64,000 nucleotides of DNA from Leclercia sp. LSNIH1 (GTDB taxonomy: Bacteria; Pseudomonadota; Gammaproteobacteria; Enterobacterales; Enterobacteriaceae), in NCBI RefSeq assembly GCF_002902985.1, contig NZ_CP026167.1:4650001-4714000 (forward strand). The letters are read 5' to 3'. Positions 1-64,000 of this stretch are shown here, one piece after another. Position numbers and translations under genes: made by a program. A model generated the notes under the pieces. That model was not told the DNA's origin. It made no database searches and saw only the letters and a program-made list of their open reading frames with translations. Numbering within the stretch: the stretch's first letter is position 1; each line of letters starts with the position of its first letter.

Positions 1-948
1 GCCGCCGAAAATCGCCCCGATAAAGCCGCCGATGCAGGGCATGCTGGCGACCAGCCCCATGCTCATGAAGGTAAAGCCTTTCTCTTTGACCAGGTAGAGC
101 GGGATCCAGGTCAGCAGGCCGTAGAGCACGCTCACCATCATGAAGTAGGCCACGCAGTCGCCAAGAATATTCTTCGAGGTGAAGAGACCTTTTACCGTCT
201 CTATCGGGGCCAGCTCGCGCACGCGGATCAACCGGTCGAGGCGGTTGAAGCGCGGTTCAATCACGATATTTTCCCGCCGGGTTTCCGCTGCGTTTTGCCC
301 CCCGACGATGGTCTCCAACTCAGCTTTAGAGACCATCGGGCTCTCTGCGGGACGGGTGCGCACCAGCAGATACCAGAGCACGGCAATCACCAGCCCCGGA
401 ATGGCGAAGGAGAAAAAGACCCAGCGCCAGCCCCAGGTCATGGCGATCCACACCGCCAGCGGCGGCACCAGAATGGGGGCGAACATGGTAGCGGCGATAT
501 AGACGCCGGTGGCGGTCGCTTTCTCCTTCGGCGGGAACCAGTTATTGATGGTGGAGGCCAGCCCCACCGGGCAGGGGCCTTCCGTCAGGCCCAGCCCGAG
601 GCGGATAAACTTCAGCCCCAGCACCGAGGTGGCGGTGCCCATCAGCCAGGTGAAAGCAGAGAAGCCAAATATCGACAGGGCCACCATGCCGCGAATGCCT
701 TTTTTAGCAATAAAAAAGCCCGCCGGGATCTGGCTCAGGGCATAGCCTAAAAAAAACATGCTGGCGATGGCGCCGGCCTCGAAATTATTGATATGAAATT
801 CATCGATGATAAAGGGAAGCACGGCGCCAATATTGGTTCTGTCTGCATAATTAATGGCATACACAATAAATATTAACGCCAGCACCACGAAGCGGTAATT
901 GGTTTTTTTAGTGGCTATGTAGGGGACAGCTTGTTCTATACGAGACAT
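1..948 (-). CDS. MFS transporter, ACS (organic anion) family, C-terminus off the window
   Basis: This inner-membrane permease of the major facilitator superfamily probably imports a sugar acid or other small organic anion by proton symport. The first 316 codons are present, starting from an ATG at 948; the rest lies beyond the left edge. The motif YADRTNIG in the first membrane helix region, followed by repeated hydrophobic helices and a long central charged loop (about residues 185-235), is typical of the anion:cation symporter group (ExuT, GudP, DgoT relatives). It is divergent from a LysR regulator gene at 1230, which probably controls it. I cannot assign a substrate from sequence alone, because the group contains galactonate, glucarate, tartrate and phthalate carriers. 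Confidence 0.85.
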   Translation of the reverse strand, partial: MSRIEQAVPYIATKKTNYRFVVLALIFIVYAINYADRTNIGAVLPFIIDEFHINNFEAGAIASMFFLGYALSQIPAGFFIAKKGIRGMVALSIFGFSAFTWLMGTATSVLGLKFIRLGLGLTEGPCPVGLASTINNWFPPKEKATATGVYIAATMFAPILVPPLAVWIAMTWGWRWVFFSFAIPGLVIAVLWYLLVRTRPAESPMVSKAELETIVGGQNAAETRRENIVIEPRFNRLDRLIRVRELAPIETVKGLFTSKNILGDCVAYFMMVSVLYGLLTWIPLYLVKEKGFTFMSMGLVASMPCIGGFIGAIFGG

Positions 949-1047
949 GTTTTACCTCATTATTCGATCAACGTGAGTCGTTTTAATTTCGCGTTCAAAC
1001 TCAATATATCGGCTTACGTTTGAAACACCATTCAATAAAACTCATTT

Positions 1048-1066
1048 ATTGCTGAGATAAATTTGA
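1048..1066. promoter_or_regulatory. Candidate LysR-type operator, copy 1 of a shared motif
   Basis: The motif ATTGCTGAGATAAATTTGA lies in the divergent region between the MFS gene and the LysR gene. It includes a TTTAT-N7-ATAAA dyad starting at 1045, matching the T-N11-A style of LysR boxes. Almost the same sequence occurs at 10111-10129 between yahD and yahB, with 17 of 19 bases identical. The role as an operator is inference. Confidence 0.45.
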
Positions 1067-1229
1067 TTCGCGAAGCGCGTCATAAAAATAACGGCTTCGT
1101 TTATGGGGATATAGGTTTTTTAAAAATGTGGCGGGGATCCTGTTTAATCCATTCAGCCGCAATAATATTGCCGGTGCAGGGTCAGAATGTTATGTTTTTT
1201 TACCGCAACATCCTCAAGGAGGACCGGTT

Positions 1230-2150
1230 ATGCCCGCGCAGGATCGCCAGACGCTCCCCATCCCTTCGCTGCGAAACATTCAGTCTTTTATCGCGGTCGC
1301 CAACTCCCTGAGCATTCACCTGGCGGCCGAGCAGCTTAACGTCACCCCCTCGGCGGTGAGCCATCAGATCGCCTCCCTGGAGTCCTGGATGGGCAAAAAG
1401 CTGTTTATCCGCAGCGGCAAGGGGGTCACCCTTACGCCTACCGGAGAGAAGTATCTGCGGGAGGTCTCGGCGGCCATGAGCGCCATCGGGCGCGCCACCG
1501 AGCAGGTGATCAAAGAGAAGGAGAACGCTGTGCTGCGCGTGCACTCCTCCCCGACCTTCGGTTTATCCTGGCTGCTGCGCCGCCTGGGCAAGTTCCGCGC
1601 CGAATATCCCGATATCATCCTCAACCTCACCTGCTCTTATGAGAACCTGCAGTTCGCCCGGGATAATATCGACATCGACATTCGCCACGGCATCCCGGAC
1701 TGGGACGCCTACCGGGTGATGACCATTAAAAATGACGCGCTGGTGGTGCTGGCCTCGCCCGATTACCTGCGCGAGCATCCGGTACAGTCACCGCAGGATC
1801 TCTTACAGCAGGCGCTGATTTCATCCACCAGCACCCTGGTGAACTGGGAGAAGTGGTTTGCCTGGCACAATATCGACCGGCCCTGGCTCAACTTCAGCCT
1901 GAGCTTCGATCGCTCCTATATGAGCTTTGAGGCGGCGCGCATGGGGCTGGGATTTATTCTTGAAAGCAAAATGATGGCCACCGATCATCTGAACGATGGC
2001 TCGCTGGTGCAGGTGCTGCCGGACAGCATGGGGATCGCCATAAATGCCCATCATCTGGTGATGCCGCACATGAACGAGCGTAGCTGGAAGATCCAGCAGT
2101 TTGTCGAGTGGATCGACCGGGAGTTGCGGCTGTCGGGGTATCACCTGTAA
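1230..2150 (+). CDS. LysR-family transcriptional regulator, GcvA-like
   Basis: This is a 306-residue DNA-binding regulator. The N-terminal winged helix-turn-helix (about residues 10-70) contains the segment AAEQLNVTPSAVSHQIASLE, as in GcvA/AmpR-type LysR proteins. The remainder is the periplasmic-binding-protein-like effector domain. I chose the ATG at 1230 because an AAGGAGG ribosome site sits at 1216-1222; a longer open frame back to 1128 has no such site. It is divergent from the MFS transporter at 1-948 and likely regulates it. The effector is unknown. Confidence 0.85.
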   Translation: MPAQDRQTLPIPSLRNIQSFIAVANSLSIHLAAEQLNVTPSAVSHQIASLESWMGKKLFIRSGKGVTLTPTGEKYLREVSAAMSAIGRATEQVIKEKENAVLRVHSSPTFGLSWLLRRLGKFRAEYPDIILNLTCSYENLQFARDNIDIDIRHGIPDWDAYRVMTIKNDALVVLASPDYLREHPVQSPQDLLQQALISSTSTLVNWEKWFAWHNIDRPWLNFSLSFDRSYMSFEAARMGLGFILESKMMATDHLNDGSLVQVLPDSMGIAINAHHLVMPHMNERSWKIQQFVEWIDRELRLSGYHL

Positions 2151-2185
2151 CGCCGGGTGGCGGCTTCGCCTTACCCGGCCTACAG
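2151..2185. repeat. REP (repetitive extragenic palindrome) unit
   Basis: The GC-rich sequence beginning CGCCGGGTGGCGGCTTCGCC and ending in CCCGGCCTACA is a typical enterobacterial REP unit. It starts one base after the LysR stop codon. A second, inverted unit lies at 2358-2389, so the pair forms a BIME-like arrangement in the gap between two convergent genes. Confidence 0.8.
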
Positions 2186-2357
2186 AACGTGCGGTCTGAT
2201 GCCCTTCCCCACAGAGCTGAGGAACCCCAGGTAATTTAATTGCCTTTAAAGCAATGAAATAATCAAATAAAAATTAGGAACTTAAAGCGGCTCCCTGGTC
2301 CGGCTGAAAATCGCCGAAGCGTTTCCGGAAGGCCGGGGCGAGGTTTGCTTTTACCTC

Positions 2358-2389
2358 GTAGGCCGGGTAAGGCGTAACCGCCACCCGGC
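2358..2389. repeat. REP unit, inverted partner
   Basis: The sequence GTAGGCCGGGTAAGGCG followed by CCGCCACCCGGC is the inverse orientation of the unit at 2151-2185. It ends a few bases before the stop of the amidohydrolase gene, so transcripts of the operon probably end in this hairpin. The roughly 170 bases between the two units show no gene. Confidence 0.8.
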
Positions 2390-2395
2390 TTCACA

Positions 2396-3784
2396 TCACC
2401 CCACCGTGCCCCACACCAGATTCCCGTTATGGAAGGTCGCGGTACGCGGAGAGATGCGCGCCACCGCTTCGGCGGAGCAGGAGGCGTCCACCAGCACAAA
2501 GCTGGCGGCATCCTGGGCTTTCGGCCATACGCGTTCGCCTTTATCGTTCAGCGGCAGCACGTCGCCGGTGGCGATACCCAGCGCGCGGGAGAGCGTCTGC
2601 TCGTTCGGGCGGATGTAGAGCTGGGCATAGAGATTCGCTTTTTCCAGCATGTCCCCCAGGCCATACGGCGACCAGTGGTCGATCACGCTGTCGGTCCCGG
2701 TCATGACAAACACGCCTTTGTCACGCAGCTGCCTGAGCGGCATGTGGAGCGTGCCAATCGGCACAGTGGAGGCGATAGTCACCTGCTGCGCCGCCATGCG
2801 GGTGGCGATCTCATCCACCTGCTGTTCGTTCATCGTCGCCAGCGCAAAGGCGTGGCTGATGGTCAGCTTGCCCTTAAGCTCCGGAGTCTTCTCTACGGTC
2901 TGCACCATGTAGTTCACCGCCGCCACGCCCGCCGGGCTGGTTTCGTGCAGGTGGATATCCACCCCTTTGTCGTAATCGAGCGCAATCTGGAACATCAGGT
3001 CGAGGGATTTCTCCATCGCGCCGTCAACGCTGGTGGGATCCAGCCCGCCAACATAGTGCGCCCCGGCCTGCATCGCCTCGCGCATCAGCTTTTCAGCGTT
3101 TGAGAGTAACAGGCCGTGCTGCGGGAAGGCGACAATCTCACAGTCAAACCCGGGTTTACGCCGGGCCAGTACCGCCTGTAAATTTTCCAGGTTTTTTAAC
3201 CCGGAGGTTGGCTCGATATTGCAGTGGCTGCGGGCGATGGTGGAGCCCTTCGACTGGATCAGGTCGATCAATTTTTCCGCCCGCTCCTGGGTATAAGGTT
3301 GCAGCTCCGGGAGCAGCTTTTGCTCCAGGCGGATCATATCCTGAATGGTAGTGCCCGCCGGGCGGTTGAGCGAGCGCCACGGGCCGCCGTAGAAGGTCTT
3401 ATCCAGATGGATGTGCATATCGCGCATCGCCGGTAACAGCAGTTTGCCGCCCGCATCGTAGTGCGGCAGCGTGGCGTCGGCGTGGCTGTTGTTGTCGCGC
3501 AGGGCGGCAATCTTGCCGTCCTTGATCTCCAGCGTTTTCAGTTCGGTGCGGGTGCTGACGGCCACGTCGCCGTCGACGTTAAACCCGGCCTCCAGCAGCA
3601 CGTTGTCCAGATAGTAGTGTGTCGCGGTAATGTTCATCGGTTTGCCCGTCTCGCAGGTCGCTTTTGCGGTGTCTGCAGCATACGCGACGGAGCCAGCAGT
3701 GCCAAACAGGGCGCAGGCGGTTGCAGCGGTGGCGATTTTGCCGCTCTGGCTGAGAAACTCCCGGCGGCTTTTATTCTCACTCAT
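2396..3784 (-). CDS. yahJ: Tat-exported amidohydrolase/deaminase, YahJ
   Basis: This 462-residue metal-dependent hydrolase belongs to the amidohydrolase superfamily, near cytosine deaminase and the triazine amidohydrolases. The N-terminus has a twin-arginine signal (S6-R7-R8-E-F-L) and a hydrophobic stretch ending near AYA at about residue 36, so a folded enzyme is probably sent to the periplasm. The metal-binding HxH is at H124/H126 (motif MHIHLDKTF). Further metal or catalytic motifs are DIHLHE, SHAFAL and GTDSVIDHW. It closely resembles E. coli YahJ in sequence and signal peptide. It is the last gene of the yah-type operon, 53 bases after the carbamate kinase. The substrate is unknown; a cyclic amide or ureide would fit the neighbours. 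Confidence 0.88.
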   Translation of the reverse strand: MSENKSRREFLSQSGKIATAATACALFGTAGSVAYAADTAKATCETGKPMNITATHYYLDNVLLEAGFNVDGDVAVSTRTELKTLEIKDGKIAALRDNNSHADATLPHYDAGGKLLLPAMRDMHIHLDKTFYGGPWRSLNRPAGTTIQDMIRLEQKLLPELQPYTQERAEKLIDLIQSKGSTIARSHCNIEPTSGLKNLENLQAVLARRKPGFDCEIVAFPQHGLLLSNAEKLMREAMQAGAHYVGGLDPTSVDGAMEKSLDLMFQIALDYDKGVDIHLHETSPAGVAAVNYMVQTVEKTPELKGKLTISHAFALATMNEQQVDEIATRMAAQQVTIASTVPIGTLHMPLRQLRDKGVFVMTGTDSVIDHWSPYGLGDMLEKANLYAQLYIRPNEQTLSRALGIATGDVLPLNDKGERVWPKAQDAASFVLVDASCSAEAVARISPRTATFHNGNLVWGTVG

Positions 3785-3837
3785 TGTCTTGTCCTTTTAC
3801 TTACGCATTCACACAGCGGGCGGGAAGCCCGCCAGGG

Positions 3838-4785
3838 TTAAGCCACAATATGGGTCCCGGTTTCACCACGCAGGGCTGCGGGCAGGCAGTCCGGCGAGGT
3901 GATGATCACCCGCTTGCCGCCGTGGTGCAGAAATTCCAGCGAGGCCACAATTTTCGGCAGCATACTGCCCGCCGGGAAGTGCCCCTCTTCCATATAGCGC
4001 GTCATCTGCGCCACGTTGACAGTGTCCAGCGCCTGCTGGTCTGGCTTGCCGAAGTTAATGCACACTCTCTCCACCCCGGTAGTGATCACCAGCACGTCGG
4101 CGCGGATTTCACGCGCCAGCAGCGCGGTAGAGAGATCTTTGTCGATCACCGCATCCACGCTCTGGTAGTCGCCCTGTTCGGTACGCACCACCGGAATGCC
4201 ACCACCGCCCGCGCCAATCACCACAAAGCCTTGTTGCGTCAGGGCCTTGATGGCATCCGCCTCAACGATGCGTAGCGGCTGGGGCGAGGCCACCACCCGG
4301 CGGTATCCGCGGCCGGAATCCTCGACGAAATGCCAGTCGGGATGGGCGCGTTGCAGCTCATCGCGCTGCGTCTCGCTGAAAAACGCCCCGATGGGCTTGG
4401 CAGGATGGGTAAAGCCGGGATCGTTTTTATCCACCTCCACCTGGGTGACCACCGTGACCGCTTTCTGCTCCCCGCGGGCGGCAAGGCGGTTGTTGAGCGC
4501 CTGCTGGATCAGGTAGCCGATGCCGCCCTGGGTATCGGCCACGCAGTTCGCCAGCGGGGTCAGGGGGAGCCCTTCCCGCTCGTGGGCAATCTCGGCGCGG
4601 CGCAGATCCAGCCCCACCTGCGGGCCGTTGCCGTGGGTGAGGACGATGTCGTAGTCCGAGGCCAGCATCTCCAGCACCGACTCGGCCACCGCTTTCACCG
4701 CCTGCGCCTGGTGCTCAATCGACTGGCTGGCGTTATCTTTGATAATGCTGTTGCCGCCAATGGCAACGACCATAAGCTCTTTCAT
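3838..4785 (-). CDS. yahI: Carbamate kinase-like protein, YahI
   Basis: The family makes ATP and carbamate from carbamoyl phosphate and ADP. The 315-residue length is normal for carbamate kinase. Visible family motifs are AIGGNS (residues 8-13), HGNGPQVG (51-58), GGGGIPVV, VIDKDLSTALLA and the C-terminal GSMLPK, where most family members have GSMGPK. Its start overlaps the stop of the permease gene by the TGA/ATG arrangement at 4782-4785, so translation is probably coupled. In the pathway it would harvest the carbamoyl phosphate produced by the YahF/YahG proteins, giving one ATP per substrate turned over. Confidence 0.88.
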   Translation of the reverse strand: MKELMVVAIGGNSIIKDNASQSIEHQAQAVKAVAESVLEMLASDYDIVLTHGNGPQVGLDLRRAEIAHEREGLPLTPLANCVADTQGGIGYLIQQALNNRLAARGEQKAVTVVTQVEVDKNDPGFTHPAKPIGAFFSETQRDELQRAHPDWHFVEDSGRGYRRVVASPQPLRIVEADAIKALTQQGFVVIGAGGGGIPVVRTEQGDYQSVDAVIDKDLSTALLAREIRADVLVITTGVERVCINFGKPDQQALDTVNVAQMTRYMEEGHFPAGSMLPKIVASLEFLHHGGKRVIITSPDCLPAALRGETGTHIVA

Positions 4786-6335
4786 ACGTTGTCCTTTATA
4801 ACGGTGCCCGACGTCGCGCTTGCCGCTTCGCGGCTATCCAGAATATGCTTCAGCACAAACATGCCGCTCATCATCAGGTAAGCCAGCACAAAGGTCAGCG
4901 AACTGCCCTCAGCAAAGCCCACCACCGGAGCGTGGATCACCCCGAACAGCGCCAGCAGCGCACCGACCGCAGCGGCAACGGCACCGCGCAACGGCTTGTT
5001 GACGATGGCGAAGATGGCGATACAGCCCCACAGCATGCTGGCGAGCGGTGCGCCGTTACCCAGGTGCATCAGCCCTTCGTAGTAAATGCCCTTGCTGTGC
5101 AGCACGTCGGTGCCGATTTTCGCCGCGTTGGTGCCCGCCGCGCCCATCACGCTGTTCATCATGGTCAGCGCCCAGTTGGCGATCCACGGGAAGAGACAGA
5201 TAAAGATGACGGGCACCTCCACTTTGGGCGTCTCCCTCACCACCTGGTTGGCGGTAACCACGCCGATAAAGACCAGAATCGGCACGATGGCGGTCATTGG
5301 GATGATGGCGAGCATAAAGGCTCCCAGCCCGAACAGCGGCACGATGAACATGGTGACGCCGGAGGCCAGCGTGTAGCCGATGCTGGCCCCCATCGCTTTC
5401 CAGCCCGCGTGGCCGACGTAGACCGTTACCGGGAACGGGTTCCCCATCAGGCAGCCGAGCATGGACGAGAGCCCGTTGGCCAGCATCACCTTGCGGGTCG
5501 GGTACTCATCCCCCGCCGCGTGGGCGCTTTCGATGTTCTCCAGGTCAAAGATGTAGTTGGCCAGCCCCAGCGGCACGGCAGAGGCCAGATACGGCAGGGC
5601 GTGCGGCAGGCCCTGCATAAAGCTGTCGATATGCACTTCCGGCGGGTTAAAGCCGAAGGAGGACATCGACGCCTTGATCGCTTCCGGGCTTTGCAGGCCG
5701 GAGATCCACGCCAGGGCCGTACCGGCGATCAGCAGCAGGAGACCGGTGGGGATGCGGGCGAAGATCGGCTTTTTGCCGAACCAGTTGATGAAGATCAGCA
5801 GCAGGACGATAAAGGAGACCGTCGGCGCTTCGAACGCCTGCAACATCGGGTTCATCGCCAGCAGCAGCAGACCCAGACCGGAGAGGCACGAGAGCAGCAC
5901 GGTACGCGGGATCATCTTGCGGATGGTTTCGCCGAGGAAGGAACCGCCCGCGAGGATCATCGCCTCCACGAAGCACCACACCAGACCAATCTGGATGGCG
6001 AAATCCGCGTCACCGGTCTGCTGGTAGACCGGCATCAGCACCAGAAAAGTGACGGTGAAGATCGAGGGCGCGCTCGGCCCCGACGGCAGCGCAGTCACGT
6101 CGTTACGCCCGGTCTGGCGCGCCATCTGCAGACCAAACCACGCGTAGCAGACGCTCGCCACCAGCACCGCCAGCCCGAAGGCTGGCGCAATACGTCCATA
6201 AACAATCTCTTTCGGGATGCCGACGACAAAAATGAGCAGCCCCATCATGGTCAGCAGGTTCGTCAGGTTGTTGGTCATCAACCCGAAGTACGCCGCCCAG
6301 TCACCTCTTTTCCACTCCAGTTTCATGCTTTTCAT
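4782..6335 (-). CDS. NCS2-like purine/pyrimidine permease
   Basis: This 517-residue inner-membrane protein has about 12 hydrophobic segments and resembles nucleobase-cation symporter-2 (xanthine/uracil) permeases. Its position inside the operon, 11 bases after yahG and overlapping the carbamate kinase, makes it the likely importer of the pathway substrate or of the amidohydrolase product. The E. coli K-12 yah operon, as I recall it, has no such permease, so this cluster may be a more complete version. The N-terminus KLEWKRGDWAAYFG is soluble and charged, and two close ATG codons (6335 and 6326) are both possible starts. The substrate is not predictable from what I see. Confidence 0.78.
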   Translation of the reverse strand: MKSMKLEWKRGDWAAYFGLMTNNLTNLLTMMGLLIFVVGIPKEIVYGRIAPAFGLAVLVASVCYAWFGLQMARQTGRNDVTALPSGPSAPSIFTVTFLVLMPVYQQTGDADFAIQIGLVWCFVEAMILAGGSFLGETIRKMIPRTVLLSCLSGLGLLLLAMNPMLQAFEAPTVSFIVLLLIFINWFGKKPIFARIPTGLLLLIAGTALAWISGLQSPEAIKASMSSFGFNPPEVHIDSFMQGLPHALPYLASAVPLGLANYIFDLENIESAHAAGDEYPTRKVMLANGLSSMLGCLMGNPFPVTVYVGHAGWKAMGASIGYTLASGVTMFIVPLFGLGAFMLAIIPMTAIVPILVFIGVVTANQVVRETPKVEVPVIFICLFPWIANWALTMMNSVMGAAGTNAAKIGTDVLHSKGIYYEGLMHLGNGAPLASMLWGCIAIFAIVNKPLRGAVAAAVGALLALFGVIHAPVVGFAEGSSLTFVLAYLMMSGMFVLKHILDSREAASATSGTVIKDNV

Positions 6336-6346
6336 GGATGCTTACC

Positions 6347-7762
6347 TTAAAGGAAGTAGCGATCGCGGAAGGCCAACAGCGCCTTTTCAAAACAGCTAAA
6401 CGGCGGGTGAACGATGCCCGCCCCAATCATGCCGATGCCCGCATCTTTATGGGCGATGGCGGTGTTGATCACCGGCAGAATACCGCTGCCCCCCACGCGG
6501 GTGATGTCGATGGCGGTGGGAATGCCCATAAAAGAGAGCAGCGGAATGGTGACGTTCGGGTTTTCGCCGAGGGTGATCTCGCGCATCTGGCGGGAGAAGT
6601 CGATGGCTTCTTCCACCGTGCCGCCCACCAGGGCGACAATCGCCGGAGCCGTCGCCATGGCAAAGCCACCGATGCCGTAGGTTTCGGTGATGGCGCTGTC
6701 CCCGATATCCAGCCCGGAATCTTCCGGTTTGTAGCCCGCGAACATCGGGCCAATCACCTGCTGCGCCGGGCCGGTGAACCACTGCCCCGGCAGGCCGGAG
6801 ACGCGCAGGCCGAACTCGTAGCCGTTGCGCGCCATGGTGGTGACTACGGTGCTGTACTCGATGCCGTGGGCAGCGTCCAGCGCGGCTTTACACATTGCCA
6901 TCCAGGTTGGGCCGGAGAAGTAGTCGCTGCTGGCGACAAACTCAAACACCTCGCGCTGCTGCTCCACCGGATAGCCCGCCTGGATCAGCCCCGGGGTCAG
7001 GGCCTGAATCAGCAGCGTGGTACCGGCGTTGTTGCGGTTGTGGCACTCGTCGCCCATGTGCAGCGCCTGAGCCAGCATCAGGCGCAGATCGATTTCGCCG
7101 ATGATCTTCATGGCGTCGCGCAGCATCGGGCCGAGCACGTCGCGCATCCAGTTCAGGCGGTCGATAACGCTCTGGTCGTTGGCCCCCATGCGCAGGATCT
7201 TCGCCATCTGCTCGCTGAGGTTGGTGAAGGCGCGGTTGCCGTAGGTTTTGTTCTCGACGATATGCATAAACATCGACGCCGAGGTGACGCCCGCCATCGA
7301 CCCCACGCAGTCGTGCTCGTGACACGGCGAGAAGGTGATCTCGCCTGAGGCGGCCAATTGCGCCGCCTCTTCCAGATCTCTGGCTAAGCCTTCAAATACC
7401 AGCGCACCGGTGACCGCCCCTCTCATCGCCCCGCACATGTTCTCCCAGGCCACCGGCGGGCCGGCGTGCAGAATGGTGGTGCGGGTCATGCCTGGCACGA
7501 CGTTGATCGCCTGATCAAAGCCCACCAGCACCGGATGGGACTGGATAATGCGCTCCAGCGCAACCTTGTTAGCCGCGGCGATTTTCTCCGCCAGCGAGTT
7601 TTCTGCCAGCTGATCGAGGGCCTCAACGACCTGCATATTGCCCTGCCCCGGCGGGGTCCAGTCGAGATGGGTGACCGGGACGTGCTGCTTCTTCAGATCG
7701 TCGCTGAACAGGGCGATGCCGACGTTAATGACGTTCAGCGGCTGGTTAAATAAGGTGGTCAT
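6347..7762 (-). CDS. yahG: DUF1116 protein, YahG/YlbE-like
   Basis: This 471-residue cytosolic protein belongs to the DUF1116 family, whose members are YahG and YlbE (AllG). AllG, with FdrA (AllF) and AllH, has been linked to oxamate carbamoyltransferase activity in allantoin breakdown. The length matches E. coli YahG. The start overlaps the stop of yahF as ATGA (7760-7764), so the two products are probably made together and may form one enzyme. The conserved segment SPCHEHDCVGSMAGVT (about residues 145-160) contains His and Cys residues that could bind a metal or take part in catalysis. I infer a carbamoyl transfer role from family and context only. Confidence 0.85.
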   Translation of the reverse strand: MTTLFNQPLNVINVGIALFSDDLKKQHVPVTHLDWTPPGQGNMQVVEALDQLAENSLAEKIAAANKVALERIIQSHPVLVGFDQAINVVPGMTRTTILHAGPPVAWENMCGAMRGAVTGALVFEGLARDLEEAAQLAASGEITFSPCHEHDCVGSMAGVTSASMFMHIVENKTYGNRAFTNLSEQMAKILRMGANDQSVIDRLNWMRDVLGPMLRDAMKIIGEIDLRLMLAQALHMGDECHNRNNAGTTLLIQALTPGLIQAGYPVEQQREVFEFVASSDYFSGPTWMAMCKAALDAAHGIEYSTVVTTMARNGYEFGLRVSGLPGQWFTGPAQQVIGPMFAGYKPEDSGLDIGDSAITETYGIGGFAMATAPAIVALVGGTVEEAIDFSRQMREITLGENPNVTIPLLSFMGIPTAIDITRVGGSGILPVINTAIAHKDAGIGMIGAGIVHPPFSCFEKALLAFRDRYFL

Positions 7763-9303
7763 CAGGCTTTCTCTCCTTTGAAGACAAATTCACGTGCCAG
7801 TAATCCGGTGTTAGTGCTGCTGCTGGCCCAGATGACGCCCGCGTCGGTGAGCCGCTGGCACTGCTGCGCCAGCGACTGGGGATCCTGGTCGGTGCCAAGC
7901 ACATAGCCGAGGATGACCAGCGGCCGGTGATCGGCCTTCGCGATCGCCTGCGCCTCCTGGATCGCCTCGATCATCACCCCTACCGGATCGTCATGCGATC
8001 CAAAGCCGAGGACGAAATCCATCACGATCACGCCTACTTCCGGATCGCGTGCCTCCTGCAACAGGCGGCTGATGCGGTTGGTCGGATCGATCATCGGGTG
8101 CGGTTTGCCGTTGGTGAAATCGTCATCGCCGAAATCGAGGAAGGTATGGGCCTGGCTGACGTTGATGTCCTTCAGGCGCTTAGCCGGGTCCGGCTGGATG
8201 TTGCTGTAGACCTCGTCATATTTCTCCAGCGCGGCGAACATCGCTTCGTCGCACAGGGTGCCGCCGCAGAAGAGGCCGCGAATGTACTTCTGCTGCGGGG
8301 TGAGATGGGCGCGCACCTCTTCAATCAGCGGCCAGTTGAGCGGGTGCAGATCGAGGGACTCTTGTTTGATGCCGGTGAGCAGCACCGCCTTCAGCGCCGC
8401 CTCTTTGGTGCCGCGGGCAAACTGTAATCCCGCTTCATCGGCAGGCGGCTCGTTGCGACCAAGGAAACAGACTACGACCGGTTTGCGGCAGGCGCGGGCG
8501 CGGGCCAGCACTTTCTCGGCCACCGCAGGCGCTGGCGGCTTGGAGATCAGGGCGATGACCTGGGTGGCCTCGTCCGCTTCCAGCATGGCGATAGCATCCA
8601 GCATCATCAGGCCGCCGATTTTTTCACTCAGATCGCGGCCGCCGGTGCCGATCAGCTGGGAGATGCCGCCGCCGAATTCGTGGATGCGCGCGCTCAGCTC
8701 CTGGCTGCCGGTGCCGGAGGCGCCGACGATGCCAATGGATCCGCGACGGACCGCGTTGGCGAAGCAGAGCCCTGCCCCGTTAATGATGGCGGTGCCGCAG
8801 TCCGGCCCCATCATTAACAGTCCTTTTTCGTGGGCCAGTTGCTTGAGCGCCAGCTCGTCGTCGAGGGAGACGTTATCCGAGAAGAGCATTACGTTGAGGT
8901 TGTTCTCCAGCGCCTGGCGCGCCTCACGGGCGGCAAAGGTGCCGTTGACCGAAATCACCGCCAGGTTGGCGTCCGGGCGGTGGGTTTTGGCGCTGGCGAG
9001 CGTGGCGTAGCGCGATTCGTGTGAGCCTGCGCGCTCCTTGCGGGTAAACAGCGCCTCGATGGCGGCCAGCGTCTCGTCGTTGGCGGCCTCACCTTTAATC
9101 ACGATCATCAGATCGCCGTTTTTGGCGTCTTCTAATTCCGGCGTCAGCAGACCGAGATTTTTTAATACGCCTTTATTCATTTCGGTGGCCATAGCAACAA
9201 AGGCCTGCTCCACGCCGGGCAATTTGTTGGCTTTGGTGGAAACCGACATCAGCGAAACAGAATCAAAATAGGTATTCTTTCTTATCACGATTTTGGTGGG
9301 CAT
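7762..9303 (-). CDS. yahF: FdrA-like acyl-CoA-synthetase-domain protein, YahF
   Basis: This 513-residue protein of the FdrA/YahF family resembles succinyl-CoA synthetase alpha subunits, with a CoA-binding fold and a second ligase-like domain. Visible motifs include the glycine-rich segment GIVGASGTGSQELSARI and GTGGRDLSEKIGG. FdrA family members work with DUF1116 proteins in carbamoyl transfer. I start at the ATG at 9303 because AGGAGG lies directly upstream; a longer open frame reaches 9354 without such a site. The stop overlaps the yahG start. The phosphohistidine-type chemistry of the fold suggests a phosphorolysis that yields carbamoyl phosphate, but this is inference. Confidence 0.86.
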   Translation of the reverse strand: MPTKIVIRKNTYFDSVSLMSVSTKANKLPGVEQAFVAMATEMNKGVLKNLGLLTPELEDAKNGDLMIVIKGEAANDETLAAIEALFTRKERAGSHESRYATLASAKTHRPDANLAVISVNGTFAAREARQALENNLNVMLFSDNVSLDDELALKQLAHEKGLLMMGPDCGTAIINGAGLCFANAVRRGSIGIVGASGTGSQELSARIHEFGGGISQLIGTGGRDLSEKIGGLMMLDAIAMLEADEATQVIALISKPPAPAVAEKVLARARACRKPVVVCFLGRNEPPADEAGLQFARGTKEAALKAVLLTGIKQESLDLHPLNWPLIEEVRAHLTPQQKYIRGLFCGGTLCDEAMFAALEKYDEVYSNIQPDPAKRLKDINVSQAHTFLDFGDDDFTNGKPHPMIDPTNRISRLLQEARDPEVGVIVMDFVLGFGSHDDPVGVMIEAIQEAQAIAKADHRPLVILGYVLGTDQDPQSLAQQCQRLTDAGVIWASSSTNTGLLAREFVFKGEKA

Positions 9304-9408
9304 TACGTCCTCCTGAATGCGGGCAAAAGGGGGCCACATCACGCCCGAAGGCATGACGGCAAGAGCTATTTTTAATTCAGGCCAGCGCGAAACGGCTGGC
9401 CGGGAGTA

Positions 9409-10014
9409 TTACGCGCCGGCGGCGATCAGCAGGTCGGCAATTTCGCTGAAGCCTTTTTCCCGCGCCAGTTCGAGGGGGGATTTGCCGTATTTATCGGTCA
9501 TATGCGGGTTGGCGCCGTGGTCGAGCAGCAGCTTCACAATCGCCTGCTGGCGAGGGCCGCCGTCATTTAACACAATGGCTTCGAGCAGCGGGGTCCAGCC
9601 GACAAAGTTGGTGTGGTTAACGTTGATGTCGGTGCGGGCCAGCAGCTCCTGCACCACCTCCAGATGCCCTTTCTCGCTGGCCGGGGTGATCCCCACCCCG
9701 CCAAAACGGGTCAGCCTGTCGAGATCCGGGTTGGCCGGTAGCACAAGACGCAGCAGGGTGAGATCGTTGGTCAGGCAGCTAATCAGGAACGGGTTGAAAC
9801 AGGTCTGATCCTGCTGGTCGATATTTGCGCCCGCGGCAATCAGCCGCTCCACGCAGGAATAGTGTTTATTCAGGCTGGCGATAATAATGGCGGTTCTTTT
9901 CTGCCGGTTGGTGGCGTTTATATCCACCCCTTTTTCCAGACAGGCGTTTAATGCCTCGACATTCCCCTGTTCGGCGGCTAACAGAAATTCAGTAACGAGT
10001 TCATTGCTGGACAT
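9409..10014 (-). CDS. yahD: Ankyrin-repeat protein, YahD
   Basis: This 201-residue protein is made almost wholly of ankyrin repeats. Examples are the units GNVEALNACLEKGVDINATN, KHYSCVERLIAAGANIDQQD and the final GFSEIADLLIAAGA. Ankyrin repeats bind other proteins; no catalytic domain is visible. The length equals that of E. coli YahD when the ATG at 10014 is used, which has GGAG eight bases upstream. An upstream ATG at 10107 lacks this. It is the first gene of the operon, about 105 bases ahead of yahF. Its partner is unknown; it could scaffold or inhibit an enzyme of the cluster. Confidence 0.86.
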   Translation of the reverse strand: MSSNELVTEFLLAAEQGNVEALNACLEKGVDINATNRQKRTAIIIASLNKHYSCVERLIAAGANIDQQDQTCFNPFLISCLTNDLTLLRLVLPANPDLDRLTRFGGVGITPASEKGHLEVVQELLARTDINVNHTNFVGWTPLLEAIVLNDGGPRQQAIVKLLLDHGANPHMTDKYGKSPLELAREKGFSEIADLLIAAGA

Positions 10015-10110
10015 ATCCACACTCCGGGTTTTCCTTTCTGATGGAGTGAGCATAGCAATGGCCTGGTCAGAAAAGAATCCGCTTAAAAATGATTCATCGA
10101 CAGGCAATTC

Positions 10111-10129
10111 ATTGTTGAGATAAATTTAA
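10111..10129. promoter_or_regulatory. Candidate LysR-type operator, copy 2 of a shared motif
   Basis: ATTGTTGAGATAAATTTAA lies between the divergent genes yahD and yahB and matches the motif at 1048-1066 at 17 of 19 positions. The 319 bases from 10015 to 10333 contain no other supported feature and should hold the promoters of both genes. Binding by YahB or by the LysR protein at 1230 is inference. Confidence 0.45.
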
Positions 10130-10333
10130 CAGTCCGGTCAAAACGTGCGTCCGTGCAATCTTTTTCTTATCTTTGGCCGCGTTTTTACCGCCCGCGCTGC
10201 ATTCTGCTTATGGTTAACGAGCCCTTGCCCGGCGGGGCTCGCAGCAATTTCGCAGAACTGTGACCGGCTTCAAATGAGTTGTAACCGCGTTGTTAAAATA
10301 TGTTCAAAACTGATGGGTGCCAGGAGCCATGAT

Positions 10334-11263
10334 ATGAATTCCATCTTTACCGAAGAGAACCTGCTGGCGTTTACTACCGCGGCCCGCTTCAGCAGCTTCA
10401 GCAAAGCGGCTACCGAACTGGGGGTCACCACCTCGGCCATCAGCTATACCATCAAGCGCATGGAGACCGGCCTCGACGTGGTGCTGTTTGTGCGTAACAC
10501 CCGCAGCATCGAGCTCACCGAATCGGGCTTTTACTTTTACCGTAAGGCGGTAGACCTGCTGAATGACTTCCATGCCATCAAGCGCGGGATAGATACCATC
10601 TCCCAGGGCATTGAGACGCGGGTGCGGATCTGCATCAACCAGCTGCTCTATACGCCGCGCCATACCGCCCGCCTGTTGCAGGTATTAAAGAAACAGTTCC
10701 CCACCTGCCAGATCACCGTCACTACCGAGGTCTATAACGGCGTCTGGGATTCGATCATCAATAATCAGGCGAACATCGCCATTGGCGCGCCGGATACCCT
10801 GCTGGACGGCGGCGGGATCGATTACACCGAGATTGGCGCGATCCGCTGGGTGTTTGCCATCGCCCCGGACCACCCGCTGGCCCTGGCCCCGGAGCCGCTG
10901 GCCGAGAGCCAGCTGCGCCTGTATCCCAACATCATGGTCGAAGACACGGCGCATACCATTAACAAGAAAGTGGGCTGGCTGCTGCACGGCCAGGAGGCGA
11001 TCCTGGTCCCGGATTTTAATACTAAATGCCAGTGCCAGATTCTGGGTGAAGGAATCGGTTTTTTACCGGAACATATGGCGAGAGAGGCGGTGGAGGCGGG
11101 GCTACTGGTGACGCGGCGCATCAATAATCCGCGCCAGGACTCGCGCATGCTGCTTGCCACGCAGCATGCGGCAACCGGTCTGGTCACCCGTTGGATCAAA
11201 CAGCAGTTCGCGCCCGACGGGGTGCTGACCGGGATCTACAGCGATTTACTGTGGCGGGATTAG
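10334..11263 (+). CDS. yahB: LysR-family regulator YahB
   Basis: This 309-residue transcriptional regulator matches E. coli YahB nearly residue for residue in the segments I recall (opening MNSIFTEENLLAFTTAARF, then GVWDSIINNQANIAIGAPDT). It has an N-terminal winged helix-turn-helix and a C-terminal effector domain. The ATG at 10334 is preceded by CAGGAG at 10321-10326; upstream in-frame codons to 10145 are unlikely to be translated. It is divergent from yahDFG and is the probable activator of that operon. Its stop codon overlaps the convergent yqaE stop. Confidence 0.92.
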   Translation: MNSIFTEENLLAFTTAARFSSFSKAATELGVTTSAISYTIKRMETGLDVVLFVRNTRSIELTESGFYFYRKAVDLLNDFHAIKRGIDTISQGIETRVRICINQLLYTPRHTARLLQVLKKQFPTCQITVTTEVYNGVWDSIINNQANIAIGAPDTLLDGGGIDYTEIGAIRWVFAIAPDHPLALAPEPLAESQLRLYPNIMVEDTAHTINKKVGWLLHGQEAILVPDFNTKCQCQILGEGIGFLPEHMAREAVEAGLLVTRRINNPRQDSRMLLATQHAATGLVTRWIKQQFAPDGVLTGIYSDLLWRD

Positions 11264-11418
11264 CTGCGGCTTTGCACCCAAAACGCATGGATAAGGCCGG
11301 GGAGGTAACCCAGCAGCGTCAGGATGACGTTGAGGATAAAGGCCCAGCCAAACCCTTTGCCCAGCAGCACGCCAAGCGGGGGAAGCAGGATGGTAATTAC
11401 GATACGCCAGAAACCCAT
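11260..11418 (-). CDS. yqaE: Pmp3/YqaE-family small membrane protein
   Basis: This 52-residue protein has two hydrophobic helices and the family opening MGFWRIVITILLPPLGV, followed by a glycine turn (LLGKGFGWAFI) and NVILTLLGYLPGLIHAF. Homologues in plants and yeast (Pmp3) affect membrane potential under salt stress; the bacterial role is not settled. It converges on yahB, overlapping four bases. As the first conserved E. coli synteny marker of the window, it shows that the yah region was placed next to it. Confidence 0.92.
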   Translation of the reverse strand: MGFWRIVITILLPPLGVLLGKGFGWAFILNVILTLLGYLPGLIHAFWVQSRS

Positions 11419-11639
11419 AGATTCTCCATACAAGCAGTCAGGTCATTGTAAAAAAAGAGATTTTCACTCTAAGAGTAGCGAGTCTACGCACAGCTGCCAG
11501 CGTTGGCGTGAAGTTTTACCCTCTTTTACCCTCTTTACACAGGTTTAGGCGGGCGATTAAGGGGTATTCCACCCGCCGCGCTGTACCGCGGCCTGCGCCT
11601 GGGCTAAGCTCGGAGCTCATCTATCAGAAGGAGGTAACT

Positions 11640-11819
11640 ATGTTTTCTGTTGGCGATCTCGTACAGCCGCGCATGGGCGGCCCGAAACTTAAAGTCATCG
11701 AAGTGCATGAAGATCAGATTGTGGCGGTGCAGGCAAGTAACGAGCAGGGCGAGAAGTTCACCCTGAAAGCAGCGGATGTGGCGCTGTATAAAGAAGATGG
11801 CGATTTCGGCGTCTGCTAA
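11640..11819 (+). CDS. DUF2158 (YodC-like) small protein
   Basis: This 59-residue cytosolic protein contains the DUF2158 pattern: FSVGDLVQPRMGGPKLKVIE, an SH3-like beta fold, ending in YKEDGDFGVC. The ATG at 11640 follows a strong AAGGAGG site at 11628-11634. It stands alone between yqaE and stpA, where E. coli has ygaV and ygaP; neither of those is seen here. Its function is unknown. Confidence 0.82.
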   Translation: MFSVGDLVQPRMGGPKLKVIEVHEDQIVAVQASNEQGEKFTLKAADVALYKEDGDFGVC

Positions 11820-11864
11820 GCGCCGGTGCTACCGGGCGGTGTCAATCCGCCCGGTCTGCGCGGA

Positions 11865-12269
11865 TTAAATCAGGAAATCATCCAGCGATTTACCCTCTGC
11901 CAGCGCAAGGGAGATCGGCTTCGGCGTACGTCCCTGGCCGGTCCAGGTTTTTTCAGTGCCATCGAGATCGGTATAGCGATATTTTGCAGCACGCGGTTTG
12001 CGCTTTTTCGGCTGCGCGCTGGTGCTCAGCAGTTCCGAACCCAGCAGGTCTTCGGCCGAAATACCGTCAGCTTTCATCATCTCCAGCAGAGCGCTAATTT
12101 TCTGCTGCTGCTCAGCACGCTGCTGTTCAATCTCAGCCTGCTCGTTACGTTTTTCTTCCGTGACGATGCGCAGCTTTTCGAGCATATCTTCCAGCACGTC
12201 CAGAGAGAATTCACGCGCCATCGCGCGGAGTGTACGGATATTATTAAGAGTGTGTAATGTTGAAGTCAT
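11865..12269 (-). CDS. stpA: H-NS paralogue StpA, nucleoid protein and RNA chaperone
   Basis: This 134-residue DNA-binding protein silences AT-rich genes with H-NS and can act as an RNA chaperone. The N-terminal oligomerisation part starts LNNIRTLRAMAREF. It is followed by a charged coiled coil rich in Glu and Gln, and the C-terminal DNA-binding motif TWTGQGRTPKPI with the ending LAEGKSLDDFLI. The ATG at 12269 gives the same length as E. coli StpA. The position two genes from alaE agrees with E. coli, so StpA is preferred over H-NS itself. Confidence 0.9.
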   Translation of the reverse strand: MTSTLHTLNNIRTLRAMAREFSLDVLEDMLEKLRIVTEEKRNEQAEIEQQRAEQQQKISALLEMMKADGISAEDLLGSELLSTSAQPKKRKPRAAKYRYTDLDGTEKTWTGQGRTPKPISLALAEGKSLDDFLI

Positions 12270-12898
12270 ATAATATGAAAACCTTTTCAAAAGTCTGCTA
12301 AATAATCAATACCGGCTCATGGTAATTCATTTGTTTATAAACATCCAGACGATACCGCACGAAAATATAATCCAGCCCAACATCTGAGAATAAAGAATAT
12401 ATAACGGAGGTTATTTTTAGAATGTATGATTTATTCAGCGTAGCCGTTTAACCATTATTTATTTGTCCTGTGTTATTACCCGCATCAATGGCGGTGACGC
12501 CCTCGCCCGAAACGAATAGCCATTCACTGGTTTCGCATAAAACCAAACTCTTACTTCCAGAGCTTTACGCTACATAGCGACCACTTAGCAACACAAGTTG
12601 CTTGAGAGGTGCGCTTTTTACCTTATCTGCAGAGAGCTCATGCCAGAGCGCAGAAAGAAAACCACTTAAGCCATTGTTTAACATTGATAAAAATAACCAG
12701 GACAGAGAAAATAACGCCGTTCTGGCAAAACCGGTTCGTTTAGAGAATTTTACGGACAAAACGCCATTAAATAAAAATTTATCGCTAATTGAGAGTTTTA
12801 ATGCAGAGAGATACGCTATACACGAAAAACAAAGCAAACTAAAGCACTATCCCAACCCGCTTTAGCCTCGTTATCGTATCATCTTCAGGAGTCAGAAC
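12270..12898. other. AT-rich intergenic stretch without a supported gene
   Basis: About 630 bases separate stpA and alaE. The first 200 are strongly AT-rich, as expected for an H-NS/StpA-bound promoter region of stpA. Overlapping open frames of 87-90 codons on both strands (12565-12865) lack clear ribosome sites and recognisable family sequence. The only clear element is AGGAG about 10 bases before the alaE start. Confidence 0.6.
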
Positions 12899-13348
12899 AT
12901 GTTCTCACGGCAGTCTCGCCTGCGCCACGCTGTAGCGGACACATTTGCAATGGTGGTCTACTGTTCGGTGGTGAACATGCTGATTGAAATATTCCTCTCC
13001 GGAATGACCTTTGAGCAGTCACTTTCTTCACGTCTGGTCGCCGTGCCGGTGAACATCCTTATTGCATGGCCGTACGGTTTCTACCGCGATGCGGTGATGC
13101 GTTTTGCCCGCCGCTATTCATCTACTGGCTGGATGAAAAATCTGGCGGACGTGGTGGCCTATGTTACCTTCCAGTCGCCGGTATATGTCGCCATTTTATT
13201 AACGGTGGGCGCAGACTGGCACCAGATCGCCGCTGCTGTAAGCTCGAATATTGTGGTGTCGATGATGATGGGCGCCGTCTACGGCTATTTCCTCGACTAC
13301 TGCCGACGTCTGTTTAAAGTGAGCCAGTACCAGCAGATCAAGGCCTGA
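12899..13348 (+). CDS. alaE: L-alanine exporter AlaE
   Basis: This 149-residue inner-membrane protein with about four hydrophobic helices exports L-alanine. It matches E. coli AlaE (YgaW) in length, in its opening [20 protein letters not shown], in the segment [20 protein letters not shown] and in gene order. The ATG at 12899 has AGGAG about 10 bases upstream. In E. coli the gene responds to intracellular alanine through Lrp; no Lrp site can be named with confidence here. Confidence 0.92.
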
Positions 13349-13380
13349 AACACGGCGACTGGCGAAAGCCAGTCGCGTCG

Positions 13381-13725
13381 TTATTGCGAGTCGCCAAACA
13401 GGCCTTTCAGAAAGCGCTCCAGCGCCATGCGGGAACTGAAACCATGCGGAATACCATAATGTTCCTGATTATTGCCCCCTAAATAGAGCGGGAACTGCTG
13501 GTAATGGTCGCTGGTTTTCATCTCTGAAGCAGGCTCCGCGAAGGAAAGACTTCTCTCTTTCAACGTCGGATGAATGATCAGCGCAGTGCGCCCCATGCGG
13601 GCTTCCCGGTTCACATAAACATAATTATCGCCACGACGATAACCGTATGCTTTTTGTGTTACCACATCCACCGTAAATCCCGCTTTTTCAAGTTCGCGCG
13701 CAACCTCATCGGGTCGTAAATACAT
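13381..13725 (-). CDS. ygaC: DUF2002 family protein YgaC
   Basis: This 114-residue cytosolic protein has the same length and position as E. coli YgaC, facing away from ygaM. The opening [20 protein letters not shown] and the ending [12 protein letters not shown] match the family as I recall it. Structures of the family exist but the function is unknown. In E. coli the gene belongs to the Fur regulon; no clear Fur box is seen here. Confidence 0.9.
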
Positions 13726-13886
13726 ATTCTTTCCTCGTTATCATTTCCTGCCGGGCAACCTTACCGTATTCAGCATTAGCAGTGCTTTCAGAAAAATCCA
13801 TAAACGGCCTGATAAGCCGTGACCGGCTTCAGATATTAAAAAGGTGGTCTAAACTGTTTATTACCGCAAATTCAAGGGAGAATTGT

Positions 13887-14213
13887 ATGTTTAGCCGATC
13901 AAACCGAAACGACATTGAGGACGATGCTCAGGATATCCATAACGATGTCAGGAAATTAGCGGATACGCTGGAAAGCGTTTTGAAATCCTGGGGTTCAGAT
14001 GCGAAGGGCGAAGCGGACGACGCCAGACGGAAGGCGCGGTCGCTACTGCGTGAAACCCGTGCGCGCCTTAATGGATGCTCCACCAGCAAACAGTCTGCCT
14101 GCGATGCCATAAACTGTGCGAACACCTTTATTCGCGAGAGACCCATGTGTGCGGTAGGTACTGTCGCCGCCGTCGGGATCTTCATCGGTGCGCTGCTCGC
14201 CCTGCGTAAGTAA
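13887..14213 (+). CDS. ygaM: DUF883 inner-membrane-anchored protein YgaM
   Basis: This 108-residue ElaB/YqjD/YgaM-family protein has a long amphipathic helical body (about residues 1-80) and one C-terminal hydrophobic helix (VGTVAAVGIFIGALLAL) that anchors it in the inner membrane. Paralogues bind ribosomes in stationary phase. The start at 13887 gives nearly the E. coli length and has AAGGGAG upstream; the open frame back to 13782 has no support. A strong terminator follows at 14240. Confidence 0.9.
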   Translation: MFSRSNRNDIEDDAQDIHNDVRKLADTLESVLKSWGSDAKGEADDARRKARSLLRETRARLNGCSTSKQSACDAINCANTFIRERPMCAVGTVAAVGIFIGALLALRK

Positions 14214-14239
14214 CGCCCAACGCCGTACTGTGTTCTTCT

Positions 14240-14269
14240 ACCCCAATGCCCTGCGGTGTTGGGGTTTTT
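14240..14269 (+). terminator. Rho-independent terminator after ygaM
   Basis: ACCCCAA (14240-14246) pairs with TTGGGGT (14259-14265) around a 12-base loop and is followed by a T-rich run. It separates ygaM from the nrdHIEF promoter. Confidence 0.85.
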
Positions 14270-14333
14270 CATTTTTATAAGCCATACCTCCCCTTCCCGT
14301 AACAGTTGTTACCGGCAGCAAGCACGCTTGAAT

Positions 14334-14380
14334 TTCCCATATCTTGTGTGGTTGAAAGTTTAGATAACTACATCTAGTAT
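14334..14380. promoter_or_regulatory. Paired NrdR boxes upstream of nrdHIEF
   Basis: Two sequences resembling the NrdR box (consensus acaCwAtATaTwGwgt) start at 14334 (TTCCCATATCTTGTGT) and 14365 (TAACTACATCTAGTAT). They are exactly 31 bases apart, which is the three-helical-turn spacing known for NrdR pairs. NrdR represses ribonucleotide reductase operons when dATP is high. Confidence 0.75.
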
Positions 14381-14453
14381 TCCTTTTAGCAAGACAGACT
14401 CCTGTGACGCGTTCAATCGCGTTGGACTCCCATTTTAAATGGAAATACGAATC

Positions 14454-14699
14454 ATGCGTATTATTATTTACACTCGCGACAACTGTGTGCAGTGCCATGC
14501 CACCAAACGCGCCATGGAGAGCCGGGGCGTGAGCTTCGAACTGGTGAATGTGGATCAGGTTGCCGACGCGGCAGAGAGGCTTAAAGCCCAGGGGTTCCGC
14601 CAGTTGCCGGTGGTGGTCGCCGGGGAGATGAGCTGGTCGGGGTTCCGTCCGGACCTGATTAACCGGCTGCCGCAGGCTGCGCAGGCCGCCCGGGCATGA
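14454..14699 (+). CDS. nrdH: Glutaredoxin-like electron donor NrdH
   Basis: This 81-residue redoxin reduces the class Ib ribonucleotide reductase NrdE. The active-site CVQC is at residues 11-14, and the conserved WSGFRPD near the C-terminus is the family's selectivity segment. The ATG at 14454 gives the E. coli length. Its stop overlaps the nrdI start by four bases, so the two are translationally coupled. It is the first gene of the nrdHIEF operon behind the paired NrdR boxes. Confidence 0.95.
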
Positions 14700-15106
14700 G
14701 CCTGCTCGTCTACTTCTCCAGCAGCTCGGAGAACACGCACCGCTTTATCGTGCGCCTCGGGCTGCCCGCCGTGCGGATCCCGCTGAACGAACGGGAGCGC
14801 ATCCAGGTGGACGAGCCTTTTATTCTGGTGGTGCCCAGCTACGGCGGCGGCGGAACCGCCGGGGCGGTACCGCGCCAGGCGATCCGCTTTCTTAACGATC
14901 CCCATAACCGGGGGCTTATCCGCGGGGTGATCGCCGCCGGCAACCGTAATTTCGGCGAGGCCTTCTGCCGCGCCGGGGATGTCATCTCACAAAAGTGCGG
15001 CGTGCCGTACCTCTATCGCTTTGAGCTGATGGGGACCCAGCAGGACGTCGACAACGTGCGTAAAGGAGTAAACGAATTTTGGCAACGACAACCGCAGAAC
15101 GCGTGA
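14696..15106 (+). CDS. nrdI: Flavodoxin-like NrdI
   Basis: This 136-residue flavoprotein helps assemble the dimanganese-tyrosyl radical cofactor of NrdF by supplying an oxidant. The flavin phosphate-binding loop [12 protein letters not shown] is at residues 6-17, and a glycine-rich loop [11 protein letters not shown] follows near residue 50. It overlaps nrdH at its start and nrdE at its end (15079-15106), so the operon is tightly packed. Confidence 0.95.
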
Positions 15107-17223
15107 TACAGGGATCGCAGGATTTCCATGCCCTGAACGCCATGCTGAACCTGTACGATGAAGACGGGAAGATCCAGTTCAGCAAAGATCGTGAGGCGGT
15201 GGACGCCTTTTTTAATGCCCATGTCCGCCCCAACAGCATGACCTTTGCCAGCCCGCAGGCGCGTCTGGACTACCTGCTCAGGGAGGGTTACTACGACCCA
15301 CGGGTGCTGGCGCGCTATGAGAGCAGCGTTGTGCTGGCGCTCTTTGCCCATGCCCATGCCAGCGGTTTTCGTTTCCAGACCTTCCTCGGCGCCTGGAAGT
15401 TTTACACCAGCTATACGCTGAAAACCTTCGACGGAAAGCGTTATCTGGAGAGCTTTGAGGATCGGGTGGTGATGGTCGCCCTTACCCTGGCCCAGGGAGA
15501 TGAAACGCTGGCCCGCCAGCTGACGGACGAGATCCTTTCCGGGCGTTTTCAGCCCGCCACGCCGACCTTCCTCAACGGCGGCAAGGCGCAGCGCGGGGAG
15601 CTGGTCTCCTGTTTCCTGCTGCGCATTGAAGACAACATGGAGTCGATTGGCCGGGCGGTCAATTCGGCACTACAACTTTCCAAACGCGGCGGCGGCGTGG
15701 CCTTTTTACTTTCGAACCTGCGGGAAGCGGGGGCGCCCATCAAGCGCATCGAGAACCAGTCCTCCGGGGTGATCCCGGTGATGAAGATGCTGGAGGATGC
15801 CTTCTCCTACGCCAACCAGCTTGGCGCGCGCCAGGGGGCCGGAGCGGTCTATCTTCATGCCCATCACCCGGACATCATGCGTTTTCTTGATACCAAACGC
15901 GAAAATGCCGACGAAAAAATTCGCATCAAAACCCTCTCCCTGGGGGTGGTGATCCCGGATGTCACCTTCCGGCTGGCAAAAGAGAATGCCGATATGGCGC
16001 TCTTCTCCCCCTACGACGTGGAACGCATCTACGGTAAGCCGTTTGGCGATGTGGCGGTGAGCGAGCTGTATGACGAGATGGTGGCGGATACGCGGATCCG
16101 CAAAAAAACCCTCAATGCCCGGGAGTTCTTCCAGCGGCTGGCCGAGATCCAGTTTGAATCCGGCTATCCCTACATCATGTACGAGGACACGGTCAACCGC
16201 GCCAGCCCCATTGCCGGGCGCATCAATATGAGCAACCTCTGCTCGGAGATTTTGCAGGTTAACAGCCCTTCAACCTATGACGAGAATCTGGACTACGCCC
16301 GTATCGGGCACGATATCTCCTGCAATCTGGGCTCGCTGAATATAGCCCATACCATGGACTCGCCGGACTTTGGCCGCACCGTTGAAACCGCGGTGCGCGG
16401 CCTGTCGGCAGTGTCGGAGATGAGCCACATCCGCAGCGTGCCGTCGGTGGAGGCCGGGAATGCCGCCTCGCACGCCATTGGGCTGGGGCAGATGAATCTG
16501 CACGGCTATCTGGCGCGGGAGGGTATTGCCTACGGCAGCCCGGAGGGGCTGGATTTCACCAACCTCTACTTCTACACCATCACCTGGCACGCGCTGAACA
16601 CCTCTATGATGCTGGCCCGTGAAAAAGGGCAGCGATTCGCCGGTTTTGCGCAGTCGCGTTACGCCAGCGGAGAGTACTTTAACCTGTACCTCAGCGGCGA
16701 CTGGCAGCCGAAAACGGAAAAAGTGCGGGCGCTCTTTGCCCGCGCCGGGGTCCGCCTGCCGACGCGGGCGATGTGGCAACAGTTGCGCGACGACGTGATG
16801 CGCTACGGCATCTACAACCAGAATCTGCAGGCGGTACCGCCCACCGGGTCGATCTCGTACATCAACCATGCCACCTCAAGCATTCACCCGATTGTGTCGA
16901 AAATCGAGATCCGCAAAGAGGGGAAAACCGGGCGCGTCTACTACCCTGCCCCGTTTATGACGAATGAGAATCTGGACCTCTATCAGGATGCTTATGAAAT
17001 CGGCCCGGAAAAAATTATCGATACCTACGCCGAGGCGACAAAACATGTCGATCAGGGGCTGTCGCTGACGCTCTTCTTCCCGGACACCGCCACCACCCGC
17101 GACATCAACAAAGCGCAGATCTATGCGTGGAAGAAAGGGATCAAGACCCTGTACTACATTCGCCTGCGCCAGCTTGCGCTGGAAGGCACCGAAACAGAAG
17201 GCTGCGTGTCCTGCGCGCTGTAA
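15079..17223 (+). CDS. nrdE: Class Ib ribonucleotide reductase catalytic subunit NrdE
   Basis: This 714-residue large subunit converts ribonucleoside diphosphates to deoxy forms. It starts with TTG at 15079, 10 bases after AAGGAG, as in E. coli. Active-site elements include the redox cysteine in GELVSCFLL, the motif NLCSEI with the thiyl-radical region, and the C-terminal CVSCAL tail that exchanges electrons with NrdH. The class I ATP-cone allosteric domain is absent, as expected for class Ib. It works with NrdF encoded 9 bases downstream, mainly under iron limitation and oxidative stress in enterobacteria. Confidence 0.96.
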
Positions 17224-18192
<969 letters not shown>

Positions 18193-18281
18193 GTAAAATA
18201 AATCGGTTTTCAATGCGAAATATATCACTTAATGTCTGACAAATATCTCTTCGTGATCTACGCTGTAATTCTCCGGTCATA

Positions 18282-18310
18282 TTCGCCTGAATCACATCGA
18301 TTCAGGCGAA
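18282..18310 (+). terminator. Hairpin after nrdF, probable terminator
   Basis: TTCGCCTGAATC (18282-18293) pairs perfectly with GATTCAGGCGAA (18299-18310) across a five-base loop. The T-run after it is weak (ATTTCCC), so termination may be partial. It lies between nrdF and the proU promoter in a 341-base gap. Confidence 0.6.
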
Positions 18311-18438
18311 ATTTCCCATCCGCACGGTAAAAATCTCAAAAAAATTCATTTCCCGCTCAGCCCTTATCTCATGGGAAATTGAGCGATATTACCTGCGTGC
18401 AAACCACGGCAAAATTCATGCCACAAGCGCCGCAAGGG

Positions 18439-18466
18439 TTGTCTCAGATTCTGAGTATGTTAGGGT
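18439..18466 (+). promoter_or_regulatory. proU P2-type sigma-70 promoter
   Basis: TTGTCT (18439-18444), a 16-base spacer and TAGGGT (18461-18466) align with the E. coli proU P2 promoter, including the flanking CAGATTCTGAGTATGT. The leader to proV is about 65 bases. In E. coli this promoter is silenced by H-NS at low osmolarity through elements extending into proV. Confidence 0.7.
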
Positions 18467-18533
18467 ATGGCCTGCTTATTATTTCACTGGTAACGCTATC
18501 GATTTAAATAAATAACGGGACATTCTTTATTGC

Positions 18534-19736
18534 ATGGCAATTAAATTAGAAGTTAAAAACCTCTACAAAGTATTTGGCGAGTACCCGCAGAGGGCTTTCA
18601 AATATATTGAAAAAGGTCTCTCAAAAGAACAAATTCTGGAAAAAACCGGGCTATCGCTTGGCGTTAAAGACGCCAGTCTGGCCATTGAAGAAGGCGAGAT
18701 ATTTGTCATCATGGGATTATCCGGCTCGGGTAAATCCACTATGGTTCGCCTTCTCAATCGCCTGATTGAACCCACCCGCGGGCAGGTGCTGATTGACGGC
18801 GTCGATATCGCCAAAATATCAGACGCCGAGCTTCGCGAGGTGCGCAGAAAAAAGATCGCGATGGTGTTTCAGTCATTCGCCCTGATGCCGCATATGACGG
18901 TGTTAAATAACACTGCCTTCGGCATGGAATTAGCCGGCGTACCGGCCAATGAGCGCCAGGAAAAAGCGCTGGATGCGCTGCGTCAGGTGGGGCTGGAAAA
19001 TTACGCCCACGCATATCCGGATGAACTTTCCGGCGGGATGCGCCAGCGCGTAGGATTAGCCCGCGCATTAGCGATCAACCCCGATATATTATTAATGGAC
19101 GAAGCCTTCTCGGCCCTCGATCCATTAATTCGCACCGAGATGCAGGACGAACTGGTAAAACTGCAATCCCGGCATCAGCGCACCATTGTCTTTATTTCCC
19201 ATGACCTCGATGAAGCCATGCGAATTGGCGATCGTATTGCCATTATGCAAAACGGCGAAGTGGTTCAGGTGGGTACTCCGGACGAAATTCTCAATAATCC
19301 GGCAAATGATTATGTCCGCACCTTCTTCCGCGGCGTGGATATTAGCCAGGTGTTTAGCGCCAAAGATATTGCCCGCCGCACGCCAAACGGCATTATCCGT
19401 AAAACGCCAGGGTTCGGCCCGCGCTCGGCACTGAAGCTGCTGCAGGATGAGGACCGGGAATACGGTTATCTGGTTGAACGCGGCAATAAATTTGTCGGCG
19501 TGGTCTCCATCGACTCCCTGAAAACCGCCCTCGGCGAAGGTCAGGGGATCGATGCGGCGTTAATCGACGCGCCACTTGCTGTGGACGCCGAAACGCCGCT
19601 CAGCGAGTTGCTCTCTCACGTTGGCCAGGCGCCCTGTGCGGTGCCGGTGGTTGGAGAGGAACAACAGTACGTCGGCATCATTTCAAAACGCATGCTGCTG
19701 CAGGCTTTAGATCGCGAGGGGGCAAACAATGGCTGA
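18534..19736 (+). CDS. proV: Glycine betaine/proline ABC transporter ATPase ProV
   Basis: This 400-residue ATPase powers ProU uptake of glycine betaine and proline betaine during osmotic stress. The Walker A motif GLSGSGKST is at residues 61-69, the signature is LSGGMRQR, the Walker B is [12 protein letters not shown], and the C-terminal third carries two CBS-type regulatory domains. It overlaps proW by eight bases and is the first gene of proVWX. Confidence 0.96.
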
Positions 19737-20799
19737 TCAATCTAACCCGTGGGGTACTACAGAGGCGGCGGACAGCGCGGCGCAATCCGCTGACGCGTGG
19801 GGTTCTTCTACGCCAGCACCCACCGACGGCGGTGGCGCTGACTGGCTGACCAGCGCCCCTGCGCCTGCGCCAGAACATTTCAATATTATGGACCCGTTCC
19901 ATAAGACCCTGATCCCGCTCGACAGCTGGGTGACGGAGGGGATCGACTGGGTAGTGACCCACTTCCGCCCGGTCTTCCAGGGGATCCGCGTCCCGGTGGA
20001 CTACATCCTCAACGGCTTCCAGCAGCTGATGCTGGGGATGCCGGCTCCGGTCGCCATCGTGCTCTTCTCGCTGATCGCCTGGCAGTTTGGCAGCGCGGGG
20101 ATGGGGATCGCCACGTTGATCTCGCTGATCGCCATTGGCGCCATTGGCGCGTGGTCCCAGGCGATGATCACCCTGGCGCTGGTACTGACCGCCCTGCTCT
20201 TCTGCGTGGTGATCGGCCTGCCGATGGGGATCTGGCTGGCGCGCAGCCCGCGGGCAGCGAAAATTATTCGCCCACTGCTGGATGCGATGCAGACCACCCC
20301 GGCGTTTGTCTACCTGGTGCCTATCGTGATGCTGTTCGGCATCGGCAACGTGCCGGGCGTGGTGGTGACCATTATCTTCGCCCTGCCGCCGATTGTGCGT
20401 CTGACCATTCTGGGCATCAATCAGGTGCCGGCGGATCTGATCGAAGCCTCGCGCTCGTTTGGCGCCAGCCCGCGTCAGATGCTGTTTAAAGTCCAGCTGC
20501 CGCTGGCGATGCCCACCATTATGGCGGGTGTGAACCAGACCCTGATGCTGGCCCTGTCGATGGTGGTGATCGCCTCGATGATCGCCGTGGGCGGTCTGGG
20601 CCAGATGGTGCTGCGCGGGATTGGTCGTCTCGATATGGGGCTGGCCACCGTCGGTGGCGTCGGGATCGTGATCCTCGCCATTATCCTTGACCGCCTGACC
20701 CAGGCTGTCGGTCGTGATGCACGCAGTCGCGGCAACCGTCGCTGGTATAACACCGGCCCTGTCGGGTTGCTTACCCGCCCATTCACAACGTCTAAATAA
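19729..20799 (+). CDS. proW: Glycine betaine/proline ABC transporter permease ProW
   Basis: This 356-residue inner-membrane permease forms the ProU channel. It has a long soluble N-terminal tail rich in Ala, Ser and Pro (about residues 1-90) as in E. coli ProW. Membrane helices and the EAA loop ([23 protein letters not shown]) that contacts ProV follow. The start overlaps proV, and proX begins 9 bases after its stop. Confidence 0.96.
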
Positions 20800-20808
20800 G
20801 GAACAACG

Positions 20809-21804
20809 ATGCGACATAGCGTACTTTTTGCCACAGCGTTTGCCACCCTTGCCTCCAGCAGCGCATTCGCTGCCGACCTGCCGGGCACCGGTATTACCGT
20901 GCAACCGGTCCAGAGCACCATCTCCGAAGAGTCATTCCAGACCGGGCTGGTCAGCCGCGCGCTGGAGAAGCTGGGCTATACGGTCAATAAACCCAGCGAA
21001 GTGGATTACAACGTCGGCTATACCTCTATTGCCTCGGGGGATGCCACCTTTACTGCCGTCAACTGGCAGCCGCTGCATGACGACATGTACACCGCCGCGG
21101 GCGGCGACAAAAAGTTCTACCGTGAAGGGACCTTTGTCTCCGGTGCGGCTCAGGGTTACCTGATCGACAAGAAAACCGCCGATCAGTACCACATCACCAA
21201 TATTGAGCAGCTGAAAGATCCGAAGATTGCGAAGCTGTTCGATACCAACGGGGACGGCAAAGCCGACATGATGGGCTGCTCGCCGGGCTGGGGCTGTGAG
21301 GCGGTGATTAACCATCAGAACAAAGCCTTCGACCTGGCAAAAACGGTGGAGGTGAGTCACGGCAACTACTCTGCGATGATGGCGGACACTATTGCCCGCT
21401 TTAAAGAGGGTAAACCGGTCATCTATTACACCTGGACGCCATACTGGGTAAGCGACGTGCTGAAGCCGGGTAAAGATGTGGTCTGGCTGCAGGTGCCGTT
21501 CTCCTCTCTGCCGGGCGAGCAGAAGGATATCGACACCAAACTGCCTAACGGCATGAACTACGGCTTCCCGGTGAATACCATGCACATTGTGGCCAACAAA
21601 GCCTGGGCTGAGAAAAACCCGGCAGCGGCGAAGCTCTTCTCGGTCATGAAGCTGCCGCTGGCGGACATCAACGCGCAGAACGCGATGATGCATGCCGGCA
21701 AGTCATCGGAGGCCGATGTACAGGGCCATATCGATGGCTGGATCAAAGCCCACCAGCAGCAGTTTGATGCATGGGTAAATGAAGCCCTGGCGGCACAGAA
21801 GTAA
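20809..21804 (+). CDS. proX: Periplasmic glycine betaine-binding protein ProX
   Basis: This 331-residue binding protein of ProU starts with a cleavable signal peptide ending [10 protein letters not shown] (cleavage after AFA). Tryptophan residues that form the betaine-binding cage in E. coli ProX are present in the segments [19 protein letters not shown] and GCSPGWGCE. It is the last gene of the operon. Confidence 0.96.
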
Positions 21805-21811
21805 CGCTACT

Positions 21812-21840
21812 CTGCTCCTCTCTCCCGAAGAGGGGAGCAG
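21812..21840 (+). terminator. Stable hairpin after proX
   Basis: CTGCTCCTCTC pairs with GAGGGGAGCAG (10 of 11 positions) around a short loop. No T-run follows, so it may protect the 3' end of the mRNA more than terminate transcription. Confidence 0.5.
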
Positions 21841-21939
21841 ACCGCACGATCCATCACTCAACAACTCCCCGCCTCCTCTCTTCATCCGTTATTATGGTTT
21901 ACGAAAAAATAATCACTTAACTAATGATTTCGAAACCAA

Positions 21940-23124
21940 ATGACAAAAACACCTCAGGGGCTTAGCCCCGCACTTATTCTGCTGATGTCAGTGGCAACCG
22001 GTCTGGCGGTCGCCAGCAACTACTATGCGCAACCCCTGCTGGAAACCATCGCCCGCAACTTCTCGCTCTCGGCAAGCTCAGCCGGTTTTATCGTTACCGC
22101 CGCCCAGCTGGGATACGCTGTGGGTCTGCTGTTCCTCGTCCCGTTGGGGGATATGTTTGAACGCCGGGCGATGATTGTCTCCATGACGCTGCTGGCCGCG
22201 GGCGGGATGTTGATCACCGCCTCCAGCCAGTCGCTGAGCATGATGATCCTCGGCACCGCCCTGACCGGTCTCTTCTCGGTGGTGGCGCAGATTCTGGTGC
22301 CCCTCGCCGCCACCCTCGCCTCGCCGGATAAGCGCGGTAAGGTGGTCGGCACCATTATGAGCGGCCTGCTGCTGGGGATTTTACTGGCGCGTACCGTTGC
22401 GGGCTTACTGGCGGGTATCGGCGGCTGGCGCACCGTCTACTGGGTCGCCTCGGTGCTGATGGTGGTGATGGCGCTGGCGCTGTGGCGCGGCCTGCCGAAG
22501 GTGAAGTCAGAAACCCATCTCAACTATCCGCAGCTGCTGGGCTCCGTCTTTAGCCTGTTCATAAAGGATAAACTGCTGCGTACCCGGGCGTTGCTCGGCT
22601 GTTTCACCTTCGCTAACTTCAGTATTCTCTGGACCTCGATGGCCTTCCTGCTGGCCTCTCCGCCGTTTAACTATTCCGAAGGGGTGATCGGTCTGTTTGG
22701 TCTGGCCGGGGCTGCCGGTGCGCTGGGGGCGCGTCCTGCGGGTGGCCTGGCGGACAAGGGTAAATCGCACCTCACCACCACCGCCGGTCTGGTGATGCTG
22801 CTGCTCTCCTGGGCAGCAATCTGGTACGGACATGTCTCGGTGCTGGCGCTGATTATCGGCATCCTGGTGCTCGACCTGACCGTGCAGGGGGTGCATATCA
22901 CCAACCAGACCGTGATTTACCGCGTCAAGCCGGATGCCCGTAACCGCCTGACGGCCGGGTATATGACCAGCTACTTTATCGGCGGTGCGGCCGGGTCGCT
23001 CATTTCGGCCTCGGCGTGGCAGCATGCCGGCTGGACGGGCGTGTGTGCGGTCGGGTCGGTGATGGCGCTGCTTAACCTGCTGGTCTGGTGGCGCGGTTAT
23101 CACCGTCAGGAGGCTATTCAATAA
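21940..23124 (+). CDS. ygaY: MFS transporter YgaY, intact
   Basis: This 394-residue major facilitator transporter has 12 predicted helices, and the family motif GDMFERRAM lies between helices 2 and 3. It lies between proX and mprA like ygaY in E. coli K-12, where the gene is a pseudogene; here the frame is full length. The opening SVATGLAVASNYYAQPLLETI is typical of a drug/sugar efflux subgroup. The substrate is unknown. The expected next genes, ygaZ and ygaH, are missing. Confidence 0.85.
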   Translation: MTKTPQGLSPALILLMSVATGLAVASNYYAQPLLETIARNFSLSASSAGFIVTAAQLGYAVGLLFLVPLGDMFERRAMIVSMTLLAAGGMLITASSQSLSMMILGTALTGLFSVVAQILVPLAATLASPDKRGKVVGTIMSGLLLGILLARTVAGLLAGIGGWRTVYWVASVLMVVMALALWRGLPKVKSETHLNYPQLLGSVFSLFIKDKLLRTRALLGCFTFANFSILWTSMAFLLASPPFNYSEGVIGLFGLAGAAGALGARPAGGLADKGKSHLTTTAGLVMLLLSWAAIWYGHVSVLALIIGILVLDLTVQGVHITNQTVIYRVKPDARNRLTAGYMTSYFIGGAAGSLISASAWQHAGWTGVCAVGSVMALLNLLVWWRGYHRQEAIQ

Positions 23125-23374
23125 GGTTTACATAAGTTTGGGGCTCTCAGGGTGTTAAGGAGCCCCTCAGTCTGTTAAGGTACGCAATCATTTATACCGA
23201 AAATTTTTATGTGGGTAATATATTAGAATACCGCATGAATAGCTTACGCCTGATGACTCATCCCCGTTTTGCCAGCGCCACCCCCTCTTTTCTGTGCTTA
23301 CCGGGTCACGGATCAACCCGGCTCTTGATGACAGTGAAATTCGCCTTGTGGATTTTATCCGCACAAATAATTCA

Positions 23375-23403
23375 TTTACATTATTTGTCACTGTCGTTAC
23401 TAT
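23375..23403 (+). promoter_or_regulatory. Sigma-70 promoter of mprA-emrAB
   Basis: TTTACA (23375-23380), a 17-base spacer and TACTAT (23398-23403) form a good sigma-70 promoter 30 bases before mprA. The MprA repressor of E. coli binds in this area. The remaining bases from 23125 to 23370 contain nothing I can support. Confidence 0.65.
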
Positions 23404-23433
23404 ATCGGCTGTAATTAATGAGGTTATGCCCAA

Positions 23434-23964
23434 ATGGATAGTTCGTTTACGCCCATTGAACAAATGCTTAAATTTCGCGCCAGTCGCTATGCAGATTTCC
23501 CATATCAGGAGATCCTGTTAACGCGTCTCTGCATGCACATGCAGGGTAAGCTGCTGGAAAATCGCAATAAAATGCTGAAAGCTCAAGGGATTAACGAGAC
23601 GTTATTTATGGCGTTGATTACGCTGGAGTCTCAGGAAAATCACAGCATTCAGCCTTCCGAACTGAGTTGCGCGCTGGGTTCGTCCCGTACCAATGCGACC
23701 CGTATTGCCGATGAGCTTGAAAAACGTGGCTGGATTGAGCGCCGCGAAAGTGACAACGACCGCCGTTGTCTGCACCTGCAACTGACCGAGAAAGGTCACG
23801 AATTCCTGCGCGAGGTGCTCCCACCTCAGCACAACTGCCTGCATCAACTCTGGTCGTCTTTAAGTAACGCAGAGAAAGATCAGCTCGAGCATATCACCCG
23901 TAAGCTGCTCACCCGTCTGGACCAGATGGATGAAGATGGCGCTGTTCTTGAGGCGCTGCGCTAA
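23434..23964 (+). CDS. mprA: MarR-family repressor MprA (EmrR)
   Basis: This 176-residue dimeric repressor of the emrAB multidrug efflux operon is released by uncouplers and phenolic drugs. The winged helix-turn-helix lies around residues 60-115 ([23 protein letters not shown], the wing RRESDNDRR). Length and order match E. coli. It is co-transcribed with emrAB, from which it is separated by a 124-base gap containing a hairpin. Confidence 0.95.
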
Positions 23965-24007
23965 CGCGACGACACGCTCCAAAATCCAGATTAATAAGAA
24001 AACCGTC

Positions 24008-24036
24008 AGGCCAGCATCTCATCGTGCTGGCCTTTC
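24008..24036 (+). terminator. Attenuator-like hairpin between mprA and emrA
   Basis: AGGCCAGCA (24008-24016) pairs with TGCTGGCCT (24025-24033) around an eight-base loop and is followed by TTCT. The short T-run suggests partial termination that would set the mprA to emrAB ratio. Confidence 0.6.
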
Positions 24037-24088
24037 TGATAACAGGTCGGCTCAGCCGATGTGAAATAATAAGATCGTGGAGAACAAC

Positions 24089-25261
24089 ATGAGCGCAAAT
24101 GCGGAGAACACAACCCCGCAGCAACCGGTCAACAAGAAAGGCAAACGCAAGCGCGCCCTTCTGCTGCTGACCTTGCTCTTTATTATCATTGCCGTGGCAT
24201 ATGGGATCTATTGGTTTTTAGTACTGCGTCATAGTGAAGAGACGGATGACGCGTATGTGGCAGGGAACCAGGTTCAGATTATGGCGCAGGTGTCGGGCAG
24301 CGTGACGAAAGTCTGGGCTGACAATACCGACTTTGTGCAAAAAGGTGATGTGCTGGTAACGCTCGATCCGACCGATGCCCAGCAGGCGTTTGAAAAAGCG
24401 CAGACTGAGCTGGCCTCGAGCGTACGTCAGACCCGCCAGCTGATGATCAACAGCAAACAGCTGCAGGCCAATATTGACGTGCAGAAAACCGCCCTCGCCC
24501 AGGCCCAGAGCGACCTCAATCGTCGCGTCCCGCTGGGTTCGGCCAACCTGATTGGCCGCGAAGAGCTGCAACACGCCCGTGACGCGGTCGCCAGCGCGCA
24601 GGCCCAGCTGGATGTGGCACTTCAGCAATATAACGCTAATCAGGCGATCGTGCTGAATACCACGCTCGACCAACAACCGGCGGTAAAACAGGCGGCGACC
24701 GAAGTCCGTAACGCCTGGCTGGCGCTGCAGCGTACTAAAATCGTCAGCCCGATGACCGGCTACGTTTCCCGTCGTTCCGTGCAGCCTGGCGCGCAGATCA
24801 CCTCCTCCACCCCGCTGATGGCGGTGGTGCCGGCAACCAACCTGTGGATTGACGCCAACTTCAAAGAGACCCAGCTGGCGCATATGCGTATCGGCCAGAC
24901 CGCCACGGTCGTCAGCGACATCTACGGCGACGACGTAAAGTACACCGGCAAAGTGGTGGGGCTGGATATGGGGACCGGCAGCGCCTTCTCGCTGCTGCCT
25001 GCGCAGAACGCCACCGGGAACTGGATCAAAGTGGTTCAGCGTCTGCCGGTGCGTATCGAGCTGGATGAGAAACAGCTGGCGGACCATCCGCTGCGTATTG
25101 GCCTCTCCACGCTGGTGACGGTGGACACCTCCAACCGTGACGGCCAGATGCTGGCAAACCAGGCACGTTCGAACCCGGCCTACGAAAGTAATGCCCGTGA
25201 GATCAGCCTTGAGCCGGTGAATAAACTGATCGATGAGATCGTGAAGGCAAACGCCGGTTAA
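24089..25261 (+). CDS. emrA: Multidrug efflux membrane fusion protein EmrA
   Basis: This 390-residue periplasmic adaptor links the inner-membrane pump EmrB to TolC. It has a charged cytosolic N-tail, one membrane helix at about residues 24-46, a lipoyl-like half (ETDDAYVAGNQVQI), a long alpha-helical hairpin (about 100-200) and the second lipoyl and beta-barrel part (SPMTGYVSRRSVQPGAQI). The ATG at 24089 gives the E. coli length and has GTGGAG upstream. Confidence 0.96.
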   Translation: MSANAENTTPQQPVNKKGKRKRALLLLTLLFIIIAVAYGIYWFLVLRHSEETDDAYVAGNQVQIMAQVSGSVTKVWADNTDFVQKGDVLVTLDPTDAQQAFEKAQTELASSVRQTRQLMINSKQLQANIDVQKTALAQAQSDLNRRVPLGSANLIGREELQHARDAVASAQAQLDVALQQYNANQAIVLNTTLDQQPAVKQAATEVRNAWLALQRTKIVSPMTGYVSRRSVQPGAQITSSTPLMAVVPATNLWIDANFKETQLAHMRIGQTATVVSDIYGDDVKYTGKVVGLDMGTGSAFSLLPAQNATGNWIKVVQRLPVRIELDEKQLADHPLRIGLSTLVTVDTSNRDGQMLANQARSNPAYESNAREISLEPVNKLIDEIVKANAG

Positions 25262-25277
25262 TCCGAAGGTGAGCGTT

Positions 25278-26825
25278 ATGCAGCAGCAAAAACCGCAAAA
25301 ACCGTTGGAAGGGGCGCAGCTGGTCATCATGACCATTGCGCTTTCGCTGGCGACATTCATGCAGGTGCTGGACTCCACCATCGCGAACGTGGCGATCCCG
25401 ACCATCGCCGGGAACCTTGGCTCATCCCTGAGCCAGGGGACATGGGTGATCACCTCGTTCGGGGTGGCGAATGCGATCTCCATCCCGATTACCGGCTGGC
25501 TGGCGAAGCGCGTCGGGGAAGTGAAACTGTTCCTCTGGTCAACGATCGCTTTCGTGCTGGCCTCCTGGGCGTGTGGCGTCTCCACCAGCCTGAACATGCT
25601 CATCTTCTTCCGCGTGATCCAGGGGATTGTGGCCGGACCGTTGATCCCGCTGTCGCAAAGTCTGCTCCTGAACAACTACCCGCCTGCCAAGCGCTCTATT
25701 GCGCTGGCGCTGTGGTCGATGACGGTGATTGTCGCCCCGATCTGCGGCCCGATTCTGGGCGGTTATATCAGCGATAACTATCACTGGGGCTGGATCTTCT
25801 TTATCAACGTGCCGATTGGCGCCCTGGTGGTACTGCTGACCCTGCAGTCGCTGCGTGGCCGCGAAACCCGCACTGAACAGCGGCGGATTGATGGCGTGGG
25901 GTTGGCGCTACTGGTGCTGGGCATCGGTAGCCTGCAGATCATGCTCGACCGCGGGAAAGAGCTGGACTGGTTCGCCTCGCAGGAGATCATCGTTCTGACT
26001 GTTGTGGCGGTGGTGGCGCTCAGCTTCCTGATTGTCTGGGAGCTGACGGACGATAACCCGATAGTCGATTTGTCGCTATTTAAATCACGCAACTTCACCA
26101 TAGGGTGTTTGTGTATCAGCCTTGCCTACATGCTTTACTTCGGCGCCATTGTTCTGCTGCCGCAGCTGTTGCAGGAGGTATACGGGTATACCGCCACCTG
26201 GGCAGGGCTGGCGTCGGCGCCGGTCGGGGTGATCCCGGTCCTGCTGTCGCCGATCATCGGCCGCTTCGCCCATAAGCTGGATATGCGACGCCTGGTGACC
26301 TTCAGCTTCATCATGTATGCGGTGTGCTTCTACTGGCGCGCCTATACCTTTGAACCGGGCATGGACTTTGGCGCCTCCGCGTGGCCGCAGTTCATCCAGG
26401 GGTTTGCAGTGGCCTGCTTCTTTATGCCACTGACCACCATCACCCTCTCCGGTCTGCCGCCGGAAAGGATGGCGGCGGCATCCAGCCTGTCGAACTTTAT
26501 GCGTACGCTGGCGGGCTCTATCGGGACCTCGATGACCACCACCATGTGGACTAACCGCGAGTCGCTGCACCATGCGCAGCTGACTGAATCGGTGAACGTG
26601 TTCAATCCGCAGGCGCAGGAAGTCTACAGCCAGCTGCAGGGGATGGGCATGTCTGAGCAGCAGGCTTCCGGATGGATAGCGCAGCAGATCACCGCCCAGG
26701 GGCTAATCATCTCGGCCAACGAGATCTTCTGGCTATCGGCTGGGGTGTTTATTGTGCTGCTGGGGCTGATCTGGTTCGCCAAACCGCCGTTTGGCGCGGG
26801 CGGCGGAGGCGGTGGCGCGCACTAA
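25278..26825 (+). CDS. emrB: Multidrug efflux MFS pump EmrB
   Basis: This 515-residue proton-driven drug exporter has 14 membrane helices (DHA2 family) and works with EmrA and TolC. It nearly matches E. coli EmrB, including LDSTIANVAIPTIAGNLG and a C-terminal glycine-rich tail. The ATG at 25278 is preferred over a GTG nine bases upstream. A strong terminator follows at once. Confidence 0.96.
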   Translation: MQQQKPQKPLEGAQLVIMTIALSLATFMQVLDSTIANVAIPTIAGNLGSSLSQGTWVITSFGVANAISIPITGWLAKRVGEVKLFLWSTIAFVLASWACGVSTSLNMLIFFRVIQGIVAGPLIPLSQSLLLNNYPPAKRSIALALWSMTVIVAPICGPILGGYISDNYHWGWIFFINVPIGALVVLLTLQSLRGRETRTEQRRIDGVGLALLVLGIGSLQIMLDRGKELDWFASQEIIVLTVVAVVALSFLIVWELTDDNPIVDLSLFKSRNFTIGCLCISLAYMLYFGAIVLLPQLLQEVYGYTATWAGLASAPVGVIPVLLSPIIGRFAHKLDMRRLVTFSFIMYAVCFYWRAYTFEPGMDFGASAWPQFIQGFAVACFFMPLTTITLSGLPPERMAAASSLSNFMRTLAGSIGTSMTTTMWTNRESLHHAQLTESVNVFNPQAQEVYSQLQGMGMSEQQASGWIAQQITAQGLIISANEIFWLSAGVFIVLLGLIWFAKPPFGAGGGGGGAH

Positions 26826-26841
26826 TCATCTGAAAAGAAAA

Positions 26842-26870
26842 ACGGATCTGCATGCAGATCCGTTTTTTTA
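26842..26870 (+). terminator. Rho-independent terminator after emrB
   Basis: The perfect 22-base palindrome ACGGATCTGCATGCAGATCCGT (two 11-base halves, 26842-26852 and 26853-26863) is followed by seven T residues. With A residues upstream it could also act for the opposite strand gene ending at 26886. Confidence 0.9.
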
Positions 26871-26885
26871 TGGGCGCGATAGAAC

Positions 26886-28037
26886 TTACTTAATGCCGAT
26901 AATTTTAATCGTAATGATCGAGACCGTGCCTGGTGGCACAAAGCCGGGTACGCCCTCTTCACCGTAGGCCTGTTTCGCCGGGATATGGATTTTTGCCTCC
27001 CCGCCCAGACCCAGTTTTTTCACTACCGTCTGGAACAGCGGCGGTAAATCCTTAACCCGGCTGGCGCGCACCTCTTTACTGGACATCACTTTACCGGTAC
27101 CCAGCACCTCATCAATCTCGGCAATGATCTCGTTCTGGGCCGTAATCAGCGGCGCCTCACCTTGCTGAATCACCCGATAGATAGCTCCTTCCGGCAGTCG
27201 TTTAGCGCCTTTCTCATTCGCCGCCTTAGTCATGATCGCTTTGCTCTGCTTTTCGTTTTCACTTTGCATTGCGACAAACTGCTTTTTCTGTACCTGATCC
27301 AGCGCGACCAGCTCCTTCGACAGCGCTGCTGGCGTCATCTGGAGCTTATTGTTCACCTTGTCGTTAAAGCCCTGCATAAAGGCGTTAAGATCGAGCTTTT
27401 TGTTCAGCCCGTGCAGCTTGCTCTTTTCACGCCCTGCCGCATCGCCATACCAGGTGCCGATAGCGTAGCTGGTCAGCGTATCTTTTGCCGCCGTCTTATC
27501 GATCTTCATCCGCTGCGGCTCCTTAGTCGCTTTTGCGGATGCTGCCTGACTCTCCTTCAGCTTCTGGTTTTCGGCCGTCAACGTTGCCAGGGAGGCGCTT
27601 TGCGTTTTCTGCTGCTCCTCAAGCGAGGCTTTTTGCGTCTGTAGCTGGGCCAGCTGCTTTTTCAGCTCCTCGGTCTCTTTTCCGGCAGCAGCCAGTTGAG
27701 TGACCAGCGCACCGCTTTTATCTTTCTCGCTGCCAACGTTATTTTTCTGAAGAGCCAACAGGGACTCCTGTGAAGCGATAACTTTTTTAGCATCCTCAAG
27801 CTGGTTCTGCGCAATCTCAGATTTTAACTTCTCGCTTTTAAGCACTTTTTCCTGCTCGGCCAGCCGGGTCTCCAGAGTGGCTTTTTGCTGGTTCAGCGAC
27901 GACAGCTGGGCTTTTAAGGCATCCGCCTCTTTTACCGCGCCGGTGCTCTTATCGCTGCTGGTTTTAAGGGTCGCAAGCTGCGCCTCCACCGCTTTCTTCT
28001 GCGCCTGCAGATCGGCCAGTTCTTTGGACAATGCCAC
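26886..28037 (-). CDS. C-terminal part with FkpA-N and FKBP-like domains
   Basis: Downstream of the amber codon the frame stays open from 28391 to the stop at 26886. The earliest listed start in this frame is a GTG at 28037, inside a repeat and without a convincing ribosome site, so independent translation is doubtful. Residues about 175-280 resemble the FKBP N-terminal domain (LTSYAIGTWYGDAAG, FMQGFNDK). The last 105 residues resemble the FKBP fold, ending in IPAKQAYGEEGVPGFVPPGT. Without a signal peptide this fragment would be stranded in the cytosol. Confidence 0.45.
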   Translation of the reverse strand: MALSKELADLQAQKKAVEAQLATLKTSSDKSTGAVKEADALKAQLSSLNQQKATLETRLAEQEKVLKSEKLKSEIAQNQLEDAKKVIASQESLLALQKNNVGSEKDKSGALVTQLAAAGKETEELKKQLAQLQTQKASLEEQQKTQSASLATLTAENQKLKESQAASAKATKEPQRMKIDKTAAKDTLTSYAIGTWYGDAAGREKSKLHGLNKKLDLNAFMQGFNDKVNNKLQMTPAALSKELVALDQVQKKQFVAMQSENEKQSKAIMTKAANEKGAKRLPEGAIYRVIQQGEAPLITAQNEIIAEIDEVLGTGKVMSSKEVRASRVKDLPPLFQTVVKKLGLGGEAKIHIPAKQAYGEEGVPGFVPPGTVSIITIKIIGIK

Positions 28038-28391
28038 GTTTTTCTCGCGGATCGCTTTCAGGGCAGCCAGCTCCGTCTCCAGCCCCTTTTTCTGCGTTTG
28101 CAGTTCGGTCAGCTCTTTCGCCAGCGCGGCACTTTTCTCATTGACCGCTTTCAGCGCCGTCAGCTGAGTATCCAGCGTCTTTTTCTGCGCCTGCAGATCG
28201 GTCAGCTCTTTGGTAAGGGTCGCATTTTTCGCACTGGCTTCTTTCAGAGAAGCAAGTTGGGTATCCAGCGCTTTCTTTTGCGTCTGCAGATCGGACAGCT
28301 CTTTGCTGAGAGTGTCATTTTTGGTACTGACCTCTTTCAGGGAGGCCAGCTGGGTTTCCAGCGTCTTCTTCTGCGCCTGCAGATCGCTCAG

Positions 28392-29777
28392 CTATTTAAG
28401 CAGCTTCTCTTTGTCGCTTCCGGCGCTGCTCTTCTGCACAGCCAGCAGCGACTCCTGCGAGGCAATCACCTTTTTGGCATCTTCGAGCTGGTTCTGCGCA
28501 ATTTCAGACTTTGTCTTTTCGCTGCTGAACGCTTTTTCCTGTTCGGCGAGCCGGGTCTCCAGAGTCGCTTTTTGCAGATTCAGCGACGACAGCTGGGCTT
28601 TTAGAGCCTCAAGCTCTTTTGCCACCCCGGCGCTTTTCTCGCTGCTGGTTTTGAGGGTGGCAAGCTGGGCATCCAGCGCCTTCTTCTGCGCCTGTAGGTC
28701 GGTCAACTCTTTCGTCAGCGCGACGCTCTTTTCCTCGGCCGCTTTCAGTGAAGCGAGCTGCGTTTCCAGCGCCTTCTTCTGCGCCTGCAGATCGGTCAAC
28801 TCTTTCGCCAGCGTGGCGCTCTTCTCATCGGCCGCTTTCAGTGAAGCCAGCTGGGTTTCCAGCGCCTTCTTCTGCGCCTCCAGGTCGCTCAGCTCTTTAA
28901 GCAGCTTCTCTTTGTCGCTTCCGGCGCTGCTCTTCTGCACAGCCAGCAGCGACTCCTGCGAGGCAATCACCTTTTTGGCATCTTCGAGCTGATTCTGCGC
29001 AATCTCAGACTTTGTCTTTTCGCCGCTGAACGCTTTTTCCTGTTCGGCGAGCCGGGTCTCCAGAGTCGCTTTTTGCAGATTCAGCGACGAGAGCTGGGCT
29101 TTTAAAGCATCGAGCTCTTTTGTCACGCCAGTGGTCTGGATGCTGTTGGTCTTAAGGGCACTCAGCTGCGCATCAAGCGCGTCCTTCTGCGCCTGTAGAT
29201 CGTTCAGCGCTTTCGTCAGAGCGGCGCGTTGCGCGTTGGCTTTATTGAGCTGCTCCACCAGTTCTGCATTTTTTTGTTGATCGACGCCAGCAGGCTTCGG
29301 CAGCATCGCGATCAGGCTCTCAATGGCAAGCTTTTGCGCGCTGCCTTCCGATTGTGCTGTCAGCCGGGAGAGCTTCTGCTCTTTTTCCGCGACACGATCC
29401 CTTTCATGAGCAACCGCCTGTTCCAGCAGCGCCTTTTCGCTTTCCACCGCACTTAGCTGTTTATCTAATTGGGTGATGGTGGTATTGGCCTGACGAAGTG
29501 CCTCGGTGAGGCGGGAAAGTTTGGCCTGATCGGCCGCGACGGCCTTGTCGTTTTTAACAGACGCGGCACGGGTCGCCGGACGGGCAGGTTTTACCTGCTG
29601 CGGCGCTGTATCCAGGGGAGTAGTGGTGGTCTCTGAGGAGATAAAAGGATTGGTTGAATTATTGCCGATAATTTTTTCGTTATTTAAACGTTCCAATAGT
29701 TCCGTTCCGGCTGAAAATGCTTTTCCACCCGATAATAACAATCCGCAGTACAGTGCTGCGCTAAAATATTTATTCAT
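28392..29777 (-). CDS. N-terminal part of the coiled-coil protein (signal peptide plus coiled coil)
   Basis: If translation stops at the amber codon, this 461-residue exported protein results: signal peptide, Thr/Pro-rich linker (about residues 40-75), then coiled coil to the end with no globular domain. Its ATG overlaps the lipoprotein stop (ATGA at 29774-29777), so translational coupling is likely. The coiled coil suggests an envelope-spanning or scaffolding role, but nothing more specific can be said. Confidence 0.6.
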   Translation of the reverse strand: MNKYFSAALYCGLLLSGGKAFSAGTELLERLNNEKIIGNNSTNPFISSETTTTPLDTAPQQVKPARPATRAASVKNDKAVAADQAKLSRLTEALRQANTTITQLDKQLSAVESEKALLEQAVAHERDRVAEKEQKLSRLTAQSEGSAQKLAIESLIAMLPKPAGVDQQKNAELVEQLNKANAQRAALTKALNDLQAQKDALDAQLSALKTNSIQTTGVTKELDALKAQLSSLNLQKATLETRLAEQEKAFSGEKTKSEIAQNQLEDAKKVIASQESLLAVQKSSAGSDKEKLLKELSDLEAQKKALETQLASLKAADEKSATLAKELTDLQAQKKALETQLASLKAAEEKSVALTKELTDLQAQKKALDAQLATLKTSSEKSAGVAKELEALKAQLSSLNLQKATLETRLAEQEKAFSSEKTKSEIAQNQLEDAKKVIASQESLLAVQKSSAGSDKEKLLK

Positions 29778-30142
29778 AACTTGTTCATTTCATTGGCACG
29801 GTTCATCATATTGGTATAAACCGTATTACGAATCCTTACGCATACCAGCGACAGTTTTTTATTAATTTCGGTGAGCATAACTTCGGAAGCGTTATCATCA
29901 ACCAGAGATTTATTCGATTCGTAAATTTTATAGTTTTTATTAATATTCTCAAATTGCTTACGGTAGGTCTCGTAGGCCGCCGGGTCGAGCTTTTGCAGCG
30001 CAGAAAACTCCTGATAGCACTGCACCTCCTGCTTACGTTCGGCAGGGGCTTTGGCTATAGGCGTAGTCACCGGTTTAGAACTGCAGGCAGACAGCAGAAT
30101 AGCGGAAAAAAGAATCGCGGAGCCAGCAAAATAAACTTTCAT
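29774..30142 (-). CDS. Predicted outer-membrane lipoprotein of unknown function
   Basis: This 122-residue protein has a lipoprotein signal with lipobox LLSAC (Cys near residue 20), followed by SSKPVTTP, then a mostly helical domain with two further Cys residues that could form a disulfide. I do not recognise the family. It is the first gene of a two-gene operon with the coiled-coil FKBP gene, which overlaps it by four bases. Both are absent between emrB and luxS in E. coli K-12. The pairing suggests a lipoprotein partner for the coiled-coil protein. Confidence 0.75.
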   Translation of the reverse strand: MKVYFAGSAILFSAILLSACSSKPVTTPIAKAPAERKQEVQCYQEFSALQKLDPAAYETYRKQFENINKNYKIYESNKSLVDDNASEVMLTEINKKLSLVCVRIRNTVYTNMMNRANEMNKL

Positions 30143-30331
30143 AAATCCCTCTTAATTATATTCTATTCCATGAAATATTAACGCATCAATAATTACAGTG
30201 AATGAGCGTTAAGGTTTCATCCATAGATATAATATATATAAATAACTATCATGCGTTAGCTGCAATAATAAAGAGAAAGAGAGGATTGCACAACGAGTGA
30301 CAGGCTTTTAGGAATTTATTAATAGAGTAAT

Positions 30332-30367
30332 ATTACCCGGCATACTCCTTGCGAAGAGCCGGGTAAT
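30332..30367 (-). terminator. Rho-independent terminator of luxS
   Basis: On the minus strand ATTACCCGGC and GCCGGGTAAT (10-bp stem) enclose a 16-base loop and are followed by an AT-rich run. It begins 3 bases after the luxS stop. The roughly 190 bases from 30143 to 30331 are AT-rich, contain no gene I can support, and should include the promoter of the lipoprotein operon. Confidence 0.8.
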
Positions 30368-30370
30368 TTG

Positions 30371-30886
30371 CTAGATGTGCAGTTCCTGCAACTTCTCTTT
30401 TGGCAGCGCCAGTTCGTCATTGCTGTTGACGCGAACGTCACGCTCAAGGATGTGGCGGGCAATATCCTGGGCTTCTTCCAGAGAGTGCATCTGATATGTA
30501 CCGCACTGGTAAACGTTGAGCTCCGGGATCTGGTTCTGCTCTTTAACTTTCAGCACATCTTCCATCGCCGCTTTCCACGCATCTGCGACGCGGGTCTCTT
30601 CCGGCACCCCAATCAGGCTCATGTAGAACCCGGTACGGCAACCCATAGGCGAGATATCGATGATCTCAACGCCGTTACCGTTCAGGTGATCGCGCATGAA
30701 GCCGGCAAACAGGTGCTCCAGGGTGTGAATGCCTTTTTCCGGCATCACTTCTTTATTCGGTACGCAGAAACGCAGGTCGAATACCGTGATCGTATCGCCG
30801 TGCGGGGTATGCATGGTCTTCGCAACGCGTACAGCAGGTGCTTCCATACGGGTATGGTCGACAGTAAAGCTATCTAATAACGGCAT
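30371..30886 (-). CDS. luxS: S-ribosylhomocysteine lyase LuxS
   Basis: This 171-residue metalloenzyme splits S-ribosylhomocysteine to homocysteine and the precursor of autoinducer-2. The metal motif HTLEH is at residues 54-58 and the catalytic cysteine lies in SPMGCRTG at residue 83; a further metal ligand is the Cys in YQCGTY. Length and order before micA-gshA match E. coli. Confidence 0.97.
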
Positions 30887-30923
30887 ACGTCACCTCCGAT
30901 AGTGATTTTTTTTTAAAAAAAAT

Positions 30924-30950
30924 GAACTCTTCTTTTCAACGCGCGTCTGA
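30924..30950 (+). promoter_or_regulatory. Sigma-E promoter of micA
   Basis: GAACTC (30924-30929), a 16-base spacer and TCTGA (30946-30950) match the sigma-E consensus. The MicA start follows six bases later, as in E. coli. Confidence 0.85.
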
Positions 30951-30956
30951 GTATAT

Positions 30957-31030
30957 GAAAGACGCGCATTTGTTATCATCATCCCTGTTCTTCAGAGATG
31001 TTATTTTGGCCACAGCGATGTGGCCTTTTT
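30957..31030 (+). ncRNA. micA: Small RNA MicA
   Basis: The 74-base sequence starts GAAAGACGCGCATTTGTTAT and ends in a terminator, GGCCAC-AGCGAT-GTGGCC with five T residues. It matches E. coli MicA and lies between luxS and gshA on the opposite strand, as there. MicA is made under envelope stress and, with Hfq, represses ompA and other outer-membrane protein mRNAs. The 5' seed region is unchanged compared with the sequence I recall; the middle loop differs. Confidence 0.93.
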
Positions 31031-31038
31031 CTTTTCTG

Positions 31039-32583
31039 TCAGGTCTGTTTCGCCAGAAACTCAGCAAACGACTCTGTATCCGCCGCCTCAATCTCACGCT
31101 GACGCACCGTTGACGCTTCGCGTTCAGCAGCGAACTCAGCTTCGGTAAGCACCTCCAGCGGTTCCTGCAGCAGCATATCGCGATACTCCGCCGCAAGTGC
31201 ACGACCGGTCCCGCCGATGCCCCGATCAATCATAGAACGCAGAATGCGTGCCGAGAACGTTAGCTCAGGATTATCAAAACTTTCGACCAGCTGATCGCAA
31301 ACCAGCTGATACGCATCGCCACCATAAACGCTGTCCAGTGTCTGGGCGACGCGTTTGAGATCGCGGAACAGATCTTTACCCACCTGTTGCAGCGGGAACT
31401 GTGCCGTCTGGCAACCTATGCCCAGCGTCAGGCCAGGTTTACGCCCTTCAAGGATCACCCGGTTCCAGTTCGTGCGGGTGCAGAGCAGTTCGTCAGCACT
31501 CATTTCCGGCGCATCGGCCAGCACGCACCAGACCATAAACAGATCCAGGAAGCGTACCTGCTGCTCGTCCACGCCGATAGGCGAGAACGGGTTAATATCC
31601 AGGGAGCGCACTTCGATGTACTCAATCCCACCGCGCTGTAACGCATCCGATGGTGTTTCTCCGCTGCGCGTGACGCGTTTCGGACGGATAGGCGCGTACA
31701 GTTCGTTTTCAATCTGTAAAACGTTACTGTTGATTTGCAGGCGCTTACCGTCTTTCTCAAGACCGATCTCTTCGTAGGTTTCCGACGGGGTTTTGATCGC
31801 CCGCTTCAATCCTGCCACATACTCGTGCAGATCGTTAAACGTAATACCGAGATTGCTTTGCGACTTATTGGTATAACCCAGGTCGCTGAGACGCAGGGAG
31901 GTGGCATATGGCAGGTAGTACATACCGCAGTCGGTTTTCTCAAACGGCAGCGTGGTCGGTTTGCCCTGCAGGAAAGAGGAGCAAATCGCCGGAGAAGCCC
32001 CAAACAGATACGGGATGACCCAGCCGAAGCGATAGTAGTTACGAATCAGGCGGAAATAGCCTGCGGAGATCGCCTCTTTATCTGTTTCGCCGCACTTCGC
32101 CTGCCAGAATGCCATCGGCAAGGAGAAGTTATAGTGCACGCCAGAGATCGTCTGCATCAGCGCGCCATAGCGATTTTTTAATCCTTCGCGATAGAGCGTT
32201 TTCAGACGACCGATATTGGACGTGCCGTACTGCGCCAGTTCAATATCCTGCCCCTGCGCGATATAGCACGGCATACTCAGCGGCCACATCCGCTCATCAC
32301 CCAGATTACGGGCGCTGTAGCGGTGAATGTCACGCATGATTTTCAGCATGTGGTCAATTTCGCCGTCGACCGGCGTAATAAACTCAAGCAGTGCTTCGGC
32401 GAAATCAGTAGTGATCCATTTATGGGTCAGCGCCGAACCCAACGCCTGTGGATGGCCTGTCGTTGCGAGACTGCCATCTGCGTTAACGCGCAGCGTTTCG
32501 CGCTCAAGACCGCGCTGAATACCCTTCAGTGCCTGAGGGTGGTTTTCCAGCCAGGCCAGTGCCTGTGATACGTCCGGGATCAA
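31039..32583 (-). CDS. gshA: Glutamate-cysteine ligase GshA
   Basis: This 514-residue enzyme makes gamma-glutamylcysteine, the first step of glutathione synthesis. The sequence follows E. coli GshA closely from [13 protein letters not shown] through [24 protein letters not shown] and [15 protein letters not shown], which build the active site. The C-terminus differs slightly in length. It is transcribed towards micA and luxS. Confidence 0.96.
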
Positions 32584-32654
32584 TTCGACCTCCCGCCTGT
32601 CAAAATCATTTCATTTAGCATAATTGTAATGGTTTCTGGTCACAAACAGTCCAA

Positions 32655-33083
32655 TTAGTGCCACCACGTCATGCCCTGCAAAGTTGCAACCGCTACAAGA
32701 ATGTAGCGCAATGCCTTGCCAAGGCATAAAAAAAAGAGCACAGGCCCCCAGGAGATGCGCATCCATCCCGCCAGCAGGCACAGTAAATCACCGATTACCG
32801 GCATCCAGCTTAGTAAAAGCGTGGCAGCGCCATAGCGTTTTAGCCAGCCGACTGCCTTTTCCTGCCAGCGCGATTTTTTGCGTAGCGGAAAGAATCGCCC
32901 AAGAATAACGTTAGTCAGCCCTCCAAGGCTATTACCCATTGTTGCTATTAACACGAGTAACCACGGCTGACTGACACCGGACAAGAGCATCGCCACCAGT
33001 ACCACCTCGGAATTTCCGGGCAGGATCGTGGCGCTTAAAAAACTGCTGGCGAATAATGAGGCGAGTGACAGTGTGTCACTCAC
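32655..33083 (-). CDS. yqaA: DedA/VTT-family membrane protein YqaA
   Basis: This 142-residue inner-membrane protein of the SNARE-associated/DedA-like family has about four hydrophobic helices and the conserved FLSATILPGNSE and MPVIGDLLCLLAGWM. The family is linked to lipid scrambling and membrane homeostasis; the function of YqaA itself is unknown. Its start overlaps the yqaB stop by four bases. Confidence 0.93.
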   Translation of the reverse strand: MSDTLSLASLFASSFLSATILPGNSEVVLVAMLLSGVSQPWLLVLIATMGNSLGGLTNVILGRFFPLRKKSRWQEKAVGWLKRYGAATLLLSWMPVIGDLLCLLAGWMRISWGPVLFFLCLGKALRYILVAVATLQGMTWWH

Positions 33084-33646
33084 AGTAAGCGAACATCCAC
33101 CGCGGCCATACCGGCATCACGCGCTGCCTGAATACCGAAATCGGCATCTTCAAACACCACGCACTTCGCGGGTGGTACGCCCATCAGCTCTGCACAAAGC
33201 AGAAAGGTGTCAGGTGCAGGCTTGTGGTTTTTAACGTGATCGGCCGCGACCACGGCAGAGAAATAGTGGCGCAGGTTAAGGTGGTTGAGCAGTGCTTCAG
33301 CGATAGCGCTTTCACTGCCCGTACCGACGGACATGGGACGTCGCCCGTGCCACGCCTTCACTACGTCGATTAAGGGCATAGGACGCACAGTGTCCAGCAG
33401 CATGGCTTTTACTGCATCGGTTTTTTCACGCGCGAGCAGGTGCGGGTCGAGATCGGCCTGATTCAGTTCAATCACGGCCTGCGCAATACGCCAGGTTGGA
33501 GATCCGTTGAGGGCTATCATCGCCTGTAAGTCGAAACGCATACCATAACGACCCAGGACTTCAGTCCATGCCTGGCGATGCGTTGGCTCAGTGTCGAGGA
33601 TGGTGCCATCCATATCGAAAATCAAACCGTCATACTGTGCGTACAT
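33080..33646 (-). CDS. yqaB: HAD-family fructose-1-phosphatase YqaB
   Basis: This 188-residue sugar phosphatase of the HAD superfamily, in E. coli acting on fructose-1-phosphate and 6-phosphogluconate, has its nucleophile motif FDMDGTILDTEP at residues 10-21 (Asp 11 and 13). Motif II is GTGS, the Lys of motif III is in KNHKPAPD, and motif IV is FEDADFG. It forms an overlapping pair with yqaA. Confidence 0.94.
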   Translation of the reverse strand: MYAQYDGLIFDMDGTILDTEPTHRQAWTEVLGRYGMRFDLQAMIALNGSPTWRIAQAVIELNQADLDPHLLAREKTDAVKAMLLDTVRPMPLIDVVKAWHGRRPMSVGTGSESAIAEALLNHLNLRHYFSAVVAADHVKNHKPAPDTFLLCAELMGVPPAKCVVFEDADFGIQAARDAGMAAVDVRLL

Positions 33647-33762
33647 CGTGCTCTCGCGAAAGGATTACAAAGCGTTACTTTATCGTAAACAAGGGGTTTT
33701 GTCGCTGACAGAGAAGATGATTGCTGACGAAACGTCGAAGGAATAAACAATGAGGGAGAAGA

Positions 33763-33894
33763 TGGTGCATCCGGGAGGATTACTCGGCGTTGCCTCGCCC
33801 TCCGGGTCGTTGCTGAAGCAACGTTATCCTCCCTGATGCTGACGATTGATTCGCAGACCATGAAACAACAGCCTGGCTGTTATCTCTGAGAAGA
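33763..33894 (-). repeat. rtT-like repeat A
   Basis: This 132-base segment follows the 3' end of the tRNA-Arg at 33895 on the transcribed strand and ends with a copy of the last 19 bases of that tRNA (AATCCTCCCGGATGCACCA). Two further copies of the same length lie at 34037 and 34275. The arrangement is that of rtT repeats known after tyrT. This copy has diverged most from the other two. Confidence 0.75.
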
Positions 33895-33971
33895 TGGTGC
33901 ATCCGGGAGGATTCGAACCTCCGACCGCTCGGTTCGTAGCCGAGTACTCTATCCAGCTGAGCTACGGATGC
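33895..33971 (-). tRNA. tRNA-Arg (ACG)
   Basis: This 77-base cloverleaf has an encoded CCA. The anticodon stem CTCGG/CCGAG surrounds loop CTACGAA, giving anticodon ACG (read as ICG). Four identical copies stand in this array, as argQ/argZ/argY/argV do in E. coli. This one is last in transcription order. Confidence 0.96.
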
Positions 33972-34036
33972 ATCGGGATTTACTACTGTACTACTCGATA
34001 CCACATATCATTTCGAAATCGACATGCAATAAAAGA

Positions 34037-34168
34037 TGGTGCATCCGGGAGGATTACTCGGCTGCGCCTCACCCTTCGGGCCGTTGCTGAAGCAACGTTA
34101 TCCTCCCTGGTACTGGCGATTAACTCGCAGACCTTGAAACAACAGCTTCGCTGTTATCTCGGAGAATA
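34037..34168 (-). repeat. rtT-like repeat B
   Basis: This 132-base repeat directly follows the tRNA-Arg at 34169-34245 on the minus strand and carries the duplicated 19-base tRNA 3' end at 34037-34055. It is nearly identical to repeat C. Confidence 0.78.
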
Positions 34169-34245
34169 TGGTGCATCCGGGAGGATTCGAACCTCCGACC
34201 GCTCGGTTCGTAGCCGAGTACTCTATCCAGCTGAGCTACGGATGC
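34169..34245 (-). tRNA. tRNA-Arg (ACG)
   Basis: This is a 77-base copy identical to the other three Arg genes, with anticodon ACG and encoded CCA. It is flanked on both sides by rtT-like repeats. Confidence 0.96.
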
Positions 34246-34274
34246 ATCGGGATACTGCTTTGAGATGTAGTAAA

Positions 34275-34406
34275 TGGTGCATCCGGGAGGATTACTCGGC
34301 TGCGCCTCACCCTTCGGGCCGTTGCTGAAGCAACGTTATCCTCCCTGGTGCTGGCGATTAACTCGCAGACCTTGAAACAACAGCTTCGCTGTTATCTCGG
34401 AGAATA
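34275..34406 (-). repeat. rtT-like repeat C
   Basis: This 132-base repeat directly follows the tRNA-Arg at 34407-34483 and ends with the duplicated 19-base tRNA 3' end at 34275-34293. It also contains a GTTGCTGAAGCAACGTTATCC hairpin element shared by all three copies. Confidence 0.78.
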
Positions 34407-34483
34407 TGGTGCATCCGGGAGGATTCGAACCTCCGACCGCTCGGTTCGTAGCCGAGTACTCTATCCAGCTGAGCTACGGATGC
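34407..34483 (-). tRNA. tRNA-Arg (ACG)
   Basis: This is a 77-base copy identical to its neighbours, with anticodon ACG and encoded CCA. It is separated from the next upstream Arg gene by a 64-base spacer without an rtT repeat. Confidence 0.96.
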
Positions 34484-34547
34484 ATCGGGATTTACTACTG
34501 TACTGCTCGATATTCATATCACTTCTAAAGCAATATGAAGTAATAGA

Positions 34548-34624
34548 TGGTGCATCCGGGAGGATTCGAACCTCCGACCGCTCGGTTCGTAGCCGAGTAC
34601 TCTATCCAGCTGAGCTACGGATGC
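34548..34624 (-). tRNA. tRNA-Arg (ACG)
   Basis: This 77-base copy is the first Arg gene in transcription order, four bases after tRNA-Ser. It has anticodon ACG and encoded CCA. Confidence 0.96.
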
Positions 34625-34628
34625 AAAA

Positions 34629-34721
34629 TGGCGGTGAGGCGGGGATTCGAACCCCGGATGCAGCTTTTGACCGCATACTCCCTTAGCAGGGGAGCGCCTT
34701 CAGCCTCTCGGCCACCTCACC
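34629..34721 (-). tRNA. serV: tRNA-Ser (GCU)
   Basis: This 93-base tRNA has the long variable arm of serine tRNAs and an encoded CCA. The anticodon stem CTCCC/GGGAG encloses loop CTGCTAA, anticodon GCT, reading AGC and AGU. It is first in the array and equals serV of E. coli in position. Confidence 0.96.
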
Positions 34722-34786
34722 ACACAACGCCTCTTTCGAGTGCTCCGAGTAACTCGCTAAGAGCTTCTCGTCGCTGCGTGGCGCAT

Positions 34787-34814
34787 ATATTACTTTCTGG
34801 GACTTATAAGTCAA
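34787..34814 (-). promoter_or_regulatory. Stable-RNA promoter of the serV-arg tRNA operon
   Basis: On the minus strand TTGACT (34814-34809), a 16-base spacer and TAATAT (34792-34787) are followed by a GC-rich discriminator (GCGCC). This is the pattern of stringently controlled tRNA promoters. The rest of the 342-base gap up to csrA shows no gene. Confidence 0.75.
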
Positions 34815-35063
34815 ACAATTTTCCACAAGCTTTTATCGTTTGCACAATTCACAGGCAATTCGGACGTAAAACCTGCAAAGAGAGTGTTTTATAAACGTAT
34901 TTTGCCCCTCTTTCTACACTCTTCTGCATGGAGAACGGTAGATTTTGGCGAAGTAAAAGAGATGAGAGTGGTCAAAAACAGAGCGAACGAAACAGAACGG
35001 TAACTTTAAGGAAGGAGAATGTCAGGAGGGGTGCGTCTCGCCAGAGAGCGAGACGCGATAATA

Positions 35064-35249
35064 TCAGTAACTTGACTGCTGGGATTTTTCAGCCTGGATA
35101 CGCTGGTAGATCTCTTCACGATGAACAGAGACTTCTTTAGGGGCGTTTACACCAATACGTACCTGGTTACCCTTTACCCCTAAAACTGTCACGGTGACCT
35201 CATCCCCAATCATGAGGGTCTCACCAACTCGACGAGTCAGAATCAGCAT
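35064..35249 (-). CDS. csrA: Carbon storage regulator CsrA
   Basis: This 61-residue RNA-binding dimer recognises GGA motifs in mRNA leaders and controls glycogen, motility and biofilm genes. The sequence [20 protein letters not shown] is the family standard and includes the RNA-contacting Arg 6; Arg 44 lies in VHREE. It follows alaS, as in E. coli. The 240-base gap to alaS should contain its several promoters. Confidence 0.97.
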
Positions 35250-35490
35250 TCTTTGCTCCTTGAAAGATTAAAAGAGTCGGGTCTCTTGTATCCCGGCATT
35301 ATCCATCATATAACGCCAAAAAGTAAGCGATGACAAACACGTAATGTGTAGGTAGTCACGGCATCACAATCTGTTAAACGTAAGTTTAGCCGATATACAC
35401 AAACTCAACCTGACTTTATCATTATGGATAGCGTAGAGCGCAGTACGCCATAACGGTGTCGTTATGGCGTCTGATTACGCTTTGTAATTA

Positions 35491-38118
<2,628 letters not shown>

Positions 38119-38249
38119 AATTATCCTGAAATCAAGCTAACGAAATGTCACAGCGGGTCACTACGCAACCGTTGTTGGACGGACCAGCTACTGTAAAAAG
38201 TGGGAATAAGATAAGTTTTCTTTGGAGGGAAGTAAAATCCCGCATGCGT

Positions 38250-38750
38250 TCAATCGGTAAAATTACGCCAGATATCCTGTATATCCTCCATCAGGAAACC
38301 GCGGTAGAGCAAAAAGCGCTGGATTTTGACTTTTTCTGAAAATTCACGCGGCAGCGGTTCGCCGTATTTTCGCACCGCCTGTTCCCGCGCCAGTTCGCAC
38401 CAGTCAATCTCGCATTCACGCATCGCGCGTTCTGTGATTTCCCGTGGGATACCTTTCTGATTAAGCTCCTGGCGGATACGCGCCGGGCCATAACCTTTAC
38501 GGCTGCGGCTGGCGATAAAGCGAGAGACGAAGCGGCTATCGTCCAGATAGTTATGCTCGTAACACCAGGCAATAACGCGGTCATAATCTTCCGCGGTCGC
38601 GTCGATTTGTTCCGGGCCGTTTTTGCTCATGACCGGCGCCATGAGTTTGCGGCGCAGCTCCTGTTCGCTATGGTCGCGCACGCTCAGTATGCGTACCGCG
38701 CGATCAAGCAGACGGTTCCAGGCGGGGCGTCGGGGGGATGATTCACTCAT
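38250..38750 (-). CDS. recX: RecA regulator RecX
   Basis: This 166-residue protein caps RecA filaments and limits RecA activity. It is all-helical, with the conserved [25 protein letters not shown] and [13 protein letters not shown]. The ATG at 38750 gives the E. coli length. It lies 67 bases after recA with a terminator hairpin between, so it is expressed by partial readthrough from the recA SOS promoter. Confidence 0.95.
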
Positions 38751-38774
38751 AAAGCACCTGCTGAAAAACAAATG

Positions 38775-38806
38775 CAAAAAAGGGCCGCAATCGCAGCCCT
38801 TTTATT
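38775..38806 (-). terminator. Partial terminator between recA and recX
   Basis: On the minus strand AAAAGGGCTGC and GCGGCCCTTTTTT form a GC stem with a short loop and a T-run. In E. coli an equivalent hairpin lets only a fraction of recA transcripts reach recX. Confidence 0.75.
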
Positions 38807-38817
38807 ACATCAAGTGA

Positions 38818-39885
<1,068 letters not shown>

Positions 39886-39939
39886 TCATGCCGGGTGAAA
39901 CAACTGCGCTTCACCTTGGATTTCTGTTCTGTTGCAGCA

Positions 39940-39967
39940 ATTATACTGTATGCTCATACAGTATCAA
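39940..39967 (-). promoter_or_regulatory. recA promoter with LexA (SOS) box
   Basis: On the minus strand TTGATA (39967-39962), a 16-base spacer and the consensus TATAAT (39945-39940) form the promoter. The spacer is exactly the LexA box CTGTATGAGCATACAG (CTGT-N8-ACAG), so LexA blocks RNA polymerase directly. The -35 element overlaps the pncC stop codon. Confidence 0.95.
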
Positions 39968-40461
39968 GTGTTTTGTAGAAAATGTTGCCAGAGCGTTTTT
40001 AACGCATAAACGGTGGCCTGACGACGCACGCTTTCACGGTCGCCGCTAAAGCATTCCCGGCGGGTAATCCCCTCCCCTTGGGCCGTCGCAAAGCCAAACC
40101 ACACTGTTCCAACAGGCTTTTCCTCGCTGCCACCGTCCGGCCCGGCGATGCCGCTAATAGAGATAGCATAGTCCGCCCGGGCAGCACGCAGGGCGCCAAT
40201 CGCCATTTCAATGACCACCGGTTCACTCACCGCGCCGTGCTCGATGAGCGTGGGCTCACGAACCCCAATCATCTGCGCTTTCGCTTCATTACTGTAGGTG
40301 ACAAAACCGCGTTCAAACCAGGCGGAACTGCCCGCGATATCGGTGATAGCTTTCGCCACCCAGCCACCGGTACAGGACTCAGCCGTGGTGACCGTGGCAC
40401 CGCGCTGTTTCAGCGCCTGCCCTACCCTCTCACTGAGCTGCATTAATTCATGGTCACTCAT
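39964..40461 (-). CDS. pncC: NMN amidohydrolase PncC
   Basis: This 165-residue enzyme of the CinA C-terminal family deamidates nicotinamide mononucleotide in pyridine nucleotide recycling. Family motifs are TVTTAESCTGGWVAKAITD (residues 22-40), FVTYSNEAK and SISGIAGPDGGSEEKPVGTV. The start at 40461 gives the E. coli length. Confidence 0.94.
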   Translation of the reverse strand: MSDHELMQLSERVGQALKQRGATVTTAESCTGGWVAKAITDIAGSSAWFERGFVTYSNEAKAQMIGVREPTLIEHGAVSEPVVIEMAIGALRAARADYAISISGIAGPDGGSEEKPVGTVWFGFATAQGEGITRRECFSGDRESVRRQATVYALKTLWQHFLQNT

Positions 40462-40622
40462 CTCGTTTTGTCTCCATAAAAACGTGCAGCACAAGATAGC
40501 ACTTTAGTCGGTAGATATGAGGATGAGGTGGCGCTTTTACGAGGGGGATTCAGAAAAAATAAACGTAGCCATCCGGCCAGGAGTGAAACGTGAGTGGCGT
40601 AAGCCACCCACGTTTTCAGGCG

Positions 40623-41714
40623 TTAACTGAACGGCGAGGCCGCCCTCGCCTGGGCCACCGCCAGCCCCAGCTGCCAGACCGCCATCGCATAGTGCGTACT
40701 GTGGTTGTAGCGGGTGATGGTGTAGAAGTTCGGCAGGCCGTACCAGTACTGATAACCGGTGCCAATATCCAGACGTAGCAGGCTCACCTGCTGATTGCCG
40801 TTCAGCGGCTGCTGCGGCGTGAGGCCGGCAGAGGTCAGCTGTGCCGCGCTGTAGCGGGTTTTAAAGCCGTTCTCCAGCCCCGGTGCCTGGCCGTTAGCCA
40901 TAACCGCGACCGGCTGGCCTGGCGTCCAGCCATGCTCTTTAAAGTAGTTGGCAACGCTGCCAATGGCATCTTCAGGATCCCACAGGTTGATGTGCCCGTC
41001 CCCATTGAAATCGACCGCATACTGCTTATAGGAGGAGGGCATAAACTGGCCGTAGCCCATCGCCCCGGCAAAGGAGCCTTTCAGATCCAGCGGGTCGTCC
41101 TGCTCGTCACGGGCCATCAGCAGGAAGGTTTCCAGCTCAGAGGAGAAGTATTCCGCCCGGCGCGGGTAGTTAAAGGAGAGGGTCGCCAGCGCATCAAGAA
41201 TGCGGGTTTTTCCCATCACCCGGCCCCAGCGGGTCTCCACGCCGATAATCCCGACGATGATCTCCGGCGGCACGCCGTAAACCTGCTGGGCACGGGTCAG
41301 TGCATCCCGATACTGATTCCAGAACGCCACGCCATTCTGCACGTTGTCCGGGGTAATAAACTGCTTGCGATAGCGCAGCCATGCGCCGTTCGGTCCGGCC
41401 GGAGGCTGGGTGGTCGGCGCCTGACGATCCATCAGTCGCAATACATAATCCAGACGTTTCGCCTGGGAGAGGATCTCCTGTAGCTGGGCTTTGTTAAAGC
41501 CGTGCTTGCTCACCATTTTGTCGATGAACTGCTCCGCCGCAGGGTTATTGGCAAAGTCGCCCCCCATCTGCATCACATTATGCTGAGGCTCCAGCAGGAA
41601 GCCGCCGGAAGGGGCGCCTGCCGTTTGCTGGACCTCTTCGGTCTTCGGTTTACTACTGCATGCGGAGAGCAGAATAAGCGCAGGGAGTAGCGCTGCGTAA
41701 CGACGCTTGAACAT
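40623..41714 (-). CDS. mltB: Membrane-bound lytic murein transglycosylase B, MltB
   Basis: This 363-residue outer-membrane lipoprotein cleaves peptidoglycan to 1,6-anhydro products. The lipobox LLSAC puts the lipid-carrying Cys at residue 19. The catalytic Glu lies in IVGIIGVETRWGRVMGK, and the substrate-binding segment is GAMGYGQFMPSSYKQYAVDF with the calcium-site-like DFNGDGHINLWDP. I start at 41714 to place the lipobox correctly. Confidence 0.95.
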   Translation of the reverse strand: MFKRRYAALLPALILLSACSSKPKTEEVQQTAGAPSGGFLLEPQHNVMQMGGDFANNPAAEQFIDKMVSKHGFNKAQLQEILSQAKRLDYVLRLMDRQAPTTQPPAGPNGAWLRYRKQFITPDNVQNGVAFWNQYRDALTRAQQVYGVPPEIIVGIIGVETRWGRVMGKTRILDALATLSFNYPRRAEYFSSELETFLLMARDEQDDPLDLKGSFAGAMGYGQFMPSSYKQYAVDFNGDGHINLWDPEDAIGSVANYFKEHGWTPGQPVAVMANGQAPGLENGFKTRYSAAQLTSAGLTPQQPLNGNQQVSLLRLDIGTGYQYWYGLPNFYTITRYNHSTHYAMAVWQLGLAVAQARAASPFS

Positions 41715-41874
41715 GACACATCCATTCACGAATTCGATAAGTGGCAAGTATGGTAAAGCATCCGGGACACCTCAAGGAAGGGGCGCACACGCACCCGGCA
41801 AAATCTTTACGCTGCCTAAAGGTAAATTCAGTCTCTTCTTCACCACGCCGCCGTCACCTTTCTTATTATCTTTC

Positions 41875-43502
<1,628 letters not shown>

Positions 43503-43514
43503 GAGGAATTCCTG

Positions 43515-43877
43515 ATGACCGTGATTTACCAGACCACCATTACCCGCATCGGCCAGAGCGCCCCGGATGCGCTGAGCGACCAGATGCTGATCACCTTTCG
43601 TGAAGGGGCCCCGGCAGATATTGAGGAATTCTGTTTTATCCACTGCCACGGGGAGCTCAATGGCGAACTGAAGGTCGGAAGCGAGCTGGAGCTGGGCGAA
43701 ACGCGCTATGCCGTCACCGCCGTGGGCGACGTGGCCGAACAAAACCTGCGCGAGCTGGGCCACATCACCCTGCGTTTCGATGGTCGGCTCCAGGCGGAGT
43801 ACCCCGGCACGGTTCACGTGGCGGGCCCGGTTCCACAGGCTGTTACCCCAGGCTGCACATTAAAATTTGTTGCGTAA
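43515..43877 (+). CDS. srlB: Sorbitol PTS IIA component SrlB
   Basis: This 120-residue cytosolic IIA protein accepts phosphate from HPr. The candidate phospho-His lies in EFCFIHCHGELNG (residues about 37-49). It is slightly shorter than the E. coli protein of 123 residues. RBS GAGGAATT precedes the ATG. Confidence 0.95.
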   Translation: MTVIYQTTITRIGQSAPDALSDQMLITFREGAPADIEEFCFIHCHGELNGELKVGSELELGETRYAVTAVGDVAEQNLRELGHITLRFDGRLQAEYPGTVHVAGPVPQAVTPGCTLKFVA

Positions 43878-43891
43878 TTAAGGAGAGAAAT

Positions 43892-44671
43892 ATGAGTCAG
43901 GTTGCCGTTGTCATTGGTGGAGGACAAACCTTAGGGGAGTTCCTCTGCCGTGGGCTTGCCGCAGAGGGTTACCGCGTGGCGGTAGTCGATATCCAGAGTG
44001 AAAAGGCCGCCCGCGTGGCGGACGCCATCAATACCGAATTCGGTAACGGGATGGCCTGGGGATTTGGCGCTGACGCCACCAGCGAGCAGAGCGTGCTGGC
44101 TCTCGCCCGCGGCGTGGACGAGATTTTTGGCCGCACCGATCTGCTGGTCTACAGCGCCGGGATCGCCAAAGCGGCATTTATCAGCGATGTGGAGCTGGGG
44201 GATTTCGACCGTTCATTGCAGGTGAACCTGGTGGGCTATTTCCTCTGCGCCCGGGAGTTCTCGCGCCTGATGATCCGCGACGGCATTGCCGGGCGCATCA
44301 TTCAGATCAACTCCAAATCCGGCAAGGTGGGCAGCAAGCACAACTCCGGCTACAGCGCGGCCAAGTTCGGCGGCGTGGGGCTGACGCAGTCCCTGGCGCT
44401 GGATCTGGCGGAATATGGCATTACCGTGCATTCCCTGATGCTCGGCAACCTGCTGAAATCGCCGATGTTCCAGTCCCTGCTGCCGCAGTACGCCACCAAA
44501 CTTGGCATTAATGAGGATCAGGTGGAGCAATACTACATCGATAAAGTGCCGCTGAAGCGCGGCTGCGACTATCAGGACGTGCTGAATATGCTGCTGTTTT
44601 ATGCCAGCCCGAAAGCCTCTTACTGCACCGGGCAGTCGATCAATGTCACCGGTGGGCAGGTGATGTTCTGA
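43892..44671 (+). CDS. srlD: Sorbitol-6-phosphate dehydrogenase SrlD
   Basis: This 259-residue short-chain dehydrogenase oxidises sorbitol-6-phosphate to fructose-6-phosphate with NAD. The cofactor loop is GGGQTLG (residues about 9-15), and the catalytic YxxxK is in SGYSAAKFG with Ser in QINSKSGK. It is followed by a REP pair and then gutM. Confidence 0.96.
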   Translation: MSQVAVVIGGGQTLGEFLCRGLAAEGYRVAVVDIQSEKAARVADAINTEFGNGMAWGFGADATSEQSVLALARGVDEIFGRTDLLVYSAGIAKAAFISDVELGDFDRSLQVNLVGYFLCAREFSRLMIRDGIAGRIIQINSKSGKVGSKHNSGYSAAKFGGVGLTQSLALDLAEYGITVHSLMLGNLLKSPMFQSLLPQYATKLGINEDQVEQYYIDKVPLKRGCDYQDVLNMLLFYASPKASYCTGQSINVTGGQVMF

Positions 44672-44679
44672 GTTCATTC

Positions 44680-44751
44680 CCCGGGGGCGCTGCGCTTACC
44701 GGGGCTACAAACCCCGAACCCCAGGCCGGGCAAGCGTATCGCCGCCCGGCC
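44680..44751. repeat. REP pair between srlD and gutM
   Basis: Two inverted REP units (CCGGGGGCGCTGCGCTTACC, then CAGGCCGGGCAAGCGTATCG ending in CCGCCCGG) fill the gap. Such elements often protect upstream mRNA, which could raise srlAEBD expression over the regulators downstream. Confidence 0.8.
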
Positions 44752-44769
44752 ATAGCACAGGAGCTAAAC

Positions 44770-45129
44770 ATGGTCACCACCCTGATCACCGTCGCTGTTA
44801 TCGCCTGGCTGTGCCAGCTGGCACTCGGCGGCTGGCAAATCCATCGTTTTAACCGCGCCTTTGACGCCCTTTGCCAGAAAGGGCGCGTGGGCGTGGGCCG
44901 CTCCGGCGGTCGCTTTAAGCCGCGGGTGATTGTCGCCATTGCGCTGGATGATAACCACCGGGTCTGTGACTCCTTGATGATGCGTGGGCTGACGGTCTTT
45001 GCCCGACCGGTGAAAATTGCAGCGATTAACGGCACCGCGTTGCAGGAATTAGAGCCCGATGTGATCTTTCCCAATGATTCGCTCTGTCAAGATGCACTAT
45101 CATTAGCGCTTAAATTGAAACATGGATAA
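44770..45129 (+). CDS. gutM: Sorbitol operon activator GutM
   Basis: This 119-residue protein activates the srl operon. The N-terminus is a single hydrophobic helix (LITVAVIAWLCQLALGG), followed by a basic soluble domain (RSGGRFKPRVIVAIALDDN). Length and position match E. coli. Its stop codon lies inside the left arm of an inverted repeat that precedes srlR. Confidence 0.93.
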   Translation: MVTTLITVAVIAWLCQLALGGWQIHRFNRAFDALCQKGRVGVGRSGGRFKPRVIVAIALDDNHRVCDSLMMRGLTVFARPVKIAAINGTALQELEPDVIFPNDSLCQDALSLALKLKHG

Positions 45130-45164
45130 TTTCGTTGTGAACGTTATAAGCTTGCGAAATTATC
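45125..45164. promoter_or_regulatory. Inverted repeat before srlR
   Basis: GATAATTTCG (45125-45134) and CGAAATTATC (45155-45164) are perfect inverses 20 bases apart. The right arm also starts a smaller dyad, CGAAA-N6-TTTCG (45155-45170). It overlaps the end of gutM and lies 29 bases before srlR, so it may be an autoregulatory operator. Confidence 0.5.
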
Positions 45165-45192
45165 ATTTCGCAACCTAAGGAACTCAACGCCT

Positions 45193-45966
45193 ATGAAACC
45201 CCGCCAGCGGCAGGCGGCCATACTCGACCATTTGCAAAAACAGGGAAAATGTTCGGTTGAGGATCTGGCCCACTACTTTGATACCACCGGCACCACAATC
45301 CGCAAGGATCTGGTGATCCTGGAAAACGCCGGGGCGGTGATCCGCACCTATGGCGGCGTGGTGCTGAATAAAGACGAGGCCGACCCGCCTATCGATCACA
45401 AGACGCTCATCAACACCCATCAGAAGGCGTTAATCGCTGACGCCGCGGTAAAATTTATCCATGACGGCGACTCCATTATCCTCGATGCGGGCAGCACGGT
45501 TCTGCAGATGGTGCCAATGCTGAGCCGCTTCAATAACATCACGGTGATGACCAACAGCCTGCATATCGTCAACGCCCTTTCCGAATTCGACAATGAACAA
45601 ACCATCCTGATGCCCGGCGGCACCTTCCGCAAAAAGTCGGCCTCGTTTCACGGCCAGCTTGCGGAGAACGCCTTCGACCATTTCAGCTTCGACCGCCTGT
45701 TTATGGGCACCGACGGCATCGACCTCAACGCGGGCGTCACCACCTTCAATGAAGTGTTCAGCGTCAGTAAAGCGATGTGCAATGCCGCCAGGGAGGTGAT
45801 CCTGATGGCGGACTCGTCAAAGTTTGGCCGTAAAAGCCCGAATATTGTCTGTAGCCTGGAGAGCGTCGATAAGCTGATTACCGACGCGGGCATCGATCCG
45901 GCGTTTAAGAAAGCGCTGGAAGAGAAAGGAATCGACGTGATTGTAACCGGAGAGCGTGATGAGTGA
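45193..45966 (+). CDS. srlR: DeoR-family repressor SrlR
   Basis: This 257-residue repressor of the sorbitol operon has the DeoR helix-turn-helix at residues 6-56 ([20 protein letters not shown], ending in RKDLVILE), followed by the sugar-phosphate-sensing domain with DAGSTVLQM and [12 protein letters not shown]. Its end overlaps gutQ. Confidence 0.96.
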
Positions 45967-46924
45967 TTTTCTGTTAAACGCGGGTCGCCAGACCCTGATG
46001 CTGGAACTGCAGGAGGCCAGCCGCCTGCCGGACCGTCTGGGGGAAGATTTTGTTCGCGCAGCCAATACCATTATTCACTGCGACGGGAAGGTGATCGTCT
46101 CGGGCATCGGCAAATCCGGGCATATCGGCAAGAAGATTGCCGCGACCCTTGCCAGCACCGGCACCCCCGCCTTTTTTGTCCACCCTGCTGAAGCCCTGCA
46201 CGGCGATCTGGGGATGATTGAGAGTCGCGACGTGCTGCTCTTTATCTCCTACTCCGGCTCGGCAAAAGAGCTGGATTTGATCCTCCCGCGTTTGCAGGAA
46301 AAATCGGTGGCGCTGCTGGCGATGACCGGCAAGTCCCGCTCGCCGCTGGCGCTGGCCGCCAACGCCACGCTGGATATTTCGGTGGAGCGCGAAGCCTGTC
46401 CGATGCACCTTGCGCCGACCTCCAGCACCGTCAACACGCTGATGATGGGCGATGCGCTGGCGATGGCGGTGATGCAGGCCCGCGGGTTTAATGAAGAGGA
46501 TTTTGCCCGCTCGCACCCGGCAGGCGCCCTGGGAGCACGCCTGCTGAATAAAGTGCACCACCTGATGCGCACCGACGAGGCTATCCCGCAGGTGAAACTG
46601 AATACCAGCGTGATGGACGCGATGCTGGAGCTGAGCCGTACCGGACTGGGGCTGGTGGCGGTCTGTGATGATGTCCAGCAGGTCAAAGGGGTCTTCACCG
46701 ACGGCGACCTGCGCCGCTGGCTGGTGAGCGGCGGCAAACTGGAGATTGCCGTCAGCAACGCCATGACCGCCGGTGGCCTGACGCTGAATGCCGACAGCCG
46801 CGCCATTGAAGCCAAAGAGCTCTTGATGAAGCGCAAAATCACCGCCGCGCCGGTGGTGGATAGCCATGGCCGCCTGTGCGGTGCCATCAACCTGCAGGAT
46901 TTCTACCAGGCAGGCATTCTCTAA
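45959..46924 (+). CDS. gutQ: Arabinose-5-phosphate isomerase GutQ
   Basis: This 321-residue isomerase interconverts ribulose-5-phosphate and arabinose-5-phosphate. It has an SIS domain ([25 protein letters not shown], residues about 46-70, and a later SYSGSAKEL) and two C-terminal CBS domains. KdsD is its paralogue in lipopolysaccharide synthesis. It converges on norR with a four-base overlap. Confidence 0.95.
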
Positions 46925-48435
46925 CCCTTAAGACCCAGACGTTTCGCCAGCCGGTGCAGGTTGGCGACGTCCGTCTCCAGCGCCCTCGCGCTCGCCGCCC
47001 AGTTGCGGCTGTTCTGCTCCAGCGCCCGGACAATCATCTGGCGCTGAAACGCCTCCGTCGCCTCACGCAGGTTCTGATTCTCAACGCGCGGCGTCTCCGG
47101 CGTCACCACGGGTGTGCTCTCATCATGCAGAGCAAAGTGCTGCGCGTGGATCACCACTTCATCCCCTGCCCGCGCCGCCCGGGCCAGTACTACCGCCCGG
47201 TGAATGGCATGTTCCAGTTCGCGCACGTTGCCCGGCCAGGCGTAGCTCAGCAGATGCGCCCGGGCGCCGGGGCTTAGCACCACCCGGGATAACCCCATCC
47301 GCAACCGGCACTGTTCACAGAAATAGCCTGCCAGCAGTACCACATCTTCGCCACGCTCGCGCAGCGGCGGCACCGAAAGCGGAAACACACTCAGGCGGTG
47401 GTACAGATCGGCGCGGAAGTTCCCGGCCAGCACCTCTTCACGCAGATCGCGGTTGGTGGCGGCCAGCACCCGCACGTCGACCCGCAGGCTGCGGTCATCG
47501 CCCACCCGCTGGATATCGCCATACTGCAATACGCGCAGCAGCTTAGCCTGCAGCGCCAGCGACAGCTCGCCAATCTCATCCAGGAACAGCGTGCCGTTAT
47601 CGGCCATCTCAAACTTGCCGCTGCGGTTGCTGATGGCCCCGGTAAACGCCCCTTTGACGTGACCAAAGAGCTCGCTCTCCGCCACGCTTTCCGGCAGCGC
47701 GGCACAGTTGAGATAGACCAGCGGATTCACCGCCCGGGGAGAAGCCTGGTGAATGGCTTTGGCCACCAGCTCTTTACCGGTGCCGGTCTCCCCTTCGATC
47801 AGCACGTTCAGGTCGGAGGCGGCGACAATCTCAATCTCTTTTTTCAGGCTCATCATGCCCGGCGAGAGGCCAATCATCTCGGTGCTTTTTACCTGCTCAA
47901 ACCCCGTAGGGCGGGTGGAGAGGGTGTTCTGGCTCTCGAGCTGCTCAATCAGCAGGGCATTATTCAGCGCCCCGGCGGCCAGGGCGGCAATCAGCCTCAA
48001 CTCTTCGTCGCTGAAGGTGTCGAACTGGTCCGGCGACATGCCATCGAGGGTCAGCGCGCCAATCAGGTTCTGCCCGGCAAACAGCGGCAGGCCGATACAG
48101 GCGTGCACCTTCAGACTCTCCTGACCGGGGATCAACCCGTCGTAGGGATCGGGCAGGTCGCTGTCGGCCGGGAAGCGCACCACATCCCCGGCGCGGGCGA
48201 TGGTCTCCAGCCGCGGATGGCCTTCAAGGGTGAAGCGCCGCCCCAGCACATCCTGCGCCAGCCCGTCGATCGCCAGCGGGATAAACTGCCGCCCTTCGTA
48301 GCGCAGCAGCGCCGACGCATCGCACTCCAGCACGTGACGCAGGGTGGAGATCAGCCGCTGAAAGCGATCCTGATGGCCGATGCCGCTCTGCAATTCAATG
48401 GCGATTTTCGCCAGCACCTCTACAGAAAAACTCAT
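46921..48435 (-). CDS. norR: NO-sensing sigma-54 activator NorR
   Basis: This 504-residue activator has an N-terminal GAF domain that holds a non-haem iron to sense nitric oxide, a central AAA+ domain (GETGTGKE Walker A and the sigma-54-contacting GAFTGA), and a C-terminal Fis-type helix-turn-helix. It is divergent from norVW, and three NorR boxes lie between them. Confidence 0.97.
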
Positions 48436-48447
48436 TCTCGCCTCGTT

Positions 48448-48503
48448 GTCATTTTGACAATACGCAGTGTCATATTGACTATACCAGACACAGTCAAATT
48501 GAC
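48448..48503. promoter_or_regulatory. Three NorR enhancer boxes
   Basis: GTCATTTTGAC (48448-48458), GTCATATTGAC (48469-48479) and GTCAAATTGAC (48493-48503) fit the NorR pattern GTCA-N3-TGAC, spaced 21 and 24 bases start to start. All three are needed for activation in E. coli. Confidence 0.9.
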
Positions 48504-48558
48504 TATCATAAGAGTGCGGTTATTTTTAAAACCATTAAAAATTAATAATTTAAAAAGT

Positions 48559-48574
48559 TGGCACGCACCCTGCA
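48559..48574 (+). promoter_or_regulatory. Sigma-54 promoter of norVW
   Basis: TGGCACGCACCCTGCA matches the -24/-12 consensus (TGGCAC-N5-TTGCA, with one change). It lies 56 bases after the last NorR box and 50 bases before norV. Confidence 0.9.
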
Positions 48575-48624
48575 ATAGGCATGACATCTTTCATTTAATT
48601 GCGCTGTATTAAGTTGAGGTTGCT

Positions 48625-50073
48625 ATGTCTATTCTGGTTAAAAACAATATTCATTGGGTTGGTCAACGTGACTGGGAAGTACGTGATTTTCACGGAACGG
48701 AGTACAAAACGCTGCGCGGCAGCAGCTATAACAGCTATCTCATCCGGGAAGAGAAAAACGTCCTGATCGATACCGTCGATCATAAATTCAGCCGCGAGTT
48801 CGTGCAGAACCTGCGCAGTGAAATCGACCTGGCCGATATCGACTACATCATCATTAACCATGCGGAAGAGGACCATGCCGGGGCGCTGACCGAGCTGATG
48901 TCCTGCATCCCGGACACCCCGATCTACTGCACCGCCAACGCCATCGACTCCATCACCGGCCATCACCACCATCCGGAGTGGAACTTCAACGTGATGAAAA
49001 CCGGCGACTCTCTGGATATCGGCAACGGCAAACAGCTGATCTTCGTGGAAACCCCAATGCTGCACTGGCCGGACAGCATGATGACCTACATGACCGGCGA
49101 CGCGGTGCTCTTCAGTAACGACGCCTTCGGCCAGCACTACTGCGACGAACGTCTGTTCAATGACGAAGTGGATCAGGCCGAACTCTTTGAGCAGTGCCAG
49201 CGCTACTACGCCAACATCCTCACCCCGTTCAGCCGTCTGGTGACGCCAAAAATCACCGAGATCCTCGGCTTTAACCTGCCGGTGGATATGATTGCCACCT
49301 CTCACGGTGTGGTATGGCGTGATAACCCTACGCAGATCGTCGAGCTGTACCTGAAATGGGCGGCGGATTATCAGGAAGACCGCATCACCATTTTCTACGA
49401 CACCATGTCCAACAATACCCGCATGATGGCCGACGCCATCGCCCAGGGCATTAATGAAGTTGACCCGAACGTGGCGGTGAAAATCTTTAACGTCGCCCGC
49501 AGCGATAAAAACGACATTCTCACGAACGTCTTCCGCTCAAAAGGCGTGCTGGTGGGTACCTCCACCATGAACAACGTGATGATGCCGAAAATTGCCGGCC
49601 TGGTGGAAGAGATGACCGGCCTGCGCTTCCGTAACAAACGTGCCAGCGCCTTCGGCTCTCACGGCTGGAGTGGCGGCGCGGTAGACCGTCTCTCCACCCG
49701 TTTGCAGGACGCGGGCTTTGAAATGTCGATGAGCCTGAAGGCGAAATGGCGCCCGGATCTCGATGCGCTGGAAGTCTGCCGTCAGCATGGTCGCGATATT
49801 GCCCGTCAGTGGGCGCTCGCTCCGCTGCCTGAAGCCAGCGTGAAACCTGCCGCTCAGGCGGAAGAAAGCGCCAGCGTCGAAGAGACCACCGCCGACCTCG
49901 GCCCCTGCATGCAGTGCAGCGTCTGCCAGTGGATCTACGATCCGACCCTCGGCGAGCCGCTGCAGGACGTCGCGCCAGGTACCCCGTGGAGCGACGTGCC
50001 GGACAATTTCCTCTGCCCGGAATGTTCCCTTGGTAAAGATGTATTTGAAGAACTGGCATCGGAGGCAAAATGA
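48625..50073 (+). CDS. norV: Flavorubredoxin nitric oxide reductase NorV
   Basis: This 482-residue cytosolic enzyme reduces NO to N2O without oxygen. It has a metallo-beta-lactamase-type diiron domain (H79, E81, D83, H84 in NHAEEDHAG), a flavodoxin domain ([15 protein letters not shown]) and a C-terminal rubredoxin with two Cys pairs (CMQCSVC and CPEC). It overlaps norW by four bases. Confidence 0.97.
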
Positions 50074-51203
50074 GCCACGGTATCGTCATCATCGGCTCGG
50101 GCTTCGCCGCCCGCCAGCTGGTGAAAAACATCCGTAAACAGGATGCGAACGTCCCGCTGACGCTTATTGCAGCGGACAGCATGGATGAGTACAACAAGCC
50201 AGACTTAAGCCACGTTATCAGTCAGCGCCAGCAGGCCGACGACCTCACCCGCCAGACGGCGGGAGAGTTTGCCGAACAGTTTAACCTGCGCCTGTTTCCC
50301 TACACCTGGGTCACCGACATCGACGCCGCAGCCCACGTGGTCAAAGGGAAAGACAAGCAGTGGTCCTATGACAAACTGGTGCTGGCAACCGGAGCCTCGG
50401 CCTTTGTGCCGCCGGTTGCAGGCCGCGAGCTGATGCTGACCCTGAACAGCCAGACGGAGTACCGGGCCTGCGAAAGCACGTTGCGTGACGCCCGACGGGT
50501 GATGATTGTTGGCGCAGGTCTTATCGGCAGCGAACTGGCGATGGATTTTTGCCGGGCCGGGAAAGAGGTCACCCTGGTTGACCATTCCGCCAGCATTCTC
50601 TCCGCGCTGATGCCCGCCGAAGTGAGCAGTCGCTTACAACACCGGCTGACCGATATGGGGGTGCATCTGCTGCTGAAATCCCAGCTGCAAAGCCTGACCC
50701 AAACCGATACCGGGATCTGCGCCCTGCTGGATCGGGATCGCTGCCTTGAAGTCGATGTGGTGATTGCCGCCACCGGCCTGCGCCCGGAAATCGGGCTGGC
50801 ACAGCGGGCCGGTGCAGAAACAGATCGCGGGGTAAAGGTCGACAGCTATCTGCAAACCACCCGGCCCGATATTTATGCTCTGGGCGACTGCGCCGAAATT
50901 AACGGTCAGGTGCTGCCGTTCCTGCAGCCGATCCAGTTAAGCGCCATGTATCTGGCGAAGAATCTGCTCGGGGCCAGTACGCCACTGAAACTGCCTGCGA
51001 TGCTGGTGAAGGTCAAAACGCCGGAACTGCCGCTGCACCTGGCAGGCGAAACCCAGCGCCAGGATTTGAACTGGCAGATCGCCATCGAAGCCCAGGGGAT
51101 GGTGGCGAAAGGGGCCGACAACGAGGGCAATCTGCGCGCCTTTGTGGTCAGCGAAGATCGTATGAAGGAGGCCTTCGCCCTGCTGAAAGCCTTACCCGTT
51201 TAA
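50070..51203 (+). CDS. norW: NADH:flavorubredoxin reductase NorW
   Basis: This 377-residue FAD enzyme passes electrons from NADH to NorV. The FAD loop is [11 protein letters not shown] at the N-terminus, the NAD loop is [11 protein letters not shown] (about residues 147-157), and GDCAEI near residue 275 closes the FAD site. A terminator follows about 55 bases downstream. Confidence 0.96.
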
Positions 51204-51256
51204 CCCTCAAACTCTTGTTCTACTCGTTGTATGCTTGTCACTCTTTGCCTTTCGCA

Positions 51257-51279
51257 GCCCCGGTGCCCGGGGCTTTTTT
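51257..51279 (+). terminator. Rho-independent terminator of norVW
   Basis: GCCCCGG-GTGC-like loop-CCGGGGC (51257-51273) is a strong GC hairpin followed by six T residues. Confidence 0.9.
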
Positions 51280-51553
51280 AATGCGGAACAGTGATGAAAC
51301 CGCGTCAGGTTTTAAGCCTGTTTTCCGGCCTACACTGTTGCGCTACTCCTTCACCGGAGACGACACATGGCAAACTTCACCCAGGAAATAACCTGGCTTG
51401 CCGCCTGGTTCAGACAGGTCAGGAAGCATGAACCTCTTTTTTCGCTGGCGCTGTCTCAGCCCATCACCGCTCAACGCCCTGGAAAACGTGCAGGATATGG
51501 CGCTGACCGCGGGCGGCCGACTCGGCTTTACTTGTGCCTGGCTGCCCTATAAA
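51280..51553. other. Gap where E. coli has hypF and hydN
   Basis: Between the norVW terminator and ascG, E. coli carries hypF and hydN. Here only about 270 bases remain. An open frame beginning ATGGCAAACTTCACCCAGG at 51367 continues for 61 codons but matches nothing I recognise. It may be a remnant; I do not call it a gene. Confidence 0.5.
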
Positions 51554-52567
51554 TCAGTGGTGCGGGCCGGGGATGACGGAATCACGCAGCATCAACTCTC
51601 CGGCGAAGGTCTGCCGGAAGGTGAAGTCCCCACCATCGAGCATAAAGATCAGACGGCTGATGGTCTCTTTCACCATCTCTGTCACCGGTACGCGCACGCT
51701 GGAGAGGGAGGGTACCACGTAGGGCGCCATCGCAATGTCATCGAAACCCACTACCGACACCGCCTCCGGCACGGCGACCCCACTGTCGTGAAGCTGCTTG
51801 ATGGCGCCGATCGCCATGTCGTCATTGCTCGCCACCAGCGCGGTAAAATGCTCGCCGCGCGCCAGCAGCGTCGCCACCCCTGCCGCGCCGCTGGCCGGGT
51901 GCCATTTACCCTCGACAATCAGCGACTCGCGTAGCGGAATGCGGTGCGCAGCAAGGGCCTCTTTGTAGCCGGAAAGGCGTTCGATCCCGGTGGGGGAATC
52001 GAGCGATCCGGTGATAAACGCGATATCGCGGTGGCCCTGCTCGATAAGGGTCGATACCGCCGCCTGGCTGGAGGCTTTATGATCTGACCAGACGCAGTGG
52101 CTGCTGTTTTTACGCAGGCGGCGGTTAAGCACGATCACCGGCTGGGCGTGTTTCTGGATGATCTCGTCCATCTCATCAACGCTGAGAAAACGCGGGTAGA
52201 TGATGATCGCATCGCAGCGCATATCCAGCAGGTACTGAATCGCCTCGCGCTCCTCATCGGCGCTGTGCTTACCGTCGGCGAGGATCAGCTGACGTCCCTT
52301 CTCTTCGGTCATTCTGGCGGCATGGAACAGCAGCTCGCTGAAATAGACCCCGTGGTAGAGGGTGTTGGTCACCACCAGCCCAAGGGTTTGCGTGCTTTTG
52401 GTCGCCAGGTTACGCGCCAGTAAATTAGGCCGATACCCGCTCTCTTCAATCGCCTGAAAAACCTTGTCTTTTGTCTCCTGGCTCACGTAGCCATTGCCCG
52501 AAAGCACCCGGGAAACCGTCGCCTTCGAGACCCCTGCCCGCTTCGCCACTTCCAGCATCGTGGTCAT
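51554..52567 (-). CDS. ascG: LacI-family repressor AscG
   Basis: This 337-residue repressor of the ascFB genes has the LacI-type helix-turn-helix at residues 4-30 (MLEVAKRAGVSKATVSRVLS) with a hinge helix. A sugar-binding core (YPRFLSVDEMDEI, ASNDDMAIGA, GFDDIAMAPY) follows. The start at 52567 gives the E. coli length and omits 35 upstream codons without support. Confidence 0.94.
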   Translation of the reverse strand: MTTMLEVAKRAGVSKATVSRVLSGNGYVSQETKDKVFQAIEESGYRPNLLARNLATKSTQTLGLVVTNTLYHGVYFSELLFHAARMTEEKGRQLILADGKHSADEEREAIQYLLDMRCDAIIIYPRFLSVDEMDEIIQKHAQPVIVLNRRLRKNSSHCVWSDHKASSQAAVSTLIEQGHRDIAFITGSLDSPTGIERLSGYKEALAAHRIPLRESLIVEGKWHPASGAAGVATLLARGEHFTALVASNDDMAIGAIKQLHDSGVAVPEAVSVVGFDDIAMAPYVVPSLSSVRVPVTEMVKETISRLIFMLDGGDFTFRQTFAGELMLRDSVIPGPHH

Positions 52568-52733
52568 GCATCTGTTCCGTCTTAATCCCGTGAGCGGCAG
52601 TGTACTGCACCGCGTGAAAATTGTCGCAGCGTCTGTCACACGCTTTTTAACACGCCAGGTGATCGCCATCACGAATTTAAAAAATGGCTAAAACGTGATC
52701 TTGTTAGATTCCAGGAAACTCTTCATGATTTTG

Positions 52734-52747
52734 TGGAACCGGTTTCC
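52734..52747. promoter_or_regulatory. AscG operator
   Basis: TGGAACCGGTTTCC, an imperfect palindrome centred on CCGG, resembles the LacI-family AscG site (TGAAACCGGTTTCA). It lies 65 bases before ascF in the 244-base divergent region, next to a TATAAG sequence that could be the -10 element. Confidence 0.65.
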
Positions 52748-52811
52748 TATATAAGTTTCATCGCTCACCCCGATGAAGACGTACCTTACTGATAAAACAG
52801 GATACAACCCG

Positions 52812-54263
52812 ATGGCCAAAAATTATGCTGCGCTGGCGAATGCCGTTGTCAGCGCGCTCGGCGGCAAAGAGAATATCGTCGCGGTCACCCATTGCATGAC
52901 CCGTCTGCGCTTCGTGGCAAAAGACGAAAGCCTGATCGACAGCGCGACGCTGAAAAGCATCAGCGGCGTGCTGGGCGTCGTGCGCAACGACAACCAGTGC
53001 CAGGTGATCATCGGCAATACCGTTTCCCAGGCTTACCGCGAGGTGGTCAACCTGCTGCCCGCCGACATGCAGCCTGCCGCACCCCAGGGGCCGCAAAAGC
53101 TGACCCTGAAACGCATTGGGGCGGGCATTCTTGATGCCCTGATCGGCACCATGTCACCGCTGATCCCGGCGATCATCGGCGGGTCGATGGTCAAGCTGCT
53201 GGCGATGATCCTTGAGATGAGCGGCGTGCTGACCAAAGGCGATCCGACGCTGACGATCCTGACCGTAATCGGCGACGGCGCGTTCTTCTTCCTGCCGCTG
53301 ATGGTGGCCGCCTCTGCGGCGGTGAAATTCAAAACCAACATGTCGCTGGCGATCGCCATTGCGGGCGTGCTGGTCCACCCGAGCTTTATTGAGCTGATGG
53401 CGAAAGCGGCGCAGGGCGAGCACGTTGAGTTCGCGTTTGTGCCGGTGACGGCGGTGAAATATACCTATACGGTGATCCCGGCGCTGGTGATGACCTGGTG
53501 CCTGTCCTATATCGAACGCTGGGTGGACAAAATCACCCCGGCGGTGACGAAAAACTTCCTCAAGCCAATGCTGATCGTGCTGATTGCCGCCCCGCTCGCC
53601 ATCGTCCTGATTGGGCCGCTGGGGATCTGGATCGGTAGCGGCATCTCCGCGCTGGTTTACACCATTCACGGCTATCTGGGCTGGCTCTCCGTCGCCATCA
53701 TGGGCGCGCTGTGGCCGCTGCTGGTGATGACCGGGATGCACCGCGTCTTTACGCCTACCATCATTCAGACCATTGCCGAAACGGGCAAAGAGGGGATGGT
53801 GATGCCGTCAGAAATCGGCGCCAACCTCTCCCTCGGCGGTTCGTCGCTGGCGGTCGCCTGGAAAACCAAAAACCCGGAACTGCGCCAGACGGCGCTAGCC
53901 GCGGCCGCTTCCGCCATCATGGCCGGGATCTCTGAACCGGCGCTGTACGGCGTGGCGGTTCGTCTGAAACGTCCTTTAATTGCGAGCCTGATCAGCGGCT
54001 TTATCTGCGGCGCCGTGGCCGGGATCGCCGGGCTGGCCAGCCACTCGATGGCGGCGCCGGGCCTGTTTACCAGCGTCCAGTTCTTCGACCCGGCCAACCC
54101 GATGTCCATCGTCTGGGTATTCGGAGTCATGGCCCTGGCCGTGGTGCTCTCTTTCGTGCTGACCCTGATTCTGGGCTTTGAAGATATCCCGGTAGAAGAC
54201 GAAGCAGAAAAAGCGCGTGCGCTGCAATCCGCACCGGTTCAGGCCAAAGCAGCACAAGCATAA
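52812..54263 (+). CDS. ascF: Beta-glucoside PTS permease IIBC, AscF
   Basis: This 483-residue permease imports and phosphorylates arbutin, salicin and cellobiose. It has an N-terminal IIB domain with phospho-Cys 28 in VTHCMTRLRF, and a IIC membrane domain from about residue 100. There is no IIA domain, so it relies on another IIA. The ATG at 52812 yields the family N-terminus MAKNYAALA; 13 upstream codons are excluded. Confidence 0.95.
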   Translation: MAKNYAALANAVVSALGGKENIVAVTHCMTRLRFVAKDESLIDSATLKSISGVLGVVRNDNQCQVIIGNTVSQAYREVVNLLPADMQPAAPQGPQKLTLKRIGAGILDALIGTMSPLIPAIIGGSMVKLLAMILEMSGVLTKGDPTLTILTVIGDGAFFFLPLMVAASAAVKFKTNMSLAIAIAGVLVHPSFIELMAKAAQGEHVEFAFVPVTAVKYTYTVIPALVMTWCLSYIERWVDKITPAVTKNFLKPMLIVLIAAPLAIVLIGPLGIWIGSGISALVYTIHGYLGWLSVAIMGALWPLLVMTGMHRVFTPTIIQTIAETGKEGMVMPSEIGANLSLGGSSLAVAWKTKNPELRQTALAAAASAIMAGISEPALYGVAVRLKRPLIASLISGFICGAVAGIAGLASHSMAAPGLFTSVQFFDPANPMSIVWVFGVMALAVVLSFVLTLILGFEDIPVEDEAEKARALQSAPVQAKAAQA

Positions 54264-55706
<1,443 letters not shown>

Positions 55707-55714
55707 ACCCCCTT

Positions 55715-55746
55715 CGCCGGGCGGCGCTACGCTTGCCCGGCCTACA
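55715..55746. repeat. REP unit after ascB
   Basis: CGCCGGGCGGCGCTACGCTT followed by GCCCGGCCTACA is a single REP palindrome, 8 bases after the ascB stop. Confidence 0.8.
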
Positions 55747-55830
55747 AATCCCCTATGAAATCCAATAATTTCATGACGTTATTATCGTTCATTGACACCG
55801 TGAATATATCATTGTATAAAACCCCGCCAT

Positions 55831-55849
55831 AATAAATGATATTCATTCT
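55831..55849. promoter_or_regulatory. Candidate Fur box upstream of the iron ABC operon
   Basis: AATAAATGATATTCATTCT resembles the 19-base Fur consensus GATAATGATAATCATTATC. It lies about 50 bases before the binding-protein gene. The match is partial, so iron control is probable but not certain. Confidence 0.5.
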
Positions 55850-55899
55850 CAGCCATGCTCCCGGGCTGTCATCAATAAATTAATGAAGGATAGCGTTTC

Positions 55900-56898
55900 A
55901 TGAAAAAGATCATCAGTGCATTAGGCTTGCTGATCGCGACAGCCGGTTCTGCTTTTGCAACCACCTACCCTCTGACGATCGAGAACTGCGGCTATAAAGA
56001 GACCTTCACCAAAGCGCCAGAGCGCGTGGTGGCACTGGGCCAGAACACCGTAGAAATTCTCTTACTGCTGGGCCTGCAGGATAAGGTTGCCGCCAGCGCC
56101 TTCTGGCCGACCAAAGTGCTGCCTGAACTCGCTGAAAAGAATGAAAAAGTTAAATTGCTGACCGTTGAGATCCCGACGCTGGAGTCTATCCTTGCGCAAA
56201 ACCCGGACTTCGTTCCGGCCCAGCTGCCGCTGCTACTGGGGCCAGAGAGTAAAGTCGCCAAACGCGAAGATCTGGCCACCGTCGGCGTCAACAGCTACAT
56301 GTCGCCGGGCATGTGCGCCACCAAAAAAGATATCGGCGATATGTACGGCAGCCGCCAGAAGCTCTGGGATATGACCTTCCTGTATAAAGAGATTGAGGAT
56401 TTCGCCAAAATCTTTAACGTCGAAGATCGCGGCCAGGCGTTGATTGCCGATTTCAAAAAGCGTGAAGCCGACCTGCGGGCTGAGTTCAGCAAAAACAAGA
56501 AAGATCTCTCATTTGTCTTCTGGTTCTCCAGCTCCTCCCCCTCTTCTGACGCTTACGTCGGCGGTAAAAACAGCGCCTCCGGCTTTATTGCTAACGTGCT
56601 GGGTGGCCACAACGCCATCACCTCTGAAACGGAATGGCCGACCGTCGGCTGGGAAAGCATTATCGCGGCCAACCCGGACGTGATCGTGGTCTCCAGCCTC
56701 GACCGCAACCGCTGGGCGCTGGATAACGCCGAGGAAAAAATCAAATTCCTGAAAAGCGATCCCGCCGTCAGCCAGCTCGACGCGGTGAAAAAAGGCCACA
56801 TCGTGGTGATGGACGGCCAGGCGATGAACCCGACCATCCGCACCCTTTACGGCGCGGAGCAGATTGGTGAACAGCTCAGAAAAATGGAACTGAATTAA
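55900..56898 (+). CDS. Iron-siderophore-type ABC transporter, periplasmic binding protein
   Basis: This 332-residue binding protein has a signal peptide (MKKIISALGLLIATAGSAFA) and the PF01497 pattern: ERVVALGQNTVEILLLLGL, then PDFVPAQ, and VGWESIIAANPDVIVV in the second lobe. A long linker helix joins the lobes, typical of FepB/FhuD-like proteins. The next two genes encode the permease and ATPase with one-base overlaps. No TonB-dependent receptor gene is adjacent. The ligand is unknown. Confidence 0.88.
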   Translation: MKKIISALGLLIATAGSAFATTYPLTIENCGYKETFTKAPERVVALGQNTVEILLLLGLQDKVAASAFWPTKVLPELAEKNEKVKLLTVEIPTLESILAQNPDFVPAQLPLLLGPESKVAKREDLATVGVNSYMSPGMCATKKDIGDMYGSRQKLWDMTFLYKEIEDFAKIFNVEDRGQALIADFKKREADLRAEFSKNKKDLSFVFWFSSSSPSSDAYVGGKNSASGFIANVLGGHNAITSETEWPTVGWESIIAANPDVIVVSSLDRNRWALDNAEEKIKFLKSDPAVSQLDAVKKGHIVVMDGQAMNPTIRTLYGAEQIGEQLRKMELN

Positions 56899-57935
56899 TG
56901 ACCGCGGTAGTACAACAGACCCGCCTGAGCTGGCTGTTGCCAGCTTCGGGTTTCCTGGCGGTGGTCGCGCTGCTGCTGGTTATCGCTTTTGGCGTCAGCG
57001 TGGGGGAGTTGTCGATCCCCCTGCAGAGCGTGTTCTACGCCATTACCAATAAGATGGGCTTAACCGAGGTGCCGCTCAATCGCATCTATGAGAGCGTGAT
57101 CTGGGACTTTCGCCTGAGCCGGGCGCTGGTGGCGGCCTGCTGCGGTGCGGGTCTGGCTATCTGCGGCGCGGTGCTGCAAAGCCTGCTGAAAAACGCCCTC
57201 GCCGAACCCTACGTCCTGGGGGTCTCCGCCGGGGCGTCAACCGGGGCGGTCTCCGTGGTCGTGCTGGGCATTGGCAGCGGTACCGTGACGCTTTCCGCCG
57301 GGGCCTTCGCCGGGGCGTTTACCGCCTTCGCGTTTGTGGCCCTGCTGACGAACGGTGCCCGCGGCGGCAGTGAACGCACCATCCTTGCCGGGGTTGCCGC
57401 CTCGCAACTGTTTAACGCCATCACCGCCTGGACCGTCAGCACCTCGGCCAGCGCCCAGCAGGCGCGCGACGTGATGTTCTGGCTGCTGGGCAGCTTTAGC
57501 GGCGTGAGATGGCCCGAGTTACAGATGGTGCTGGTCGCGGTGCTGGTCGGTCTGGCTGTCTGCCTCTGGTACGCCCGGGCGCTCGACGCCTTCACCTTTG
57601 GCGATGATGCCGCCGCCTCGCTGGGGATCGCCGTCCCTTGGGTGCGGCTGATCCTGTTCATCGTTACCGCACTGATGACCGCCACCATCGTCAGCATGGC
57701 GGGTTCCATCGGCTTTGTCGGCCTGGTGGTGCCACACATGATGCGCTTCTTCTTTGGTCCGCTGCACCGCACGCTGCTTATCGCCAGCGCGCTGGCGGGT
57801 GCCATCCTGATGGTGCTGGCGGATATCGCCTCACGCCTGCTGATCGCTCCGCAAAGCCTGCCGGTGGGCGTCGTTACCGCGCTGGTGGGCGTCCCGTTCT
57901 TTGCTGTGATTATCTACCGTTCAAGGAATAAGTGA
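56898..57935 (+). CDS. FecCD-type ABC permease
   Basis: This 345-residue inner-membrane protein of the BtuC/FecCD family has about ten helices. Family signatures are DFRLSRALVAACCGAGLAIC, GAVLQSLLKNALAEPYVLGV and the ATPase-contacting GFVGLVVPHMMRFFFG. It is a single permease gene, so the channel is a homodimer. It overlaps both neighbours by one base (ATG in TAATG and stop in TGATG). Confidence 0.92.
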   Translation: MTAVVQQTRLSWLLPASGFLAVVALLLVIAFGVSVGELSIPLQSVFYAITNKMGLTEVPLNRIYESVIWDFRLSRALVAACCGAGLAICGAVLQSLLKNALAEPYVLGVSAGASTGAVSVVVLGIGSGTVTLSAGAFAGAFTAFAFVALLTNGARGGSERTILAGVAASQLFNAITAWTVSTSASAQQARDVMFWLLGSFSGVRWPELQMVLVAVLVGLAVCLWYARALDAFTFGDDAAASLGIAVPWVRLILFIVTALMTATIVSMAGSIGFVGLVVPHMMRFFFGPLHRTLLIASALAGAILMVLADIASRLLIAPQSLPVGVVTALVGVPFFAVIIYRSRNK

Positions 57936-58696
57936 TGAGCATCACTGCTGAAAATATCACCTGGAAGGTGGGTAAAAAGGTCATCGTCGACAATGTCTCG
58001 CTGGCAGTATCCCAGGGGCAGACCGTCGGCCTGCTGGGGCCAAACGGCTCCGGCAAATCCTCGCTGCTGCGGATCCTGGCCGGGTTACGTCGCCCCCATA
58101 GCGGCACCGTCGCGCTGGATGGCAAAAGCATCAGTGGCATCCCGAAAAAGCAGCTCGCCCGGCGGGTAGCCTTTGTGGAACAGCATGGCATGACCGACGC
58201 CAACATGCGCGTGCGGGATGTGGTGAAGCTGGGGCGTATTCCGCACCACTCCCCTTTCTCCGGCTGGACGGCGCAGGATGACGAAACGGTAAACCAGGCG
58301 CTGAAGACGGTGGATATGCTGCATCATAGCGAGCAGGGCTGGCTGAGCCTCTCCGGCGGCGAGCGCCAGCGGGTGCACATCGCCCGGGCGCTGGCGCAAA
58401 TGCCAACCGAGATCCTGCTGGATGAACCCACTAACCACCTGGATATTCACCATCAGATGCAATTGATGCAGTTGATTAGCCAGCTGCCGGTCACCAGCAT
58501 CGTCGCCATTCACGATCTTAACCACGCCTCTATGTTCTGTGATGCGCTGATCGTGATGCAAAAAGGGCGCGTTGTCGCCAGCGGTACGCCGCAGGCGATC
58601 CTGACCGAAGAGCTGCTGTGGGAGATATTCCGGGTGAAAACCCGCATTGAGCTCTCCCCCGATCATGGCAAAAAACATATTCACTTCCTCGTCTGA
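57935..58696 (+). CDS. ABC transporter ATPase, siderophore type
   Basis: This 253-residue ATPase pairs with the FecCD permease. Walker A is GPNGSGKSS (residues about 31-39), the signature is LSLSGGERQRV, Walker B is ILLDEPTNHLD, and the switch His is in AIHDLNHA. The start overlaps the permease stop as TGATG. Confidence 0.93.
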   Translation: MSITAENITWKVGKKVIVDNVSLAVSQGQTVGLLGPNGSGKSSLLRILAGLRRPHSGTVALDGKSISGIPKKQLARRVAFVEQHGMTDANMRVRDVVKLGRIPHHSPFSGWTAQDDETVNQALKTVDMLHHSEQGWLSLSGGERQRVHIARALAQMPTEILLDEPTNHLDIHHQMQLMQLISQLPVTSIVAIHDLNHASMFCDALIVMQKGRVVASGTPQAILTEELLWEIFRVKTRIELSPDHGKKHIHFLV

Positions 58697-58709
58697 GGCA
58701 AAATAACAG

Positions 58710-59942
58710 GTGCTATCCATTCGCCCCGCGACGCAACTCTGGCCGCCCGTCTTACTGGGCAGCCAGTTTGTTTTCAACATCGGTTTTTATGCCGTCGTCC
58801 CCTTCCTGGCGATTTTTTTACGCGACGATATGCTGCTCTCCGGCGGCGTTATCGGGCTGGTGCTCGGGCTGCGGACCTTCTCCCAGCAGGGGATGTTTAT
58901 CGTTGGCGGCGCTCTCTCCGACCGCTACGGCGCGCGCATCATTATTCTTTGCGGCTGCGTTGTACGGGTGGTGGGCTATCTGCTGCTGGCCTTTGGTTAC
59001 AGCCTGCCGGTCATTATTGCCGGGGCGTGCCTCACCGGGATCGGGGGCGCGCTCTTCTCCCCCTCCATCGAAGCCTTACTGGCTAAAGCCGGAACCCGCA
59101 GCGAGGCGCAGGGAAAACGCAGCCGCGCCGAGTGGTTCGCCCTCTTTGCGGTATGTGGCGAGTTGGGGGCCGTCCTGGGCCCGGTCGCGGGTGCCCTGCT
59201 CACCGGCCTGGGTTTTCGTCAGGTGGCGCTGGCCGGGGCCGCGGTCTTCGTGGTGGCGCTGATAGTGCTGTTCTTCTGTTTACCTTCAGGCTCAGCAAAA
59301 AACCAGCCGCTGCATATCACCCCCTGGTGGATCACCTTTCGCCAGCCGCGGTTCGTGGCGTTTATCATCGCCTGGAGCAGCTGGCTGTTGAGCTATAACC
59401 AGCTCTATCTGGCGCTCCCGGTGGAGATCCAGCGTGCTGGCGGCAGCGAGAAAGATCTTGGCCCGCTGTTTATGCTGGCCTCGGGGCTGGTGATCCTCTT
59501 TCAGCTTCCGCTGGCGCGTTTTGCCCGTCGGGTGGGCGCGGTGCGGGTCCTGCCGGTGGGTTTTCTGCTTATCGCCGCCGCGTTTCTGAGCGTCGCGCTG
59601 TTTGCCTCTTCGCCGCCGGGCACGGGGTTACTGCGGCTGCTGCCTGCGGCCTGTTTTGTCACCCTGCTGACCACCGGGCAGATGCTGCTGGTACCGGCAG
59701 GAAAAGATGTGGTGCCATGGTTTGCCAGCGAATCGACCCTGGGTGCGCACTATGGCGCACTGGCTACCGCTGGGGGCTGTGCGGTGCTGGCGGGAAATTT
59801 ACTGCTCGGCGATCTGCTCGATCGGGCGCTGACGCCATCCACCGGGGCGATCGTTCCGTGGCTGGTGCTGGCGGTATTCCCGCTGTGCAGTGCAATTGCT
59901 ATGGTGGCAATCTGTCGCCCGATGCGCAGGCCGCGCACCTGA
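58710..59942 (+). CDS. MFS transporter linked to the iron ABC operon
   Basis: This 410-residue MFS protein with 12 helices, resembling MdtH/EntS-type exporters, has the loop motif GGALSDRYGARI between helices 2 and 3. It begins with GTG 13 bases after the ATPase stop and lacks a strong ribosome site, so it depends on coupling. In this operon it could export an unloaded siderophore or act on a metal complex; this is inference. Confidence 0.82.
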   Translation: MLSIRPATQLWPPVLLGSQFVFNIGFYAVVPFLAIFLRDDMLLSGGVIGLVLGLRTFSQQGMFIVGGALSDRYGARIIILCGCVVRVVGYLLLAFGYSLPVIIAGACLTGIGGALFSPSIEALLAKAGTRSEAQGKRSRAEWFALFAVCGELGAVLGPVAGALLTGLGFRQVALAGAAVFVVALIVLFFCLPSGSAKNQPLHITPWWITFRQPRFVAFIIAWSSWLLSYNQLYLALPVEIQRAGGSEKDLGPLFMLASGLVILFQLPLARFARRVGAVRVLPVGFLLIAAAFLSVALFASSPPGTGLLRLLPAACFVTLLTTGQMLLVPAGKDVVPWFASESTLGAHYGALATAGGCAVLAGNLLLGDLLDRALTPSTGAIVPWLVLAVFPLCSAIAMVAICRPMRRPRT

Positions 59943-59946
59943 ATGG

Positions 59947-60291
59947 TTACTTTTTCGGGCGGTACTTTTCCGGCAGCTCTGGCACCGGGCGGCGATCGTC
60001 AATCAGATGGCAAATCGTCAGAATCGGGTGACGCCAGAGCATGCGCGGCCCCGCCCAACGCATGACCTGCTTCATCTCTTCACGCTTCGCGGGCTGGTAG
60101 CAGTGGACCGGGCACTGCTTGCAGGCCGGTTTCTCTTCGCCAAACACGCATTTATCCAGCCGCTTGTCGGCATACGCATTCAGCGCTGCGTAATGCCCCG
60201 CCTCTATAGAGGCCTGCGGGCACTGCTTTTCATAGAGCGCGATCATCTTGCGGATGGTCTCTTTTTCACGCGCGATCCGTTTTCCTGCCAT
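59947..60291 (-). CDS. ygbA: Nitrous-oxide-stimulated promoter family protein YgbA
   Basis: This 114-residue protein of PF11756 has eight or so conserved residues in the pattern CVFGEEKPACKQCPVHCYQ (residues about 48-66), suggesting a metal or iron-sulfur site. E. coli ygbA is under NsrR control and lies next to mutS, as here. It has been linked to growth under nitrosative stress. Confidence 0.9.
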   Translation of the reverse strand: MAGKRIAREKETIRKMIALYEKQCPQASIEAGHYAALNAYADKRLDKCVFGEEKPACKQCPVHCYQPAKREEMKQVMRWAGPRMLWRHPILTICHLIDDRRPVPELPEKYRPKK

Positions 60292-60481
60292 AGTCTGATA
60301 CCTAATAATAAGTTGTATTTATAATACCCTTTTCAGGCTGGATATTCAGCCCGATTTCATATTTTACATTTCGTTTTCTGAAGACGCTTCGCAGTTCTGC
60401 GTTTGTCTCAGGTTCATTTTACTGGCATTTTATACAGGTATTTTTTATCACCTTATCCTTGCCTGAGAAAAAGGAGTTTCT

Positions 60482-60712
60482 ATGTCAGATATCAGCATTT
60501 CCAGACCCAGCCGTCAGCTCACTGTGGGGTATTTCAGAAAGCGCCATGAGGATCGCAAGACCAAGATCCCGACCCGCTACAGCGTACACGCCGCGTTGAG
60601 TTTAAAGGGCGACTGGCTGGAAGAGGCCGGTTTTAAAACCCATTCCCGGGTACGGGTGCTGGTGGAACAAGGAAAACTGGTGATTGAGCTGGTCGGCGAA
60701 GAGCCGGACTAA
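60482..60712 (+). CDS. SymE-like toxin-family protein
   Basis: This 76-residue protein resembles SymE, an AbrB-fold protein that condenses nucleic acid and, in E. coli, is held down by the antisense RNA SymR and the SOS system. The core IPTRYSVHAALSLKGDWLEEAGF and RVRVLVEQGKLVIEL are the family signature. The strong RBS AAAAGGAG precedes the ATG. An antisense RNA across its 5' end is expected but I could not define one. No LexA box is seen near the start. Confidence 0.8.
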   Translation: MSDISISRPSRQLTVGYFRKRHEDRKTKIPTRYSVHAALSLKGDWLEEAGFKTHSRVRVLVEQGKLVIELVGEEPD

Positions 60713-60825
60713 GGCGGTGACATTTTGCTGCGCCGGGCCATTTTTTCATGCGACAATAGCGGTAATACACGACCCTAACGTCGCCTGAACAGCACTGTTT
60801 TCAAAGAAATGGACATCATCACTCC

Positions 60826-60906
60826 ATGACCACTACCGATAATTTTGACGCCCATACCCCTATGATGCAGCAGTACTTCTCTAGACAATCTAATGTCATG
60901 ATCTAA
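60826..60906 (+). pseudogene. mutS: 5' fragment of mutS, cut off by the island
   Basis: The codons from 60826 read MTTTDNFDAHTPMMQQYFSRQSN. The part NFDAHTPMMQQY is the invariant start of enterobacterial MutS, which continues LRLKAQHPEI in E. coli. After CAGCAGTAC (ending 60876) the sequence changes to AT-rich DNA and a stop occurs at 60904, giving a 26-residue product. ygbA upstream confirms the location. The mismatch-repair gene is thus separated from its native start within this window; whether the far island end restores it cannot be seen. Confidence 0.88.
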
Positions 60907-60954
60907 AATGAATAAATATAAAAACCCTCTTCAAAAGTTACTTATAGGCTACAT

Positions 60955-61425
60955 ATGAAAAGGATAATCGGTTATCTCTTCACATTACTCTTACTTGTTG
61001 TGCTTGTGTATGCAGGATTAGTAAAGGGCGATGTATTCCCTGAATGGATCATGAGTAAGAAGCTCATGATTCGTTGTGGATTGATAGGTGTTCTTGGTGG
61101 AACTCTTTACTGCATTCGTGGAGTATATCTAAACAAATGTGTTAGGAATTGTTGGGATGACCGTTGGCATGTTTGGTATGTATTAAGACCTATCGTTAGT
61201 GGCATCTGCGGTGTAGTGGCTTATCTATTCCTTAAAGCTGGATTAATAGTGTTAGATGCATCACAAAATGGCAGTGGTGGTGACTACGGATATATGGCAT
61301 TTGCCTTCTTTGCAGGGTTGAATGTCGATAAGTTCGTTGGCAAAATTGAAGATGTTGGTATGGCTATTTTTGGGATTGAAAAATCTCGCACAGCAAGATC
61401 GGGTGATAATTCCGATCAGAAATAA
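60955..61425 (+). CDS. Small multi-pass membrane protein of a putative defence operon
   Basis: This 156-residue protein has three or four hydrophobic helices (about residues 3-23, 37-58, 74-100 and 112-128) and a polar C-terminus. I do not recognise the family. It is the first gene of an operon with the metallo-beta-lactamase protein, 16 bases downstream. In conflict systems such small membrane proteins often act as pore-forming effectors or membrane anchors, but nothing in the sequence proves it. Confidence 0.75.
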   Translation: MKRIIGYLFTLLLLVVLVYAGLVKGDVFPEWIMSKKLMIRCGLIGVLGGTLYCIRGVYLNKCVRNCWDDRWHVWYVLRPIVSGICGVVAYLFLKAGLIVLDASQNGSGGDYGYMAFAFFAGLNVDKFVGKIEDVGMAIFGIEKSRTARSGDNSDQK

Positions 61426-61441
61426 TTAAAAAGGATATGAT

Positions 61442-62596
61442 ATGTCTGCAAAGATATGCTTCTTTCCCGTTGGGAATGGGGATATGACCCTCATCCAAAC
61501 GGAAGATGATAAAAATATTTTAATAGATTGTCGCATCAGGGATGGTGAAGAACATCCTGATGTTCGCACCCAACTCAGAGAAAAGCTTCCTCGAAATAAC
61601 GAAGGTCGTTTGTTTGTCCATCTTTTTATTTGGACTCACCCTGATTCAGATCATTGTGATGGGGTGGCTGACCACTTTCATTTAGGAAAACCAGAAGATT
61701 GGAGTGAGAAGAACGATAAAATTTTTATAAATGAGATTTGGTCAAGTCCAATTGTATTCAGGCGACACCATGCACAAAATCATCCGTTATGCGATGATGC
61801 AATAGCTTTGAATAAAGAAGTTAAGAGAAGAGTTAATCTTTATAAAGAAAAAAATTATTTGGATGGAGTTGGAAACCAAGTTCTGGTCTTAGGAAAAGAC
61901 GAAGATGGGAAAACAGACGACATACCAGGTATCCTATTAGAATTAGACCAAAAAACCCGCTGGATTAATCAAAGTTATTCTTCATATTTTGAAGCTCATT
62001 TATTGGGTCCTTCACCCAAGAAAGATCTTGATGAGTTGGAAGATAAATTAGGTAAAAATCATTCCAGCGTAATAATAAATTTTGAAATTAAAGGTGACAA
62101 TAAAACTGCACACTTTTTAAGTGGTGGTGATGCAGAAGTCGTTTGTTGGGAAGGTGTTAGAGATCGTTTAACCAATAAATATTCTATGTCATGGTTAGAT
62201 TATGACATTTTACAAGCACCACATCACTGTTCTTGGCATAGTCTATCTCATGATAGTTTAAGCAAAAAAGGAGATGATGCTAAAACTTCCGAGAAAGCTA
62301 TGGAAGTTTTTAATAGAGCAAAAGAAAAAGCATTTATAATTTCAAGCTCTAAAACAATTGAAAATGACGAAAAAGATCCTCCAGCATACCGAGCCAAAGA
62401 AGAATATGAAAAAATAGTAGATGATGTGCAAGGTCAGTTTTTATGTGTGTCAGACCATAAAAAGAATGGAGAGAATATTCCGTTAGAGATTGAAATTTCC
62501 GATAACGGTATTAAGAAAATTGCTGCATCTGCATTAGGTATGGCCGAATCATCAAGTGCCGCTGTAAATAGACAAGGTGGTGGTGGTTATGCCTGA
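61442..62596 (+). CDS. Metallo-beta-lactamase-fold hydrolase of a putative defence operon
   Basis: This 384-residue protein has the opening VGNGDMTLI (residues 10-18), typical of ComEC-like beta-lactamase-fold enzymes. The metal motif HPDSDHCDG has H66, D68, D70 and H71; LSGGDAE and QAPHHCSWHS lie near residue 223 and 258. These suggest a working dimetal hydrolase acting on a phosphodiester or other ester. There is no signal peptide, so it is cytosolic. The ribosome site AAGGAT lies close to the ATG. It overlaps the E2-E1 gene by eight bases, indicating coupled synthesis. Genes of this class occur beside E1-like enzymes in predicted conflict operons. Confidence 0.85.
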   Translation: MSAKICFFPVGNGDMTLIQTEDDKNILIDCRIRDGEEHPDVRTQLREKLPRNNEGRLFVHLFIWTHPDSDHCDGVADHFHLGKPEDWSEKNDKIFINEIWSSPIVFRRHHAQNHPLCDDAIALNKEVKRRVNLYKEKNYLDGVGNQVLVLGKDEDGKTDDIPGILLELDQKTRWINQSYSSYFEAHLLGPSPKKDLDELEDKLGKNHSSVIINFEIKGDNKTAHFLSGGDAEVVCWEGVRDRLTNKYSMSWLDYDILQAPHHCSWHSLSHDSLSKKGDDAKTSEKAMEVFNRAKEKAFIISSSKTIENDEKDPPAYRAKEEYEKIVDDVQGQFLCVSDHKKNGENIPLEIEISDNGIKKIAASALGMAESSSAAVNRQGGGGYA

Positions 62597-64000
62597 TTGT
62601 CTTAATAAAAAGATAGATCAGTTGAGCACTATCCTTGCACCTTATGGTGCAAGGAAGCTTTCTACGAATGAATTATCAAAATTCAACGGTAAATATGTTT
62701 GTGCTTGGGAATTAGTAACTGATTTAGAATTTAGTAATGAACCTATTGTATTGCAACTAAGATACAAAACTCTTAGTCAATTTGACATCCCAGATGTGTT
62801 TATTTCCTCACCAAAAATTGATGTTTGCCAACTCCCACACTTGGAAAAAAATGGCAAGTTATGTGTTTGGCCTGACATTTATATCATCGATCATAATGAT
62901 ATGACCTATGCAGTCGATTTACTAAACGATGCTATACTAATGCTAAGAAAAGGAATAAATGGTGATTTAAATGAGGATTTTATTGATGAGTTCCAGAACT
63001 ATTGGATTTATCAATGTAATAAAATAGATCGACTTATAAGCCAGTGTGATCTAACAAATAAAAACACAAGGTTGGTTTTCGGTTATCGGACCCGGAAATT
63101 TGGAGTAATATATTCTGACACACAAAAAGAATTAATTAACTGGTTGGAAAACCAAAAAATATTGCCATTAGAATCGGATGGAAGTAATTCAAAAGATAAA
63201 CGAATAAGGCAACAGCAACTCTCTAAAGTAGTTTCAATTCCATTGATATTCTTCAATGAAGCCTGGTATCCGAGTCAATATCCCAAAACTGCAAGGGATT
63301 TTTTTGAACTCATAAATCAGCAACAGGAAGATCCAGAAAGCACTATTGAATTGATCTTAAGATCTTGTGCTAATATGTTCAATGTCAAGCCCATAATTCT
63401 AGTTTCATTCCCAACGCCTTCTGGGATGAATATTATAGGAATACAGATTCCTAAGGGAGTTAGTGATCTTGCCACTGACCGCTTTGATACCAGAGGTATT
63501 AGTCGGGGTCGATTCAGAAATACAGCTTTATTAGATGGTTATAGAAATTACATTGATGGAAAGATTTTAAAAAATAGAATAGGCCAAACTAAAACAGAAA
63601 ATCTTATAGTAGACCGTTCTGACGATTCTTGGTTAACGGGTCGTGAGCATAACAAAACTTACAAGAAAATCTCTGAACATAAAGTAGCTATCGTCGGATG
63701 TGGTTCAGTAGGATCTTCGGTATCAAGACTGTTACTTCAATCAGGCATTAGAAAAATGATGCTTTGGGATGATGATTTAATGAAGAGTGAAAACTCCTCT
63801 CGTCATCTATTAGGATTTGATTCTGTTTATAAAAATAAAGCATTAGCTCTTGCCTCAAGGCTACGGGAAGAGTTTCCAAATGTCTATATAGAAGCTTTTA
63901 ATGAAGATTGGACAGAAGATTCCAAGTATAACAAAAAAATTGCAGAAGCCGATATTATAGTAAGCTGCACTGCACATTGGAATACTGAACAGCAGTTAAT
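62589..64000 (+). CDS. E2-E1 fusion, ubiquitin-conjugation-like enzyme, C-terminus off the window
   Basis: The frame from the ATG at 62589 stays open for 470 codons to the window edge. The first 150 residues resemble a prokaryotic E2: the segment HLEKNGKLCVW places the candidate catalytic Cys at residue 92. From about residue 360 a ThiF/E1 Rossmann domain begins: VAIVGCGSVGSS (glycine loop G370-G375), LWDDD as the nucleotide-binding acidic end, and NSSRHLLG with the ATP-binding Asn/Arg. A middle domain (about 150-350) is unassigned. The layout resembles CBASS Cap2, but there is no nucleotidyltransferase gene beside it. The substrate tag and the end of the protein are outside the window. Confidence 0.85.
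   Translation, partial: MPDCLNKKIDQLSTILAPYGARKLSTNELSKFNGKYVCAWELVTDLEFSNEPIVLQLRYKTLSQFDIPDVFISSPKIDVCQLPHLEKNGKLCVWPDIYIIDHNDMTYAVDLLNDAILMLRKGINGDLNEDFIDEFQNYWIYQCNKIDRLISQCDLTNKNTRLVFGYRTRKFGVIYSDTQKELINWLENQKILPLESDGSNSKDKRIRQQQLSKVVSIPLIFFNEAWYPSQYPKTARDFFELINQQQEDPESTIELILRSCANMFNVKPIILVSFPTPSGMNIIGIQIPKGVSDLATDRFDTRGISRGRFRNTALLDGYRNYIDGKILKNRIGQTKTENLIVDRSDDSWLTGREHNKTYKKISEHKVAIVGCGSVGSSVSRLLLQSGIRKMMLWDDDLMKSENSSRHLLGFDSVYKNKALALASRLREEFPNVYIEAFNEDWTEDSKYNKKIAEADIIVSCTAHWNTEQQL

Follow-up and report, generated by a model that had tools for sequence, protein, structure and literature searches.

What does a bacterial E2-E1 enzyme conjugate when its operon encodes no recognizable ubiquitin-like protein? 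The question is raised by a locus at the right-hand edge of the window (the whole 64,000-nucleotide stretch of Leclercia sp. LSNIH1 DNA that was analysed), which the original prediction had described as a putative three-gene defence operon in AT-rich island DNA. The three same-strand genes, for a membrane protein, a metallo-beta-lactamase (MBL)-fold enzyme and an E2-E1 fusion, were confirmed at their positions, as was the base composition (34.6% GC at 62001 to 64000, against 46.8 to 63.0% in the thirty 2-kb bins before 60001), and the residues named, H66, D68, D70 and H71 of the MBL, E2 Cys92 and the glycine loop at 370 to 375, are correct given the ATG start of E2-E1. The extent was not, because the window edge cuts the operon, which in its own genome (L002, where position x corresponds to window position x + 60000) has five genes: TM1, the MBL-fold enzyme, the E2-E1 fusion, a JAB peptidase and a second 4TM protein, TM2. 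Extension of the contig, proposed originally as a way of finding a JAB or ubiquitin-like gene, yielded the former, and Pfam scans of the five operon genes and the next two open reading frames (ORFs) detected no ubiquitin-like domain. The features are as follows.

60838..60954, + strand: operon leader; left edge of the shared unit, from blastn of the own genome against seven loci
60955..61425, + strand: TM1, membrane protein, 156 aa
61442..62596, + strand: MBL-fold enzyme (6A-MBL), 384 aa; from NF058524, AlphaFold2 and Foldseek
61637..61654, + strand: MBL metal motif H66-P-D68-S-D70-H71, from sequence
62561..62593, + strand: conjugation-type C-terminal tail of the MBL, AVNRQGGGGYA (putative role); from sequence comparison and pLDDT
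62589..64000 in the window, + strand: E2-E1 fusion (Cap2-like), truncated by the window end; the full 624 aa end at L002:4463
62862..62864, + strand: E2 catalytic cysteine C92, from the alignment of 28 E2-E1 proteins
63696..63713, + strand: E1 nucleotide loop GCGSVG, residues 370-375, from the same alignment
L002:4456-4938: JAB peptidase, 160 aa, a separate gene downstream of E2-E1
L002:4954-5346: TM2, second small membrane protein, downstream of JAB

In the seven loci compared by blastn, identity begins at 60838-60862 in E. coli (L069 and L070), a genus relative (L097) and Pectobacterium (L009 and L011), and at 60955 in Citrobacter (L010); another genus relative (L096) matches further left. 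RefSeq places the TM1 start of the E. coli copy later, giving 124 aa, and E2-E1 may start at GTG 62577 or at ATG 62589, as in the RefSeq annotation of the E. coli copy.

Sequence profiles indicate both E2 and E1 folds in the fusion: the Pfam search recommended by the original prediction returned ThiF (8e-22) and Prok-E2_B (2.5e-9), the PADLOC E1-E2 model scores 339 bits, and the best PDB match is Cap2 of CBASS (E 2.8e-25), with BubCD among the weaker matches. Cys92 is invariant in 28 of 28 aligned E2-E1 proteins, some of them close relatives, as are G370, G372, G375, D394, N402, R405, K417 and C538 of the E1 domain, the last lying past the window end; the JAMM motif is present in 28 of 28, again including close relatives. 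JAB scores 125 bits with PADLOC and 65 bits with the NCBIfam Cap3 model (cut-off 200).

Type II CBASS operons have the gene order effector, modifier/cyclase, Cap2, Cap3, which matches the order here, as in L131 and L132, and the operon shares with them a Cap2-like E2-E1 and, by PADLOC, a Cap3-like JAB, although the latter falls under the NCBIfam Cap3 cut-off. The positive control comprised two CBASS operons (patatin, cyclase, E1-E2, JAB) with cyclases ending RTKAG and HSKAG. The control search returned six of 229 genomes, one of them the window's own and none above the Cap3 cut-off; among the other five the cyclase adjoins E1-E2 in two, L133 is without a script-flagged JAMM ORF, and the scanned proteins of L134 and L135 included no recognisable modifier. 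The middle protein of type II CBASS ends in G/A or aromatic-Ala, and the MBL here ends in GGGGYA. According to Jenson 2023, cyclases of Cap2/Cap3 operons end in G/A, and deletion of this residue or its replacement by S, V, R or W abolishes conjugation; a further report describes a cyclase tail, KPGGFA, conjugated through its Ala (Nat Microbiol 2024). Whereas type II CBASS has a CD-NTase and a cyclic nucleotide signal, the tailed protein here is an MBL-fold enzyme, and the operon is not known to use such a signal. Pfam detected no CD-NTase in the five genes or the next two ORFs, and the PADLOC families shown for the five operon proteins include no cyclase. Bil and Bub are bacterial ubiquitin-like systems in which E1, E2 and JAB-type enzymes likewise occur, but a Bil operon includes the gene for the ubiquitin-like protein, and the Pfam scans point to none here.

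The MBL connects the operon with an earlier description. It scores 377 bits against NCBIfam NF058524 (6A-MBL_enzyme, the "6A-MBL" anti-phage model; cut-off 220), and in row 6a of Table 1 in Iyer 2006 an MBL gene adjoins a single polypeptide that holds the E2, E1 and JAB modules. The 6A operon (row 6a; NF058523/NF058524) therefore combines the same MBL family with the same modules, but here E2-E1 and JAB are separate genes, accompanied by TM1 and TM2; against NF058523, the 6A cap2_3 triple-module model, E2-E1 and JAB score 68.5 and 42.4 bits versus 320 needed, so that this E2-E1 of the split clade falls below its cut-off. Judged by gene content and profiles, the operon is of the 6A kind in a split form, its core neighbourhood having been known since 2006. 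The anti-phage role of the family comes from the name of the NCBIfam model, and no paper on anti-phage activity of 6A-MBL was found in the open literature. For "6A-MBL" and MBL-linked E1/E2 systems, the same literature yielded Iyer 2006, papers and reviews on CBASS, and work on unrelated subjects, so that a prior description may exist among preprints and subscription papers; a paper on Vibrionaceae plasmids contained nothing on an MBL-linked E1/E2 operon.

H66, D70 and H71 of the MBL are invariant among 85 sequences and D68 nearly so, and the AlphaFold2 model has a mean pLDDT of 89.8. On the evidence of this model, the nearest solved fold is the MBL domain of ComEC: the best Foldseek match is 9ic4 (E 1.4e-11; TM-score 0.68 by target and 0.49 by query), and a PDB profile matches residues 4-76 to the ComEC-type fold (E 6e-5). 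The ComEC nuclease and the operon protein have this fold in common, but the latter is not a member of the ComEC/Rec2 competence family (11.1 bits with the ComEC_Rec2 model, against 190 needed) and consists, in its 384 aa, of the MBL fold only. Its hydrolase activity would be that of a nuclease or a nucleotide phosphodiesterase.

The candidate answer lies at the C terminus of this enzyme. Residues 367-384, following a confident MBL fold, have AlphaFold2 pLDDT values below 50 and are thus probably a flexible or disordered tail, which ends in GGGGYA here and in PRAG, xHG or GYG in relatives, about half then carrying 1-6 variable residues. We scored RAG, HG, YA, YG or GFG followed by 0-6 residues, a motif defined only after the tails had been seen, in 39 distinct 6A MBLs and 23 distinct related MBLs of the PDC-M48B type. 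Of the 39, 32 have E2-E1 immediately downstream in a fetched copy, and every one of these bears the motif, as do six of the seven without a confirmed E2-E1, the remaining one being cut by an IS (38/39 in total), against 0/23 of the PDC-M48B type; ten of these 23 lie in loci also holding a 6A MBL, so the control concerns MBL type and not plain absence of E2-E1. When the last 40 residues were shuffled, the motif arose in a mean of 1.7 and a maximum of 7 of 39, and an overlapping protein list gave 115 of 120 (two end GYS, one ends RFA and two are without the end). The motif is the exact end of 18 tails and is followed by 1-6 further residues in 20, which would need a putative trimming step. Under the strict criterion that the last residue be G or A, the counts are 19/39 (17/32 in the confirmed set) and 3/23 (Fisher p = 0.006); the window clade accounts for six of the 39, with near-identical tails, and outside it the motif is found in 32/33 and the strict end in 13/33, a set in which the strict test by itself carries little weight. 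What is new, from these comparisons, is that the MBL carries a predicted disordered tail with a conserved conjugation-type terminus, which the original prediction had missed.

Such a terminus might be a by-product of gene overlap or translational coupling, preserving the start codon and ribosome-binding site of E2-E1 and conveying no protein signal. In the window clade, the YA codons and stop (TAT GCC TGA) do overlap the E2-E1 ATG, a GGT run upstream is a possible ribosome-binding site, and the tail DNA is identical, so that protein-level selection is not separable within that clade. However, loci in which E2-E1 begins after the MBL stop (L075, L091, L100, L103 and L122) still have conserved RAG and HG tails, which rules against overlap as the whole cause, and PRAG codons show much synonymous change across alphaproteobacterial, gammaproteobacterial and cyanobacterial records, indicating that selection acts on the protein. 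We consider this explanation very improbable.

The sequence evidence suggests instead that the MBL is itself the modifier, conjugated by E2-E1 and removed by JAB, in place of a ubiquitin-like protein. That the tail merely binds or activates E2-E1 noncovalently, or is simply a cleavage site for JAB, seems unlikely: the short variable extensions past the G do look like a protease site, but pure docking would have no need of Cys92, Cys538 and the adenylation residues, which are invariant throughout the alignment. Alternatively, E2-E1 and JAB could act on a host sulfur carrier (ThiS or MoaD) or an unlinked ubiquitin-like protein, the MBL being a separate nuclease effector. Use of an endogenous ThiS/MoaD protein was proposed in Iyer 2006, the E1 domain is ThiF-like, and the lack of a ubiquitin-like domain in the Pfam scans fits; this alternative is nevertheless doubtful, as it leaves unexplained why the MBL terminus is conserved beyond a variable linker, and only in 6A MBLs.

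TM1, as judged from sequence, is the probable membrane effector. It has a conserved motif, LYCLRxVYLNxCVRxxWDxxWExWYYLRP, and a C-terminal GLNVDKF...GIEKSR (25 invariant columns in an alignment of 46 rows), and its AlphaFold2 model is all-helical (mean pLDDT 85.8). Hydropathy gives three stretches in the window TM1 and four in relatives L073 and L079, and four helices are expected. TM1 matched no family in Pfam (best E 0.51), NCBIfam or PADLOC, and its best E value against the PDB was 0.4. In other operons the MBL neighbour is a different 4TM protein, a patatin or a DUF2235 protein, and a membrane or lipase gene was seen nearby in 27 of 34 loci, counted by eye, and none in the other seven; membrane proteins or lipases are likely, on this sequence evidence, to be the effectors of 6A operons. 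Each of four 4TM families is found next to tail-bearing MBLs and also next to MBLs that lack the tail, the latter in loci that showed no E2-E1. The PADLOC PDC-M48B candidates are an example, with a related MBL beside the same 4TM families, TM1 included (L086 and L095), but no conjugation-type tail. A core of MBL and 4TM protein therefore appears to exist with or without conjugation machinery, as in CBASS.

The island is 99.9% identical to an E. coli island and also carries type I restriction-modification (R-M) and Kiwa-like genes. Relatives occur on 248 plasmid records, 141 typed conjugative, and in 18 of 18 plasmids counted by eye TM1 lies no more than 3 kb from the MBL. MBL relatives number 2602 overall, and none was found in phage records. 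This distribution would also suit an operon for upkeep of the plasmid or island, through addiction (an option mentioned in Iyer 2006) or exclusion of other elements. Against this are the NCBIfam anti-phage name, the R-M and Kiwa neighbours and the patatin, WYL and HTH/ImmA genes near 6A operons, a CBASS-like setting, and we give upkeep a low probability. Such regulator genes are found near CBASS operons too. The original reading, a defence-type operon that combines a membrane protein with an MBL and E2/E1, is in part supported by the NCBIfam model, PADLOC, these neighbours and the mobile distribution; it was incomplete in overlooking the 6a core and the tail.

We think it fairly likely that the operon is a mobile anti-phage system on the plan of type II CBASS, with conjugation and an effector, in which a ComEC-like MBL metallohydrolase replaces the nucleotide cyclase. 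E2-E1 would adenylate the C-terminal Ala of the MBL tail, pass it to E1 Cys538 and then E2 Cys92, and form an isopeptide bond with a lysine of a membrane, host or phage protein. JAB would cleave this bond and, where a tail has a short extension, trim it first. Conjugation may prime or place the MBL, whose hydrolase activity during infection would trigger TM1 to damage the membrane; elsewhere another 4TM protein, a patatin or a DUF2235 protein would take the role of TM1. The sequences supply the genes, the catalytic residues, the conservation of the tail and its absence in the related MBL type, the MBL fold as predicted, the recurrent membrane or lipase neighbours and the island setting, and we infer conjugation, its target, the MBL substrate, the action of the effector and protection against phage.

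On balance, we favor the broader view that MBL-fold metallohydrolases are a second class of modifiers without the beta-grasp fold, adenylated, carried and conjugated by a dedicated E2-E1 through a conserved, sometimes protease-matured tail, like the CD-NTases of CBASS. From the tail evidence they emerge as a second, concrete candidate: the residue to mutate and the enzymes to assay are named, and the size of the operon permits cloning. If this is correct, conjugation machinery would be a module that has been joined to sensor enzymes of unrelated kinds, and the 6A operons described in 2006 would acquire a mechanism.

The original prediction of three closely spaced genes, with its named residues, proved real when checked against the sequence, and it was truncated by the end of the window, which lies at G000:C1:4650001-4714000 in the genome of this Leclercia strain. 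In L002, the stretch of the same genome running past that end (window numbering minus 60000), the E2-E1 gene runs on to L002:4463, and the JAB gene suspected to follow it is present, encoding a 160-aa peptidase from an ATG at L002:4456. The product of TM2, located 3' of the JAB gene, is 130 aa long and has four hydrophobic stretches. Adjacent genes of the operon overlap by 8 bases or are separated by 15 to 16 bases. The flanks, in window numbering, hold the following.

59947-60291, minus strand: ygbA-like gene upstream of the operon, matching E. coli ygbA at the C terminus
60482-60712: symE-type toxin gene (Pfam SymE_toxin, 2e-17), flanked by the ygbA-like gene and the defence island
67822-75412 (L002:7822-15412): type I restriction-modification and kwaA/KwaB-like genes downstream of the operon, by match to an annotated E. 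coli copy

The metallo-beta-lactamase (MBL) fold protein scored 377 bits against the NCBIfam model 6A-MBL_enzyme (cut-off, 220); the naming of this NCBIfam model implies an existing description of the system as anti-phage. The E2-E1 protein contains ThiF and Prok-E2_B domains (Pfam), scored 339 bits with the PADLOC E1-E2 model, and fell under the cut-off of the NCBIfam 6A cap2_3 model (68.5 against the 320 needed), while JAB matched Prok-JAB (Pfam, 40 bits) and the PADLOC JAB model (125 bits). The membrane proteins TM1 and TM2 gave no notable family match in Pfam, NCBIfam, or PADLOC. Residues H84, C92, G370, G372, G375, D394, N402, R405, K417, and C538 are invariant in all 28 aligned E2-E1 proteins, which include some close relatives, and the same survey found the JAMM motif in 28 of 28. 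The best PDB match of E2-E1 is Cap2 (E = 2.8e-25 with a 21-row profile, mostly over the E1 part; 3e-11 with the single sequence), and because C538 is invariant and has a parallel in Cap2, we infer that it would be the E1 cysteine. Row 6a of Iyer 2006 describes a triple-module E2-E1-JAB protein almost always neighbored by an MBL; the window operon differs in its split modules and two added membrane genes and is a split variant of this 6A kind.

Among the best 120 of 2602 MBL homologues, the C terminus is conserved while the stretch preceding it is variable, the tails including AVNRxGGxGYA in the window clade and QPLAHG in another. A tail motif (RAG, HG, YA, YG, or GFG, then 0 to 6 residues) occurs in 115 of these 120, and 104 have G or A as the last residue; of the five lacking the motif, two are missing their end, two read GYS, and one reads RFA. 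Since the 70 sequences in our tail column table were picked for a YA end, the table is informative only from position -3 inward. After removal of duplicates, the fetched loci yielded 39 distinct 6A MBLs. The motif, chosen post hoc with the data already seen, is present in 32 of the 32 followed directly by an E2-E1 gene in a fetched copy and in six of the seven without a confirmed adjacent E2-E1 (short contigs or record ends, nonadjacent E2-E1, or an intervening insertion sequence), one of which, L118, has an adjacent annotated ThiF gene. The sole exception, L072 of E. coli J3, is a natural tail-less case: its MBL gene is interrupted by IS1, which lies 3' of the truncated gene (L072:6137-7985), so that the C-terminal tail is lost, and E2-E1 and JAB are still open.

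The motif was found in none of 23 distinct control MBLs of the PDC-M48B type, 10 of which come from loci also holding a 6A MBL, and shuffling the last 40 residues gave it in a mean of 1.7 and a maximum of 7 of 39. By the criterion published for CBASS, G or A is last in 19/39 6A MBLs versus 3/23 controls (Fisher p = 0.006), in 17 of the 32 with a confirmed downstream E2-E1, and in 13 of 33 outside the window clade. The tail ends exactly at the motif in 18 of the 39 and carries 1 to 6 extra residues in 20, as in PRAG-VINQ, PRAG-VKK, PRAG-SPR, PRAG-RWR, KHG-DDD, and SHG-SD. In the extended tails the G is constant and what follows it varies; ubiquitin precursors likewise have a variable extension behind a fixed G. 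A second, tail-less MBL stands in or beside some 6A operons (L071:11752-12657, L079:3214-4125, L092:12099-13079, L102:10204-11283, and L117:4989-6059), assigned to PDC-M48B by PADLOC in L071 and by homology in the others.

Conservation of the tail might reflect a signal in the protein or in the DNA. The two are not separable in the window clade, because its members share the same tail codons, which overlap the start of E2-E1. In the PRAG clade, differing codons are used for Pro, Arg, Ala, and Gly (such as CCC CGG GCA GGT; CCT AGG GCA GGT; CCG CGA GCG GGG), and at several loci the start of the next gene lies past the MBL stop; selection in this clade therefore acts on the protein.

The AlphaFold2 model of MBL (85-row alignment) has a mean pLDDT of 89.8, and residues 367-384, below 50, are probably a flexible tail. 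Foldseek ranks the ComEC MBL domain 9ic4 first for this model (E = 1.4e-11; TM-score 0.68 by target, 0.49 by query), ahead of other, lower-scoring MBL-fold enzymes; the ComEC likeness is backed by the sequence profile over residues 4-76, and the metal-site residues are conserved across the 85 sequences. TM1 is predicted to be all-helical (pLDDT, 85.8), and a sequence-profile search found no PDB relative. It lies upstream of MBL in the window, downstream in L074 and L079, and divergently behind a WYL gene in L073 and L124 (equally so in unannotated L080). Judged by eye, it is within 3 kb of MBL in 18 of 18 plasmids among the matches listed for both. TM1 also adjoins a tail-less MBL (L086 and L095), and three further four-transmembrane (4TM) families each occur beside tailed and tail-less MBLs alike. 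Other 6A loci carry patatins (L104, L122, and L123; opposite strand in L122) or DUF2235 genes (L075 and L099; opposite strand in L099). Of 34 loci with sufficient flank, 27 were judged by eye to have a nearby membrane or lipase gene and seven to have none (L081, L083, L087, L088, L089, L094, and L101). Regulators near 6A operons are WYL or HTH plus ImmA/IrrE genes.

Of 5426 E. coli genomes, 17 have a near-DNA match, in every case on the chromosome; nine are at ≥99% and 16 span ≥80% of the query. The 99.93% identity of the island to that of E. coli MB06022, likewise near ygbA, over 16,563 bases (window-numbered 60838-77400, where the fetched sequence stops) reflects recent transfer. An MBL relative was found in 248 of 72,556 plasmid records and in none of 50,697 phage records. 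MBLs over the cut-off occurred in 3/60 sampled relatives, 5/369 genomes of the class, and 7/398 of the phylum, overlapping draws that each count this genome among the positives. The terminal gene differs among close relatives of the operon. Identity to this genome stops within the JAB gene (window-numbered 64896-64898) in L070 (E. coli), L097 (a genus relative), and L011 (Pectobacterium), and at 65003, 65 bases past it, in L009 (Pectobacterium). TM2 is matched in L010 (Citrobacter) and, more divergently, in L011; L070, L078, and L097 have a different 4TM gene in its place, and blastn of L009 against this genome gave no TM2 match. Compared with L002, the post-JAB gene, in some cases with the 3' end of JAB, is swapped in L009, L011, L070, and L097, operons otherwise 87-92% identical, as if this gene were exchanged as a cassette.

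According to Jenson 2023, cyclases of Cap2/Cap3 operons have G or A as last residue; conjugation is lost when this residue is deleted or replaced by S, V, R, or W and is reduced when it is replaced by A, and the deletion phenocopies Cap2 loss. A 2024 Nat Microbiol paper describes attachment of the tail KPGGFA to PspA lysines and its scarless removal by Cap3. Our type II CBASS control loci, L131 and L132, encode patatin (scanned in L131 only), cyclase, E1-E2, and JAB, the cyclases ending in RTKAG and HSKAG; this gene order is the same as in the window operon, where MBL holds the middle place. L134, from a gammaproteobacterial genome, has an E1-E2 and JAB pair next to which no modifier gene was recognised among the proteins scanned. 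The window operon is not a type II CBASS member, because Pfam scans of its five genes and the two ORFs behind them showed no CD-NTase. The open literature searched, which includes few subscription papers and no bioRxiv preprints, yielded no paper for or against MBL as a conjugated protein. The operon probably works like type II CBASS, with MBL, we infer, as the conjugated protein. Three lysines of TM1, residues 126, 130, and 143 (window 61330-61383), are nearly invariant in its alignment and would be possible candidate acceptor sites if TM1 is a conjugation target.
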